Assembly (NCBI GenBank): GCA_003137075.1
Contig: PLES01000091.1
Location: 1-45,689, forward strand
Source: Solirubrobacterales bacterium
GTDB lineage: Bacteria; Actinomycetota; Thermoleophilia; Solirubrobacterales; Solirubrobacteraceae
Reading direction: 5' to 3'
DNA length: 45,689 nucleotides
The notes beneath the pieces were generated by a model that saw only the letters and a list, made by a program, of their open reading frames with translations, had not been told where the DNA came from and made no database searches. Shown here piece after piece: positions 1 to 45,689 of this stretch. A program made the position numbers and the translations under genes. Numbering within the stretch: the first letter of the stretch is position 1; each line of letters begins with the position of its first letter.

Positions 1-42
<42 letters not shown>

Positions 43-48
43 CTCAGG

Positions 49-75
49 AAGCCCCGTAAATCGGGGCTTTCCTTT
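49..75 (+). terminator. Intrinsic terminator after tRNA-Lys
   Basis: A GC-rich hairpin with arms AAGCCCCG and CGGGGCTT around a 5-nt loop starts 7 nt after the tRNA and runs into a pyrimidine/T-rich tail. This is a standard rho-independent terminator for the tRNA transcript. Confidence 0.8.
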
Positions 76-154
76 CTCTGGACTATCGAACACTTGCCGG
101 TATGTCCCCAATATCTGTATTGACCACAGCGAACCGGTATCCGATCATCGGAGA

Positions 155-454
155 ATGACGGAGATCTCGGCGACAGATGTGTCCAAGCGATTCGCTGCCT
201 TACTGGACGCAGTTGAGCGCCGCGGCGAGAGTTTTACGGTGGTGCGTTGCGGTCGTGCGATCGCGACGGTGGCCCCGACTCGACGCTCCACGCTCGGTTC
301 CTTCGCGATCACCGCGGCCGAGCTGCTACGCGGAGCGCACGACCTTCAGATCGCGGCCACAGCCAGAGCGACCCGCCGCACAATCCTGACCACCGACGTG
401 GATGCGTTCACCGCGCTCCCGGGCGTTAGTTACCGCGTGATACCCCTCAGCTAG
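155..454 (+). pseudogene. Collapsed VapB-VapC toxin-antitoxin relic (in-frame fusion)
   Basis: An intact 99-residue frame made of two families. Residues 1-44 look like a Phd/YefM-type antitoxin N-terminus (MTEISATDVSKRFAALLDAV, then a FTVVR..RAIATVAP core). Residues about 48-99 look like pieces of a PIN-domain toxin: an AITAAELLRG segment (the second conserved acidic block of VapC) joined directly to the C-terminal HDLQIAATARAT ... TTDVDAFTALPGV block. The antitoxin C-terminus, the toxin N-terminus with its first catalytic Asp, and the middle of the PIN domain are absent. I read it as a vapBC operon reduced by at least two internal in-frame deletions. A GGAG-like ribosome site precedes the ATG. 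It may still bind DNA, but it cannot be a working toxin. The family assignments are pattern recognition; the deletion history is inference. Confidence 0.7.
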
Positions 455-637
455 AGCAAGCGGGGGGTAAGCCCATGTAACTGTCAGAGCCGGCGTGTCA
501 CACTTAGCTCGCGTCATTGCTCAGCTCAGCTGCTTTGCTCAAGACGTCTGTACCGCTTTGTCTCCTCGTGTCGCAGCCGCGACCGGCGGGATCTATCGAA
601 CGGATCGGCCATGCTGCCATTGATCTCGGGTCCCACA

Positions 638-655
638 CGAGCCTTCACGGGCTCG
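638..655. repeat. Inverted repeat upstream of PAS-EAL gene
   Basis: CGAGCC and GGCTCG arms (638-643 and 650-655) around a 6-nt loop, in the 233-nt gap before the PAS-EAL gene. It could be a weak hairpin or an operator. I see nothing else of note between 455 and 687. Confidence 0.35.
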
Positions 656-687
656 CGTGAAGTCGCGTCGTCACACCCCGCTGCGCA

Positions 688-2295
688 GTGTCATCGTCCG
701 TTGTCTGGCGTGCGGCCGTGACGCCGAACCGTCTCAAGCTGCTGACCCCTGAGCGATCTGTGGCGCCGGTGCCGACGGCGAGCCTTTCAGAGCGTCTGTT
801 CGAGATGTCTCTCGACATGCTCGGAACGGCCTCGTTGGATGGCTTCTTCACGCATCTGAATCCGGCCTGGGAGCGCACGCTGGGATGGACAGACCGTCAG
901 CTGATGGCCGAGCCGTTCATCAACTTCGTTCATCCCGACGATGTTGCCGAAACGCTTGAGAGGTCGCGGGAACTGGCCAGCGCCAGCGGCACCGAAGTCA
1001 TCGCGTTCGTGAACCGTTATCGCACCAGTTCCAGCGAGTTCCGGTGGATCAAATGGGACGTAGTTTCGGACGATACGGCACTCTATTTCGTTGCGCGGGA
1101 CTTCACTGACGCGAAGGTGATCACGATGGAACGCGACCAGGATGCGAGTGTGATGCAAGGTGTGTTGGAAAGCATCGCCGACGGCTTGTATGTCGCTGAT
1201 TCGCACGGTGAGATCACGTTCATCAACCCCGCCGGAGTGGAGCTGTTGGGTTACGACTCATCAGACGAGCTCATCGGCCATAGCCCGCACGAAGCGTTTC
1301 ATCACACCCACCTCAACGGCCTCGCGTATCCGATCGAGGAGTGCGCGCTGGCGAACGTCCGGATTAACCGTGAGCCGATCCATGCCGACGAGGACGGCTT
1401 TTGGCGCAAGGACGGTTCCTCGATGCCGGTGTCCTATTCGTCAGCGCCGGTGCTTCTGCATGACGGAATCGGGAGCGTTGTTGCGTTCCGTGACATCACC
1501 GAGCGTCAGTCGCGGGAGCTGCACGAGCGCCGAGCGCTTGAAGCGTTGAGCTGGGTGGGACGGATCCGCGACGCGCTTGAGGAGAATCGTCTCACGCTCT
1601 ACGCGCAGCCGATCGTCGAAGTCGCCACCGGCGCAACAGTGCAGCACGAGCTGCTAGTCCGCCTGATCGCACCCGACGGAGAAGTCGTAGCACCAGGTGT
1701 GTTCCTACCGGTCGCCGAAGAGCACGGCCTGATCCGTGACATCGATCGCCGGGTGTTTGAACTCGCGCTGGTCCACGCCGCGCAAGGACACCCAGTCTCA
1801 ATCAACGTGTCCGGCGAATCGATCAGTGAGCCGGGCCTATTCCGGTACGTAGAAGATCAACTCATGTCGCACGGCGTTGATCCCGAGCTCGTGATCTTCG
1901 AAATCACCGAAACGGCGCTCGTACGCAACGAAGCCGTTGCTCAGGTGTTCATCGAAAGTGTCCGTCGCCTGGGATGCGGAGTCGCGCTCGACGACTTCGG
2001 CACCGGCTACGGCAGCTTCCGGTACCTCAAGCATCTCCCCGTAAACGTGCTGAAGATCGACCAGGAGTTCGTTCGCGATCTCGACGGCGAGGCCGCGATG
2101 GTCAACCGCCACGTGGTCGAGGCGACCGTCACGCTCGCTCGCGGAATGGGCCAGAAGACGGTCGCGGAAGGCGTCGAAACGGAATCGATCCTCGCAATCG
2201 TGCGGGAACTCGGCGTCGACTACGCCCAGGGATACCTGTTCGCGCGTCCCGTACCCGCCGAACACGCACTCCCTTCCATCCGAAAAACGAGGTGA
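688..2295 (+). CDS. PAS-PAS-EAL c-di-GMP phosphodiesterase
   Basis: A 535-residue cytoplasmic signalling protein with a GTG start. Two PAS folds (about 35-140 and 150-275) precede an EAL domain (about 290-530); there is no GGDEF domain and no membrane segment. The EAL signature reads ELLVRL, keeping the first metal-binding Glu. The other catalytic landmarks are present: SINVSG (Asn), EITETA (Glu), DDFGTGYGSF, LKID (Lys), AEGVET (Glu) and AQGYLFARP. It should therefore hydrolyse c-di-GMP to pGpG, with the PAS domains setting activity from an unknown cue. A coiled-coil gene starts 4 nt after its stop, so the two are probably co-transcribed and coupled. No ribosome site is obvious at the GTG; in-frame alternatives downstream would still precede the first PAS. 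Confidence 0.88.
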   Translation: MSSSVVWRAAVTPNRLKLLTPERSVAPVPTASLSERLFEMSLDMLGTASLDGFFTHLNPAWERTLGWTDRQLMAEPFINFVHPDDVAETLERSRELASASGTEVIAFVNRYRTSSSEFRWIKWDVVSDDTALYFVARDFTDAKVITMERDQDASVMQGVLESIADGLYVADSHGEITFINPAGVELLGYDSSDELIGHSPHEAFHHTHLNGLAYPIEECALANVRINREPIHADEDGFWRKDGSSMPVSYSSAPVLLHDGIGSVVAFRDITERQSRELHERRALEALSWVGRIRDALEENRLTLYAQPIVEVATGATVQHELLVRLIAPDGEVVAPGVFLPVAEEHGLIRDIDRRVFELALVHAAQGHPVSINVSGESISEPGLFRYVEDQLMSHGVDPELVIFEITETALVRNEAVAQVFIESVRRLGCGVALDDFGTGYGSFRYLKHLPVNVLKIDQEFVRDLDGEAAMVNRHVVEATVTLARGMGQKTVAEGVETESILAIVRELGVDYAQGYLFARPVPAEHALPSIRKTR

Positions 2296-2299
2296 AGAC

Positions 2300-2785
2300 A
2301 TGCCAGATCGAGCGCAGCACGACCTTGACACCGACCAGGGCATCGCCGGACTTGAACAAGCCCTCGGAGATCGCCAGCAAGCGATCGGCGACCGCGAGCA
2401 GCGCAGCCTCGACGCCGAGCAAGAACAACTTGACCGCGAAACACACAGCCATCAGGCGAATTCTGATCGAGACGACGAACACGACACCCGCCAGGCGGAG
2501 GCGAGGCTCGCGCAAACGCGCCGTGCGGCATCGCAAGACATGCTTGACGACGCGCAACGCGCCCGCGACGAACATCAAGCTCTACTCGACGACCAACAAG
2601 CCGACCTTGACACCCCACCTCCGATCTCCCACGAAACCCCAATCCAAGCCGAACGTCGCCGTGCCGAACAGCTACTCGCACGCGCAGACGCAATGGACAC
2701 CCGCGCGCAAGACGCCGCCCGTCGGGCAACCGAGGCGCGAAGCCGCGCCCACGCAGCGTTCAAACGGACAGACACGGTTGACTGA
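2300..2785 (+). CDS. Asp/Gln/Arg-rich coiled-coil protein, unknown function
   Basis: 161 residues, extremely hydrophilic, with no membrane segment or signal peptide. Residues about 15-60 and 70-105 show repeated D-R-Q/E-Q heptad-like blocks (for example LGDRQQAIGDREQ) typical of a rod-like coiled coil. A PPPISHETP break separates them from a final Ala/Arg-rich helix (about 118-155). From memory, similar DRDQ-type tails and stand-alone proteins accompany GAF/PAS and c-di-GMP proteins in Actinobacteria. Its start lies 4 nt after the PAS-EAL stop, so a role as partner or scaffold of that enzyme is plausible. No enzymatic motif is visible. Confidence 0.65.
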   Translation: MPDRAQHDLDTDQGIAGLEQALGDRQQAIGDREQRSLDAEQEQLDRETHSHQANSDRDDEHDTRQAEARLAQTRRAASQDMLDDAQRARDEHQALLDDQQADLDTPPPISHETPIQAERRRAEQLLARADAMDTRAQDAARRATEARSRAHAAFKRTDTVD

Positions 2786-2919
2786 ACGAACTCCGTGCCG
2801 CACGCCGGTTGTTCACCATGACATTACGGCGGCTGCGCCGGCCGGCATCTGCCGACTGGCATCGGTGCGAAGCCGCTGAGCGTAGAAATTTGTATTTCCG
2901 GAGCATCCTGGTACTCACG

Positions 2920-2925
2920 TAGGCT
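2920..2925 (+). promoter_or_regulatory. -10 element TAGGCT, leaderless-type
   Basis: TAGGCT ends 7 nt before the ATG at 2933, so transcription would begin at or next to the start codon. One of a recurrent set in this window. Confidence 0.45.
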
Positions 2926-2932
2926 CCCAGCA

Positions 2933-3613
2933 ATGAACCGCGCTCGAGCAGTCCTCATTTCAGCTGTCGCCTGCGTCGCTCTCTGTGGCGCCTTGACCGT
3001 GCCGGCGCTGGCCGCCGCCCCACAGGGCAAGCTCACGAGTCAGGAGTACGCCCTGCTCTCAAGCGCACAGGCCCGAGTCGCTGCGGCGCTGGCCAAGAAC
3101 TCTGTCAACTGGAACGCGGTCCGGGCTCTCTGCGAGAGCCCGGGCTCATCAACGACCCTGCTGAAGACTCAGGTCGCCGGGTGTTCGGCAGAGGTGGAAC
3201 TCTTTGCGGGGCTGGCCGAGTTTCCGGCTGACGAGAGCAAGTGCGGGAAGACTGAGCCTCACAAGGATGTCTGTCTGGCGCCGCTCTACGCGGCCATCGC
3301 CAACGACGCGAACGCCCTGTACTCCACAGTCGTCGCTGCCCGTCAAGCAGCAGTCCAGCGTGGGTTCACGGGGTCCTGCCTCGACGCTCTGGGCGACACC
3401 ACGAAGCAGATCAGCGAGCAGCGGCAGCTGGCCACCGCGACGCAGGACCTCGCCCATGAGATCGTGCTGGCCGCCGAGGTGGTGGAGGGCAAGCTCCCCA
3501 GCAGCGATCTGGATGTTTCTAAGCTGGACTTATACGCAAAGGCCTTCGAGCACGACGCCGGCCTGGTGATCGGGCAGAGCTCGCCCAAGCTCTCGGTCTG
3601 CCCACACCAGTAA
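2933..3613 (+). CDS. Secreted protein of unknown function
   Basis: 226 residues. Positions 1-28 form a Sec signal peptide: MNRAR, a hydrophobic core and an ALA-AAP cleavage site. The mature part is mostly alpha-helical by composition, with six cysteines (CESPG, AGCSAE, KCGKT, VCLAPL, GSCLD, VCPHQ), which suggests disulfides in an exported protein. I recognise no family. The start is supported by the signal peptide and a TAGGCT hexamer 7 nt upstream. It lies 12 nt before the PLP decarboxylase on the same strand, so the two may share a transcript. Confidence 0.7.
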   Translation: MNRARAVLISAVACVALCGALTVPALAAAPQGKLTSQEYALLSSAQARVAAALAKNSVNWNAVRALCESPGSSTTLLKTQVAGCSAEVELFAGLAEFPADESKCGKTEPHKDVCLAPLYAAIANDANALYSTVVAARQAAVQRGFTGSCLDALGDTTKQISEQRQLATATQDLAHEIVLAAEVVEGKLPSSDLDVSKLDLYAKAFEHDAGLVIGQSSPKLSVCPHQ

Positions 3614-3625
3614 CGGGGACGGCGC

Positions 3626-5104
3626 ATGTCCGAGCGGGCGCAGACCGGCAACCTGGCTGACTACACGGGGCGGATTGCGGCCGCGCTCGAGCAGTTCCTG
3701 GAGGGCGGCCAAGGCGATGCGATGTCGCGTCACGCCGAGTGGTCCCCGGCGCTCTCCGGCCCGCTCCCGGCTGCCGGAGTTGGCGGCGATGCGGTGATCG
3801 AGGAGCTCGCGCGCACAGTGATCCCGAACGGGGCAAGGATGTCCGATCCGGGCTTCTGGGGCTGGATCACCGCTGGGCCGGGCACAGTGCCGGTCGTGGC
3901 CACGCTTGCCGGGGCTGTGGCTTCCCCGCAGCGGTACACGATCACCGCCTTCAACAAGCTCGAAGAGCTGTCACTCGATTGGCTCGCGGAGCTCTGCGGG
4001 CTGGACGCTCAGATGAAGGGTGTCTATTCAAGCGGCGGGTCGGTGGCGAACCTGATCGCGCTCGGCGCGGCGCGCCAGTGGGCGCTGGAAGAGGCCGGCA
4101 GCGATCCCGCGGCAGACGGCCTGGGTACGGTGCCACTGGCGCTCTATGCGTCGGCCGAGGTCCATCACACGGTCCAGCGGGCAGCCGGCGTGCTCGGTAT
4201 CGGTCGGCGGAACGTGCGCATCATTGCCACCGATGATCATCAACGCCTGGACCCCGCTGCCTTGGAGCGCGCACTCGCCGCCGACGTCAGCGCAGGCGTG
4301 GTTCCGGTCGCGGTGATCGCGACCGTGGGCACAACCAACACCGGCGCGATTGACCCACTACGCGCTGCCGGCGAGCTCGCGAAGGCGCACGGAGCCTGGT
4401 TCCACGTCGACGGTGCCTACGGGCTACCAGGGATCCTCGACGAACGTCTCGCTTCGCTCTACGACGGCTTGGAACTGGCAGATTCGACGATTGTCGACCC
4501 GCACAAATGGCTCGGCGCGCCGGTCGGGATCGCCGCGACTTTCGTTCGCGACCGCTCGATCTTGCACCGCGCCTTTACGCAGGAGCCTGCCGCCTATCTG
4601 GAGGGAGCTTTTGTTGACCCGGACGACGTCCGCATATCGCTCGACAGTATGGGCGTGCCCTACGCTGACTTCGCCGTCGAACTCTCTTCGCCGGCACGCG
4701 GCGTTGTTGTCTGGAGCATCCTGCGAGAGCTGGGCCGGGAGGGCGTGCGCGCGCGGATTCGCGGCGACAATGACTTCGCACGACACGTGGCTACGCGGGC
4801 TGCCGCAAGTGATCGGCTCGAGTTGATGGCGGAGCCGGTGCTCTCGATCTGCTGCTTCCGGTATGTCGCGCCCGGCGTCGACGACGACGGCCTCGACTCA
4901 CTGAACGCCACCGTGTTGCGTCGCCTTCAGGCGGAGACGCCCTATCTGCCGAGCTCAACGGTCGTCAACGGACGCTTCGTGATCCGCCCATGCTTCATCA
5001 ACGGCAGAACCGAGCTTAAGCACGTGGACGGCCTCTGCGATGCGGTGATCCGGATCGGCGACCAGCTCGCCGGCCTGGCTTCCGCAGGTTCAGTCCTCCT
5101 GTGA
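3626..5104 (+). CDS. Group II pyridoxal-phosphate-dependent decarboxylase
   Basis: 492 residues, the usual size of aromatic-L-amino-acid/glutamate decarboxylase relatives (fold type I). The PLP-binding lysine is K294 in DPHKWLGAPVG. Upstream, HVDGAYG carries the Asp that pairs with the pyridine nitrogen, and VHHTVQRAAGVLG matches the cofactor-stacking His region. The enzyme would remove the alpha-carboxyl group of an amino acid to give an amine. The substrate (aromatic amino acid, tyrosine or other) cannot be told from sequence alone. The last 15 nt overlap tail-to-tail with the convergent cupin gene. Confidence 0.88.
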   Translation: MSERAQTGNLADYTGRIAAALEQFLEGGQGDAMSRHAEWSPALSGPLPAAGVGGDAVIEELARTVIPNGARMSDPGFWGWITAGPGTVPVVATLAGAVASPQRYTITAFNKLEELSLDWLAELCGLDAQMKGVYSSGGSVANLIALGAARQWALEEAGSDPAADGLGTVPLALYASAEVHHTVQRAAGVLGIGRRNVRIIATDDHQRLDPAALERALAADVSAGVVPVAVIATVGTTNTGAIDPLRAAGELAKAHGAWFHVDGAYGLPGILDERLASLYDGLELADSTIVDPHKWLGAPVGIAATFVRDRSILHRAFTQEPAAYLEGAFVDPDDVRISLDSMGVPYADFAVELSSPARGVVVWSILRELGREGVRARIRGDNDFARHVATRAAASDRLELMAEPVLSICCFRYVAPGVDDDGLDSLNATVLRRLQAETPYLPSSTVVNGRFVIRPCFINGRTELKHVDGLCDAVIRIGDQLAGLASAGSVLL

Positions 5105-5497
5105 GGCCGTGTATTCGTCGTCTCTGACGTGCCGGCCCCAGGTGACCGGGCTGCCGGTCTCGTCGGCTTCCTGGATGGCGATGTGCGTCATGAAGCGCTT
5201 GGGGCTGGCGCCGTGCCAGTGGTTCTCGCCGGCCTCGAAGAAGACGCTGTCACCCGGCTTGATCACTTCGATCGGCCCGCCCTGCCGCTGGCAGAGCCCG
5301 ATGCCCTCGGTCACGAAGATCGTCTGACCATGCGGGTGCACGTGCCAGGCCGTGCGCGCCCCCGGCGTGAAGTGCACGCTCGCCGAACTGACGCGGGCCG
5401 AACCAGAGGGCGCCGCGACCGCGTCGATGAACACCGTGCCGGTGAACCAGTCACTCGGTCCTGGCGTGCTGTCTAGGGAGTTCCTCGTGATCTGCAT
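5090..5497 (-). CDS. Small cupin-domain protein
   Basis: 135 residues, a single cupin barrel. The first motif is WHVHPHGQ (51-58), giving two or three His ligands. The second motif is NHWHGASP (92-99), with PGDSVFF before it. Such stand-alone cupins bind a divalent metal and often act as dioxygenases, isomerases or quorum-like accessory proteins; substrate unknown. A strong AGAGGAA ribosome site precedes the ATG. It lies 50 nt downstream of the alcohol dehydrogenase on the same strand, so they may form an operon. Confidence 0.85.
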   Translation of the reverse strand: MQITRNSLDSTPGPSDWFTGTVFIDAVAAPSGSARVSSASVHFTPGARTAWHVHPHGQTIFVTEGIGLCQRQGGPIEVIKPGDSVFFEAGENHWHGASPKRFMTHIAIQEADETGSPVTWGRHVRDDEYTASQED

Positions 5498-5547
5498 ATC
5501 TGTTCCTCTGATCTATGAAAGGGACGCGGGCACTTGCTGAAGTGCGA

Positions 5548-6582
5548 TCAGAAGTCGATCAGGACCTTGATCGCTTCACGGTCGTTCATCGCGCGGTAGC
5601 CATCGGGAACCGCGTCGAGCGCGATCGTCCGGTCAAAGACGCGCCCGGGCTCAATCCGGCCCTCGAGCACATCCGGCATCAGCTCCTCGATGTACGCGCG
5701 CACCGGCGCAGGCCCGCCGCCGACGCTCACGTTGGAGCGGAATGCTTGGCGCGAGCCGGGTATCGCGGCGTCCTGCGGCACGCCGACCCGCCCGACCGCG
5801 CCGCCCGGCCGTGCGATCTTGATCGCGGTTTCGATCGACTCGCCGAGCCCGACGCATTCGAGTACCGAATGCACACCGGAGCCGTCGGTCAGTTCACGCA
5901 CTCGCTCAACGGCTTCGTCGCCGCGCTCAGCCACGACGTCAGTCGCGCCGAACTCCTGCGCGAGCGAGGTTCGCTGGGGGTGACGCCCGAGGATGATGAT
6001 CTGCTCGGCGCCGAGGCGCTTGGCGGCAATCACGCCACAGAGTCCGACAGCGCCGTCACCGACCACGGCGACGCGCTTGCCCGGCGCGACCCGCGCGACC
6101 AGAGCCGCGTGGTGTCCGGTCCCCATCACATCGGAGAGCGTCAGCAGCGACGGCATCAGCGCGTCGTCCTCCCCGACCGGCAGCGGCACCAGCGTGCCAT
6201 CGGCCCATGGGACGCGAACGGCTTCGCCCTGGCCGCCGTCTACGTCACCCGTGGCCCACCAGCCGCCGTGCACGCATGAAGTCTGCAGGCCTTCGTGACA
6301 GAACTCGCAGGTCCCGTCCGAGTATCCAAACGGCGCCACGACCAGATCGCCGATCTTGATCTTGGTCACCTCGCCACCGACGGCTTCGACAAGACCGATG
6401 AACTCGTGACCGATCCGGTTGCCGTGCTCGCTGGCCTCCATCGACTTATACGGCCAGAGGTCGCTGCCGCAGATGCACGCGCTGGTCACCTTGACCAGCG
6501 CGTCGGTGGCGTCCTTGATCGTTGCGTCCGGGACCGTCTCAATCCGAATGTCACCGGCACCGTGGATCACTGTTGCCCGCAA
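5548..6582 (-). CDS. Zinc-dependent alcohol dehydrogenase (MDR family)
   Basis: 344 residues. The catalytic zinc site is visible as C38 in CICGSD and H59-E60 in GHEFIG. The structural zinc lobe reads D89-x2-C92-x2-C95-x7-C103, so the usual first Cys is Asp, a variant I associate with the SDGTC.FC subgroup. The Rossmann nucleotide motif is VVGDGAVGLCGV, followed by GRHPQR, which favours NADP(H) or mixed use. It oxidises an alcohol or reduces an aldehyde; substrate unknown. The start is TTG, supported by a good AGGTAGGCGG site upstream and the usual family N-terminus (MRATVIHGAGD). Confidence 0.88.
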   Translation of the reverse strand: MRATVIHGAGDIRIETVPDATIKDATDALVKVTSACICGSDLWPYKSMEASEHGNRIGHEFIGLVEAVGGEVTKIKIGDLVVAPFGYSDGTCEFCHEGLQTSCVHGGWWATGDVDGGQGEAVRVPWADGTLVPLPVGEDDALMPSLLTLSDVMGTGHHAALVARVAPGKRVAVVGDGAVGLCGVIAAKRLGAEQIIILGRHPQRTSLAQEFGATDVVAERGDEAVERVRELTDGSGVHSVLECVGLGESIETAIKIARPGGAVGRVGVPQDAAIPGSRQAFRSNVSVGGGPAPVRAYIEELMPDVLEGRIEPGRVFDRTIALDAVPDGYRAMNDREAIKVLIDF

Positions 6583-6709
6583 GTTGTCCGCCTACCTTTC
6601 ACGACTCTTGGAATGACGTTGACCTGTACTCAAGCAGGCGCGGGGCGCCGGTGATGACTGCTGGACTCAGATCTCTGCCGCTCCACCAGAAGTCGCCCAC
6701 CCTCACGGC

Positions 6710-6715
6710 TAGTCT
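6710..6715 (+). promoter_or_regulatory. -10 element TAGTCT, leaderless-type
   Basis: TAGTCT ends 6 nt before an ATG at 6722 that opens a 37-codon frame running into the NlpC/P60 gene. It is the same arrangement as at several annotated genes here. Confidence 0.4.
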
Positions 6716-6721
6716 GCTCTC

Positions 6722-6835
6722 ATGCACACACGCAGTCAGGTTCGCTACTTCCTGACCTCAAGCGCGGCGCGCACCGCCCCGGCTGCTGCCGTGCCTCAAG
6801 AGCCTGTCCCGCCCGACGATTACTCAGAGAGATGA
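6722..6835 (+). CDS. Possible 37-residue small ORF coupled to NlpC/P60 gene
   Basis: A short frame starting MHTRSQVRYFLTSSAAR and ending PPDDYSER. Its TGA (6833-6835) overlaps the ATG of the next gene (6832-6834) as ATGA, a classic translational-coupling junction. A TAGTCT hexamer sits at the right distance for a leaderless message. The composition is Ala/Pro/Arg-rich, with no signal peptide or known domain. It could be a leader peptide that sets translation of the hydrolase, or chance. I recognise no family. Confidence 0.35.
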   Translation: MHTRSQVRYFLTSSAARTAPAAAVPQEPVPPDDYSER

Positions 6836-7806
6836 GTTTTTCCGACGCGATCGGCCAGGTCGACCAGATCGTGCAGTGGGAGCAGCAGGTCGCGAATCCC
6901 GCCACGGCGACCCAGACCTCGGGCACAAGCGGCACGACAACCAGTTCGCAGAGCAGCGGCACCTCCGCCACCTCCACAAGTTCGTTCGCGGACACGCTCG
7001 CGGAGGCGCAAGCCGACACCGAGGCGTCCTCAGCCACGAGCCTGTTGGATCCAACCAGCAGCAGTGATTCGACCGGTTCGGCCGACTCGAGCGATTCCTC
7101 AAGTGCTCTGCTCGGCGGTGGCGACAGTCAACTGCTCGCCGCACTGCAGTCGATGGAGGCGTCGACCTCCGCGGGCACGACCGATTCGACTGACTCGGCG
7201 GACTCGCTCGCATCGCTGGACAACAGTGACTCGCTCGACGACACGGCCTCGGGCGGCAGCGCCAGCACGGAGCTGGCCGACCTGGCCAGCGCGGCGAGCC
7301 AACCGGGTGCCACCAGCGACGCGGCGACCGCGCTGGACTCCGCCGACATCACCGACACGACCACCTCCGGCGCCACGGGCGGCCAGGCGACGAGCTCCTC
7401 AGACCCGCGAATCCTGGCGATGACGGAGGAGGCCAACGCACTGGTTGGCAAGCCCTACGTCTGGGGGGGCGGCCACGACGGTTGGGCCTCGACGAAGGGC
7501 TACGACTGCTCGGGCTTCGTCTCTGCGGTGCTGCACGCCGGTGGTTACCTCAGTGATCCGCAGGACACCTCCACGCTGCCCACTGCCGGTGGGATGGAGT
7601 CAGGCCCGGGTCAGTACGTGACGATCTACGACCGCGACACCGCTGGCGAGCAGGGCCATGTGATCATCAGCATCAACGGGCAGTTCTACGAATCCGGCGG
7701 CCAGCACGGATCGTGGGGCGGCGGCGCCGGCGTCGAGGAGATCTCCACCCCTTCAGCCGCCTACCTCTCGACCTTCAACAACGTCCTGCATCCCGCCGGG
7801 CTCTGA
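6832..7806 (+). CDS. NlpC/P60 cell-wall hydrolase with long Ser/Thr/Asp linker
   Basis: 324 residues. The C-terminal 115 residues are an NlpC/P60 cysteine peptidase: GKPYVWGG, then YDCSGFVS with catalytic C226, and GHVIISI with H276. Such enzymes cut D-Glu/meso-DAP or similar bonds in peptidoglycan stem peptides. Residues about 25-200 are a low-complexity Ser/Thr/Asp/Ala linker. There is no Sec or Tat signal. Instead the N-terminus is a short amphipathic helix (MSFSDAIGQVDQIVQWEQQV) followed by a SSFADTLAEAQ motif. This resembles, from memory, N-termini of flagellum-associated murein hydrolases in related actinobacteria, which would explain export without a signal peptide. That link is inference. 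Confidence 0.8.
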   Translation: MSFSDAIGQVDQIVQWEQQVANPATATQTSGTSGTTTSSQSSGTSATSTSSFADTLAEAQADTEASSATSLLDPTSSSDSTGSADSSDSSSALLGGGDSQLLAALQSMEASTSAGTTDSTDSADSLASLDNSDSLDDTASGGSASTELADLASAASQPGATSDAATALDSADITDTTTSGATGGQATSSSDPRILAMTEEANALVGKPYVWGGGHDGWASTKGYDCSGFVSAVLHAGGYLSDPQDTSTLPTAGGMESGPGQYVTIYDRDTAGEQGHVIISINGQFYESGGQHGSWGGGAGVEEISTPSAAYLSTFNNVLHPAGL

Positions 7807-7860
7807 TCACGCAGCCCTGTTGGGCAGACAAAGAGCGAGGCGACTGCCAGCGGCGCACGG

Positions 7861-7866
7861 TACCGT
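7861..7866 (+). promoter_or_regulatory. -10 element TACCGT, leaderless-type
   Basis: TACCGT ends 8 nt before the ATG at 7875 and would start the transcript of the three-gene P19/DyP-like cassette. No convincing -35 is seen 17 nt upstream. Confidence 0.4.
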
Positions 7867-7874
7867 AGGGGTGG

Positions 7875-8849
7875 ATGAGCACCACCAACGCGCCCGCCGG
7901 TGCGTCCGCTCAGGCGGCTGTCCACTCCGGTGAGTCGCGGCGGACGCGGGCATTCCACGCCTACTTCTTTTCTGACGGCGTTCGCACCGCCCAGACCTTG
8001 CTCGGGTTGATCTGGTTACTGGACGGCGGCCTGCAATTTCAGTCGTTCATGTACTCGCGTGGCTTCATCGACATGATCACCGGCACGGGGTTAGGGCAGC
8101 CCGGATGGCTCGCTTCGAGCATCGACTGGGGCGCGCGCATCGCCGGCAATAACCTCAGCCTGTGGAACACGCTGTTCGCGCTCACGCAGGTCGTGATCGG
8201 GCTCGGGTTGCTGTACCGCCCGGCGGTCAAGCACGCGCTGCTGCTCAGCTTCGGCTGGGCACTGTTCGTCTGGTGGTTCGGAGAGGGGCTTGGAATGCTG
8301 TTTATGAACACCGCCCAGCCACTCACAGGCGCACCTGGTTGCGTCGTCTACCTGCTGGTCGGCTTGATCATCTGGCCCAACGGCAAGCCTGGCGGACTGC
8401 TTGGCATCCGTGGCACGCGTGTGATGTGGGCGTCGCTCTGGCTGCTGATGGCCTGCCTCTGGCTGCTTCAGTTCTCCAGTAGCGCCAATGCGATCCACGA
8501 CACGATCAACGCGGCCCCGTCGGGCATGAGCTGGTTGTCGAGTCTGCAGGACGGCGCCGCCAGTGTGACCAAGGGCAACGGCCTGATCTTCGCGCTGATC
8601 TTCGCGGCGCTCTCAGCTGTGATCGGCATCGGTGTCGGCTTCAACCGCTACGCCAAACAGCTGCTGATCCTGGCGGCGGCGATCAGCGTGCTGTACTGGC
8701 TCGTTGGGCAGGGCTTCGGCGGGATATTCCAGGGCGGCGCCACCGACCCGAATACCGCGCCGCTGTTCGTGCTGATGGCCTTCGTCATCTACCAGTTGGT
8801 CCCATACGAGCTGCAAACGACTCTCAGGACGGAGCCCAGACCCGCATGA
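7875..8849 (+). CDS. 8-TM membrane protein with two DoxX-like repeats
   Basis: 324 residues; about eight hydrophobic segments follow a 35-residue cytoplasmic N-terminus. The protein is an internal duplication. Residues about 38-175 and 190-315 both show W-L-L...LQF, a soluble loop ending in GN-L, a helix with IG-G followed by R-AK/VK, then W..GEGLGMLF or W..GQGFGGIF, and a terminal helix. The four-helix unit resembles DoxX/DoxD-like membrane proteins, but I do not recognise the whole protein. Its stop overlaps the start of the P19-like lipoprotein gene by 4 nt (ATGA), so it belongs to that cassette. Possible roles are metal permease or quinone/heme-linked electron carrier for the extracytoplasmic partners. 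This is inference. Confidence 0.72.
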   Translation: MSTTNAPAGASAQAAVHSGESRRTRAFHAYFFSDGVRTAQTLLGLIWLLDGGLQFQSFMYSRGFIDMITGTGLGQPGWLASSIDWGARIAGNNLSLWNTLFALTQVVIGLGLLYRPAVKHALLLSFGWALFVWWFGEGLGMLFMNTAQPLTGAPGCVVYLLVGLIIWPNGKPGGLLGIRGTRVMWASLWLLMACLWLLQFSSSANAIHDTINAAPSGMSWLSSLQDGAASVTKGNGLIFALIFAALSAVIGIGVGFNRYAKQLLILAAAISVLYWLVGQGFGGIFQGGATDPNTAPLFVLMAFVIYQLVPYELQTTLRTEPRPA

Positions 8850-9505
8850 AATCTCGCCTTACCTGCCTGCGCCCGCTCCCGTTCCTGCTCGTGACCTTGC
8901 TGCTGGCCGGTTGCGCGAGCGCCGATAAGAGTCAGCCGGCCACCACGGCGTCGATGCACGCCAAGTCGTCGACGACCGCAATGACCTCCGGTATGCAGAT
9001 GGACATGGGCAGCACAACCGTGGGCGATGACAACCCACCGACCGTGAACGGCGTCAAACCAGTCGCGTCGCAGTTGCTCGCAACCAGCGAGTGGCAGGGA
9101 CTAGAGATCGAGGCGCGGACGATGACTCCGGCCCCGTACGTGATGGTCTCGGACAGCGCCGGCGCGATCAAGGAAACGACGGTGAAGCCGCCGAAGGGCA
9201 CGAGCTTTCACCTGATGATCATGCTCAACGACGAGCACACGCAAGAGCCGGTCCCCTATGCAAGCGTCTGGGCCTCGATCTCCACCAGCGCCGGCAAACT
9301 GATCTGGTCGGGCAGTCAGCTGCCGATGATCTCCGCCTACATGGGTCCGCATTACGGCAGCAACGTGAGCCTGCCTGGCCCCGGCCGCTACAAGCTGAAG
9401 CTGTTGATCAGCCCGCCGCTCGGCGCGCGTCACATTGAATACGCACACGTCTGGCTGTCAACGCACACGGTCGACGAGAGCTTCACCTGGAACCCAAAGT
9501 CGTGA
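8846..9505 (+). CDS. P19-like (FetP/Tp34 family) metal-binding lipoprotein
   Basis: 219 residues. The lipobox LLLAGC (Cys about residue 23) predicts a lipid-anchored protein on the outer face of the membrane. A Met-rich stretch (SGMQMDMGS) follows. The domain at about 75-215 matches the periplasmic iron-transport P19 fold: TPAPYVMVSD, FHLMIMLNDEHTQEPVPYAS and MGPHYGSNVSLPGPGRYKLK. In characterised P19 proteins Met, His and Glu side chains bind copper and iron, and the protein works with a permease in ferrous or ferric uptake. The gene is translationally coupled on both sides (ATGA with the membrane protein, GTGA with the DyP-like gene), so all three products are likely made together. Confidence 0.82.
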   Translation: MKSRLTCLRPLPFLLVTLLLAGCASADKSQPATTASMHAKSSTTAMTSGMQMDMGSTTVGDDNPPTVNGVKPVASQLLATSEWQGLEIEARTMTPAPYVMVSDSAGAIKETTVKPPKGTSFHLMIMLNDEHTQEPVPYASVWASISTSAGKLIWSGSQLPMISAYMGPHYGSNVSLPGPGRYKLKLLISPPLGARHIEYAHVWLSTHTVDESFTWNPKS

Positions 9506-10734
9506 GTGATGGCGGTGGGCTCACACGCCGCCGCTTCCTGATCGGCGCCGGTGCCGTGGCGGCGGCTGGGATCGCCGCAGGAGTCGCGGTTGACACGCGC
9601 AACGCCAGCGGCAACGCCGTACCGCTGGTGTCGCTGCCCGAGCAGCCCACCGGCTTGCCGATCCGCCAGCACGCCTGGGAGCAGACGCTGACGCCGGACG
9701 AATTCGGGAACCCAACGCCTCCGCGCTTCGATCGGCTGCTGCTGTTTGACGTCAGCGGAACGGCGACCCCGAACTCGGCGCGCTTGCTGGAGGCGGCTCT
9801 GCGTGAGCTCGAGCGCAGCTATCCATGGGGCCCCAGTGGTCTGCTCTTCACTGCGGGCTGGAGCCCTGACTACTTCGAGCGTGTCCTGCGCATCAGCGCT
9901 CCGATCCCGAGGGCCAAAGCACTTTCGGACTTCGAGTCGCCGGCGATCGACAGCTACCACCTCTGCCTGCATTTGGCCTGCGACGACGAGGACCGCCTGG
10001 AGGCGGTCGCCCAAGGACTGATCTCGAAGCTTGCGCCCGCGTTGCGCTGGCGCGAAACACGGACCGGCTTTACCGGCGCCGGCTTGCCAGCCGCTCACCA
10101 GCGGGTGAGCGGCGTTCCCTCAGGCGATCCGGTCACCCGAGCCTCGCCTCTGTTCATGGGTTTCAAGTCAGCGCTTAAGAAGAACCAGGCGAGTGAGGAG
10201 GCGGTGACGATCAGCGGCGGTCGCTTTGATCAAGGCACGACGATGGTCGTGAGTCAGATGCAGTTGACGCTTGACAGCTGGTACCGGGACCTTTCCTACA
10301 GACAGCGGGTGGCGCTGATGTACTCACCGCAGACGACCCCGGCTCAGGTCGCAAAGTTCACCACCGACGCCGAGTCGAATCCGGGGCAGCTGAGCCAAGC
10401 GATCCGCAAGTACGGCTTGATCGGCCACGCCCAGGCGTCTGCGCGCGCGCGTGTCAACGGCAAGCCTGTGATCCTGCGGCGCGACTTCGACACGGTTGAT
10501 GGCGGCGTTGCCGGGCTGCACTTTGTCGCTCTCCAGCGAAGCATCGCGGACTTCGTAGCGACCCGCACCGCGATGAACCAGTCAGGCGCACAGCTCGTCA
10601 ACCCCGCGATCACGGATACCGTCAACAACGGCATCAACGCCTTCATCTTCGTCCAGCGCCGGGCCAACTACATCGTGCCGTCGCGTTCCGATCGCTCGTT
10701 CCCGTTGCTGCCGGGGCGCGAAGCGGCGCTCTGA
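9502..10734 (+). CDS. Tat-exported DyP-fold protein lacking the GxxDG aspartate
   Basis: 410 residues with a GTG start overlapping the preceding stop. The Tat signal is LTRRRFLIGAG plus a hydrophobic stretch. The body follows the EfeB/DyP peroxidase layout: LLFTAGWSPDYF, DSYHLCLHLACDD, a candidate heme-ligand H309 in IGHAQAS, then VILRRDF and LHFVALQRSIADF. Where DyP enzymes have GF-K-D-G this protein has GFKSA (220-224), so the catalytic Asp is Ser. I recall similar Tat proteins next to P19-like genes in haloarchaea (a DUF7405-type family), but cannot confirm it. It may bind heme or metal rather than act as a normal peroxidase. EfeB-type partners of iron transporters are the nearest functional analogue. 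Confidence 0.72.
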   Translation: MSDGGGLTRRRFLIGAGAVAAAGIAAGVAVDTRNASGNAVPLVSLPEQPTGLPIRQHAWEQTLTPDEFGNPTPPRFDRLLLFDVSGTATPNSARLLEAALRELERSYPWGPSGLLFTAGWSPDYFERVLRISAPIPRAKALSDFESPAIDSYHLCLHLACDDEDRLEAVAQGLISKLAPALRWRETRTGFTGAGLPAAHQRVSGVPSGDPVTRASPLFMGFKSALKKNQASEEAVTISGGRFDQGTTMVVSQMQLTLDSWYRDLSYRQRVALMYSPQTTPAQVAKFTTDAESNPGQLSQAIRKYGLIGHAQASARARVNGKPVILRRDFDTVDGGVAGLHFVALQRSIADFVATRTAMNQSGAQLVNPAITDTVNNGINAFIFVQRRANYIVPSRSDRSFPLLPGREAAL

Positions 10735-10756
10735 CAGGCTTTTCAAGGCTCAAGGA

Positions 10757-13270
10757 ATGACCCGAAGCCGTCGATTCCAAGGGGACATGGTGCACCAAGC
10801 GGAAACGATCATGATCGGTGAGCCCGATCTTGCGGATGCGCTCGGCGACGCCGTCATCTGCACCTCGGTCAACGGCACGATCACCGCTTTCAATCCAGCT
10901 GCCGAGCAGCTCTACGGCTACGCCGCCGCCGACGTTGTCGGCCGGAGCGTGGAAATGCTGGTGCCGCAGCTCAGCGCCGAGCAGGTTTCCGGACTGATCG
11001 CACGCGTCTGCGAAGGCGATTTGCGGCACATCGAAGAGGCCGTAACTCGTGCAGACGGCAGCGTTGTCGACGTTTCGGTAACGGCCACTGCGCTCTACGG
11101 ACCCGACGGCGAGGTCGCGGGCATCGTCACCACGAGGCGCGACATCTCCCGGGAGAAGGAGCGCGAACGCCGCTTCGGAAGCTCGATGCGGCTGCTCGAG
11201 CAGACGGACATCGTGGCGATGATCGTCACCGGCGCCCGTGGGATCATCACCACCTTCAACCCGGGTGCGGAGAAGATGCTCGGCTACACCGCGCAAGAGA
11301 TTGTGGGCCGGGAAACCCCAGCCCTGTTCCACGACCACGACGAGGTTGAGGCTCGCGTCGTAGCGTGGGGGGGGGGGTCGCATGCCGAACTTTTTCAGGC
11401 GCTTGCCGCCGGCGAGGTACGTGAGCCGGAGTGGCGCTTCCGGCGCAAGGACGGCCGCTGGATCACGGTGGTGTTGACGATCAGGGCGCTCTACAACGAC
11501 GATGGCGAGCGCGAGGGTCATGCGGCCCTGCTTCGCGACGTCACCGAGGTCCGCGAAGCCGAGCTAGCCCGCCAGCGCGCCGAGGAGCGTTTCCGGATCG
11601 CCTTCGAGCACGCGCCGATCGGCCTCGCGATCACGGGACTGACAGGCGATGACCGCGGACGCTTTCTGAACACCAACCCCGAGCTGGCACGGATGGTCGG
11701 GCGCGGGCCTGGAGAGCTCGACGGCGTCCCGATCGAGGCGATCACCTACGCAGACGACCGCGCGTACAGTCAGCAACTGCTCGGTCAGGTCGGCTTCGGC
11801 ACGGTCTCAGCCGAGAAGCGATATGTGCATATGGACGGCACGCCGTTCTGGGTTCTGGTGACTTCGACACCGGTGCCGCGGCTCGATGGCGGTCCGCCCG
11901 ACTACTGTGTCGCGCAGATCGTCGACATCTCCGAGCGGCGCCGCTTTGAGGCACAGCTGCACTACCTGGCCGATCACGATCCGCTGACCGGCCTGCACAA
12001 CCGTCGCGCCTTTGAGGCGGAACTCGAGCGCGTCGTCGAGCAGAGCCGGGAGAGCGGCAGTTGCGGCGCTCTGCTGGCGCTGGACCTCGACGGTTTCAAG
12101 GTCGTCAACGACCGCTTCGGGCACGCCGTCGGGGATGAGCTGGTGGCTCAGATCGGCGGCCTGCTGAGGCAGAGCGTCAGGGAGACCGACTTCGTTTCCC
12201 GGATCGGCGGTGACGAGTTCGCGATCATCCTTCATGACTGCGGCACGGCTGAGGCGATCGCGACTTCCGAGAAGGTGCTCGATGCGGTCCGCACGCGCGG
12301 CACCGTCGTCACGCAGCAGGCGACAGCTCATGTGACCACCTCGGTCGGGATCGCCGTCTACGGGCCCGGCTCCGACACCTCTGGCGCTGAGCTCGCCGTC
12401 GAAGCGGACATCGCCATGTACGACGCCAAGGCGGAAGGGCGCAACGGCTTCGCGGTCTACGCGCCGGACGGCCGCAGTCGCGTCGAGCTGACCCAGCGCG
12501 ACTCGTGGTTCTCGCGCCTGCGCCGTGCGCTCGACGATGATCGCTTCGGGCTGTACGCGCAGCGGATCGTGCCGATCAGTGGCGCCGGTCTAGACCGCTA
12601 CGAGCTGTTGTTGCGTCTGCGCGATGACGCCGGCGAGCTGGTGCCGCCGGGCGCTTTCATCTTCAACGCCGAGCGCTTTGATCTGATTGGCGAGATCGAC
12701 CGCTGGGTACTTGGCCAGGCCATCCGGCTGCTGAACATGCACCACGCGGTCGGAAACGACTTCAGCCTGTCGGTCAATCTCTCCGGCCACACGATGAACG
12801 ACCTCAGCCTCGCCAGCGACCTGGCCGAGCTGCTGAAACGGCACCCAATTCCACCGGGACGGCTGGTTGTCGAGGTCACCGAGACTGCCGCGATCGTCAA
12901 CATGGAGCGGGCTCGCGAGCTTGCCCAGGAGCTGCGCAAGCTCGGCTGCCTGTTCGCCCTGGATGACTTCGGCGCCGGCTTCGCCTCGTTCTACTACCTC
13001 AAGCATCTGGAGTTCGACTACCTCAAGATCGACGGCGAGTTCATCACCAAGCTCGTCAGCACCGAGGTTGACCGCCTGGTCGTGCGGGCGGTAGTCGATA
13101 TCGCCCGCGGGCTCGGCACCCAGACGGTCGCCGAATTCGTCGGTGACGACGAGACCGTGGTGCTGTTGCGCGAGCTCGGAGTCGACTACGCCCAGGGTTA
13201 CCACCTGGGGATGCCGGCCGCCGTGAACGGGATCTTGCCGCCGCTTCCCGGTCTATTGCCGGGTTCTTAG
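10757..13270 (+). CDS. PAS-PAS-PAS-GGDEF-EAL c-di-GMP turnover protein
   Basis: 837 residues, cytoplasmic. Three PAS folds (about 20-135, 145-270 and 280-395) are followed by a GGDEF domain with intact RIGGDEF (484-488) and an EAL domain (about 580-830). The EAL landmarks are YELLLRL, SVNLSG, EVTETA, LDDFGAGFAS, LKIDGEF, AEFVGDDE and AQGYHLG. Both diguanylate cyclase and phosphodiesterase activities look possible. An AAGGA ribosome site lies just before the ATG. Residues 204-207 are encoded across a run of 11 G's (11367-11377). A slip by one base in either direction stops the frame at 11422-11424 or 11475-11477, removing everything after the second PAS. The EAL half is similar in style to the 688-2295 protein. 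Confidence 0.9.
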   Translation: MTRSRRFQGDMVHQAETIMIGEPDLADALGDAVICTSVNGTITAFNPAAEQLYGYAAADVVGRSVEMLVPQLSAEQVSGLIARVCEGDLRHIEEAVTRADGSVVDVSVTATALYGPDGEVAGIVTTRRDISREKERERRFGSSMRLLEQTDIVAMIVTGARGIITTFNPGAEKMLGYTAQEIVGRETPALFHDHDEVEARVVAWGGGSHAELFQALAAGEVREPEWRFRRKDGRWITVVLTIRALYNDDGEREGHAALLRDVTEVREAELARQRAEERFRIAFEHAPIGLAITGLTGDDRGRFLNTNPELARMVGRGPGELDGVPIEAITYADDRAYSQQLLGQVGFGTVSAEKRYVHMDGTPFWVLVTSTPVPRLDGGPPDYCVAQIVDISERRRFEAQLHYLADHDPLTGLHNRRAFEAELERVVEQSRESGSCGALLALDLDGFKVVNDRFGHAVGDELVAQIGGLLRQSVRETDFVSRIGGDEFAIILHDCGTAEAIATSEKVLDAVRTRGTVVTQQATAHVTTSVGIAVYGPGSDTSGAELAVEADIAMYDAKAEGRNGFAVYAPDGRSRVELTQRDSWFSRLRRALDDDRFGLYAQRIVPISGAGLDRYELLLRLRDDAGELVPPGAFIFNAERFDLIGEIDRWVLGQAIRLLNMHHAVGNDFSLSVNLSGHTMNDLSLASDLAELLKRHPIPPGRLVVEVTETAAIVNMERARELAQELRKLGCLFALDDFGAGFASFYYLKHLEFDYLKIDGEFITKLVSTEVDRLVVRAVVDIARGLGTQTVAEFVGDDETVVLLRELGVDYAQGYHLGMPAAVNGILPPLPGLLPGS
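11367..11377 (+). repeat. G11 homopolymer inside PAS-GGDEF-EAL gene
   Basis: Eleven consecutive G's encode the end of a Trp codon, three Gly codons and a following G-free Ser codon. It is the longest homopolymer I noticed in the window and lies in the second PAS domain. Such tracts are slippage-prone in replication and also error-prone in sequencing. Confidence 0.9.
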
Positions 13271-13295
13271 GTTAATCGTCGAAACTAAGGGCCTC

Positions 13296-15956
13296 ATGCT
13301 CTCGCGTCTGCTCCGCGACCTCCGCGGCGGCCCGCTGGCCGCCGCTACAGCGCTTGTCCTTCTGGCCCTACCGGCCGCCTCAGCCTCGGCCCACGAGGTG
13401 CGGCTCGGGTCGGGCGCGGTGCTTCCGGCCGGCGCGACGCTGGTAGCGTCAGACGCTTCGGTGCGCTCACTCGAGATCACGATCACACTCGAGCCGAGAG
13501 ATCCCGCAGCGCTCAGCTCATACGCGGACGGCGTCAGCTCCCCCGGGGACAGCGACTTCCGTCACTTCCTGACGACCGCGGAGTTCCGCCGGCGCTTCGC
13601 CCCGACCCGCGCGACCGTGCGTGCGGTCGACCACTCGCTGCGGGCGCATGGCTTGAAGCCGGGCCGGCTCGATGCCAGCGGGCTGGCGTTCACCGTCAGG
13701 GCCAGCAGCGGCGCGATAGAGCGGGCTTTCAAGCTGACGCTTTCAGAGGCAAGGCTCAAAGGCGGACGTGACGCGATCTTCAACCTTCAGGCGCCGGCGC
13801 TGGACGCGCGGATCGCCGGGCACGTCCAGGCGGTGCTCGGCCTGAGCACGCTCTACCCGATGCAGGACACGGTCGAGCGTCAGTCCTCGAACCCGATCCT
13901 CGACGCCCACGCCAGTAGCGCAAGCGCCAAGGCGCGGGTCGACACCGGTGGACCGCAGCCCTGCTCTCAGGCGGTGGATGACGCCCCAGGCTCCGGCGGC
14001 TATACCGCAGACCAGATCGCGTCCTACTACGACTTCTCGCCGCTCTACCAGGCGGGGGACAAGGGCCAGGGCGTCACCATGGCTGTTTACGAGCTCGAGT
14101 CCGACGATCCAAACGACATCGCCGCCTACGAGAAGTGTTACGGGATCCACACTCAGATCACCTACGTCAAGGTCGACGGCGGCTCTGGCTCGGGGGCCGG
14201 GTCCGGTGAGGCGGCGCTCGATATCGACCAGATCGTTGGGCTTGCCCCGAAGGTGCATCTGCTCGTCTACCAGGGTCCAAACTCCAACAACGGCAGCGGC
14301 CCTTACAACACCTACGCGGCGATTGCTGACCAGGACGCCGCATCGGTGATCTCGACCTCATGGGGCAACTGCGAGCCCGAGGAGACGTTGTCCGAGGCGC
14401 AATCCGAGGCGACGATCTTTGAGCAGATGGCCGTGCAGGGCCAGACGCTCGTTGCGGCCGCTGGCGACTCCGGGTCGGAGGACTGCTGGATCGGCGGCGC
14501 CGGCGGCAACAGCAACAACAGCGTTCAGGTCGACGATCCGGCCAGCCAGCCGTTCGTGACCGCTGTCGGCGGTACCTCACTCGAGCTTGGTGTCTTCAAC
14601 CTCGGCGGTAATGGCAACCAGACCTACCCGGTCGCCAACCCCGCTGAGACCGTCTGGAACAACAGCTACCCGGGTCTGCAGTACGCGGCAACGTGGGGAA
14701 TCGCGCCGGGCGCGGGCGGTGGCGGAATCTCCTCCTTCTGGCCGATGCCGGCGTATCAATCGAGCGCCGCCACCGCGGCGCCGTGGCTCAACGTCGAGAA
14801 CTCGGAGTCGTCGGGTGCCAACTGTGGCGCCGCCGCCGGAACCGACTGTCGCGAAGTCCCCGATGTCTCCGCCGACGCTGATCCGATGGACGGCTACATG
14901 ACCTATTGGAACGGCTCGGGCCACGCTGGCGACAGCGCCCTCAGCGGCTGGCAGAGCATCGGCGGAACCAGCGCTTCGACGCCCCTTTGGGCTACGGTGT
15001 TCGCCCTGGCAGAGGCCTCGCGCGCCTGTGACGGCAACCTCATCGGTTTCGCAAATCCCGGGCTCTACGCACTCGCGAGCTCCTCGCTGACGGCTTACTC
15101 CAGCTACTTCAACGATGTGACGAACAACGCGATCAACGCCGCCGGTGACGACAACGAGCTCTCCGCCAGCGGCAACACCAGCGGGCTCTATCAGGCCGGT
15201 GCCGGGTACGACATGGCTACCGGGCTCGGTACGCCCAAAGCCGCGAACCTCGCACCGGCGCTCTGCCATGAGGCGCTTCAGGTTCAGGCGGCCGGCGTGA
15301 AGCAGAGCTTCCTCGGCTCGGGCGTCACCGTAAAGGTATCGGCCTCGCTGCCAGCCGGCCAGAGCGGCACCGTGAGCTACACCGCCAAGCACCTGCCGGC
15401 CGGGCTCAGCATCGACTCGACCACAGGTGTGATCAGCGGCAAGATAAGCAAGGCAGGCGTCTACGACACCGTCTTTGGGGCGAGCGTGAGTGGCGGCGAC
15501 GTCGGTGCGCGCAGCTACGTGTGGACGGTCGCCAATCGCCCCGGCGCTTCAAAGCTGAGTCTCGCGGACACACGCTCCGGTCGGCCGCTGCTGGCGTTCA
15601 CGGTCAGCGCCGGCCAGAACGAGTCGGCCCTCAAGAGCGTTCTGGTGAAGCTTCCGGCAGGCGTGACGCTGCGTCGACCGGTGCGCGGCATCACGGTGAC
15701 CGGTGCTGCTGGCAACAACGTCCCGCACCGTTTCTTGGTGAGTGGGGGCAACCTGCTGATCACCTTCACGCAGGCTCACTCACCCGACAAGATCGTCTTC
15801 ACAACCGGCGCGCTGGCTTCGAGTGGAAGGCTCCTGGGGGGCAGCGTCAGGTCGGTCAAGCTCGTGCTTCATGTGGTCGACGGTGACGGCGCCTCGAGCA
15901 CCGTGCGGCGCACGATCCAGGCTACCGAGCCGGCAACCGGCAAGACTGCTCGGTAG
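13296..15956 (+). CDS. Secreted S53 (sedolisin/kumamolisin) serine-carboxyl peptidase
   Basis: 886 residues. Signal peptide about 1-32 (ASASA-HE). An activation prodomain spans about 45-200 (typical GDSDFRHFLTTAEFRRRFAP). The catalytic domain spans about 240-660 with E305 and D309 in GSGEAALDID, oxyanion Asp D391 in AAAGDSG, and nucleophile S559 in GGTSASTPLWA. The Ca-site region is near DMATGLGTP. The remaining 220 residues are beta-rich: a putative-Ig-like segment (LPAGLSIDSTTGVISG) and an unassigned C-terminal domain. The enzyme should be secreted and self-activate at acidic pH to digest proteins. It precedes a peptidase T gene with a 30-nt gap; extracellular proteolysis followed by cytosolic tripeptide breakdown would be a sensible pairing. 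Confidence 0.92.
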   Translation: MLSRLLRDLRGGPLAAATALVLLALPAASASAHEVRLGSGAVLPAGATLVASDASVRSLEITITLEPRDPAALSSYADGVSSPGDSDFRHFLTTAEFRRRFAPTRATVRAVDHSLRAHGLKPGRLDASGLAFTVRASSGAIERAFKLTLSEARLKGGRDAIFNLQAPALDARIAGHVQAVLGLSTLYPMQDTVERQSSNPILDAHASSASAKARVDTGGPQPCSQAVDDAPGSGGYTADQIASYYDFSPLYQAGDKGQGVTMAVYELESDDPNDIAAYEKCYGIHTQITYVKVDGGSGSGAGSGEAALDIDQIVGLAPKVHLLVYQGPNSNNGSGPYNTYAAIADQDAASVISTSWGNCEPEETLSEAQSEATIFEQMAVQGQTLVAAAGDSGSEDCWIGGAGGNSNNSVQVDDPASQPFVTAVGGTSLELGVFNLGGNGNQTYPVANPAETVWNNSYPGLQYAATWGIAPGAGGGGISSFWPMPAYQSSAATAAPWLNVENSESSGANCGAAAGTDCREVPDVSADADPMDGYMTYWNGSGHAGDSALSGWQSIGGTSASTPLWATVFALAEASRACDGNLIGFANPGLYALASSSLTAYSSYFNDVTNNAINAAGDDNELSASGNTSGLYQAGAGYDMATGLGTPKAANLAPALCHEALQVQAAGVKQSFLGSGVTVKVSASLPAGQSGTVSYTAKHLPAGLSIDSTTGVISGKISKAGVYDTVFGASVSGGDVGARSYVWTVANRPGASKLSLADTRSGRPLLAFTVSAGQNESALKSVLVKLPAGVTLRRPVRGITVTGAAGNNVPHRFLVSGGNLLITFTQAHSPDKIVFTTGALASSGRLLGGSVRSVKLVLHVVDGDGASSTVRRTIQATEPATGKTAR
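15922..15956 (+). terminator. Inverted repeat overlapping the S53 protease stop codon
   Basis: Nine-base arms CTACCGAGC and GCTCGGTAG enclose 17 nt, and the second arm contains the TAG stop. It could be a weak terminator or a message-stabilising hairpin. No T-tract follows. Confidence 0.3.
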
Positions 15957-15974
15957 TCGCGATGCGGCTCGCGG

Positions 15975-15980
15975 CATAAT
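15975..15980 (+). promoter_or_regulatory. -10 element CATAAT, leaderless-type
   Basis: CATAAT ends 6 nt before the ATG at 15987. It supports a pepT promoter separate from the protease gene and fixes the start. Confidence 0.45.
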
Positions 15981-15986
15981 CGGGCG

Positions 15987-17249
15987 ATGCCGGCTGCCTA
16001 CACGTCTGCGCTCGCCGAGGCGGTAGCCCCCGACCTGCTCGAGCGCTTCACCCGCTACGTACAGATCGATACGCAGTCGAAGGTTGACCGCGAGCAATCC
16101 CCGAGCACTCCCGGGCAGCTCAACCTCAGCCGGCTGCTGCTGCAAGAGCTTCATGACCTTGGACTGAGCGACACCGAGCTCGACCAGGATGGATACGTGT
16201 ACGCGACGCTCGCGGGGAACGTCGACGGCGCGCCGACGGTTGGCCTGATCGCGCACGTGGACACCAGCCCGCAGGCGTCGGGCGCCGGCGTCAAGCCGCT
16301 CGTACACCGTGACTACGACGGCGGCGTGATCACCCTGCCTGCCGGCGGGACCCAGCTCGACCCTGGCGCCATGTCGGAGCTCGCCGAGAAGCAGGGCCAC
16401 GACATCGTCAGCGCGAGTGGTGACACCTTGCTGGGCGCCGATGACAAGGCGGGGGTCGCAATCATCATGGCGGCGGCGAAGTACCTGAAGCAGAACCCCG
16501 AACTTCCGCGCTGCACGCTGCGGATCTGTTTCACACCGGACGAGGAGATCGGCCAGGGCGCGACGCTTTTCGACATAGAGAAGTTCGGGGCGCGCTGTGC
16601 GTACACGATCGACGGCTCTGATCTCGGAGAGATTCAGGATGAGTCGTTCAGCGCCGTCGAGGCGCGCGTCACGATCACCGGCATCGACGTGCATCCAGGG
16701 CAGGCGACCGGCAAGCTGGTCAGCGCGCTGCGCGTCGCCGCGGAGATGATCGCGTCGCTACCCAGTGACCGTTTGACCCCCGATACGACCTCGGATCGCG
16801 AAGGTTTCATCCATCCGGTCAGCTTCACCGGCACGGGAGAGACCGCCCACGTCCGTTTGATCGTGCGGGACTTTGACGACGACCTTCTGCAGTCGCATGT
16901 TGCGCTGCTGCGTGAGGCCGCCGAGCGCGCCGTGGCCAATCATCCCGGTGCGCTTCTGGAGTTCGAGCTGATCCGCCAATACCGCAACATGCGCGCCTAC
17001 ATAGAGCAGGTGCCGGAAGTGGTGGAGCTGGCAACCGAGGCGATTAGGGCAGAGGGCATCGAACCGATCAGAACCCCGATCCGCGGTGGGACGGACGGCT
17101 CACGGCTGTCAGAGCGGGGTCTGCCAACCCCGAACATCTTCGACGGCGGCTATGAGTACCACTCGGTCCGGGAGTGGGCTTCGCTCCAGGACATGGCTGC
17201 ATCGTGCGCAACCGTGATGCGGCTGGCGGAGATCTGGTCGCGGCGCTGA
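15987..17249 (+). CDS. pepT: Peptidase T (tripeptide aminopeptidase, M20B)
   Basis: 420 residues, the usual length plus a short N-terminal extension. The metal-binding and catalytic motifs of M20 enzymes are present in order: GLIAHVDTSP (His and Asp), LLGADDKAGVA (bridging Asp), FTPDEEIGQGA (catalytic Glu and metal Glu), YTIDGSDLG, and a C-terminal GGYEYHSV with the last His. It is a cytosolic zinc enzyme that removes the N-terminal residue of tripeptides. It sits between the secreted S53 protease and sugar genes. The start agrees with a -10 hexamer just upstream. Confidence 0.94.
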   Translation: MPAAYTSALAEAVAPDLLERFTRYVQIDTQSKVDREQSPSTPGQLNLSRLLLQELHDLGLSDTELDQDGYVYATLAGNVDGAPTVGLIAHVDTSPQASGAGVKPLVHRDYDGGVITLPAGGTQLDPGAMSELAEKQGHDIVSASGDTLLGADDKAGVAIIMAAAKYLKQNPELPRCTLRICFTPDEEIGQGATLFDIEKFGARCAYTIDGSDLGEIQDESFSAVEARVTITGIDVHPGQATGKLVSALRVAAEMIASLPSDRLTPDTTSDREGFIHPVSFTGTGETAHVRLIVRDFDDDLLQSHVALLREAAERAVANHPGALLEFELIRQYRNMRAYIEQVPEVVELATEAIRAEGIEPIRTPIRGGTDGSRLSERGLPTPNIFDGGYEYHSVREWASLQDMAASCATVMRLAEIWSRR

Positions 17250-17277
17250 GCCGGATGTCGACCCGGCTGGCTGCCTC

Positions 17278-18351
17278 ATGAAGGTCCTCACGGTGATCGG
17301 CAACCGGCCGCAGTTCATCAAGGCGGCGGCCGTCTCGCCACTGCTACGCGAGCGCGGATCCGAACTGCTGGTCCACACCGGCCAGCACCACGACGATGAG
17401 CTCTCGGCGGTCTTCTTCACCGAACTCGGCATTCCCCAGCCCGAGGTACAGCTCGAGATCTCGGGCGGCTCGAATACCTCCCAGATGGCGCGCATGCTGG
17501 CGGCGCTCGAGCCTGTGATCCAAGCGGCGCAGCCGGACTGCGTGCTGGTCTATGGCGACACCAACTCAACGCTTGCCGGTGCCCTGGCGGCGGTTCAGCT
17601 AGGTGTGCGGGTCGCGCATGTCGAGGCCGGGATGCGCTCGTTTGACCGCCGGATGCCGGAGGAGGTCAATCGCGTCCTTACGGATCACCTCAGCTCGCTA
17701 CTGCTGTGCTCCTCGGCGGTGCCGGTCGCGAACCTCGAGCGAGAGGGCGTGAATGCCGTCGTGGCCGTCGTCGGCGACGTGATGGTTGACCTGGCACAGT
17801 CGGTCCAGCCGCGCGCACGTGAGCGCGCGGACCTAGTGGTTGCACACGGCATCGAGCCAGGCGGTTATCTGCTCGCGACCGCGCACCGGGCCGGGAACGT
17901 TGATGACCCGCTCCGGCTCGCCGCGCTGGTCGAACTGCTGCTGGGCGCCGGTGAGCCGGTGTTGCTGCCGTTGCACCCCCGCACGCGCGCCCGGCTCGAG
18001 TCGGCCGGCCTGCTGGAGCGGCTGACCAGCTCGGGTCAGGTCACGGTCACGCCGCCGCTCGGCTACGTCGAGCTGACCGCGCTGCTTGTCAACGCCCGGG
18101 CTGTGTTGACCGACTCCGGGGGGCTGCAGAAGGAGGCTTATCTGGCCGGCGTACCGTGCGTAACGCTGCGTCCGAGCACAGAGTGGGTCGAGACCGTCGA
18201 AACCGGCTGGAACACGCTCGTCGATCTCGATCTGTCGCGCGCCAGGGCGGCACTCGCCGCGCCGCCGCCGCAGCAGCGGCCAGATCTGTACGGGGACGGC
18301 CACGCCGGGAGCCGGGTCGTCAGCGCCCTGCTCGACGCGTTTGCCGCCTGA
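17278..18351 (+). CDS. wecB: UDP-N-acetylglucosamine 2-epimerase (non-hydrolysing)
   Basis: 357 residues, the family's normal length, starting MKVLTVIGNRPQFIKAAAV (the typical GTRPE/Q-like N-terminus). Other family blocks are HTGQHHD, VYGDTNSTLAGALAAVQL, HVEAGMRSFDRRMPEE, TAHRAGNVD and LTDSGGLQKEAYL. It interconverts UDP-GlcNAc and UDP-ManNAc, or a di-N-acetylated relative, in the cytosol for surface polysaccharide. It lies 28 nt after pepT and 38 nt before a WlbA-like dehydrogenase. In the UDP-ManNAc(3NAc)A pathway the equivalent epimerase (WbpI) acts last, and that could be its role here. Confidence 0.92.
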   Translation: MKVLTVIGNRPQFIKAAAVSPLLRERGSELLVHTGQHHDDELSAVFFTELGIPQPEVQLEISGGSNTSQMARMLAALEPVIQAAQPDCVLVYGDTNSTLAGALAAVQLGVRVAHVEAGMRSFDRRMPEEVNRVLTDHLSSLLLCSSAVPVANLEREGVNAVVAVVGDVMVDLAQSVQPRARERADLVVAHGIEPGGYLLATAHRAGNVDDPLRLAALVELLLGAGEPVLLPLHPRTRARLESAGLLERLTSSGQVTVTPPLGYVELTALLVNARAVLTDSGGLQKEAYLAGVPCVTLRPSTEWVETVETGWNTLVDLDLSRARAALAAPPPQQRPDLYGDGHAGSRVVSALLDAFAA

Positions 18352-18375
18352 GCTCGCAACCGCATGGAAGCCTCC

Positions 18376-18381
18376 TAGACT
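18376..18381 (+). promoter_or_regulatory. -10 element TAGACT, leaderless-type
   Basis: TAGACT ends 8 nt before the ATG at 18390. It supports this start over upstream in-frame codons that overlap the epimerase gene. Confidence 0.45.
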
Positions 18382-18389
18382 GGCGCCAT

Positions 18390-19385
18390 ATGCCTTCTAA
18401 CAAGATCCGTATTGGCGTCGCCGGGCTGGGCTACTGGGGCCCGAACCTGGCGCGCAACTTCGATGGGCTGCCCGAATGCGAGCTGACCTGGTGCTGCGAC
18501 GCCGATGCGGCCGTCGGTAGCCGAGTAGCCGAGCTCTACCCAGGCGCACGGGCCACCGCCGACCTACAGGATCTGCTTGACGATCCCGCGCTCGACGCGG
18601 TCGTCCTCGCGACCCCCGTTCCGACGCATGCTGACCTCGCGGTGCGCGTGCTCGAGGCAGGCAAGCACTGCTTTGTCGAAAAGCCGCTGGCACAGTCCGT
18701 TGCCGATGCCGAGCGCGCCGTCGCGGCCGCTGATGCCGCCGGCAAGATCCTGATGGTCGGCCACCTGCTGGAGTACCACCCCGGAGTGCTCAAGCTCAAG
18801 GAGCTGGCCGACAGCGGCGAGCTCGGCCGGATCTTCTACATCTACGGGAACCGCCTCAACCTCGGCAAGCTGCGCGCCGATGAGAACGCGCTCTGGTCGC
18901 TTGGGGCGCACGACGTCTCGGTCGTGCTGACGCTGGCGGGCGAAGAGCCGATCGAGGCCGTCGCGCACGGCGAGTCATACGTGCGCGATGGCGTTGAGGA
19001 CGTCGTTTTCTGCTTCCTGAGGTTCCCCTCCGGATTAGCGGCTCACCTGCACCTCAGTTGGCTCGATCCACACAAGGAGCGGCGCTTCACCGTTGTCGGC
19101 GAGACCAAGATGGCGACCTTCGACGACATGGCTGTTGACACCAAGATCACTGTCTACGACAAGGGGTTTGACGAGGCTCCGCAAGGCTATGGCGAATGGG
19201 TCATGCGCAGCGGCAACTCGTACTCGCCGTCGCTGGCGGCGGTCGAGCCGCTGCGGCTGGAGTGCCAGGAGTTCGTCAACTCGATCCGCGAGGGTCGCGC
19301 GCCGCGTTCCGACGGCGAGAGCGGCCTACGGGTTGTACGCGTCCTGGAGCGGCTGCAGCAATCGCTTGAGAGCTCCACGCGCTGA
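18390..19385 (+). CDS. WlbA/WbpB-like nucleotide-sugar 3-dehydrogenase (Gfo/Idh/MocA)
   Basis: 331 residues from the ATG at 18390. The N-terminal Rossmann motif is GVAGLGYWGPNLARN (9-23), and the family signature EKPLA (97-101) supplies the NAD-contacting and catalytic Lys. The closest families oxidise C3 of UDP-GlcNAc(A) as the first step toward 3-amino sugars. The next gene, overlapping by ATGA, encodes a WbpD-like acyltransferase, which supports that reading. The frame is open further upstream (to 18156), but that part overlaps the epimerase and lacks family similarity. The aminotransferase expected between these two steps is not in the window. Confidence 0.87.
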   Translation: MPSNKIRIGVAGLGYWGPNLARNFDGLPECELTWCCDADAAVGSRVAELYPGARATADLQDLLDDPALDAVVLATPVPTHADLAVRVLEAGKHCFVEKPLAQSVADAERAVAAADAAGKILMVGHLLEYHPGVLKLKELADSGELGRIFYIYGNRLNLGKLRADENALWSLGAHDVSVVLTLAGEEPIEAVAHGESYVRDGVEDVVFCFLRFPSGLAAHLHLSWLDPHKERRFTVVGETKMATFDDMAVDTKITVYDKGFDEAPQGYGEWVMRSGNSYSPSLAAVEPLRLECQEFVNSIREGRAPRSDGESGLRVVRVLERLQQSLESSTR

Positions 19386-20149
19386 TGACTGACGCGTCAG
19401 GAATTTCGCGGGCAGCACATGTCGATCCTGGCGCTGTGCTTGGCCACGGAGTCCGGATCGCGCCCGCCGCCGTGATCTACGCCGGTGTGGTGCTGGGCGA
19501 CAACACCGTCGTTGGGGCCGGCACGGTGATCCACACCGGGGTACAGATCGGCGAGGGTTGCGTAATCGAGGATCTGGTGGTGCTCGGCAAGCGACCGCGG
19601 CTGCGACGAGGCTCCAGCGCCGCCGGCATAGCGCTTCCAGACCTGGTGCTGGGCGGTGGTGTCAGCATCTGCTGCGGAGCCATCGTCTACGCGGGTGCCG
19701 TGGTCGGCGCGGGCGCGATCATCGGCGACCAGGCTCAGGTGCGTGAGGGTGCCGTGGTCGGCGAGCGCTCGGTCGTCGGACGCGCGTCCTGCGTCGACTT
19801 CAGCGCCAAGGTTGGCAACCGCGTCTCGATCCAGACCGGTGTCTATGTGACCAGCTACGCAGTGGTCGAGGACGACGTCTTCCTCGGCCCGGGCGCACTG
19901 ATGACGAACGACGACACGATGGGCCGCCACCCGAAGGGTGAAGGCCTGTCCGCTCCGATCGTGCGCCGCGCGGCGCGGGTCGGAGGCGCTGTGGTGATGG
20001 TTCCCGGCGTTGAAATTGGGGAGGAGGCGTTCATCGGTGCGGGCGCCGTTGTCACCCGCGACGTCGCCGCGCGCGAAGTCGTGCTCGGCGTACCGGCGCG
20101 CGTGTTGCGTCAGGTCGCCGACAGCGAGCTGCTCGAAAACTGGCGCTAG
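19385..20149 (+). CDS. WbpD-like sugar O/N-acyltransferase (left-handed beta helix)
   Basis: 254 residues built largely of hexapeptide repeats ([LIV]-G-x4 style: VLGDNTVVGAGTVIHTGVQIG, then VVGAGAIIGDQAQV). A catalytic-type region around VFLGPGALMTNDD precedes more hexads (VEIGEEAFIGAGAVVTRDV) and a C-terminal helix after VLGVPARVLR. The fold is a trimeric acetyl-CoA-dependent transferase. WbpD relatives acetylate the 3-amino group of UDP-GlcNAc3N-uronate. It starts inside the dehydrogenase stop (ATGA), so the two are translated together. Confidence 0.87.
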   Translation: MTDASGISRAAHVDPGAVLGHGVRIAPAAVIYAGVVLGDNTVVGAGTVIHTGVQIGEGCVIEDLVVLGKRPRLRRGSSAAGIALPDLVLGGGVSICCGAIVYAGAVVGAGAIIGDQAQVREGAVVGERSVVGRASCVDFSAKVGNRVSIQTGVYVTSYAVVEDDVFLGPGALMTNDDTMGRHPKGEGLSAPIVRRAARVGGAVVMVPGVEIGEEAFIGAGAVVTRDVAAREVVLGVPARVLRQVADSELLENWR

Positions 20150-20267
20150 AGGCGCTGACGGCGCGATTTGCGCCCCCGGCCGATCGGCGGGCGTCACGCG
20201 CCGGACTCGTCAACTGGACCTCGACGGTCGCCAGTTTCCGTAAAATTGACCGTTGTTATGGATATCT

Positions 20268-20283
20268 CTAGACGCCTGTCTAG
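20268..20283. promoter_or_regulatory. Inverted repeat CTAGAC-N4-GTCTAG, possible operator
   Basis: A perfect 6-bp dyad with a 4-nt spacer, 110 nt before the regulator start. Its size suits a dimeric winged-helix protein. Confidence 0.4.
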
Positions 20284-20317
20284 TCAAAGAACTATCGCAT
20301 TTCAACGTTTGTACTAG

Positions 20318-20333
20318 TCACTTATTTAAGTGA
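20318..20333. promoter_or_regulatory. Inverted repeat TCACTTA-N2-TAAGTGA, possible operator
   Basis: A perfect 7-bp dyad with a 2-nt spacer, 60 nt before the regulator ATG. It is a good candidate for autoregulation by the neighbouring ArsR-type protein. Confidence 0.45.
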
Positions 20334-20392
20334 TCGGCTGAATGGCCAGTTAGACTTACCATGATGTACAACTTTCGTACCATTTAGGAACG

Positions 20393-21100
20393 ATGACCGC
20401 TCAAGAACCCGTAACGAACATCACGGACCCACGTTGGCTCCGCGCGATCTCCCACCCGATCCGGATTCGCCTGCTTGCGATGCTCGAGGAGGAGCCTGCC
20501 AGCCCCGTGGTTCTCGCCAATAAGCTCGACCAGCCGCTCGGCACGATTGCGTACCACGTGCGCACCCTCTATGACCTCGGTCTGCTGAAGCTGGTGAGCA
20601 CGCGCCAGCGGCGCGGCGCCACTGAGCACTACTACCAGACGACTGGGCATCCGCACGCGACCAGCGAGACCTGGGAGGCACTTGACTCGGTGTCAAAGCA
20701 GCGGCTGTTGACCGCGACGCTGGCCCGAGCAAATGACTACGCGACGCGATCCGCCGCGGCCGGCGGCTTCGACGCCAAGGACTCGCATGTATCGGTCAGC
20801 CCGCTCAAGCTGGACAAGAAGGGTCTGAGCCAACTCTCGAAGGAGAGCAAGAAGTGGCTAGCTAAGGCCGAGCAGATCGAAGCGGAAGCAGCCGCCCGCA
20901 TCGCGGATAGCCCGGAGTCTGCGATCCCCGTCGGTCTGAACATGATGGTGTTCGAGGCGCTTCCATTCAGCGCTGACGTTCCCAAGAGCGCAGAGGCGCA
21001 GGCTTCGGGCAAGGCCGAAGCCGCTGATTCAGTGCTTGCCGGCAACGATGCCGCGGCCAAAGGGTCGAAAGACTCGCCGCGCGCGGCAGTAGCCGCTTAG
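20393..21100 (+). CDS. ArsR/HTH_20-type winged-helix transcriptional regulator
   Basis: 235 residues. Residues about 10-85 form a winged helix: LRAISHPIRIRLLAML, an ANKLDQPLGTIAYHVRTLYDLG recognition helix region, and a LVSTRQRRGATEHYY wing. No metal-binding Cys cluster (such as ELCVCDL) is present, so it is not a classical metal sensor. The C-terminal half (about 110-190) is a helical, charged dimerisation-type region, and the last 40 residues are a low-complexity Ala/Ser/Lys tail. An AGGAA site precedes the ATG. It follows a gap with two dyads and is convergent with purA; targets are unknown. Confidence 0.82.
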   Translation: MTAQEPVTNITDPRWLRAISHPIRIRLLAMLEEEPASPVVLANKLDQPLGTIAYHVRTLYDLGLLKLVSTRQRRGATEHYYQTTGHPHATSETWEALDSVSKQRLLTATLARANDYATRSAAAGGFDAKDSHVSVSPLKLDKKGLSQLSKESKKWLAKAEQIEAEAAARIADSPESAIPVGLNMMVFEALPFSADVPKSAEAQASGKAEAADSVLAGNDAAAKGSKDSPRAAVAA

Positions 21101-21116
21101 ATCGCCTGTCGGGGGC

Positions 21117-21143
21117 CTGGCGTCAGCGTCTCGCTGACGCCAG
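21117..21143. terminator. Bidirectional hairpin between regulator and purA
   Basis: A perfect 12-bp stem CTGGCGTCAGCG/CGCTGACGCCAG with a TCT loop lies in the 61-nt gap between the convergent regulator and purA genes. It lacks a long T-tract, but its position and strength fit a shared terminator. Confidence 0.65.
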
Positions 21144-21161
21144 CTCAGGCGGGCAGGGGGC

Positions 21162-22523
<1,362 letters not shown>

Positions 22524-22549
22524 CTACGCCAAAAAGGCGTGTGTCGGCG

Positions 22550-23290
22550 TCAGCCGAGACGAGGCTCCAGGCGCAGGTCCGGGTTGAGGACCGGCAGTTC
22601 CTCACACATCTCAGTCAGGCGTGAGACCGTCCGCTCGGTGATCTGTTGGCAGAGATCGTCGCGGTTGAGGATGTTCGTCGTGATCACCATCGAGCGCTGG
22701 TCTTCGTAGCGCGCGTTGACGATCGAATAGAGCTCCTCGAGCACCCACGGCGTCGCCTGCTCGGCGCCGATGTCGTCGATGTGCAGCAGATCAACCGCCA
22801 CGAGGCTCTCAAACAGCTCCTCGTGCGAGTCGGTGGAGAAGGTGTTACGGATCTTGCGCAGCAGGTCAGGCAGCGTGTAGCGCGCGGCACTGCGCCCGCT
22901 GTCGAGGGCCGCCTTGGTCACGAGCAGAGCGAGCGTCGTCTTGCCGTTGCCGTTGGGGCCCATGAACCAGAGCCCGCGCCCCTTGTCGAGGTTCTCCTCA
23001 AGCCTTGTCACGAAGCGCCGCGTCGCAGCCACGGTCGCGATCGGGTCGATCTCTGTGATCGGATAGCGGTCAAAGCCGATGTCCGCGTACCGCGCCGGGA
23101 TGACGGCTGAGAGACTGTGCGCTCTGGCACGCGCGATCCGCTGCGCCCGGCAGCGGCAGTCGCTCGAGGTGTTGGTGGACTCGTCGTAGAGGAAGCCCGA
23201 TCCGTCGCATTCGTTGTAATCGCAGCGGCTCTTCGCTCCCCAAGTGCTGGCGGCGCTCGGTCCGCTCGGAGTGAGATCCGACGCGCTCAT
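22550..23290 (-). CDS. DnaI/DnaC-like helicase loader ATPase
   Basis: 246 residues. The N-terminus has a Cys cluster (C23, C28, then C45-x-C47 in SDCRCRA) likely to bind zinc. It is followed by a RecA/AAA+ core with Walker A GPNGNGKT (111-118), Walker B LLHIDDIGAE (168-177) and an arginine-finger-like R in ITERTVSRL. IstB/DnaC/DnaI proteins share this core. A zinc module before it is characteristic of Bacillus DnaI. The gene overlaps the dnaB stop by 4 nt (ATGA), so a role in loading DnaB on single-stranded DNA at oriC is strongly suggested. Many Actinobacteria use DciA instead, so this arrangement is notable. Confidence 0.85.
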   Translation of the reverse strand: MSASDLTPSGPSAASTWGAKSRCDYNECDGSGFLYDESTNTSSDCRCRAQRIARARAHSLSAVIPARYADIGFDRYPITEIDPIATVAATRRFVTRLEENLDKGRGLWFMGPNGNGKTTLALLVTKAALDSGRSAARYTLPDLLRKIRNTFSTDSHEELFESLVAVDLLHIDDIGAEQATPWVLEELYSIVNARYEDQRSMVITTNILNRDDLCQQITERTVSRLTEMCEELPVLNPDLRLEPRLG

Positions 23291-24648
23291 TGCCCGAAGG
23301 TCGGCGGAGCGTAGTTACTGAATTTCGGGAACTGGCTGTTGAAGGTCAGCGTGATCTCGCCGACAGGACCGTTTCTGTGCTTGGCGATGATGATGTCCGC
23401 CTCACCCGGTCGCGTCGACTCGCGGTTGTAGTACTCCTCGCGGTAGATGAACATCACGAGGTCAGCGTCTTGCTCAATCGCACCACTTTCTCGAAGATCG
23501 GAGAGGATCGGCTTCTTGTCCCCGGCGCGCTGCTCGACGTTGCGGCTCAGCTGTGAGAGCGCTATGACAGGAACCTTGAGTTCGCGCGCGAGGCCCTTGA
23601 GTCCCCGGCTGATCTGACCCACCTGCTCCACGCGGCTCTCGAGACGGCCCTCATGCCGCATCAGCTGCAGATAGTCGATGATGATCATCTTGAGTCCTCC
23701 GAGGTCCTCGAGCTGGTGGTGCAGGCGCCGTGACTTGGCGCGCACCTCCAAGACGCCGGTGTCGCTCGAGTCGTCGACGTAGAGCGGCGCCGCGCCCAGC
23801 CGCCGCGAGGCGTCGAGGATCTTCGGCCATTGGCTGTCGCTGACCTTGCCGTGCCGCAGGTCCTCGCCCTTGACCTTGGCTTGCGAGGCGACGAAGCGTT
23901 GGGCAAGCTCGGTCTCGGACATCTCGAGCGAGAACAGCGCGACCGGGTAGCCGGCGAGCGCGGCGTTCTCGGCAAAGTTCGCGACCAGGGCAGACTTGCC
24001 CATCGACGGTCGCGCGGCGAGGATGATCAGGTTGCCGGGCTGGAAACCGCCGGTGAGCGCGTCGAGGTCGCGGAAATCAGACGGCGTACCGGTAAGCGGG
24101 CTCGACGAAGCCGTGCGGATCTGGAGGCGCTCAATCTCCTCGTGCAGAACGTCATTGACCGGGCGGATCGAGCGCTGGCGCTCATCGTGGGCAACCTCCA
24201 GCATCGCTCGCTCGGCCTGTTCAACGAGCTCTCGTGCCGAACCGTTGCGGTTGCGCACGTCTGACTGGATCTCCCGGGTTGCGGCGAGCAGCGCCCGCAG
24301 CTGGGCCTGCTCACGAACGATCCGGCCGTACTCCCGGGCATGCCCGGTGGCCGGTACCCATGAGGCCAGCTCCTCGATCGCGTCGGGACCGCCAACCTCG
24401 CCGAGGCGGCTGTTCTGGCTGAGCCGCTCAGCGACCGTCAGGTGGTCAATCTTCTGACCGAGCTTGTAGAGCTCGAGCATCGCCTCGAACACGGCCACGT
24501 GGGCTCCGACGTAGAAGTGGTCGGCGCGCAGCTGTTCGTCAACGACCAATGCGCTGAAGTGCTGCTCGTCCAGCAGCACGGCACCCAGCACCGATTTCTC
24601 AGCCTGCAGGTTGTGAGGGGGAACATCGGTTGAGATCGTGGCGCTCAT
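23287..24648 (-). CDS. dnaB: Replicative DNA helicase DnaB
   Basis: 453 residues from the ATG at 24648. The N-terminal helical domain opens VPPHNLQAEKSVLGAVLLDEQHF. The RecA-like domain has Walker A ARPSMGKSA (212-220), Walker B IIIDYLQLM, and the late motifs VIALSQLSRNVEQR and LRESGAIEQDADLV. It forms a hexamer that unwinds the fork. No intein interrupts the motifs. GTG 24738 and ATG 24714 are alternative in-frame starts; I prefer 24648 because DnaB proteins normally begin a few residues before PPHN, although its ribosome site is weak. It is downstream of rplI and coupled to the loader gene. Confidence 0.95.
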   Translation of the reverse strand: MSATISTDVPPHNLQAEKSVLGAVLLDEQHFSALVVDEQLRADHFYVGAHVAVFEAMLELYKLGQKIDHLTVAERLSQNSRLGEVGGPDAIEELASWVPATGHAREYGRIVREQAQLRALLAATREIQSDVRNRNGSARELVEQAERAMLEVAHDERQRSIRPVNDVLHEEIERLQIRTASSSPLTGTPSDFRDLDALTGGFQPGNLIILAARPSMGKSALVANFAENAALAGYPVALFSLEMSETELAQRFVASQAKVKGEDLRHGKVSDSQWPKILDASRRLGAAPLYVDDSSDTGVLEVRAKSRRLHHQLEDLGGLKMIIIDYLQLMRHEGRLESRVEQVGQISRGLKGLARELKVPVIALSQLSRNVEQRAGDKKPILSDLRESGAIEQDADLVMFIYREEYYNRESTRPGEADIIIAKHRNGPVGEITLTFNSQFPKFSNYAPPTFGQ

Positions 24649-24769
24649 AGGACGGACATCCAAAGATAGGTCGGACTCGGACGGATCACTAAACGTCGTT
24701 CCCGCACCGAGCATGAAATGCCTCGGTCGCTGACGCACTCCGACCCCTTTGAGACAGGCTCTTAAGCGC

Positions 24770-24796
24770 CGAGAGCCCGCCGAAGGCGGGCTCTCG
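24770..24796. terminator. Hairpin between rplI and dnaB
   Basis: A perfect 12-bp stem CGAGAGCCCGCC/GGCGGGCTCTCG with a GAA loop, 24 nt after the rplI stop. It probably ends or attenuates the rpsR-rplI transcript before dnaB. No long T-tract on either side. Confidence 0.6.
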
Positions 24797-24819
24797 AACG
24801 AATCTCTGAGCCGCCTGAG

Positions 24820-25269
24820 TTAGGAAGCAACGACCATCGTCTTGACGGTGGCAATAACCCCGTCGACTACCTCAACCGAAACCATGTAGGTGCCGACACT
24901 CTTGATCGGATCCTCGAGATCGATCTTGCGCTTGTCGATCTTGATGCCACGGGCATCGCGGATCGCGTCAGCGATGTCCTGCGTGGTCACCGAGCCGAAC
25001 AGGCGACCGTCGTCGCCTGCCTGCTGTGGGATCGTCAGGACCGTCTTACCGAGCAACTCGGCGCTCTCACGCGCACGGTCGACCGCAGCGCGCTGTTCGC
25101 GCTCTGCAGCTTCACGACGCTTGGTTGCGGCATCGATCGAACCCTTGGTTGCGACCTCGGCCAGCTTGCGGGGCATCAGGAAGTTGCGCAGGTAACCGGG
25201 CGACACGTCTACGACGGCGCCCTTCTCACCCAGCGTCTCAACGTCCTGGAGCAGGATTGCCTGGGGCAT
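24820..25269 (-). CDS. rplI: 50S ribosomal protein L9
   Basis: 149 residues, standard length. The N-terminal rRNA-binding domain shows ILLQDVETLGEKGAVVDVSPGYLRNFLMPRKLA, the L9 signature. A long linker helix (EREQRAAVDRARE) connects to the C-terminal domain (LFGSVTTQDIADAI). An AGGAGGT site lies at good spacing before the ATG. It follows rpsR by 17 nt in the ssb-rpsR-rplI block. Confidence 0.96.
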   Translation of the reverse strand: MPQAILLQDVETLGEKGAVVDVSPGYLRNFLMPRKLAEVATKGSIDAATKRREAAEREQRAAVDRARESAELLGKTVLTIPQQAGDDGRLFGSVTTQDIADAIRDARGIKIDKRKIDLEDPIKSVGTYMVSVEVVDGVIATVKTMVVAS

Positions 25270-25286
25270 GTATCTACCTCCTGGGG

Positions 25287-25613
25287 CTACCGGTCGCGGT
25301 CGCGGTCGCGGTCAAAACGGCCACCGCGGCCCTCGCGCTCGCTGCCACCTTCGGCAACGTACGGGAGTAGAGCGACTTCGCGCGCACGCTTGACGGCACG
25401 AGCCACCTGGCTCTGGTGCCGACGGCATGCGCCCGTGATCCGCCGTGAGCGGATCTTGCCGCGATCGGAGATGAACCGCCGCAGGGCGGAAACATCCTTG
25501 TAGTCGACCTGGTCGACCTTGTCGCGGCAGTACGGGCACGGCTTGCGCCGACCCGATGACGGGCCGCCCTTCCTGTCGCGCCGGCGAACCGGCCTTCTAC
25601 GTTGCTTCGCCAC
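25287..25613 (-). CDS. rpsR: 30S ribosomal protein S18 with basic N-terminus and RDRD tail
   Basis: 108 residues, longer than the usual 75-90. A basic N-terminus ([16 protein letters not shown]) precedes the S18 core: [25 protein letters not shown] and [24 protein letters not shown]. Cys residues in CPYC and GAC fit the zinc-binding C+ form. The C-terminus is an Arg/Asp repeat encoded by CGGTCG copies at 25290-25313. The start is GTG with an AGGTG site upstream. It lies between ssb and rplI. Confidence 0.95.
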
Positions 25614-25656
25614 TTGGCATCACCTGATTGAAGTTCCTATTGCTATTCCGTCCGCC

Positions 25657-26130
25657 TCAGAAGGGAATATCGTCATCGGCGGCACCTGCACCCACGGGAG
25701 CGGAGACGTAGTCGCTGGTATCGACTGGGATGTCACTCGAAGCAGCATTTACGCTGCTAGAGAACCCATTGCCGCTACCGCTCGAAGCGTCATCACGCCC
25801 GCCGAGGAACTGCACGGTCTCAGCGATGATATCGACTGCTGAGCGCTTCTGCCCGTCCGTCTCCCATTCGTGCCAGTCAAGACGGCCGTCGATCGCCACC
25901 GGACGACCCTTGCTGAGGTACTTGGCGCAGTTCTCGCCCTGTGCTCCCCAGACCGTTACGTTGAAGAAATTGGGGTCGTCTTCCCACTGCCCGGACGCGT
26001 TGTTCTTGCGGCGACCATTGCACGCGACACGCAGCTTGCAGACGCTCGTGCCGGATGGAAGTGATCGCAGTTCCGGGTCGGCAGTGAGGTTGCCGGTGAT
26101 GATGACCCGATTGATGTTGCTCCCCGCCAT
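25657..26130 (-). CDS. ssb: Single-stranded DNA-binding protein
   Basis: 157 residues. The OB fold covers about 1-112 (INRVIITGNLTADPELR, FFNVTVWGAQGENCAKYL, GRLDWHEWETDGQKR). A Ser/Gly-rich linker leads to the acidic tip DDDIPF, which docks DNA-repair and replication partners. A strong AAAGGAG site precedes the ATG. It lies upstream of rpsR in the usual rpsF-ssb-rpsR order, but a 350-nt gap separates it from rpsF. Confidence 0.95.
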   Translation of the reverse strand: MAGSNINRVIITGNLTADPELRSLPSGTSVCKLRVACNGRRKNNASGQWEDDPNFFNVTVWGAQGENCAKYLSKGRPVAIDGRLDWHEWETDGQKRSAVDIIAETVQFLGGRDDASSGSGNGFSSSVNAASSDIPVDTSDYVSAPVGAGAADDDIPF

Positions 26131-26399
26131 GGAGGGCTCCTTTCAAGAGGTTGCTAAAGCCTGTGGCCGAGTCTAAGCACGGCCTAGGCCGGCTTCAGAG
26201 CGACAGTCGCTAATTGGCACAGATTCGTCACAGGCTCGCCATGAACCCGCTTGCGGGCGCCACAGAGACGCGAATCTCCGTTACGGTCCGTGGGCGCCGG
26301 ATCAAGCGTGGCTAGGACACAGTGAGCGTGGCGTGCGAATGCACGCGAGCGAGCGAGGACAACACCACGCGCCGATCCGCCGCCCACGGGAACGCAAAG

Positions 26400-26429
26400 G
26401 CGCTCCCGGCGTTTACACGGCGGGAGCGC
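26400..26429. terminator. Second hairpin downstream of rpsF
   Basis: Arms GCGCTCCCG and CGGGAGCGC enclose 12 nt. On the minus strand the structure is followed by CTTTG. It may back up the first hairpin in ending the rpsF transcript. Confidence 0.5.
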
Positions 26430-26443
26430 GCAGTTTTGCGGAA

Positions 26444-26465
26444 GCCGAGCCTTGAACGGCTCGGC
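26444..26465. terminator. First hairpin downstream of rpsF
   Basis: A perfect 8-bp stem GCCGAGCC/GGCTCGGC with a 6-nt loop begins 15 nt after the rpsF stop on the minus strand. Probably a terminator or processing hairpin. Confidence 0.5.
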
Positions 26466-26480
26466 CGGCAGGCAGACGAA

Positions 26481-26864
26481 CTAGGCGGCTTCGCTGTCGA
26501 GGGCAGTGCCCACGCCAGCGGTACCAGCCAGAACCGGGGGTGCGCTATCGGGAGCCTCGGGCGTACCCGGCAGGACCTTGATGATCCTGAAGCGAAGCAC
26601 CTCGTCGGCGATCCGCAGACTGTGTGAAAGCGACTCCAGCAGTGAGGTCGGGCCTGTGAACTGCAACAGGTGGTACTCGGCCTCGGTCTGATGGTTGATC
26701 CGGTAAGTCGTCGGACGCTGTCCCCAGGACTGGTTGCGGGAGACGGCGCCACCTGCGCCCGTGATCGCGGCCTCTACATCGGCGACGATCTTTGCGCGTG
26801 CCTCGTCTTCGCTCTTCATCGAGAGCAGCAGGACGAGGTCGTAAGTGATGGGATCTTTGGACAT
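26481..26864 (-). CDS. rpsF: 30S ribosomal protein S6
   Basis: 127 residues from the ATG at 26864. The S6 ferredoxin-like fold is seen as ITYDLVLLLSMK, NQSWGQRPTTYRINHQTEAEYHLLQF and LRIADEVLRFRIIKV. A 30-residue Pro/Ala/Gly tail follows. S6 pairs with S18 on the 30S platform. The open frame runs far upstream, but the family starts at MSKDPITYD. The gene diverges from a YdeI-like gene with a 69-nt gap. No obvious ribosome site. Confidence 0.92.
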   Translation of the reverse strand: MSKDPITYDLVLLLSMKSEDEARAKIVADVEAAITGAGGAVSRNQSWGQRPTTYRINHQTEAEYHLLQFTGPTSLLESLSHSLRIADEVLRFRIIKVLPGTPEAPDSAPPVLAGTAGVGTALDSEAA

Positions 26865-26920
26865 GTTGAAAGGCCCGTCGCTGCGCTCAAAAACGAGCCA
26901 ACTGCCGGGCGACCAGCGAA

Positions 26921-26926
26921 TATAGC
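26921..26926 (+). promoter_or_regulatory. -10-like element TATAGC, leaderless-type
   Basis: TATAGC ends 7 nt before the ATG at 26934. The last base deviates from TANNNT, so this is a weaker member of the set. Confidence 0.3.
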
Positions 26927-26933
26927 AACCGCA

Positions 26934-27521
26934 ATGGCCCCGCGACCGGCTCCTCCCGAACCTACCCTGCTCGAGCTTGCGGACCGTTCCGCCTGGGAGG
27001 CGTGGCTTGAACAGAACCATGCGAGCGACGATGCGGTCTGGCTCCGGTTCGCCAAGAAGGGTGCGCCCCGGGCGACAGTCACTCAGGCGCAGGCAATTGA
27101 GACAGCGCTGTGTTTCGGCTGGATAGACGGCCAGCTCGGAACGGTTGACGAATACTTCTACCGCCAGCGCTTCAGCCACCGCCGTGCGCGGAGCAGGTGG
27201 TCACGGATCAATCGGGACCGGGCGACGGAGCTGATCGCCGCAGGGCTGATGCGTCCTTCCGGGCTCGAGGAGGTCAAGCGCGCCCAGGCGGACGGCCGCT
27301 GGGAAGCAGCCTACGAACCCCAATCGGCGATCGCCGTGCCGCCTGACTTCCAGATCGCGCTCGATGCGAACCCGCCCGCCGCCGAGTTCTTCGCAACGCT
27401 CACCGGCGCCAATCGCTACGCGTTTCTCTATCGGATCGGCGACGCCAAACGGCCCGAGACTCGCACGCGGCGGATCGCCCAGTACACGGAGATGCTCTCG
27501 CAGCGCCGAACGTTGCATTGA
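26934..27521 (+). CDS. YdeI/OmpD-associated family protein
   Basis: 195 residues. Features of the YdeI (Bacteriocin-protection, OmdA) family are present: an N-terminal SAWEAWLEQNHASDDAVWLRFAKKG, the conserved ALCFGWIDGQLG, a FSHRRARSRWSRINRDRA block, and a C-terminal helical domain ending in RTRRIAQYTEML. Family members have been linked to peptide or bacteriocin resistance, with no defined enzymatic activity. Cytoplasmic, no signal peptide. The frame is open upstream into rpsF antisense; the ATG at 26934 matches the family start. Confidence 0.85.
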   Translation: MAPRPAPPEPTLLELADRSAWEAWLEQNHASDDAVWLRFAKKGAPRATVTQAQAIETALCFGWIDGQLGTVDEYFYRQRFSHRRARSRWSRINRDRATELIAAGLMRPSGLEEVKRAQADGRWEAAYEPQSAIAVPPDFQIALDANPPAAEFFATLTGANRYAFLYRIGDAKRPETRTRRIAQYTEMLSQRRTLH

Positions 27522-27616
27522 TCACGAGTGCCACTCATACAGATGGCACAACTTTCGGGGCACGCGTGCGTGCATAACTACAAGAAGTTGCGGCTCAGAG
27601 GTGTGAAACTGCAGTC

Positions 27617-28543
27617 ATGACCACTACAGAGCCTCGCACGCTGACCGAACGCCCACCGACCGGCATGAACCGGACGGAGCGCAATGCCAACCTCGCCGGG
27701 GTGGTGGTTCCGTTCCTTGGTGTGATCGGCGCGATGGTCTTGCTCTGGAATTCGATGGTCAACTGGACCCAGATCGCGATCATGGTTGTGATGTACATGG
27801 TCAGCGCTGTGGGGGTGACGCTCGGCTTCCATCGCCTGCTTACGCATCGTGCGTTCCAGTCCTACCCGTGGGTTGAGTACACGCTCGCGGTGCTCGGCTC
27901 GCTCTCACTTCAGGGCTCGGTCATGGACTGGGTCGCAGACCACCGCAAGCACCACGCCCACACCGACAAGGAGGGCGATCCGCACAGCCCGCACGTCGGC
28001 CATGGCACAGGGTTCAGCGGTTTCTGGCATGCGCACGCCGGCTGGCTGCTCGAGACGCAGGGCCAGGCTGATTGGCGCAAGTACGCCCCCGACCTCTACG
28101 AGGATCCGAAGATGCGCCGGATCGGCAAGCTGTTCCCGCTGATCGCGATCGTCTCGCTGCTGATTCCGACGGTGGCCGGGTTCGTGCTGTCTGGCTTCAC
28201 CTGGAAGGGTGCGCTTGAGGGATACATCTGGGGTGGCCTGGTACGTGTCTTCTTCGGTCACCACGTGACCTGGTCGGTCAACTCGATCTGTCACATCTTC
28301 GGTCAGCGCCGCTTCGACATCGAAGACAAGTCGACCAACGTCTGGTGGCTGGCACCGTTCTCACTCGGAGAGTCCTGGCATCACAACCACCACGCCTTCC
28401 CGCGCTCTGCCTTCCACGGCATGAAGTGGTGGGAGTTCGACATCACCGGGCTGATGATCCGCGGCATGTCTAAGGTCGGACTGGCTTGGAACGTGGTCCG
28501 GATCGCGCCCGAACGCCAGCAGGCAAAGCTTCGCGTCGAATAA
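27617..28543 (+). CDS. Membrane acyl-CoA (Delta9-type) fatty acid desaturase
   Basis: 308 residues. Three histidine boxes for the di-iron centre are intact: HRLLTHR (72-78), HRKHHAHTD (109-117) and HHNHH (255-259). Hydrophobic pairs lie at about 28-68 and 140-200. It inserts a double bond into saturated acyl-CoA or phospholipid chains at the membrane, adjusting fluidity. An AGAGGTG site lies 12 nt before the ATG. It is convergent with otsA; the 51-nt gap shows only a weak GC-rich stem. Confidence 0.93.
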   Translation: MTTTEPRTLTERPPTGMNRTERNANLAGVVVPFLGVIGAMVLLWNSMVNWTQIAIMVVMYMVSAVGVTLGFHRLLTHRAFQSYPWVEYTLAVLGSLSLQGSVMDWVADHRKHHAHTDKEGDPHSPHVGHGTGFSGFWHAHAGWLLETQGQADWRKYAPDLYEDPKMRRIGKLFPLIAIVSLLIPTVAGFVLSGFTWKGALEGYIWGGLVRVFFGHHVTWSVNSICHIFGQRRFDIEDKSTNVWWLAPFSLGESWHHNHHAFPRSAFHGMKWWEFDITGLMIRGMSKVGLAWNVVRIAPERQQAKLRVE

Positions 28544-28594
28544 CTCTCGTTTGCAGGGTCCGCGGCTGTGGGTTGGCGCGGGCCGATCCCTCTA

Positions 28595-30052
28595 CTAACG
28601 CTTGGCCGAATCTGCCTTAGCGCGGATGTCGTGAAGTTGCTCGTCGATCCAGTCGCCCGGATTGCGGGCAGTGATGATCGCCTGCAAACCGTGGTGCCTG
28701 CGCCGCCGCTCGTCGACGGGCATCGTCAGCGCGGCGTGAAGTGAGTCGGCGAGCTCCTGGATGTCAAACGGGTTGACCGAGAGCGCGAACTCGCCCAGCT
28801 CCTCGTGAGCTCCGGTGTTCTCGCTGAGGATCGAGACGCCCGCACGGCCGTTGACCATCGGACCCTCTTTGGCGACCAGGTTCATGCCGTCGAACATCGC
28901 GTTGACCATCAGCACGTCGTAGTGCATGTACTCGGCCACAGCCTCCTCAAGCTCGTCCCGCAGTTTGAGCTGGATCGGCATCCAATCCGGCGAGCCGTGA
29001 CGGTGGTTGACGACAGCCACCACCGCTTCGATCCGCTCCAGATACTCGGCGTATTCCGGCACATCCGTACGGGACGGCATCAGGTGCGCGATGAACGTGA
29101 CCCGCTCCCGGAACTCCGGGTGCTGTTCCAGGAAGACGTCGAACGCCGTGAATCCCCGCAGGATGTTCTTTGAGAGGTCGGCCCGATCGACACGCAGGAT
29201 CAGGTGATCGCGGCGCCGACGAAGCAGCTCCTGCTCGTACTCACGCACCTTGGGAGTGCGAGCAACCGCCCTGACCGCGTCAGCGTCGATCGGCAACGGG
29301 TAGACCCGTGCCCAGACCTCGCGGTCACCGGCCCAGATGAGACCGGTCTTGTGGTCGACCTCAAGCCCCAGCAGGTCCTCGCAGCAGAGCAGGAAGTTGC
29401 GTCGGTAGGAGCTCGTGTGAAAGCCGATGATGTCGTTGGCGAGGATTCCGCGGTACAGGTCTTCCCGCATCACCGCCGGCAGTACCCGCCAGGAGTCGGG
29501 CTGGCTCCAAGGGATGTGGATGAAGTGCGTGAGGAAGACGTCGGGTCGCGCCCGCCGGATCAACGCCGGCAGCGTGTAGAGGTGGTAGTCGTGCGCCATC
29601 ACGACCGGGTGCTCGATCCCCTCAATCTCCTCGAGCACGGCACGAGCCAGGTCCTCGTTGACGACGTTGTAACCAAACTCGAAGGCTTCGGTCTCATTGC
29701 GCCGGATATCCGGCGCGTTGGACTGATCCCAGAGGTAGTGCTGGATGAACCACAGCATTGGGTTCGCGATGATGTTGTAGAAGCGGTCGTAGGCGTCGGG
29801 ATCGGAAGCGACGAGCTTGACGAAATACTCGGTGCCATCCGGGGTTTCGACCGGAAACGGCTGGCCGTCGTGCTCCGCCGACACGCGCGCATCAGCGTCG
29901 GTCATTGCTGAAGCGACCCAGGTGACCTCGCGGTGTGCGGCGAGGCCCATCAGCGCGGTGACGAGACCGCCGCTACCGCGGCGCACCTCGCCGTCTGACT
30001 GGAAGGTCACGGGGCCGCGGTTCGAGACGAGGATTAGTCGATCACTTGCCAT
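28595..30052 (-). CDS. otsA: Trehalose-6-phosphate synthase (GT20)
   Basis: 485 residues, normal length. It opens LILVSNRGPVTFQ, followed by GSGGLVTALMGL, HDYHLYTLPALIRR, HFIHIPWSQPDSWRVLP, GFHTSSYRRNFL and VNAMFDGMNLVAKEGPMVN, all GT20 landmarks. It makes trehalose-6-phosphate from UDP-glucose and glucose-6-phosphate in the cytosol, a step in osmoprotection and cell-wall lipid precursors. A GGGGAC site precedes the ATG. No otsB (HAD phosphatase) is in the window; an inositol-monophosphatase-family gene lies 65 nt upstream on the same strand. Confidence 0.94.
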   Translation of the reverse strand: MASDRLILVSNRGPVTFQSDGEVRRGSGGLVTALMGLAAHREVTWVASAMTDADARVSAEHDGQPFPVETPDGTEYFVKLVASDPDAYDRFYNIIANPMLWFIQHYLWDQSNAPDIRRNETEAFEFGYNVVNEDLARAVLEEIEGIEHPVVMAHDYHLYTLPALIRRARPDVFLTHFIHIPWSQPDSWRVLPAVMREDLYRGILANDIIGFHTSSYRRNFLLCCEDLLGLEVDHKTGLIWAGDREVWARVYPLPIDADAVRAVARTPKVREYEQELLRRRRDHLILRVDRADLSKNILRGFTAFDVFLEQHPEFRERVTFIAHLMPSRTDVPEYAEYLERIEAVVAVVNHRHGSPDWMPIQLKLRDELEEAVAEYMHYDVLMVNAMFDGMNLVAKEGPMVNGRAGVSILSENTGAHEELGEFALSVNPFDIQELADSLHAALTMPVDERRRRHHGLQAIITARNPGDWIDEQLHDIRAKADSAKR

Positions 30053-30117
30053 TTAGTGTCCCCGTCCGCAAACGCTGCGGCATTCGAGTGGCTCCTGGGT
30101 ATTCACGTGCGAGACCA

Positions 30118-31062
30118 CTAGCCGAATACCGCTTGTAGCCGCTCGATACCGGCGTCAATCGCGTCGACCAGCAGTTCGTGCAGCTGCCGCGAGGCGGCGC
30201 TGATCGAAGACATCTGGAAATCATGGCCGGAACCGAGCAGCAGCCGGTCGTCGAGTGGCCGCCCCCACCCGTCGCTGACAACTCCGCCGGCCTCCGTTAG
30301 GCACAGCCAGGGGGCGGCGAGATCGTAGGGCGAGTTGTTCAGAACCTCGCCGCGTCCTACCGCGAGGAACTGATCGAGCATTGCCGGCACGTCGTCAATC
30401 ATCCTCGATCCGACCTCAATCACCGCATCGAGCTGGCCGCTGACGACGCGCGTCATCGCAAAAGCCTGCGATCCGAGCTCGAACGTGCCGCCGCCGACAG
30501 ATGAGCCGTCGATCAGCTCTGCCAACACCTCGGTGGTGGCGCGGGCAGGCCGCCCGCGAAAGCCGTAAGCCCAGAAGATCGAACCCAGATCGACGTTGGT
30601 GCTCAACTCCGCGGGATGGGTGCCAAGCACACCCTCGCCACGCCGCGCGAGGAACCAGGCGCCGGTTTTGATCTCCATCACGCACCCGACTTCGATGTCG
30701 GCCATGGTTGGCTCGCCGTCATCGAGCGGGGCCAGGGCAACCGCTACGCAGGCCGATTCGAGGCCGGCCATGGCCGGCCGGGTGCCGTCGATCGGGTCGA
30801 CCACAAGCACGTGTGTCTCGTCGCCTGCCGGGCTGACCAAGCCCCGGTCCTCCGAGTAGAAGGCGAACCGCGGTGCATGATCAGAGATGAACCGGGCCAG
30901 CTCCGCCTCGGCGAGCTCGTCTACGGCGAAGGTGACGTCGCCACCGGCTCCGGGCGCGAGCTGTTCACGGCCGCTGTGCGAACCCAGTTCAGGTAGCACC
31001 GTCTCGCGCAGACGCCGGGCCAGGGTCAGGACCAGCTGGTCGTGCGTGACGCGCTCGCTCAT
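30118..31062 (-). CDS. Inositol monophosphatase-family phosphatase
   Basis: 314 residues from the ATG at 31062. The lithium-sensitive phosphatase motifs are E71-D72 (YSEDRG), DPIDGTRPAMAG (89-100), and the C-terminal YDLAAPWLCLTEAGG metal site. These bind two or three Mg ions and remove phosphate from inositol-P, fructose-1,6-P2, PAP or histidinol-P, depending on the subgroup. The TRPAM after DPIDG is unlike the TTNF of classical IMPases, so substrate is open. It lies directly upstream of otsA and diverges from a cupin gene with a 38-nt gap. Confidence 0.87.
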   Translation of the reverse strand: MSERVTHDQLVLTLARRLRETVLPELGSHSGREQLAPGAGGDVTFAVDELAEAELARFISDHAPRFAFYSEDRGLVSPAGDETHVLVVDPIDGTRPAMAGLESACVAVALAPLDDGEPTMADIEVGCVMEIKTGAWFLARRGEGVLGTHPAELSTNVDLGSIFWAYGFRGRPARATTEVLAELIDGSSVGGGTFELGSQAFAMTRVVSGQLDAVIEVGSRMIDDVPAMLDQFLAVGRGEVLNNSPYDLAAPWLCLTEAGGVVSDGWGRPLDDRLLLGSGHDFQMSSISAASRQLHELLVDAIDAGIERLQAVFG

Positions 31063-31100
31063 CCCACAAAACAGCTTGGCATGGGTGGGATCATGGCGGC

Positions 31101-31586
31101 ATGACCCGACCGAATGCATTTCAAGATGAGATAAACGCCGAATACGACGATACGGACCCCGAGGGCTACCGCTGTGCTGAGGCACCGTTTGGCAAGGCCA
31201 TCGGCGGCAAGGAGCTGAACGTGCGCCTGTTCGAGCTGCCTGAAGGCCAGAACCTCTGCCCGTACCACTACGAGTACGTGGAGGAGTGGCTGATCGTGAT
31301 GGTCGGCGAGGTTGAGGTGCGCACTCCGACCGGCACCGAGACGGTTCACGCTGGGGAGGTCTGCTGCTTCCCCGCCGGACCCGATGGTGCGCACAAGGTC
31401 TGGAATGAGGGCGCCGCCAGCGCTCGCATCGTGATGTTCTCGCGAGAAGCTGCGCCTGCAGTCTGCGTCTACCCCGACGGTGACAAGGTCGGGGTCTGGA
31501 CCGGCAACGAGCAGGACAAGTGGATGTTCCGCGGGGCCCAGGGCCACCTTGAATATTTCGACGGAGAGCTTCCCGCCAAGCACTAA
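31101..31586 (+). CDS. Cupin-domain protein
   Basis: 161 residues, a cupin barrel. The first motif is CPYHYEYVEEWLIV (53-66) with H56, E58 and E62; the second is AGEVCCFPAG ... GAHKVW with H98. The C-terminal part (WTGNEQDKWMFRG) is conserved in this type of small cupin. It likely binds a divalent metal; substrate unknown. It diverges from the phosphatase gene. Confidence 0.85.
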   Translation: MTRPNAFQDEINAEYDDTDPEGYRCAEAPFGKAIGGKELNVRLFELPEGQNLCPYHYEYVEEWLIVMVGEVEVRTPTGTETVHAGEVCCFPAGPDGAHKVWNEGAASARIVMFSREAAPAVCVYPDGDKVGVWTGNEQDKWMFRGAQGHLEYFDGELPAKH

Positions 31587-31663
31587 GTGGCGCTGGCGCC
31601 GGACCCGCCTGAGAGGCCGCGCATCGCTCGGCAACCGAGGCAGGCTTGCGATTTGTAGGCGGG

Positions 31664-31669
31664 TACCCT
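31664..31669 (+). promoter_or_regulatory. -10 element TACCCT, leaderless-type
   Basis: TACCCT ends 7 nt before the ATG at 31677. Confidence 0.45.
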
Positions 31670-31676
31670 GCATCTG

Positions 31677-33488
31677 ATGGTGGACCCGCGCATCTATCGG
31701 GCTTTGGTGGTGCTGATCGCGTTCGCCGTGATCGTGTTTGGTTTCTCCTTGGAGAGCCAGCCGGGCGGCGTCAGCACCACGCTGGCCCCTGGGCAGTTCT
31801 TCGGATCGACCTACGACACCGCGATGGGGCTCGCGAAGGCCTACGCGAACCGCACCCCGGGAAGTCCCAGCGACAACGCGCTCGCCCAGCACGTGGAGGC
31901 AGAGCTCAAGGGGATCACGGGGTTCCGGGTCTCAACGCAGGAGTTCACCGCCGACACCGCCAGCGGCCAGCAGGTCCTGACCAACGTCTCCGCGACCCGC
32001 GCCGGGCTGAGCGGTGGGGAGATCGTCGTGGTCGCCCACCGCGATAGCGTTCCCCACGCCGGGCGGGCGGTCGCCGATATGACGGGAACCGCAGTGCTGC
32101 TGGATCTGGCGCGGGCGCTATCCGGGGAGTCGCTGACGCAGTCTGTGCTGCTCGTCTCGACGAGCGGTCAGGTCGGCGCTGCCGGCGCCACTGAGCTCGC
32201 CCACTCGCTTTCAAGCCAGCCGGTGGACGCGGTCATCGTGTTGGGCGATCTGGGCGGCGCGCGTCATCGCAACCCGGTTGTGGTGAGCTGGTCCGGCAGC
32301 GACCAGCTCGCGCCGCCGTTGCTGCGCAATACGCTCGCGCGTTATGTCCGCGTCGAGGCGGGCATCAACACCCCACAGACCGGGCTCGCGGGCCAGTTCG
32401 TGCGGTTGGCATTTCCCTTCTCGGTGACTGAGCTGTCGCCGTTCATCGAGTCTGGCATTCCGGCAGTGCTGCTCTCGGTTTCGGGCGACACGCTCACGCC
32501 GGCGGGCACCGCGTCCGTCCCCGGCACCAGCAACCAGGTCGCGAACCTCGGCAGTGCTGTCCTGCAGACCGTCAACGCACTCGACCAGGCTGCGCCGGTG
32601 GCGTCCCCGAGTTCCTACCTGCTGATCGACGGCAAGGTCGTGCCGCTGTGGGCGGTGCGGCTGCTGGTGCTGGCGCTGATCTTGCCGGTCGCCGCGACCG
32701 CCGTCGATGCGCTGGCCCGCACCCGCCGTCGCGGACATTCGATTTTGCGCTGGCTCGGGTGGGTGCTGTGTGGCGCGCTGCCGTTCCTGATCGCACTTGC
32801 GGCGCTGCTTGTTGCGCGGGTCACCAACTTGTTTTCGGCGATGCCCCCGGGTGCGATCGGAGCGCGGGTCGTGCCTGTCACCGGCGGTGATCTGGCGGTG
32901 CTGATCGGCGTGCTGGTCCTGGTCGTGCTTGGTTTCCTGGTGCTGCGGCCGCTGGGGCTACGTGCGATCGCGTCGGCCTACGGTCCGACCGGGCGACGGG
33001 CCGGTGGGGCCGAATCACCCGCCGCCGACGCCGCCGCCGTCGCGCTGACGGTCGTCATGTGTCTGGTCGCGCTGGCGCTCTGGGTGCTGAACCCGTTCGC
33101 GGCACTCTTCCTGATCCCGGCGCTGCATCTCTGGCTGTGGCTGGCGCAGCCGGGCGTTCGCAGTCGCCGCTGGGCCGTGCTAGTGATGACCCTGCTGGCC
33201 GTGTTGCCGGCGTTGCTGGTCGTGATCTACTACGCGAACGCCTACGGTCTGACCCCGCCGGGCCTGCTCTGGAGCGGCGCCCTGATGATCGCCGGCGGTG
33301 CGATGCCAGTGGCTATGGCCGCCTGCTGGGCGCTGGCGCTCGGCTGTCTCGCCAGTGCCCTGGTGATCGCCGTTCGCAGCGTCCACTCCGCCGCCTCAGC
33401 GGCGCAGGCGCCGGTAACGGTACGCGGGCCGGCGAGTTATGCGGGACCGGGCTCGCTCGGCGGAACGAAGTCGGCACTGAGGCGATGA
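31677..33488 (+). CDS. Degenerate M28-peptidase-like domain fused to multi-TM region
   Basis: 603 residues. One N-terminal membrane helix (9-24) leads into an extracytoplasmic domain (about 40-310) that follows M28 zinc aminopeptidases: IVVVAHRDS with H121 and D123, then GRAVADMTGTAVLLDLARAL. Where M28 enzymes have the catalytic Glu pair (DGEE.GLLGS), this protein has STSGQVGAAG (161-170), and the late His (SDH.PF) is SVTELSPF. It is therefore probably not an active peptidase. About seven hydrophobic helices follow (about 320-580). The sortase gene starts 4 nt after the stop, so the two are likely one unit. Function unknown; a binding or scaffold role is inference. Confidence 0.72.
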   Translation: MVDPRIYRALVVLIAFAVIVFGFSLESQPGGVSTTLAPGQFFGSTYDTAMGLAKAYANRTPGSPSDNALAQHVEAELKGITGFRVSTQEFTADTASGQQVLTNVSATRAGLSGGEIVVVAHRDSVPHAGRAVADMTGTAVLLDLARALSGESLTQSVLLVSTSGQVGAAGATELAHSLSSQPVDAVIVLGDLGGARHRNPVVVSWSGSDQLAPPLLRNTLARYVRVEAGINTPQTGLAGQFVRLAFPFSVTELSPFIESGIPAVLLSVSGDTLTPAGTASVPGTSNQVANLGSAVLQTVNALDQAAPVASPSSYLLIDGKVVPLWAVRLLVLALILPVAATAVDALARTRRRGHSILRWLGWVLCGALPFLIALAALLVARVTNLFSAMPPGAIGARVVPVTGGDLAVLIGVLVLVVLGFLVLRPLGLRAIASAYGPTGRRAGGAESPAADAAAVALTVVMCLVALALWVLNPFAALFLIPALHLWLWLAQPGVRSRRWAVLVMTLLAVLPALLVVIYYANAYGLTPPGLLWSGALMIAGGAMPVAMAACWALALGCLASALVIAVRSVHSAASAAQAPVTVRGPASYAGPGSLGGTKSALRR

Positions 33489-33492
33489 AGCG

Positions 33493-34191
33493 ATGAGCCG
33501 CGGGCGCCGCCTGATCTCCGCCACGCTGATGCTCGCCGGCGCGCTCCTGCTTGCAGACGTGCTGGTCACGCTTGTCTGGCAGGAGCCGGTAACCGGTCTG
33601 ATCGCGATCGTCAAACGTCACGACCTCAACCGTCGCTATCTCAGCTACAGCTCGATGCCGTTGACCAACGGCGAACAGGTGTCGCTGCAGCGGCTTGCAA
33701 ACGCCGAGGAGCGAATCGCCTTCCTGGCACGTCAGGATGCGCAGCGTGTCCCCAACGGCGCGGCGATCGGCCGCCTCACGATCCCCGGGATCGGGGTCGC
33801 CTACGAGATCGTGCAGGGCACCAGCACCGGTGACCTCGAGCTCGGTCCGGGGCACTACTCGTCGACCGCTTTCCCTGGGCTGGGCGAAACCGTCGCGATC
33901 GCCGGCCATCGCACCACCTACCTCGCGCCCTTCCGCAACATCAACGAACTCCACAGGGGCGACCGGATCGAGCTGCAGATGCCCTACGGCACATTTCACT
34001 ACGTGGTTGAGAGCCAACGCGTGGTCACGCCCAACGCCTGGTGGATCACCCGAAACCTCGGTTACGAGCGGCTTGTGCTGTCTGCTTGCAACCCGCTCTA
34101 CAGCGCCTCACAGCGGATCGCCGTGTTCGCGCGCCTCGCGTACGTGCAGCCCTCCGCCGCCGTGCTTGCGAGCTCATCGGTCCCCGCCTAG
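33493..34191 (+). CDS. Sortase (class E/F-like)
   Basis: 232 residues. An N-terminal signal anchor (about 6-28) precedes the sortase beta barrel. The catalytic triad is H139 in AGHRTTY, C199 in VLSACNP and R208 in ASQRIAVF. The normal TLxTC motif is VLSAC here. Sortases cut sorting signals and join proteins to peptidoglycan or to each other. No LPxTG-like substrate is encoded in the window. It starts 4 nt after the M28-like gene, so its partner or substrate presenter may be that protein. Confidence 0.88.
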   Translation: MSRGRRLISATLMLAGALLLADVLVTLVWQEPVTGLIAIVKRHDLNRRYLSYSSMPLTNGEQVSLQRLANAEERIAFLARQDAQRVPNGAAIGRLTIPGIGVAYEIVQGTSTGDLELGPGHYSSTAFPGLGETVAIAGHRTTYLAPFRNINELHRGDRIELQMPYGTFHYVVESQRVVTPNAWWITRNLGYERLVLSACNPLYSASQRIAVFARLAYVQPSAAVLASSSVPA

Positions 34192-34219
34192 AACCTTGGT
34201 CGAGTTTTATCCGAAGGGT

Positions 34220-34246
34220 TAAGTGGCGCAAGGGTTCTGCCGATGA
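34220..34246 (+). promoter_or_regulatory. Sigma-28 (FliA)-like promoter for flgM-like gene
   Basis: TAAG (34220-34223), a 15-nt spacer and GCCGATGA (34239-34246) closely match the flagellar consensus TAAA-N15-GCCGATAA. Transcription would begin about 34253, leaving a short leader with an AAGGAGG site (34263-34269) before the ATG at 34281. This placement rules out the upstream ATG at 34257. Confidence 0.65.
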
Positions 34247-34280
34247 GAACCGCAGGATGAGCAAGGAGGACGAATCCAAC

Positions 34281-34490
34281 ATGACTGTGCTTAAAACACG
34301 ACTTGCCGAGGGCGAGTACCGCGTCGACGTCCAACAGGTGGCCGACGCGATTCTTCATCATCCAGGATTCATGACCCTGTTTGATCAGCGCCGCACTAAA
34401 GCTGGTGCTCGTATCCAGCCAGCTGCTGAGAGCCCGCGTCAAAGCGGACCTCAGACGGCTCTCCCGAGACCACTTTTCCAATCCAACTGA
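34281..34490 (+). CDS. flgM: FlgM-like anti-sigma-28 factor
   Basis: 69 residues starting MTVLKTRLAEGEYRVDVQQV. The segment L-K-x-R-L-A-x-G-x-Y-R-V-D-x-x-x-V-A-x-A-I-L is the conserved C-terminal sigma-binding pattern of FlgM proteins (usually ...I..G.Y.vd...iA..ll). It is shorter than typical FlgM (about 90-100), lacking most of the N-terminal export region. The last 30 residues look unrelated and overlap thiL antisense by 95 nt, so the stop may be secondary. The sigma-28-like promoter upstream fits the known feedback of flgM on FliA. It is the only recognisable flagellar regulatory gene here. Confidence 0.65.
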   Translation: MTVLKTRLAEGEYRVDVQQVADAILHHPGFMTLFDQRRTKAGARIQPAAESPRQSGPQTALPRPLFQSN

Positions 34491-35424
34491 CCCCCGGCCG
34501 CGCGTCGCTGAGCCCTTCCAGGGCCGTCTCTATCGCGACGCGCGCCTCGGGCGGTACGGTGAAGCAGAGTTCGTAATCCTCGCCGGCCTGAACCGCAAAG
34601 GCCCCTGGATCTTGGCCGAGTGCGCTGGCCACCTCAGCCACGCCGGGGGCCAAGGGCAGTGCTGCCGGCGACAGTTCCAGCGCGCAACCGCTCGCGCGCG
34701 CAATCTGCGCAGCGTCTGTGGCAAGCCCATCGGAGATGTCGATCATCGCGCTGGCGCCGGCAAGCGCCAGCGCCCGGCCCGCGCGTAGCCGCGGTGCTGG
34801 TGTCGCGTAACGCCGACGAAGGCCGGCGGCGAGCTCTGCGTTGACGGCGCCCTGCACGATCGCCGCGTCGGCGACCACTGCGCCTGACCCGTGCAGCGAA
34901 GTCCGAGCGCTGAGCAACGCCAGCCCCGCTCCCGAACCGCCGAGCGAGCCAGTGACACCAACGAGGTCACCGCTGCGCGCCCCGCCGCGACCGACCAGCT
35001 CGCCAGGGTCGTCGACCCAGCCGACGACCGTAAAGGACAGAAACAGACTTGGGGCGCTGGTCAGATCGCCGCCGGCGATCGTGACGTCGTATTCGCGCGC
35101 CAGCGCACCGGCACCGCGGACCAGTCCACGCAGCAGTTCGGCATCAGAGCCGCTCGGCACGCCCAGCGCCAGGTATGCCTCGCCCGCCTCGGCGCCCATC
35201 GCCGCAAGGTCGGAGAGCGCACCCGCCAGCGCACGGTGACCAATCTCGGCTGGGCTCAGCTCGCCGCTACGGAAGTGCACGCCCTCGACCATCGTGTCGA
35301 CTGACGTGACTGCATAAGCTCGCCCCTGGACCACCGCCGCGTCATCGCCGAGCCAGCGCACCACGCGGGGGCTGTGAGCGCCCAAGAGGTCGCGTAGCTC
35401 GGCGATCAGCTCGAGCTCTCTCAT
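34396..35424 (-). CDS. thiL: Thiamine-monophosphate kinase
   Basis: 342 residues, standard. It opens ELELIAELRDLLG, then WLGDDAAVVQGRAYAVTSVDTMVEGVHF (the Mg/ATP-binding GDDAA and TSVDTMVEGVHF blocks), LSDLAAMGAEA, GGDLTSAP and MIDISDGLATDAAQIA. It phosphorylates TMP to the cofactor TPP. It starts 11 nt after infA on the same strand, an operon. Its 3' end overlaps the convergent flgM-like gene. Confidence 0.94.
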   Translation of the reverse strand: MRELELIAELRDLLGAHSPRVVRWLGDDAAVVQGRAYAVTSVDTMVEGVHFRSGELSPAEIGHRALAGALSDLAAMGAEAGEAYLALGVPSGSDAELLRGLVRGAGALAREYDVTIAGGDLTSAPSLFLSFTVVGWVDDPGELVGRGGARSGDLVGVTGSLGGSGAGLALLSARTSLHGSGAVVADAAIVQGAVNAELAAGLRRRYATPAPRLRAGRALALAGASAMIDISDGLATDAAQIARASGCALELSPAALPLAPGVAEVASALGQDPGAFAVQAGEDYELCFTVPPEARVAIETALEGLSDARPGVSWIGKVVSGEPSEVRFDAGSQQLAGYEHQL

Positions 35425-35435
35425 TGCGAGAGCTG

Positions 35436-35657
35436 TTACCTGTGGCGGTAGACGATCCGCGCGCGGTCCAGGTCGTACGGGGAAAGTTCCACCCGCACGC
35501 GATCACCCGGAAGGATCCGGATGCGGAACCGCCGCATCTTGCCGGCGACGTGGCCGAGCACGACCCGGTCCATGTTGTCGAGCTTCACGCGAAACATCGC
35601 GTTCGGGAGGGCCTCGACGACCTCGCCCTCGAGTTCGACCTTTTCTTCTTTTGGCAT
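35436..35657 (-). CDS. infA: Translation initiation factor IF-1
   Basis: 73 residues, standard size. It opens [26 protein letters not shown], then [32 protein letters not shown] and ends ARIVYRHR: the IF-1 OB fold. It binds the 30S A site. It has its own TAGAAT -10 upstream rather than lying in the ribosomal rpmJ-rpsM cluster, and it is followed by thiL. This location is unusual and may mean a second infA exists elsewhere. Confidence 0.94.
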
Positions 35658-35665
35658 TGCCTGTG

Positions 35666-35671
35666 ATTCTA
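35666..35671 (-). promoter_or_regulatory. -10 element TAGAAT, leaderless-type, for infA
   Basis: On the minus strand TAGAAT ends 8 nt before the infA ATG. It is one of the best -10 matches in the window. Confidence 0.5.
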
Positions 35672-35710
35672 GGCGCAAGCCCGCGTTAGGCGTGTGCCAA
35701 CCGATGGCGC

Positions 35711-35740
35711 CGGTCAGGCGCCGTGCGGTCAGGCGCCGTT
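35711..35740. repeat. 15-bp tandem duplication at PBP stop
   Basis: CGGTCAGGCGCCGT plus G or T occurs twice in a row. Each copy contains the TCA that, on the minus strand, is a TGA stop. The PBP gene stops in the upstream-most copy on its strand. Confidence 0.7.
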
Positions 35741-37921
35741 GCCGCCGTTGGCCGCCGGCGGCGTGGAGTAGATCGGCGGGGCACCGCCGCCCGTCGGCTG
35801 CGTCGCGTTGCTCAAAGTGTTGGTGGTCGTCGAGGTGTTGGTGTTGTTCGTATTCGGGATCGTGCTCCCGGTCGTGCTGGTCCCGGTCCCGGTCGTGGTC
35901 GTGGTCGTATAAACGGGAGCCACCGACGAGTGCTTGCCGAAGTACTCGGTGCCGTACCAGTACTCGCTCGGCGTCGGGAAGGTGCCGCAGTAGCTGCCGG
36001 AGGCCTTCTGCATGAAGTCGTGCCAGATCGGTGCGGCGAGCGTGCCGCCGTAGCCGGGACCGAGCCCGTTGACATCGTTCATGTAGGTGTCGGCGTTCGG
36101 ATATCCGACCCAGACCGCGGTCGAGAGCTCCGGCGTGTAACCGACGAACCAGGCGTCCGTGTAGTTGCTGGTGGTGCCGGTCTTGCCGGCGGCGGGGCAG
36201 CCGTAGTTGGCCGCCGTGCCGGTGCCGGACGTCACGACCGATCGCAGGACGGTGGTCGCGGCGTAGGCCTGGCCCTGCGTAAAGACGGTCGTGTGCTTCG
36301 GGTCCCCGAAGGTCAGCGTCTTGCCGCAATCCAGTTGGTGAGCGGCCTGGCACGGTGGCAGCACAACTTTGGAGATGATCGTTGCCGGGACGTGGTAGCC
36401 GCCGTTGTCGATCGTCGAGTACGCGTCCGCCATCTGCAGCGGCGAGACGCCGTACTTGAGACCGCCGATCGCCTCCGCCGGGTTACCGGTCAGGGTCGAG
36501 GTGATGCCCATGTCGTGGGCCATCGTGTCGACGTTGTTCATCCCCACGTCGACTCCGAGCTGCGCGTACACGGCATTGACGGAAAGCGTTGTGGCGAGTG
36601 AGACGCTGATCACGCCGATGCCGCCGGCCTCGGCGTTGTGGACCCCGTAGGTCGGGTATCCGGGCAGCCAGCCCTCCGGCAGCGGCTCGGAGTTGTAGTA
36701 GGTGTCGTTGGGGTCGCCGTTGTCGTCGTGGATCAGCGTCATCAAGACGAAAGGCTTGAAGGATGAGCCGGTCTGGCGTGCCGACTGGGTGGCATAGTCG
36801 AACTCGGTCTGCCCGCGGCCCTCGCCGTAGGTGGTCGAGTTCTGTAGCGCCAGGATGTTGCCGTTGGCGGGATCGATCGACACGAGCGCCGCGGCCGGGT
36901 CCCCGGGCTCGCCCTCATGGGCCAGGATCGCGGTCTTGGCGTAGGCCTGGTCAGCCAGGTTGATCGTCGTGTAGACCTGGAGCCCGCCCTTGTCGACGGT
37001 GCCCTGGCCGAGGTCCTGAATCAGCTGCTGCTGTACGTAGTTCATCACGTACGGCTGTTGGTATTCGTCAAACGTGGTGTTCGAGTCGAGCTGCAGCTTC
37101 GAAGCGTCGGCGCGGCTCTCCTGGGACGCCGTGATGTATCCCGCCTTCAGCATGGCTGCGAGAACCTCACTGCGCCGTTCAGTGGCCGCGGTGGGGTTGT
37201 TGAACGGGTTGTAGGTCGTCGGCGCCTGAGGAAGCCCGGCAAGCAGTGCCATCTGCGCGAGATCGAGGCGCCCGACAGGCTTGTCAAAGAACATCTTCGA
37301 GGCGGCGGCAACACCGTATGCGCTTTGCGCGTTGACCGTGCCGTAGGGCACGTCATTCAGATACTGGGTGAGGATCCAGTTCTTGGTGTGCTTCGCCTGC
37401 AGGTCATTCGCGAGCTTCGCCTGGATGATCTTGTACTTGAGGTTGTGCGAGATGTTCGTCGGCAGATAGATGTTCTTGACCAGCTGCATCGTCAGGGTCG
37501 AGCCGCCCTGGATGCCGCCGCCCTCGAAGAGATCCTTGACGGCTGCGCGGACCAGGCCCTCGTAGTCGACGCCGCCGTGCGACCAGAAGCGACGGTCCTC
37601 AATCGCAACCGTCGCCTCTCGCAGCAGATCCGGCTGCTGCGCCTGGGTCAGCTGCTGGCGAAGCACGTCCGATTGCATGTAGCCGAGCGATTTGCCGTTG
37701 CTGGCAAAGACCTGGGTCGTCTGACCGGGCAGCCGCGCGTGGTAGCTGCTGATGCTCGGGGCGTCGTCGGCGACCGCCAGCACGTAGCCGACGATCCCGA
37801 GTGCGGCCAGCGCAACCGCCAGGACGCCCAACAGCCCACCGAACAGCAGCACGCGCTGGAGCGGATGCTTGCGTTTCTGGCGCCGTCGCCGCTGTCGGTC
37901 GTGCCGGGTCACAAACAGCAT
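35729..37921 (-). CDS. Class A penicillin-binding protein (GT51 + transpeptidase)
   Basis: 730 residues from the ATG at 37921. A basic cytoplasmic tail and one anchor helix (about 20-45) precede the GT51 glycosyltransferase: [17 protein letters not shown] (catalytic Glu) and [15 protein letters not shown]. The transpeptidase has SSFK (SxxK nucleophile), [10 protein letters not shown] (SxN) and [18 protein letters not shown] (KTG). A C-terminal Thr/Ser/Asn-rich tail of about 60 residues follows. It polymerises and crosslinks peptidoglycan on the outer membrane face. The frame opens 15 codons further upstream, but 37921 has GAGGA just before it. Its start lies only 12-30 nt from the divergent mannosyltransferase start. 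Confidence 0.92.
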
Positions 37922-37933
37922 TATTCCTCGCGC

Positions 37934-39247
37934 GTGGAAGACTTCCTCGCCGTGACAGAAGCGCAAGACCCGGTTCGACGCGTCGTCTGGCGGGCTTTCT
38001 GGACGTCGCGGCTGGTGGTTTTCCTTGCCGGCGTGGTGGCTGTGGCCCAGTTCGGCAACCAGCCGGTCGCATCTTCCTACGACCCCGACAGGTTCACCGC
38101 ACCGTTCGGATACTTCCCGAACCTAATGATCTCACCGTTCGCCCGCTGGGACTCGTCCTGGTACCTGGCTGTGGCCAAATGGGGTTACGGGGCGCAGACC
38201 AGCGGCGTGCCTTTGAATCCGGCCGGCGGGCTTGCGCGGATGAACTTCTTTCCGCTCTATCCGGCGCTGATCCGGGTGCTCGGTTGGATCGTCGATTCCG
38301 ACCTGATCGCCGGCCTGCTGATCTCTCTGCTCGCCTTTGCGGTCGCGCTCTGGCTGCTCTACCGGCTGGTCGAACTTGACTTCTCGGCGCAGGTGGCGGA
38401 GGTCACGGTGCTGCTCGTGGCGTTTTGCCCGATGGCGTTCTACTTCTCGGCGGTCTATACCGAATCGCTCTTCTTGGCGCTCTCGTTGGGGGCGATCTAC
38501 TGCGCGCGTCGTGAGCGCTGGCTCTACGCCGGGCTCTTGGGCGCGCTGGCGTCGGTGACCCGGATCGAGGGCGTGGTCCTGCTCGTACCGCTGATCCTGA
38601 TCGCCGTCTGGCGGTCCCCGGCCGACGCTGGTTCAGCCGCCGGCAAACCCGGTGCCGGCGGCGTGCGCGCGCACTTGCGGTGGCCCGCGATCGGCGTCGC
38701 CTGGCTCGCGCTTCTGCCCGCCGGGCTGCTCGCCTTCCTCGCGTATCTGGCGTTCAAGTACGGCAATGGTCTGGCGCCATTCCAGACTCAATCGGAGTTC
38801 TGGCAGCACGCGCAGACCTGGCCGTTCGGTGCGGCCTGGCAGGGCGCGAAGGCTGCCTGGGACGGTCTGCGCCAGCTGATTCAGGGGCCGGTGCCGCCGT
38901 ACCGGATCGCTCTCTACACGGGCGGCCCCAGCTTCAGTGCCGTGCAGGACATCTACCTGTTCGCGTTCCTGGTTCTGGTTGTGGCGGCGTTCATCGCCGG
39001 CCTCAAGCGGCTGCCGCCGGCGTACTCCGCCTACACGCTCGTGTCGCTGGCGCTGCCGCTCTCGGACCCGGTCAAGCTTTCGCCGCTGGCTTCGACTCCG
39101 CGCTACGCGATGCTCGCCTTTCCGCTGTTCATCCCGGTCGCCCAACTGGTGGTGCGTAAGCGCATGACGACCCAGGCGGTGGCCTTCGGGGCGGTGCTGC
39201 TCGGCCTGTTCACGGCCGAGTTCGCCACCTGGCTGTGGGTCGGGTAG
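37934..39247 (+). CDS. PIG-V-like polyprenol-dependent mannosyltransferase (GT-C)
   Basis: 437 residues from GTG 37934 (GTG 37952 is an alternative). About nine to ten hydrophobic helices. The first extracytoplasmic loop carries APFARWDSSWYLAVAKWGY, the WD/HWDS-type motif of GPI mannosyltransferase II (PIG-V) relatives, followed by FFPLYPALIRVLG and YTESLFLALSLGA. Such enzymes use polyprenyl-phosphate-mannose to glycosylate lipids or proteins on the outer face. The open frame extends about 1 kb upstream antisense to the PBP gene, which is not credible coding. No clear ribosome site. Confidence 0.83.
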   Translation: MEDFLAVTEAQDPVRRVVWRAFWTSRLVVFLAGVVAVAQFGNQPVASSYDPDRFTAPFGYFPNLMISPFARWDSSWYLAVAKWGYGAQTSGVPLNPAGGLARMNFFPLYPALIRVLGWIVDSDLIAGLLISLLAFAVALWLLYRLVELDFSAQVAEVTVLLVAFCPMAFYFSAVYTESLFLALSLGAIYCARRERWLYAGLLGALASVTRIEGVVLLVPLILIAVWRSPADAGSAAGKPGAGGVRAHLRWPAIGVAWLALLPAGLLAFLAYLAFKYGNGLAPFQTQSEFWQHAQTWPFGAAWQGAKAAWDGLRQLIQGPVPPYRIALYTGGPSFSAVQDIYLFAFLVLVVAAFIAGLKRLPPAYSAYTLVSLALPLSDPVKLSPLASTPRYAMLAFPLFIPVAQLVVRKRMTTQAVAFGAVLLGLFTAEFATWLWVG

Positions 39248-39259
39248 CGCCTGTGGAAG

Positions 39260-39265
39260 TACCCT
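39260..39265 (+). promoter_or_regulatory. -10 element TACCCT, leaderless-type
   Basis: TACCCT ends 7 nt before the ATG at 39273, identical in sequence and spacing to the element before 31677. Confidence 0.45.
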
Positions 39266-39272
39266 CGTCGCG

Positions 39273-40106
39273 ATGCCTCTAGAGCCAGAAGAGAGCGAGC
39301 GCGGCAAAGCGCCGTATTGGGTCGCGTTGCTCGCCGTGGTGATCGGCTTCTCAGGCGGGGTGATGGTTTCGATCATCACCGAGGGCGTTGGCGCGGCGTT
39401 CGGGGGCTCAACCACGAACCCGCCGCCGGCCGTGAACATCGTCGCGGACTTTCTGTTCGACGGTGCCTTTGTGCTCGCGGCCATCTACATGTCGGTGCTG
39501 CGCGGCTGGATGGGGCGCGCCGAATTCGGCTACGTGCGGATCCGCTGGCGGCTCGGGGTGACCGCGTTCGTGCTGGCTGCCGTCGGATACTTCGTGGTGA
39601 CAGAGGTTTACTCGCAGCTGTTCGCGGTCCACGGCACCGATCGGCTGCCGGCTGACCTCGGGGTGCAGCGCAGCACCTGGGCGGCTATAGCGGTCAGCGT
39701 CTTTGTCTGCGTGGCCGCACCGATCTGCGAGGAGTTCTTCTTTCGCGGCTTTCTCTTCGGCGTGCTGCGGCGTCTCGACGTTCGGGTCGCCGGGCGCCAG
39801 CTGGGGCCGTGGGTCGCGGCGGCGATCGTCGGTGTGCTGTTCGGGCTGGCCCATTTCGATTCGGCCCAGCCGGCGTTCCTGATCCCGCTCGGCTTCCTCG
39901 GCTTCGTGCTCTGCATCGTGCGCTGGAAGACCGGCTCGCTTTACCCGGGCATGGCTTTGCATTCGGTCAACAACTGCATCGCTCTGGGCGTCAACGAGTT
40001 GAATTGGGGAGCCGGCAAGATCGTGGCGCTCTGTCTCGGCGCGCTGCTGACGATCGCGCTGGTCACAGGCCCGCTCTCCCGGGGCGTCATACGATCCTCT
40101 AATTAA
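39273..40106 (+). CDS. CPBP-family intramembrane metalloprotease
   Basis: 277 residues with about seven hydrophobic segments. The CPBP (Rce1-like, Abi) motifs are ICEEFFFRGFLFG with E153-E154 and R158, GLAHFDSAQPAFLI with the second His, and a third GMALHSVNNC with the final His/Asn. These glutamyl proteases act on membrane proteins or prenylated peptides; in bacteria some give bacteriocin self-immunity. No bacteriocin gene is adjacent. It stands between envelope genes. Confidence 0.88.
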   Translation: MPLEPEESERGKAPYWVALLAVVIGFSGGVMVSIITEGVGAAFGGSTTNPPPAVNIVADFLFDGAFVLAAIYMSVLRGWMGRAEFGYVRIRWRLGVTAFVLAAVGYFVVTEVYSQLFAVHGTDRLPADLGVQRSTWAAIAVSVFVCVAAPICEEFFFRGFLFGVLRRLDVRVAGRQLGPWVAAAIVGVLFGLAHFDSAQPAFLIPLGFLGFVLCIVRWKTGSLYPGMALHSVNNCIALGVNELNWGAGKIVALCLGALLTIALVTGPLSRGVIRSSN

Positions 40107-40115
40107 TGGCTGGTT

Positions 40116-40121
40116 TAATCT
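40116..40121 (+). promoter_or_regulatory. -10 element TAATCT, leaderless-type
   Basis: TAATCT ends 7 nt before the ATG at 40129. Confidence 0.45.
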
Positions 40122-40128
40122 CGTTCAC

Positions 40129-41289
40129 ATGAAAGTGCGGGTCGGTACGGGCGTCGGGTCGGTGACCCTGCTTTTGGCGGTGGCAATGGCCTGTACGTCC
40201 GCTGGCGCACAGGCGGCGGGTTGCACCGCGCCCAAGGCTGCGGTGGTAACCATCACCACAACCACCACGACGCCGACGGTCACGACGACGACGACAACCG
40301 GCACGACCACGACCGGCACGCCGACCACCGGGATTACAACGACGCCGACCACCACCGTCACGACGACCACTAAGACCAAGCGCAAGCCGGTCAAGGCCGT
40401 CCGGGCGACCAGCACGACGCTGAGCCTCGCCGGACTCTTTACCGTCGGCAAGGCAAAGGTCACGGTTCCGCACCGCAGCGTCGAGATCAGCGGTCGCATC
40501 CGGCCCTATGTAGCGGGTCAGCGGTTCCTGGTGAGCGAGTCGGTCGACGGCAGCCGCTTCAAGACGGTGAAGCTGGCCGCCAGGTGCCTGGCGGGCACCA
40601 ACACCGGCAGCTTCGATTTGAAGGTCTCGGCACCGCGTCCCGGCAGGGTGACCGTCAAGGTGCGCCACGCGACCACCAAGACGATGAAGGCCTTCAAGCT
40701 CCAGGGCTCGTTCGACTCGCTGAACCCGAACGTCGGCCCCGGGGCGACCGGCGTCTTCGTCGAACTTCTCCAGCAGCGGCTCGCGGCACTGCATCTGTTC
40801 ATCCCGCAGACCGGCAAGTTCGACCTTGGCACAGAGCTGGCGCTGGACGCCTACCACCGCCTCTTGGGCGAGGGTGAGGGCATCGAGACGCTCGGTCCCA
40901 AGACCGTGACGGCGCTGCTCGACGGTGACGGCAGCTTCCACGTGCGCTTCGCGAAGCAGGGCAACCACGCCGAGGGCGACCTTTCGGACCAGCTGCTCGC
41001 GTTCATCGACGACGGCACCAAGGTCCAGTGGATCTTCCCGATCAGTTCCGGCAAGCCGTCGACGCCAACGATCCTCGGCAGCTTCCAGATCTACTACAAG
41101 GAGCCGGAGTACACCTCCGACGGGATGTACTTCTCCTCGTTCTTCCACGGTGGCTACGCGATCCACGGCTACAACCCGGCCCCCGATTATCCGGCCAGCC
41201 ACGGCTGCATGCGCCTGCCGATGGTCGACGCGATCCCCGCCTTCGGCTGGACCCGCGTCGGCGACTGGGTCGACACCTACTACACATAG
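40129..41289 (+). CDS. Secreted L,D-transpeptidase (YkuD) with Thr-rich linker
   Basis: 386 residues. Signal peptide about 1-27. Residues about 38-85 are a Thr-rich linker made of repeated ACG/ACC codons. A beta-sandwich segment (about 90-190) and a peptidoglycan-binding-like helical unit (LQQRLAALHLFIP) follow. The YkuD domain ends with HGGYAIHGYN ... ASHGCMRLP, with catalytic C360. It forms 3-3 crosslinks or attaches proteins in peptidoglycan, complementing the class A PBP nearby. TAATCT sits 7 nt before the ATG. Confidence 0.9.
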   Translation: MKVRVGTGVGSVTLLLAVAMACTSAGAQAAGCTAPKAAVVTITTTTTTPTVTTTTTTGTTTTGTPTTGITTTPTTTVTTTTKTKRKPVKAVRATSTTLSLAGLFTVGKAKVTVPHRSVEISGRIRPYVAGQRFLVSESVDGSRFKTVKLAARCLAGTNTGSFDLKVSAPRPGRVTVKVRHATTKTMKAFKLQGSFDSLNPNVGPGATGVFVELLQQRLAALHLFIPQTGKFDLGTELALDAYHRLLGEGEGIETLGPKTVTALLDGDGSFHVRFAKQGNHAEGDLSDQLLAFIDDGTKVQWIFPISSGKPSTPTILGSFQIYYKEPEYTSDGMYFSSFFHGGYAIHGYNPAPDYPASHGCMRLPMVDAIPAFGWTRVGDWVDTYYT

Positions 41290-41308
41290 TCGCCGCCACC
41301 ACGGCGAC

Positions 41309-41314
41309 TATGGT
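41309..41314 (+). promoter_or_regulatory. -10 element TATGGT, leaderless-type
   Basis: TATGGT ends 8 nt before the ATG at 41323. Confidence 0.45.
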
Positions 41315-41322
41315 GTTCTGCG

Positions 41323-41892
41323 ATGCCGGTCTCAGATACACACTCCGAGGCATACGAGCGGCTGCTCAGCAGCCTGCGTGAACATGCACTGGTGATCGGC
41401 GAGGTGGTGCTGACGAGCGGCGCCGTTGCGCAATACCTCGTTGACGCGAAGCGCGCGATCCTGCTGCGCGACGGCTTTCTGGCGCTCGGCGAACTCGTCG
41501 CTGCGCAGGCCGCGGAATGGGGCGCCACCGCGGTTGGCGGCATGACCATGGGAGCCGACCCGATCGCCTGCTCCGCCTTGGCGGGCGGGGCCGATGTGAA
41601 GGCCTTCTTCGTTCGCAAGGAGGCCAAGGCCCATGGCCTCGCACGGCGCGTCGAGGGGCCACTGCTGACGGCCGATGACCGCTGCATGCTGGTCGAGGAC
41701 GTGGTCACCACAGGCGGCTCGACGATCCGCGCGCTCGAGGCGCTGCGGGCCGAGGGGCATCAGGTGGTCGGGGTGCTCTCAATCTGTGATCGCCTTGCCG
41801 GCGGCGGTGAAGCGATCCAGGCGGCGGCGCGGGTCCCGTACGTGGCGCTGACGAGCATCGATGACGTCTATCCCGAGCGTCCAGACCGTTAG
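41323..41892 (+). CDS. pyrE: Orotate phosphoribosyltransferase
   Basis: 189 residues. Type I PRTase: substrate region VVLTSGAVAQYLVDAK, AVGGMTMGADPIA, the flexible-loop Lys in FFVRKEAKAHG, and the PRPP-binding MLVEDVVTTGGSTIRALE. It converts orotate and PRPP to OMP in pyrimidine synthesis. It stands alone, without other pyr genes. Confidence 0.92.
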   Translation: MPVSDTHSEAYERLLSSLREHALVIGEVVLTSGAVAQYLVDAKRAILLRDGFLALGELVAAQAAEWGATAVGGMTMGADPIACSALAGGADVKAFFVRKEAKAHGLARRVEGPLLTADDRCMLVEDVVTTGGSTIRALEALRAEGHQVVGVLSICDRLAGGGEAIQAAARVPYVALTSIDDVYPERPDR

Positions 41893-42176
41893 GCGGGGCG
41901 TCCCATCGCCGGGTCGCGGCGATCTGGGGGTCCGCGCCTTCGCTATGATTCCCCATCCGCGCCGTGCGAGTTCAGCGAGCTTCGCTGGTGTGAGTCGGCC
42001 CGGATTCGCCCGATGCGCATCTCCTTACTTTCTGGCCAAGGTCGGGTCCTACCGTCCAGGCTTCTTCTCTTGAGAGCCAACTTAAACGCTTGGTGGTTGT
42101 TCTGAGTTCTGTCTCTCCTGGCGACCCGCACACCGCGGACGGCGTCGATGATCCTAAGCAGGAACCCGCACCGCTC
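41893..42176 (+). other. Intergenic stretch between pyrE and GT-C-like gene
   Basis: About 200-280 nt depending on the next start codon. It contains a TATGAT hexamer at 41944-41949, a good -10, but no matching -35. No hairpin terminator or supported gene is seen. Confidence 0.5.
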
Positions 42177-44303
42177 ATGATCGAGGCGCGCTCAGAACAG
42201 TCGTGGGCTGAGCGGATCTGGTGGACGGTTGCCGGCCTGGCCATCCTGAACTTCGCGATCGGTCTGCTCGGCGACGCGACAGCCTTCCCCTGGCTGGCGT
42301 TGTTCGTTGTGCTCGGGGGTGGCTGGGGTCTGGCCACGATCACAGTCAGCCTGATGGACTTTGGGCAGTCGCCCCAGATCCGTAGATACTCGAACCGGCT
42401 CGGTTGGGCGACCGCACTGCTATTGCTCGCCATGTTCGCCGCTTGGGCGTTCGTGCAGGTACACAACTCGCCTTCCTACGGCACTGATGAGCTCGCGTTC
42501 GACCAGTACGCGGCTCAGCTGGTGCAGCACGGCATGAACCCCTACGTGCACTCGATGGGGCATGCATTCTCGATCTTCCGAGTGTCGCCCGACGGGTACA
42601 CGTACACGCTCACCGGGCACGCGGTTGAGCAGTTCTCGTATCCGGCGCTGGCGTTCTTGGTCTACCTGCCATTCCTGATCCTGGGTTGGTCTTCCGAGCT
42701 CGGCGTCGGCCTCAATCTGATCGCCTGGGGCGTCTCGATCCTGCTGATGTATCGGCTGCTGCCGCGCAACATGCGGGCCGCCGGGCTGGTGATAGGGCTG
42801 GTTGACGCGTACATCTCCAACGCCGTCGGCGGGGTAACCGATCTGCTCTACATGCCGCTGCTGATCGTCGCGGCGTATCGGTGGGACCGTTTCGGCAGCG
42901 ACCGCCGCTCGTACATCGGGCCGGTCATGTTCGGCTTGGCGATCTCGATCAAGCAGACGCCCTGGCCGCTACTGGTCTTTGTGTTGGCGGCGCTGGCCTG
43001 TGACGAGTATGCGCGTGGCGGACTCGAGCCCGCGCTGCGCAGAGCCGGTCGCTACCTGCGTATCGCGCTCATCACCTTCTTTGTCGTGAACCTGCCGTTC
43101 ATCGTGATGGCGCCGTCGGCCTGGCTGAGCGGCACGCTCGTGCCGCTTGTCAAGAATATGGTCCCGTCCGGGCAGGGCACTGTGGCGCTCAGCCTGTTCC
43201 TGCACTACGGCGGTGGTTCGCTGTTCGCGTTTTCGGTTGCCACCGTGCTGATGGCGGTGCTGGCGCTGGTGGCCTATGTCGGCACGTATCCGCTGCTGCG
43301 TCCGGCGACTTTCATGCTGCCGGCGCTGATCTACTTCTTTGCGTCGCGGTCGCAAACCAACTACCTGATTGCCTTGATTCCGGTCGCGATCATCGGGGCT
43401 GTGACCGCCGGCCCGACTTTCCGAGCCGCACCCTCCGGTGCCCAGGACGGCGCGCTGCTGGAAGCAGCGCTGACCGGCAGCGGCTGGCGCGCGTGGTTGG
43501 CGCGGATTGTCGGTCCGACCGGACCGGTTCGCTCGCTGGGCTGGGCCCAGGCGATTGCCGTGTCGGCGGTGCTCTTCACGGTGGCGCTGCTCTACTCGTT
43601 GACCGCCGCCTCGCCGCTCAACATGACGATCACGAAGGTCGATGTGAACGGCATCCTCGGGTTGGTCCAGGGAGCACAGGTACGTGTGACTAACACCTCT
43701 GGGTCGCGGGTCAAGCCGGCGTTCACGATCGAGTATTCGCGCGGCCTGTCGACCTTCTGGGGCGGGAACGGTCCGCGAACCCTGGCTCCGGGACAGACCG
43801 CCACCTACCAGCTATATCCGGAGAACTCAGGCGCGGAGCCGTCGATCGGCGGCGGTTTTGCGGTGCTCGGTTTCACCAACAAGCCCGGGAGTGTCAGCGT
43901 CAGCAACCGCTTCCTCCCGGCACTGATGCACCTGACCTTCAACCCGCAGGCATTCACCAGAGCGATTCCGGTTGGGGTGACCAAGACGATCAGGGTCCAG
44001 CTGGTCGGGCATTTGAACGAGACTGCCGACAAGGCCGGAGTCCCTGTCTACCTGACGCAGTCGATCTACGTGGGCACCGGCAAGGCGCGCGCGTCGGTGG
44101 TCGTCAACGGCAAACCGCCCGGCCAAAAGGTCGTGACAGCACTGACCAACTCCCGGGGTGTCGCCACCTTCCACATCACCGGGACCGAGCCGTCGACGGT
44201 CGGTCCGACCGCCTTCAACGCCCACTTGGTTGACAAGGCCGCTGACTTCCAGTTCGGGGTCACTGGCCAGCTGACGGTTCGGTTTTCAGCACCCAAGAAG
44301 TAA
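42177..44303 (+). CDS. Large GT-C-like membrane protein with C-terminal beta domain
   Basis: 708 residues from the ATG at 42177; TTG 42090 would add 29 residues. About a dozen hydrophobic helices (about 15-500) resemble GT-C polyprenol-sugar transferases: the first outer loop has SYGTDELAFDQYAAQLVQHGMNPY with an acidic pair, and later IKQTPWPLLVF. The final 200 residues are extracytoplasmic and beta-rich (VDVNGILGLVQGAQVRVTNTSG, GRTLAPGQ-like), probably two Ig-like sandwiches. The donor and acceptor are unknown. No clear ribosome site at either start. Confidence 0.75.
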   Translation: MIEARSEQSWAERIWWTVAGLAILNFAIGLLGDATAFPWLALFVVLGGGWGLATITVSLMDFGQSPQIRRYSNRLGWATALLLLAMFAAWAFVQVHNSPSYGTDELAFDQYAAQLVQHGMNPYVHSMGHAFSIFRVSPDGYTYTLTGHAVEQFSYPALAFLVYLPFLILGWSSELGVGLNLIAWGVSILLMYRLLPRNMRAAGLVIGLVDAYISNAVGGVTDLLYMPLLIVAAYRWDRFGSDRRSYIGPVMFGLAISIKQTPWPLLVFVLAALACDEYARGGLEPALRRAGRYLRIALITFFVVNLPFIVMAPSAWLSGTLVPLVKNMVPSGQGTVALSLFLHYGGGSLFAFSVATVLMAVLALVAYVGTYPLLRPATFMLPALIYFFASRSQTNYLIALIPVAIIGAVTAGPTFRAAPSGAQDGALLEAALTGSGWRAWLARIVGPTGPVRSLGWAQAIAVSAVLFTVALLYSLTAASPLNMTITKVDVNGILGLVQGAQVRVTNTSGSRVKPAFTIEYSRGLSTFWGGNGPRTLAPGQTATYQLYPENSGAEPSIGGGFAVLGFTNKPGSVSVSNRFLPALMHLTFNPQAFTRAIPVGVTKTIRVQLVGHLNETADKAGVPVYLTQSIYVGTGKARASVVVNGKPPGQKVVTALTNSRGVATFHITGTEPSTVGPTAFNAHLVDKAADFQFGVTGQLTVRFSAPKK

Positions 44304-44356
44304 CAGCGCGGCGGTGCCTCCGACAGTGTCTGCGTTCAAGACACAGCACAGAGCAG

Positions 44357-44428
44357 TGCCCCCGGCAGGAATCGAACCTGCATCCCGCGCTTAGGAGGCG
44401 CGTGCTCTATCCATTGAGCTACGAGGGC
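44357..44428 (-). tRNA. tRNA-Arg(CCT)
   Basis: On the minus strand the complete 72-nt cloverleaf folds: acceptor GCCCTCG/CGGGGGC with one T-G pair, D arm GCTC/GAGC, anticodon stem CGCGC/GCGCG with loop CTCCTAA (anticodon CCT, Arg), T arm GCAGG-TTCGATT-CCTGC and discriminator A. CCA is not encoded. Confidence 0.95.
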
Positions 44429-44465
44429 ATCGAGGTGCTACGGGGCGCGTGCTGAGGGTACCCAC

Positions 44466-44488
44466 GCTGCCGCGCGCGCGCCGGCAGC
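44466..44488. terminator. GC-rich hairpin downstream of 44538-45182 gene
   Basis: Arms GCTGCCG and CGGCAGC around a 9-nt CG-rich loop, about 50 nt after the minus-strand gene's stop. No T-tract, so a weak terminator candidate. Confidence 0.3.
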
Positions 44489-44537
44489 TGCGGCTGATCG
44501 CCGGCGCGGGCAACCAGGGCGCTCACCCGCCTTGCGC

Positions 44538-45182
44538 CTACTGCTCGGCGTCGGGTACTGCGTCTTCGCCGTCGTCTTCGACGTACAGCGACTCAACCGC
44601 GAGCGACTGGCCGCGCGAGCCCCAGAGCTTCACGTCGAGGTAGTCACCGCGGTAGTTGTCAGCGGCGATCAGCGCGAAGCGCTCGTCCAACAGGGCACAT
44701 TGGTCGACGGCGAGGTCCGCGAGTTCCGCGGTGACCACTGCGCCTCCGGGAACCATCGGCACACCCCAGATCAGCGTCATCTCGGCGGTGTTGCCGCCGT
44801 CGCCGCGCCAGGTGCCGATCACCATCTCATTGAGGTCGAGCTTCCAATCGGGGTTGCTCTCGGCGGTATCGCCGGTGAAGTCGGCCCGCGCCTCAAAGTC
44901 GCTGGGACCGGAGCCGTCCCCCTCGGTGAAGGAGACGTAACCGAAGAGTTCGTAACCCTCGCTCGTGCGGGCGGTCGCCCCGACGTAGGTGCAGCCCTCG
45001 AAGGTGCGGTCCGGGAACCAGCGGATCTCTCCGGGTTCGCCGAGCTCCTCGCCATCGCTGTCTATGTCGTTGCAGGCGGCGACGAAATGCTCGCGCAGCG
45101 TGTCAGCCCAGCGACCGTAGGGCAGGGCCTCCTGCGGTGGCTCAGCGGCGAAGCTGATTACAAAACGATCTGTCGGCGGCAT
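44538..45182 (-). CDS. Conserved-looking cytoplasmic protein, unknown function
   Basis: 214 residues, acidic, no signal peptide or membrane segment. Trp and Gly positions such as EIRWFPDRTFEGCTYVGATA, ELFGYVSFTEGD and VIGTWRGDGGNTAEMTLIWGVP suggest a folded beta-rich domain rather than chance coding. I recognise no family. It lies 12 nt after the UXS-like gene on the same strand, so it may be in that nucleotide-sugar operon. Its acidic C-terminus (YVEDDGEDAVPDAEQ) looks unstructured. Confidence 0.65.
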   Translation of the reverse strand: MPPTDRFVISFAAEPPQEALPYGRWADTLREHFVAACNDIDSDGEELGEPGEIRWFPDRTFEGCTYVGATARTSEGYELFGYVSFTEGDGSGPSDFEARADFTGDTAESNPDWKLDLNEMVIGTWRGDGGNTAEMTLIWGVPMVPGGAVVTAELADLAVDQCALLDERFALIAADNYRGDYLDVKLWGSRGQSLAVESLYVEDDGEDAVPDAEQ

Positions 45183-45194
45183 CGCGTCAGGAGG

Positions 45195-45689
45195 CTATCG
45201 CGAGCCGACCAGCGCGTCGCGGCCGGACTTGTCGAGCGTCAGGGTTAGCCCTTCGCGCAGCTCGACCTTGGGCTCCCAGCCGAGCAGCTCCCGAGCCTTG
45301 GTGATATCCGGCCGGCGCACCTGCGGATCATCCGTCGGCAGCTCCTCGAAGACGACCTCCGAGCTTGAGCTGGTCAGCTCGATGACCGTCTCGGCCAGCT
45401 CGAGCAGCGTGAACTCGTTCGGGTTGCCGATGTTGACCGGGTCGTGATGGCCGGACTCGGCCAGCGCGATGATGCCGCGCACGAGGTCGTCTACATAACA
45501 GAAGGAGCGGGTCTGGGAACCGTCGCCGAAGACAGTGATCGGCTGGTTCTGGAGCGCCTGACGCATGAAGGTCGGGATCGCCCGGCCGTCGCGTGCGCGC
45601 ATCCGCGGTCCGTAGGTGTTGAAGATCCGCACAATCGCCGTGTCGACGCCCTGCTGGCGGTGGTAGGCCATCGTCAGCGCTTCGCCGAA
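45195..45689 (-). CDS. UDP-glucuronate decarboxylase-like NAD-dependent epimerase, C-terminal part
   Basis: The gene runs off the window's right edge; 164 codons are visible. The extended SDR C-terminal half shows [43 protein letters not shown] and [17 protein letters not shown], then [16 protein letters not shown]. These are typical of UXS1-type enzymes (UDP-glucuronate to UDP-xylose) and close dTDP-glucose dehydratase relatives. The Rossmann motif and YxxxK lie outside the window. It would feed surface polysaccharide. Confidence 0.85.

What the first reader, a model, noticed from the sequence alone, without database searches (positions are those of the whole stretch)
7875..10734. Three-gene extracytoplasmic metal/heme cassette: duplicated membrane protein, P19-like lipoprotein, DyP-like Tat protein
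All three genes overlap (ATGA and GTGA), so they form a strict translational unit. The parts recall Fe uptake systems (FetMP, EfeUOB), but the permease is not FTR1-like and the DyP-like member lacks the catalytic Asp. This combination looks like a distinct iron or copper handling or redox system and is the strongest candidate for an undescribed one in the window.
Basis: partly seen in the sequence, partly recalled or inferred. Interest (0 to 1): 0.75.

Follow-up and report, generated by a model that had tools for sequence, protein, structure and literature searches.

The report
Copper-leaning metal-and-haem gene trio
Three overlapping genes of a soil-type actinobacterium encode a membrane protein, a metal-binding lipoprotein and an exported haem-type protein; two of the three also sit side by side in salt-loving archaea, and the clues point to copper handling rather than ordinary iron uptake.

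Summary
In detail: three genes (7875-8849, 8846-9505, 9502-10734 +) overlap by ATGA and GTGA. G1 is an internally duplicated membrane protein without Pfam, NCBIfam or PDB sequence match; G2 is a P19/FtrA-type lipoprotein; G3 is DUF7405, modelled (pLDDT 90) with the dye-decolorising-peroxidase fold, keeping proximal His and distal Arg but with Ser for the catalytic Asp. The link is real: P19 lies within 5 kb of DUF7405 in 59 of 80 scanned loci, bacterial and archaeal; in 14 genomes chosen from these, 13 of 21 PF10634 matches do (0.08 expected). G1-G2-G3 recurs in five other loci. But the trio is modular: G3 also stands alone and other membrane proteins take G1's slot. The metal is probably copper: the P19s have H-x-M (67 of 70) where nine comparators and FtrA have H-x-E, linkers are Met/His-rich, and 11 of 22 G1-family loci carry SCO1/SenC, CtaG, cytochrome-oxidase or metal-ATPase genes. 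Best reading: an extracytoplasmic copper-handling redox module without an FTR1 permease. Function is inferred; the window itself shows no such copper gene among 14 other ORFs scanned, and my literature searches found no description.

The parts
7875..8849 (+). G1: integral membrane protein, 324 aa, two homologous halves; no known family
   Evidence: no Pfam, NCBIfam or PDB sequence match; duplication; AF2 model only pLDDT 55
7974..8390 (+). G1 repeat 1 (residues 34-172)
   Evidence: profile comparison of the halves
8406..8819 (+). G1 repeat 2 (residues 178-315)
8846..8849 (+). ATGA overlap G1/G2
8846..9505 (+). G2: P19/FtrA-type lipoprotein, 219 aa, PF10634
8912..8914 (+). Cys23 of the lipobox (invariant in 17 aligned relatives)
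9209..9217 (+). His122-x-Met124, where FtrA and nine comparator P19-type proteins have H-x-E
9326..9352 (+). Met161 ... Met166-Gly-Pro-His169: PM and MG-x-HYG motif of the putative copper site
9502..9505 (+). GTGA overlap G2/G3
9502..10734 (+). G3: DUF7405 (PF24152), Tat-type N terminus, DyP fold, 410 aa
10168..10170 (+). Ser223, in the place of the catalytic Asp of the DyP GXXDG motif
10426..10428 (+). His309, equivalent of the proximal haem His (37 of 37)
10477..10482 (+). Arg326-Arg327; Arg326 (37 of 37) or Arg327 (29 of 37) is the likely distal Arg

Best explanation
An extracytoplasmic copper-handling and redox module. The membrane-anchored P19-type lipoprotein (G2) binds copper in a His/Met site; DUF7405 (G3), folded and loaded with haem in the cytoplasm and exported by Tat, changes the redox state of that copper or protects it from peroxide; the duplicated membrane protein (G1) is the membrane partner that takes up copper, hands it on, or couples to the respiratory chain, probably towards haem-copper oxidase maturation. 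Shown by computation: gene structure, predicted fold of G3, conserved residues, co-occurrence, the company of relatives. Inferred: that copper is the metal, that haem is bound, the order of the steps, and transport or delivery by G1.
For: P19 + DUF7405: 59 of 80 scan loci within 5 kb; 13 of 21 PF10634 matches in 14 genomes against 0.076 expected. Metal site: 67 of 70 P19 genes of the cluster have H-x-M, 0 of 70 H-x-E, 64 of 70 a Met just before G-x-H[YF]G; 9 of 9 other P19-type proteins read from Actinobacteriota (9 of the 13 other genomes hit) and FtrA in the PDB have H-x-E. P19's likely iron site is an acidic patch with Glu44, Asp46, Asp92 (passage of PMC9174327); at the places I match to these, none of 17 aligned members is acidic. 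Linkers near the lipid Cys hold 10.8% Met+His against 3.7% background (56 of 517 residues in 11 bacterial members; sequences are related and two linkers include some signal-peptide residues, so the p-value is only a guide). G1 relatives: C-terminal SCO1/SenC fusion in G530, G408, G515, G523; a separate SCO1/SenC gene beside G1-P19-DUF7405 in L039/L071, L065, L068; CtaG, COX1 or COX2 in G384, G530, G523, G408, G515; in G139 and G194 (same genus as the window) a P-type ATPase over the TIGR01511 copper cut-off (it also passes the cadmium model, with fewer bits), DUF5134, G1 and CtaG, split over two contigs in G194; an HMA-type ATPase of unknown metal in G266. Together 11 of 22 G1-family loci. G3: 47 of the 50 Foldseek rows shown carry a DyP or Dtp name (best 5de0, E 1.9e-16, TM 0.57/0.76).
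Against: No SCO1, CtaG, oxidase or copper ATPase among the 14 other window ORFs scanned (the rest of the window was not scanned), so the copper link rests on relatives. H-x-M marks a whole subfamily: haloarchaeal P19s 12 kb to 1.8 Mb from DUF7405 have it too (6 of 6 that reach the motif). At the Asp46 and Asp92 places most comparators are not acidic either (9 of 9 and 8 of 9), so the Glu alone separates the groups. Haloarchaeal members lack the third His of the bacterial ones in that domain. Patulibacter-type loci pair P19 + DUF7405 with PepSY_TM, which I recall mainly from iron-siderophore reduction; three Natrinema loci put DUF7405 beside a Dps-type gene without P19. G1's fold is unknown; in 11 of 22 G1 loci no copper gene was found, though not every neighbour there was scanned. 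The second G1-P19 pair of this genome lies beside a NicO nickel-type transporter.
Confidence: 0.5

Rival explanations
1. An iron-uptake system working like FetMP or EfeUOB: P19 binds ferrous iron, DUF7405 oxidises it as EfeB is thought to, and G1 replaces FTR1 as the permease.
For: Family names and homology: PF10634, FtrA/P19; profile match of DUF7405 to EfeB, 97.9%, and to deferrochelatases; PepSY_TM partner in Patulibacter-type loci; a copper site is said to be required for iron transport by P19 and FetP (title of reference 12 in PMC10783030), so a His/Met site does not exclude iron.
Against: Glu of H-x-E replaced by Met in the subfamily; no FTR1 match and no REXXE in G1; the FTR1 matches of this genome lie on other contigs; G1 relatives keep copper and oxidase company.
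Confidence: 0.25
2. A haem or peroxide protection module: DUF7405 traffics or senses haem or slowly removes peroxide outside the membrane, and P19 keeps redox metal away.
For: DyP fold with proximal His and distal Arg; DUF7405 stands without P19 in 21 of 80 scan loci, some of them at contig ends, and in the 14 fetched loci of the divergent group; Dps-type gene beside it in Natrinema.
Against: Loss of the distal Asp in the B-class enzyme KpDyP lowered Compound I formation from 6.2e6 to 1.9e3 per M per s (PMC6153280 section 6), so efficient peroxide turnover is unlikely; the tight link with P19 is not explained.
Confidence: 0.15
3. Neighbours without a common function, kept together by descent.
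For: In G163 a locus that looks syntenic with the window (judged by eye) has DUF7405 but not G1-P19 (L044).
Against: P19 and DUF7405 adjoin in bacteria and archaea with different gene order (P19 first in Solirubrobacterales, DUF7405 first in most haloarchaea), with over 100 times the chance number of pairs in the 14 genomes tested.
Confidence: 0.05

Closest known systems
P19/FetP/FtrA family (FetMP, P19-cFtr1, FtrABCD)
   Same: Homologous extracytoplasmic domain, PM and G-x-HYG motif of the copper site
   Different: H-x-E is H-x-M; no FTR1 permease; partnered with DUF7405 and G1
EfeUOB (EfeB, a class A DyP)
   Same: Tat-exported DyP-fold protein in a metal operon; His and Arg of the haem pocket kept
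   Different: Catalytic Asp is Ser; P19 instead of EfeO; no EfeU/FTR1 in the trio
SCO1/SenC - CtaG - PCuAC copper delivery to cytochrome c oxidase
   Same: G1 relatives fused to SCO1 or next to CtaG and oxidase genes; a His/Met motif comparable in kind to PCuAC's (PMC8267372 passages)
   Different: No SCO1, CtaG or oxidase among the window ORFs scanned; G2 is a P19-type protein, not PCuAC; G3 has no counterpart there

Membership tests
P19 / Iron_transport (PF10634) | Match over the curated cut-off | tested here: met
   39.1 bits against 21
P19 / Iron_transport (PF10634) | Copper-site residues of P19 (His42, Met88, His95, His132: list and numbers recalled, from no call) | tested here: met
   His122, Met161, His169, His194 align with the H, M, H, H of FtrA 8vv5; the last His is absent from that domain in the 6 haloarchaeal rows
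P19 / Iron_transport (PF10634) | Acidic patch that holds iron/Mn (Glu44, Asp46, Asp92; PMC9174327 passages; matched to the motifs by spacing) | tested here: not met
   0 of 17 acidic at these places; 0 of 70 H-x-E
FetMP / EfeUOB / FtrABCD | FTR1-type permease with REXXE | tested here: not met
   FTR1 matches of the genome are on C89 and C47
EfeUOB | EfeO (M75/cupredoxin) component | tested here: not met
   None of the 17 window ORFs scanned with Pfam is one; the others were not scanned
DyP-type peroxidase superfamily | Fold | tested here: met
   Predicted structure and Foldseek; sequence profile
DyP-type peroxidase superfamily | Proximal His and distal Arg | tested here: met
   His309 and Arg326, 37 of 37, by sequence-profile alignment; not checked on coordinates
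DyP-type peroxidase superfamily | Catalytic Asp of GXXDG | tested here: not met
   Ser in 35, Ala 1, Thr 1 of 37
DyP-type peroxidase superfamily | Haem binding and peroxidase activity | not testable with these tools
   needs purified protein
DoxX/DoxD membrane proteins (for G1) | Profile similarity | tested here: inconclusive
   Profile comparison with 7 DoxX rows 0.5% and 0.1%, no better than shuffles; one distant G1 relative hits DoxX at E 1.4e-3, below cut-off
Copper delivery to haem-copper oxidases | Linked SCO1, CtaG, oxidase or copper-ATPase genes | tested here: inconclusive
   None among 14 other window ORFs scanned; present in 11 of 22 G1-family loci

The most novel reading that the evidence does not exclude
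A cross-domain copper acquisition and oxidation system in which a DyP-fold haem protein that has given up its catalytic Asp works as a copper (not dye, not iron) redox enzyme for a P19 that has turned from iron to copper, with interchangeable membrane partners feeding haem-copper oxidase assembly.
Probability: 0.25. Interest if true: 0.75.

Novelty: new variant of a known kind. Interest (0 to 1): 0.55.

Why it matters
Two families without a described function (DUF7405 and the G1 family) get a shared, testable role; P19 proteins named 'iron transport' would include a copper branch in bacteria and haloarchaea; and a DyP-fold protein without the catalytic Asp, conserved across two domains of life, asks what this fold does when it is not a good peroxidase. 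Haloferax volcanii, a laboratory organism, holds both PF24152 and PF10634 (controls), so the question can be tested at once.

Tried and rejected
DoxX membership of G1: a weak Pfam hit of one distant relative was not borne out by profile comparison with a small DoxX set; the first attempt picked wrong reading frames and was discarded. Structure of G1: model pLDDT 55 with six sequences, not used for any fold search. VIA-align library not available. Promoter and terminator scan uninformative: 0 promoter-like sites, 1 terminator-like site against a mean of 1.9 in shuffles. NCBIfam gave no name over a cut-off for the three genes.

Literature: no paper in the held library names DUF7405, DUF7350, DUF7471, PF24152 or PF24041. 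Searches joining DyP, haloarchaea, iron and P19 (24 papers, 15 listed) and haloarchaea, iron uptake, Dyp-type peroxidase and Tat (6 papers) were seen as listings with the starts of abstracts only, and none of these speaks of the trio; joining SCO1, DoxX, PepSY, P19 and Solirubrobacter gave none. Papers opened: passages only of PMC6083913, PMC9174327, PMC10783030, PMC7611857, PMC11966278; abstract and passages of PMC8267372; abstract and section 6 of PMC6153280. Most subscription papers are not in that library.

Caveats on counts. The P19 profile was seeded with four haloarchaeal genes found beside DUF7405; the PF10634 count does not share that bias but is less sensitive and uses 14 genomes chosen from the hits. 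The 80 loci are the best of 220 and include near relatives; L039/L071 and L046/L066 are the same genomes, and the 70 P19 genes include such copies. Five loci (L099, L102, L107, L108, L129) show no map because the gene caller missed DUF7405, but they are counted, which used stop-to-stop frames. The 22 G1-family loci include one doubtful match (G434, E 2e-4) and count the two contigs of G194 as one; Pfam was run on chosen neighbours only, and no chance expectation was computed for the 11 of 22. Of the 13 other genomes with PF10634, nine were fetched.
Full report
What is there. The three genes lie at 7875-8849, 8846-9505 and 9502-10734 on the + strand and overlap by ATGA and GTGA. The window belongs to a genome of 3.86 Mb in 181 contigs. 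A genome of the same genus (G160) is one contig of 3,636,119 bases, the same length as Conexibacter sp. DBS9H8 (L066), which gives the likely genus.

G1 has no match in Pfam, NCBIfam or PDB sequences. Its two halves are homologous: 93.4% probability with six sequences against at most 2.5% in 30 shuffles, 98.0% and E 1.8e-13 with distant relatives added. It has no REXXE motif; among its invariant residues in six sequences are four Met, one Glu and one Asp, and no His or Cys. A link to DoxX was tested and not shown. Its model is too weak to use (pLDDT 55).

G2 is a lipoprotein of the P19/FtrA family (PF10634). G3 is DUF7405. Its predicted structure (pLDDT 90, pTM 0.87) finds DyP-type peroxidases: 47 of the 50 Foldseek rows shown carry a DyP or Dtp name, the other three being 9az0 (a peroxidase), 2iiz (TyrA, the protein of 2hag, which is called dyp-type) and 7ylo (not named in its title); TM-scores are 0.51-0.58 by query length. 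The family profile gives 21 PDB chains with E below 0.01, most of them named deferrochelatase, DyP or peroxidase, and matches E. coli EfeB at 97.9%. In that alignment His309 falls on the proximal His, Arg326/327 on the distal Arg and Ser223 on the catalytic Asp. Over 37 relatives His309 and Arg326 never vary and position 223 is Ser in 35, Ala in 1, Thr in 1.

Co-occurrence. A scan of genome contigs found 220 DUF7405 relatives and kept 80. P19 lies within 5 kb in 59 of the 80: 6 of 14 in the actinobacterial group (Solirubrobacterales and other bins, one titled Chlamydiae), 3 of 5 in Patulibacter, 0 of 1 in Streptomyces, 50 of 60 in archaea (haloarchaea, with two loci of an unplaced euryarchaeal bin); several misses lie at contig ends. 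In 14 genomes taken from these loci (chosen, not random) 13 of 21 PF10634 matches are within 5 kb of DUF7405, with 0.076 expected. Of 199 genomes drawn from the window's class 30 have DUF7405, in a strong and a divergent group; none of the 14 fetched loci of the divergent group has P19 nearby. In a quick tree of 37 rows the haloarchaea and the divergent group are each one side of a fully supported branch, the other bacteria are not resolved as one group, and the G1-P19 loci lie in one branch of moderate support (93) with two solo copies among them.

The membrane slot varies. Upstream of P19-DUF7405 there is G1 in the window and in L066 (= G160), L071 (= G121), L065, L068 and L069; PepSY_TM in L040/L084, L041/L098, L043 and L048 (Pfam run on one of them; the rest by clustering); and an unnamed membrane family shared with haloarchaea in L070. 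Many haloarchaea add a winged-helix regulator and a small membrane protein (31 and 26 of 112 loci; one member of each tested: HVO_0163-type HTH and DUF7471). In G163, of the same genus, a locus that looks syntenic with the window has DUF7405 but neither G1 nor P19, while G1-P19-DUF5134 stand on another contig. So G1-P19 and P19-DUF7405 are two pairings that meet in the trio.

Why copper. (1) FtrA and nine other P19-type proteins have H-x-E. The Glu is, by spacing, Glu44, named among the residues of the acidic patch that holds the iron analogue about 7 A from the copper site (PMC9174327, passages). In the P19s found here it is Met: 67 of 70 H-x-M and 0 of 70 H-x-E; a second Met stands just before G-x-H[YF]G in 64 of 70. 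(2) The linkers near the lipid Cys are Met/His-rich, 10.8% against 3.7%. (3) Relatives of G1 are fused to SCO1/SenC in four genomes; SCO1/SenC genes stand beside the trio in three loci; CtaG, COX1 or COX2 stand beside G1 relatives in five genomes. In two genomes of the window's own genus, in which neither P19 nor DUF7405 was found, a G1 relative lies between CtaG and DUF5134 plus a P-type ATPase over the copper-model cut-off (485 and 484 bits against 397; the cadmium model's cut-off is passed too, with 387 and 374 bits); in G194 this is split over two contigs. An HMA-type ATPase of unknown metal is next to the weak G1 relative of G266. That makes 11 of 22 G1-family loci. NrfD and 4Fe-4S neighbours in G399 and G418 add a respiratory setting.

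What speaks against. None of the 14 other window ORFs scanned is such a copper gene (the rest of the window was not scanned). A copper site is said to be required for iron transport by P19 and FetP (a reference title seen), so copper binding does not rule out iron. H-x-M marks a whole subfamily, near DUF7405 or not (6 of 6), and at the other two acid places most comparators lack the acid as well. PepSY_TM and Dps-type neighbours fit iron too. The second G1-P19 pair of this genome has a P19 broken in frame, with His and Met of the site lost, beside DUF5134 and NicO.

Mechanism. In the B-class enzyme KpDyP removing the distal Asp cut Compound I formation about three thousand-fold (PMC6153280, abstract and section 6). 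A family that has Ser there almost throughout is therefore unlikely to be an efficient peroxidase; proximal His plus distal Arg without Asp resembles the pocket described for chlorite dismutases (PMC7611857, passages). I think it most likely that G3 carries out slow or donor-specific redox chemistry on the metal held by G2, by analogy with the ferrous-oxidase ideas for FtrA and FtrB (PMC11966278, passages), here on copper; and that G1 hands on or takes in the metal at the membrane. These steps are inferred.

Verdict. A real, conserved association that my searches did not find described, built from known folds and one unnamed membrane family: a new variant of the P19-type extracytoplasmic metal systems, leaning to copper, with an unusual DyP-fold partner.

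Noticed in passing
G000:C18:978-2673 (L165): A second G1 followed by a P19 gene broken in frame (or misread) that has lost the His and Met of the metal site, then DUF5134 and a NicO transporter.
   Followed up: partly
G000:C54:16934-17923 - (L037): A second DUF7405 of the same genome, alone; it groups with another solo copy inside the G1-P19 branch of the tree.
   Followed up: partly
L068: A record titled Chlamydiae bacterium carries G1-P19-DUF7405 close to the Solirubrobacterales versions; probably a mis-binned contig.
   Followed up: no
L050-L063: A divergent DUF7405 group in other families of the class; 10 of its loci hold a small Cys-containing exported protein, several have transporter genes that look branched-chain-type by eye; no P19 in the 14 loci fetched.
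   Followed up: partly
L032, L033, L035, L070, L085, L086, L089, L091, L092, L110, L123, L124: A membrane family of up to about 490 aa, no Pfam match in three members tested, near DUF7405 in haloarchaea and in the G1 slot of one bacterial locus (L070).
   Followed up: no
L036, L122, L135: In Natrinema DUF7405 lies beside a gene annotated (L036) as DNA protection protein DPS, with no P19, hinting at iron or peroxide.
   Followed up: no
L166, L174: G1 relatives next to NrfD and 4Fe-4S proteins, a possible respiratory complex.
   Followed up: partly
L040, L041, L042, L043, L047, L048, L049, L096: A small exported protein follows DUF7405 in Patulibacter-type loci; weak FixH match below cut-off in one of two members tested.
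   Followed up: no
window 10757-15956: Downstream of the trio: a PAS-GGDEF-EAL protein only 22 bases away, then a pro-kumamolisin-type protein with a putative Ig domain.
   Followed up: no
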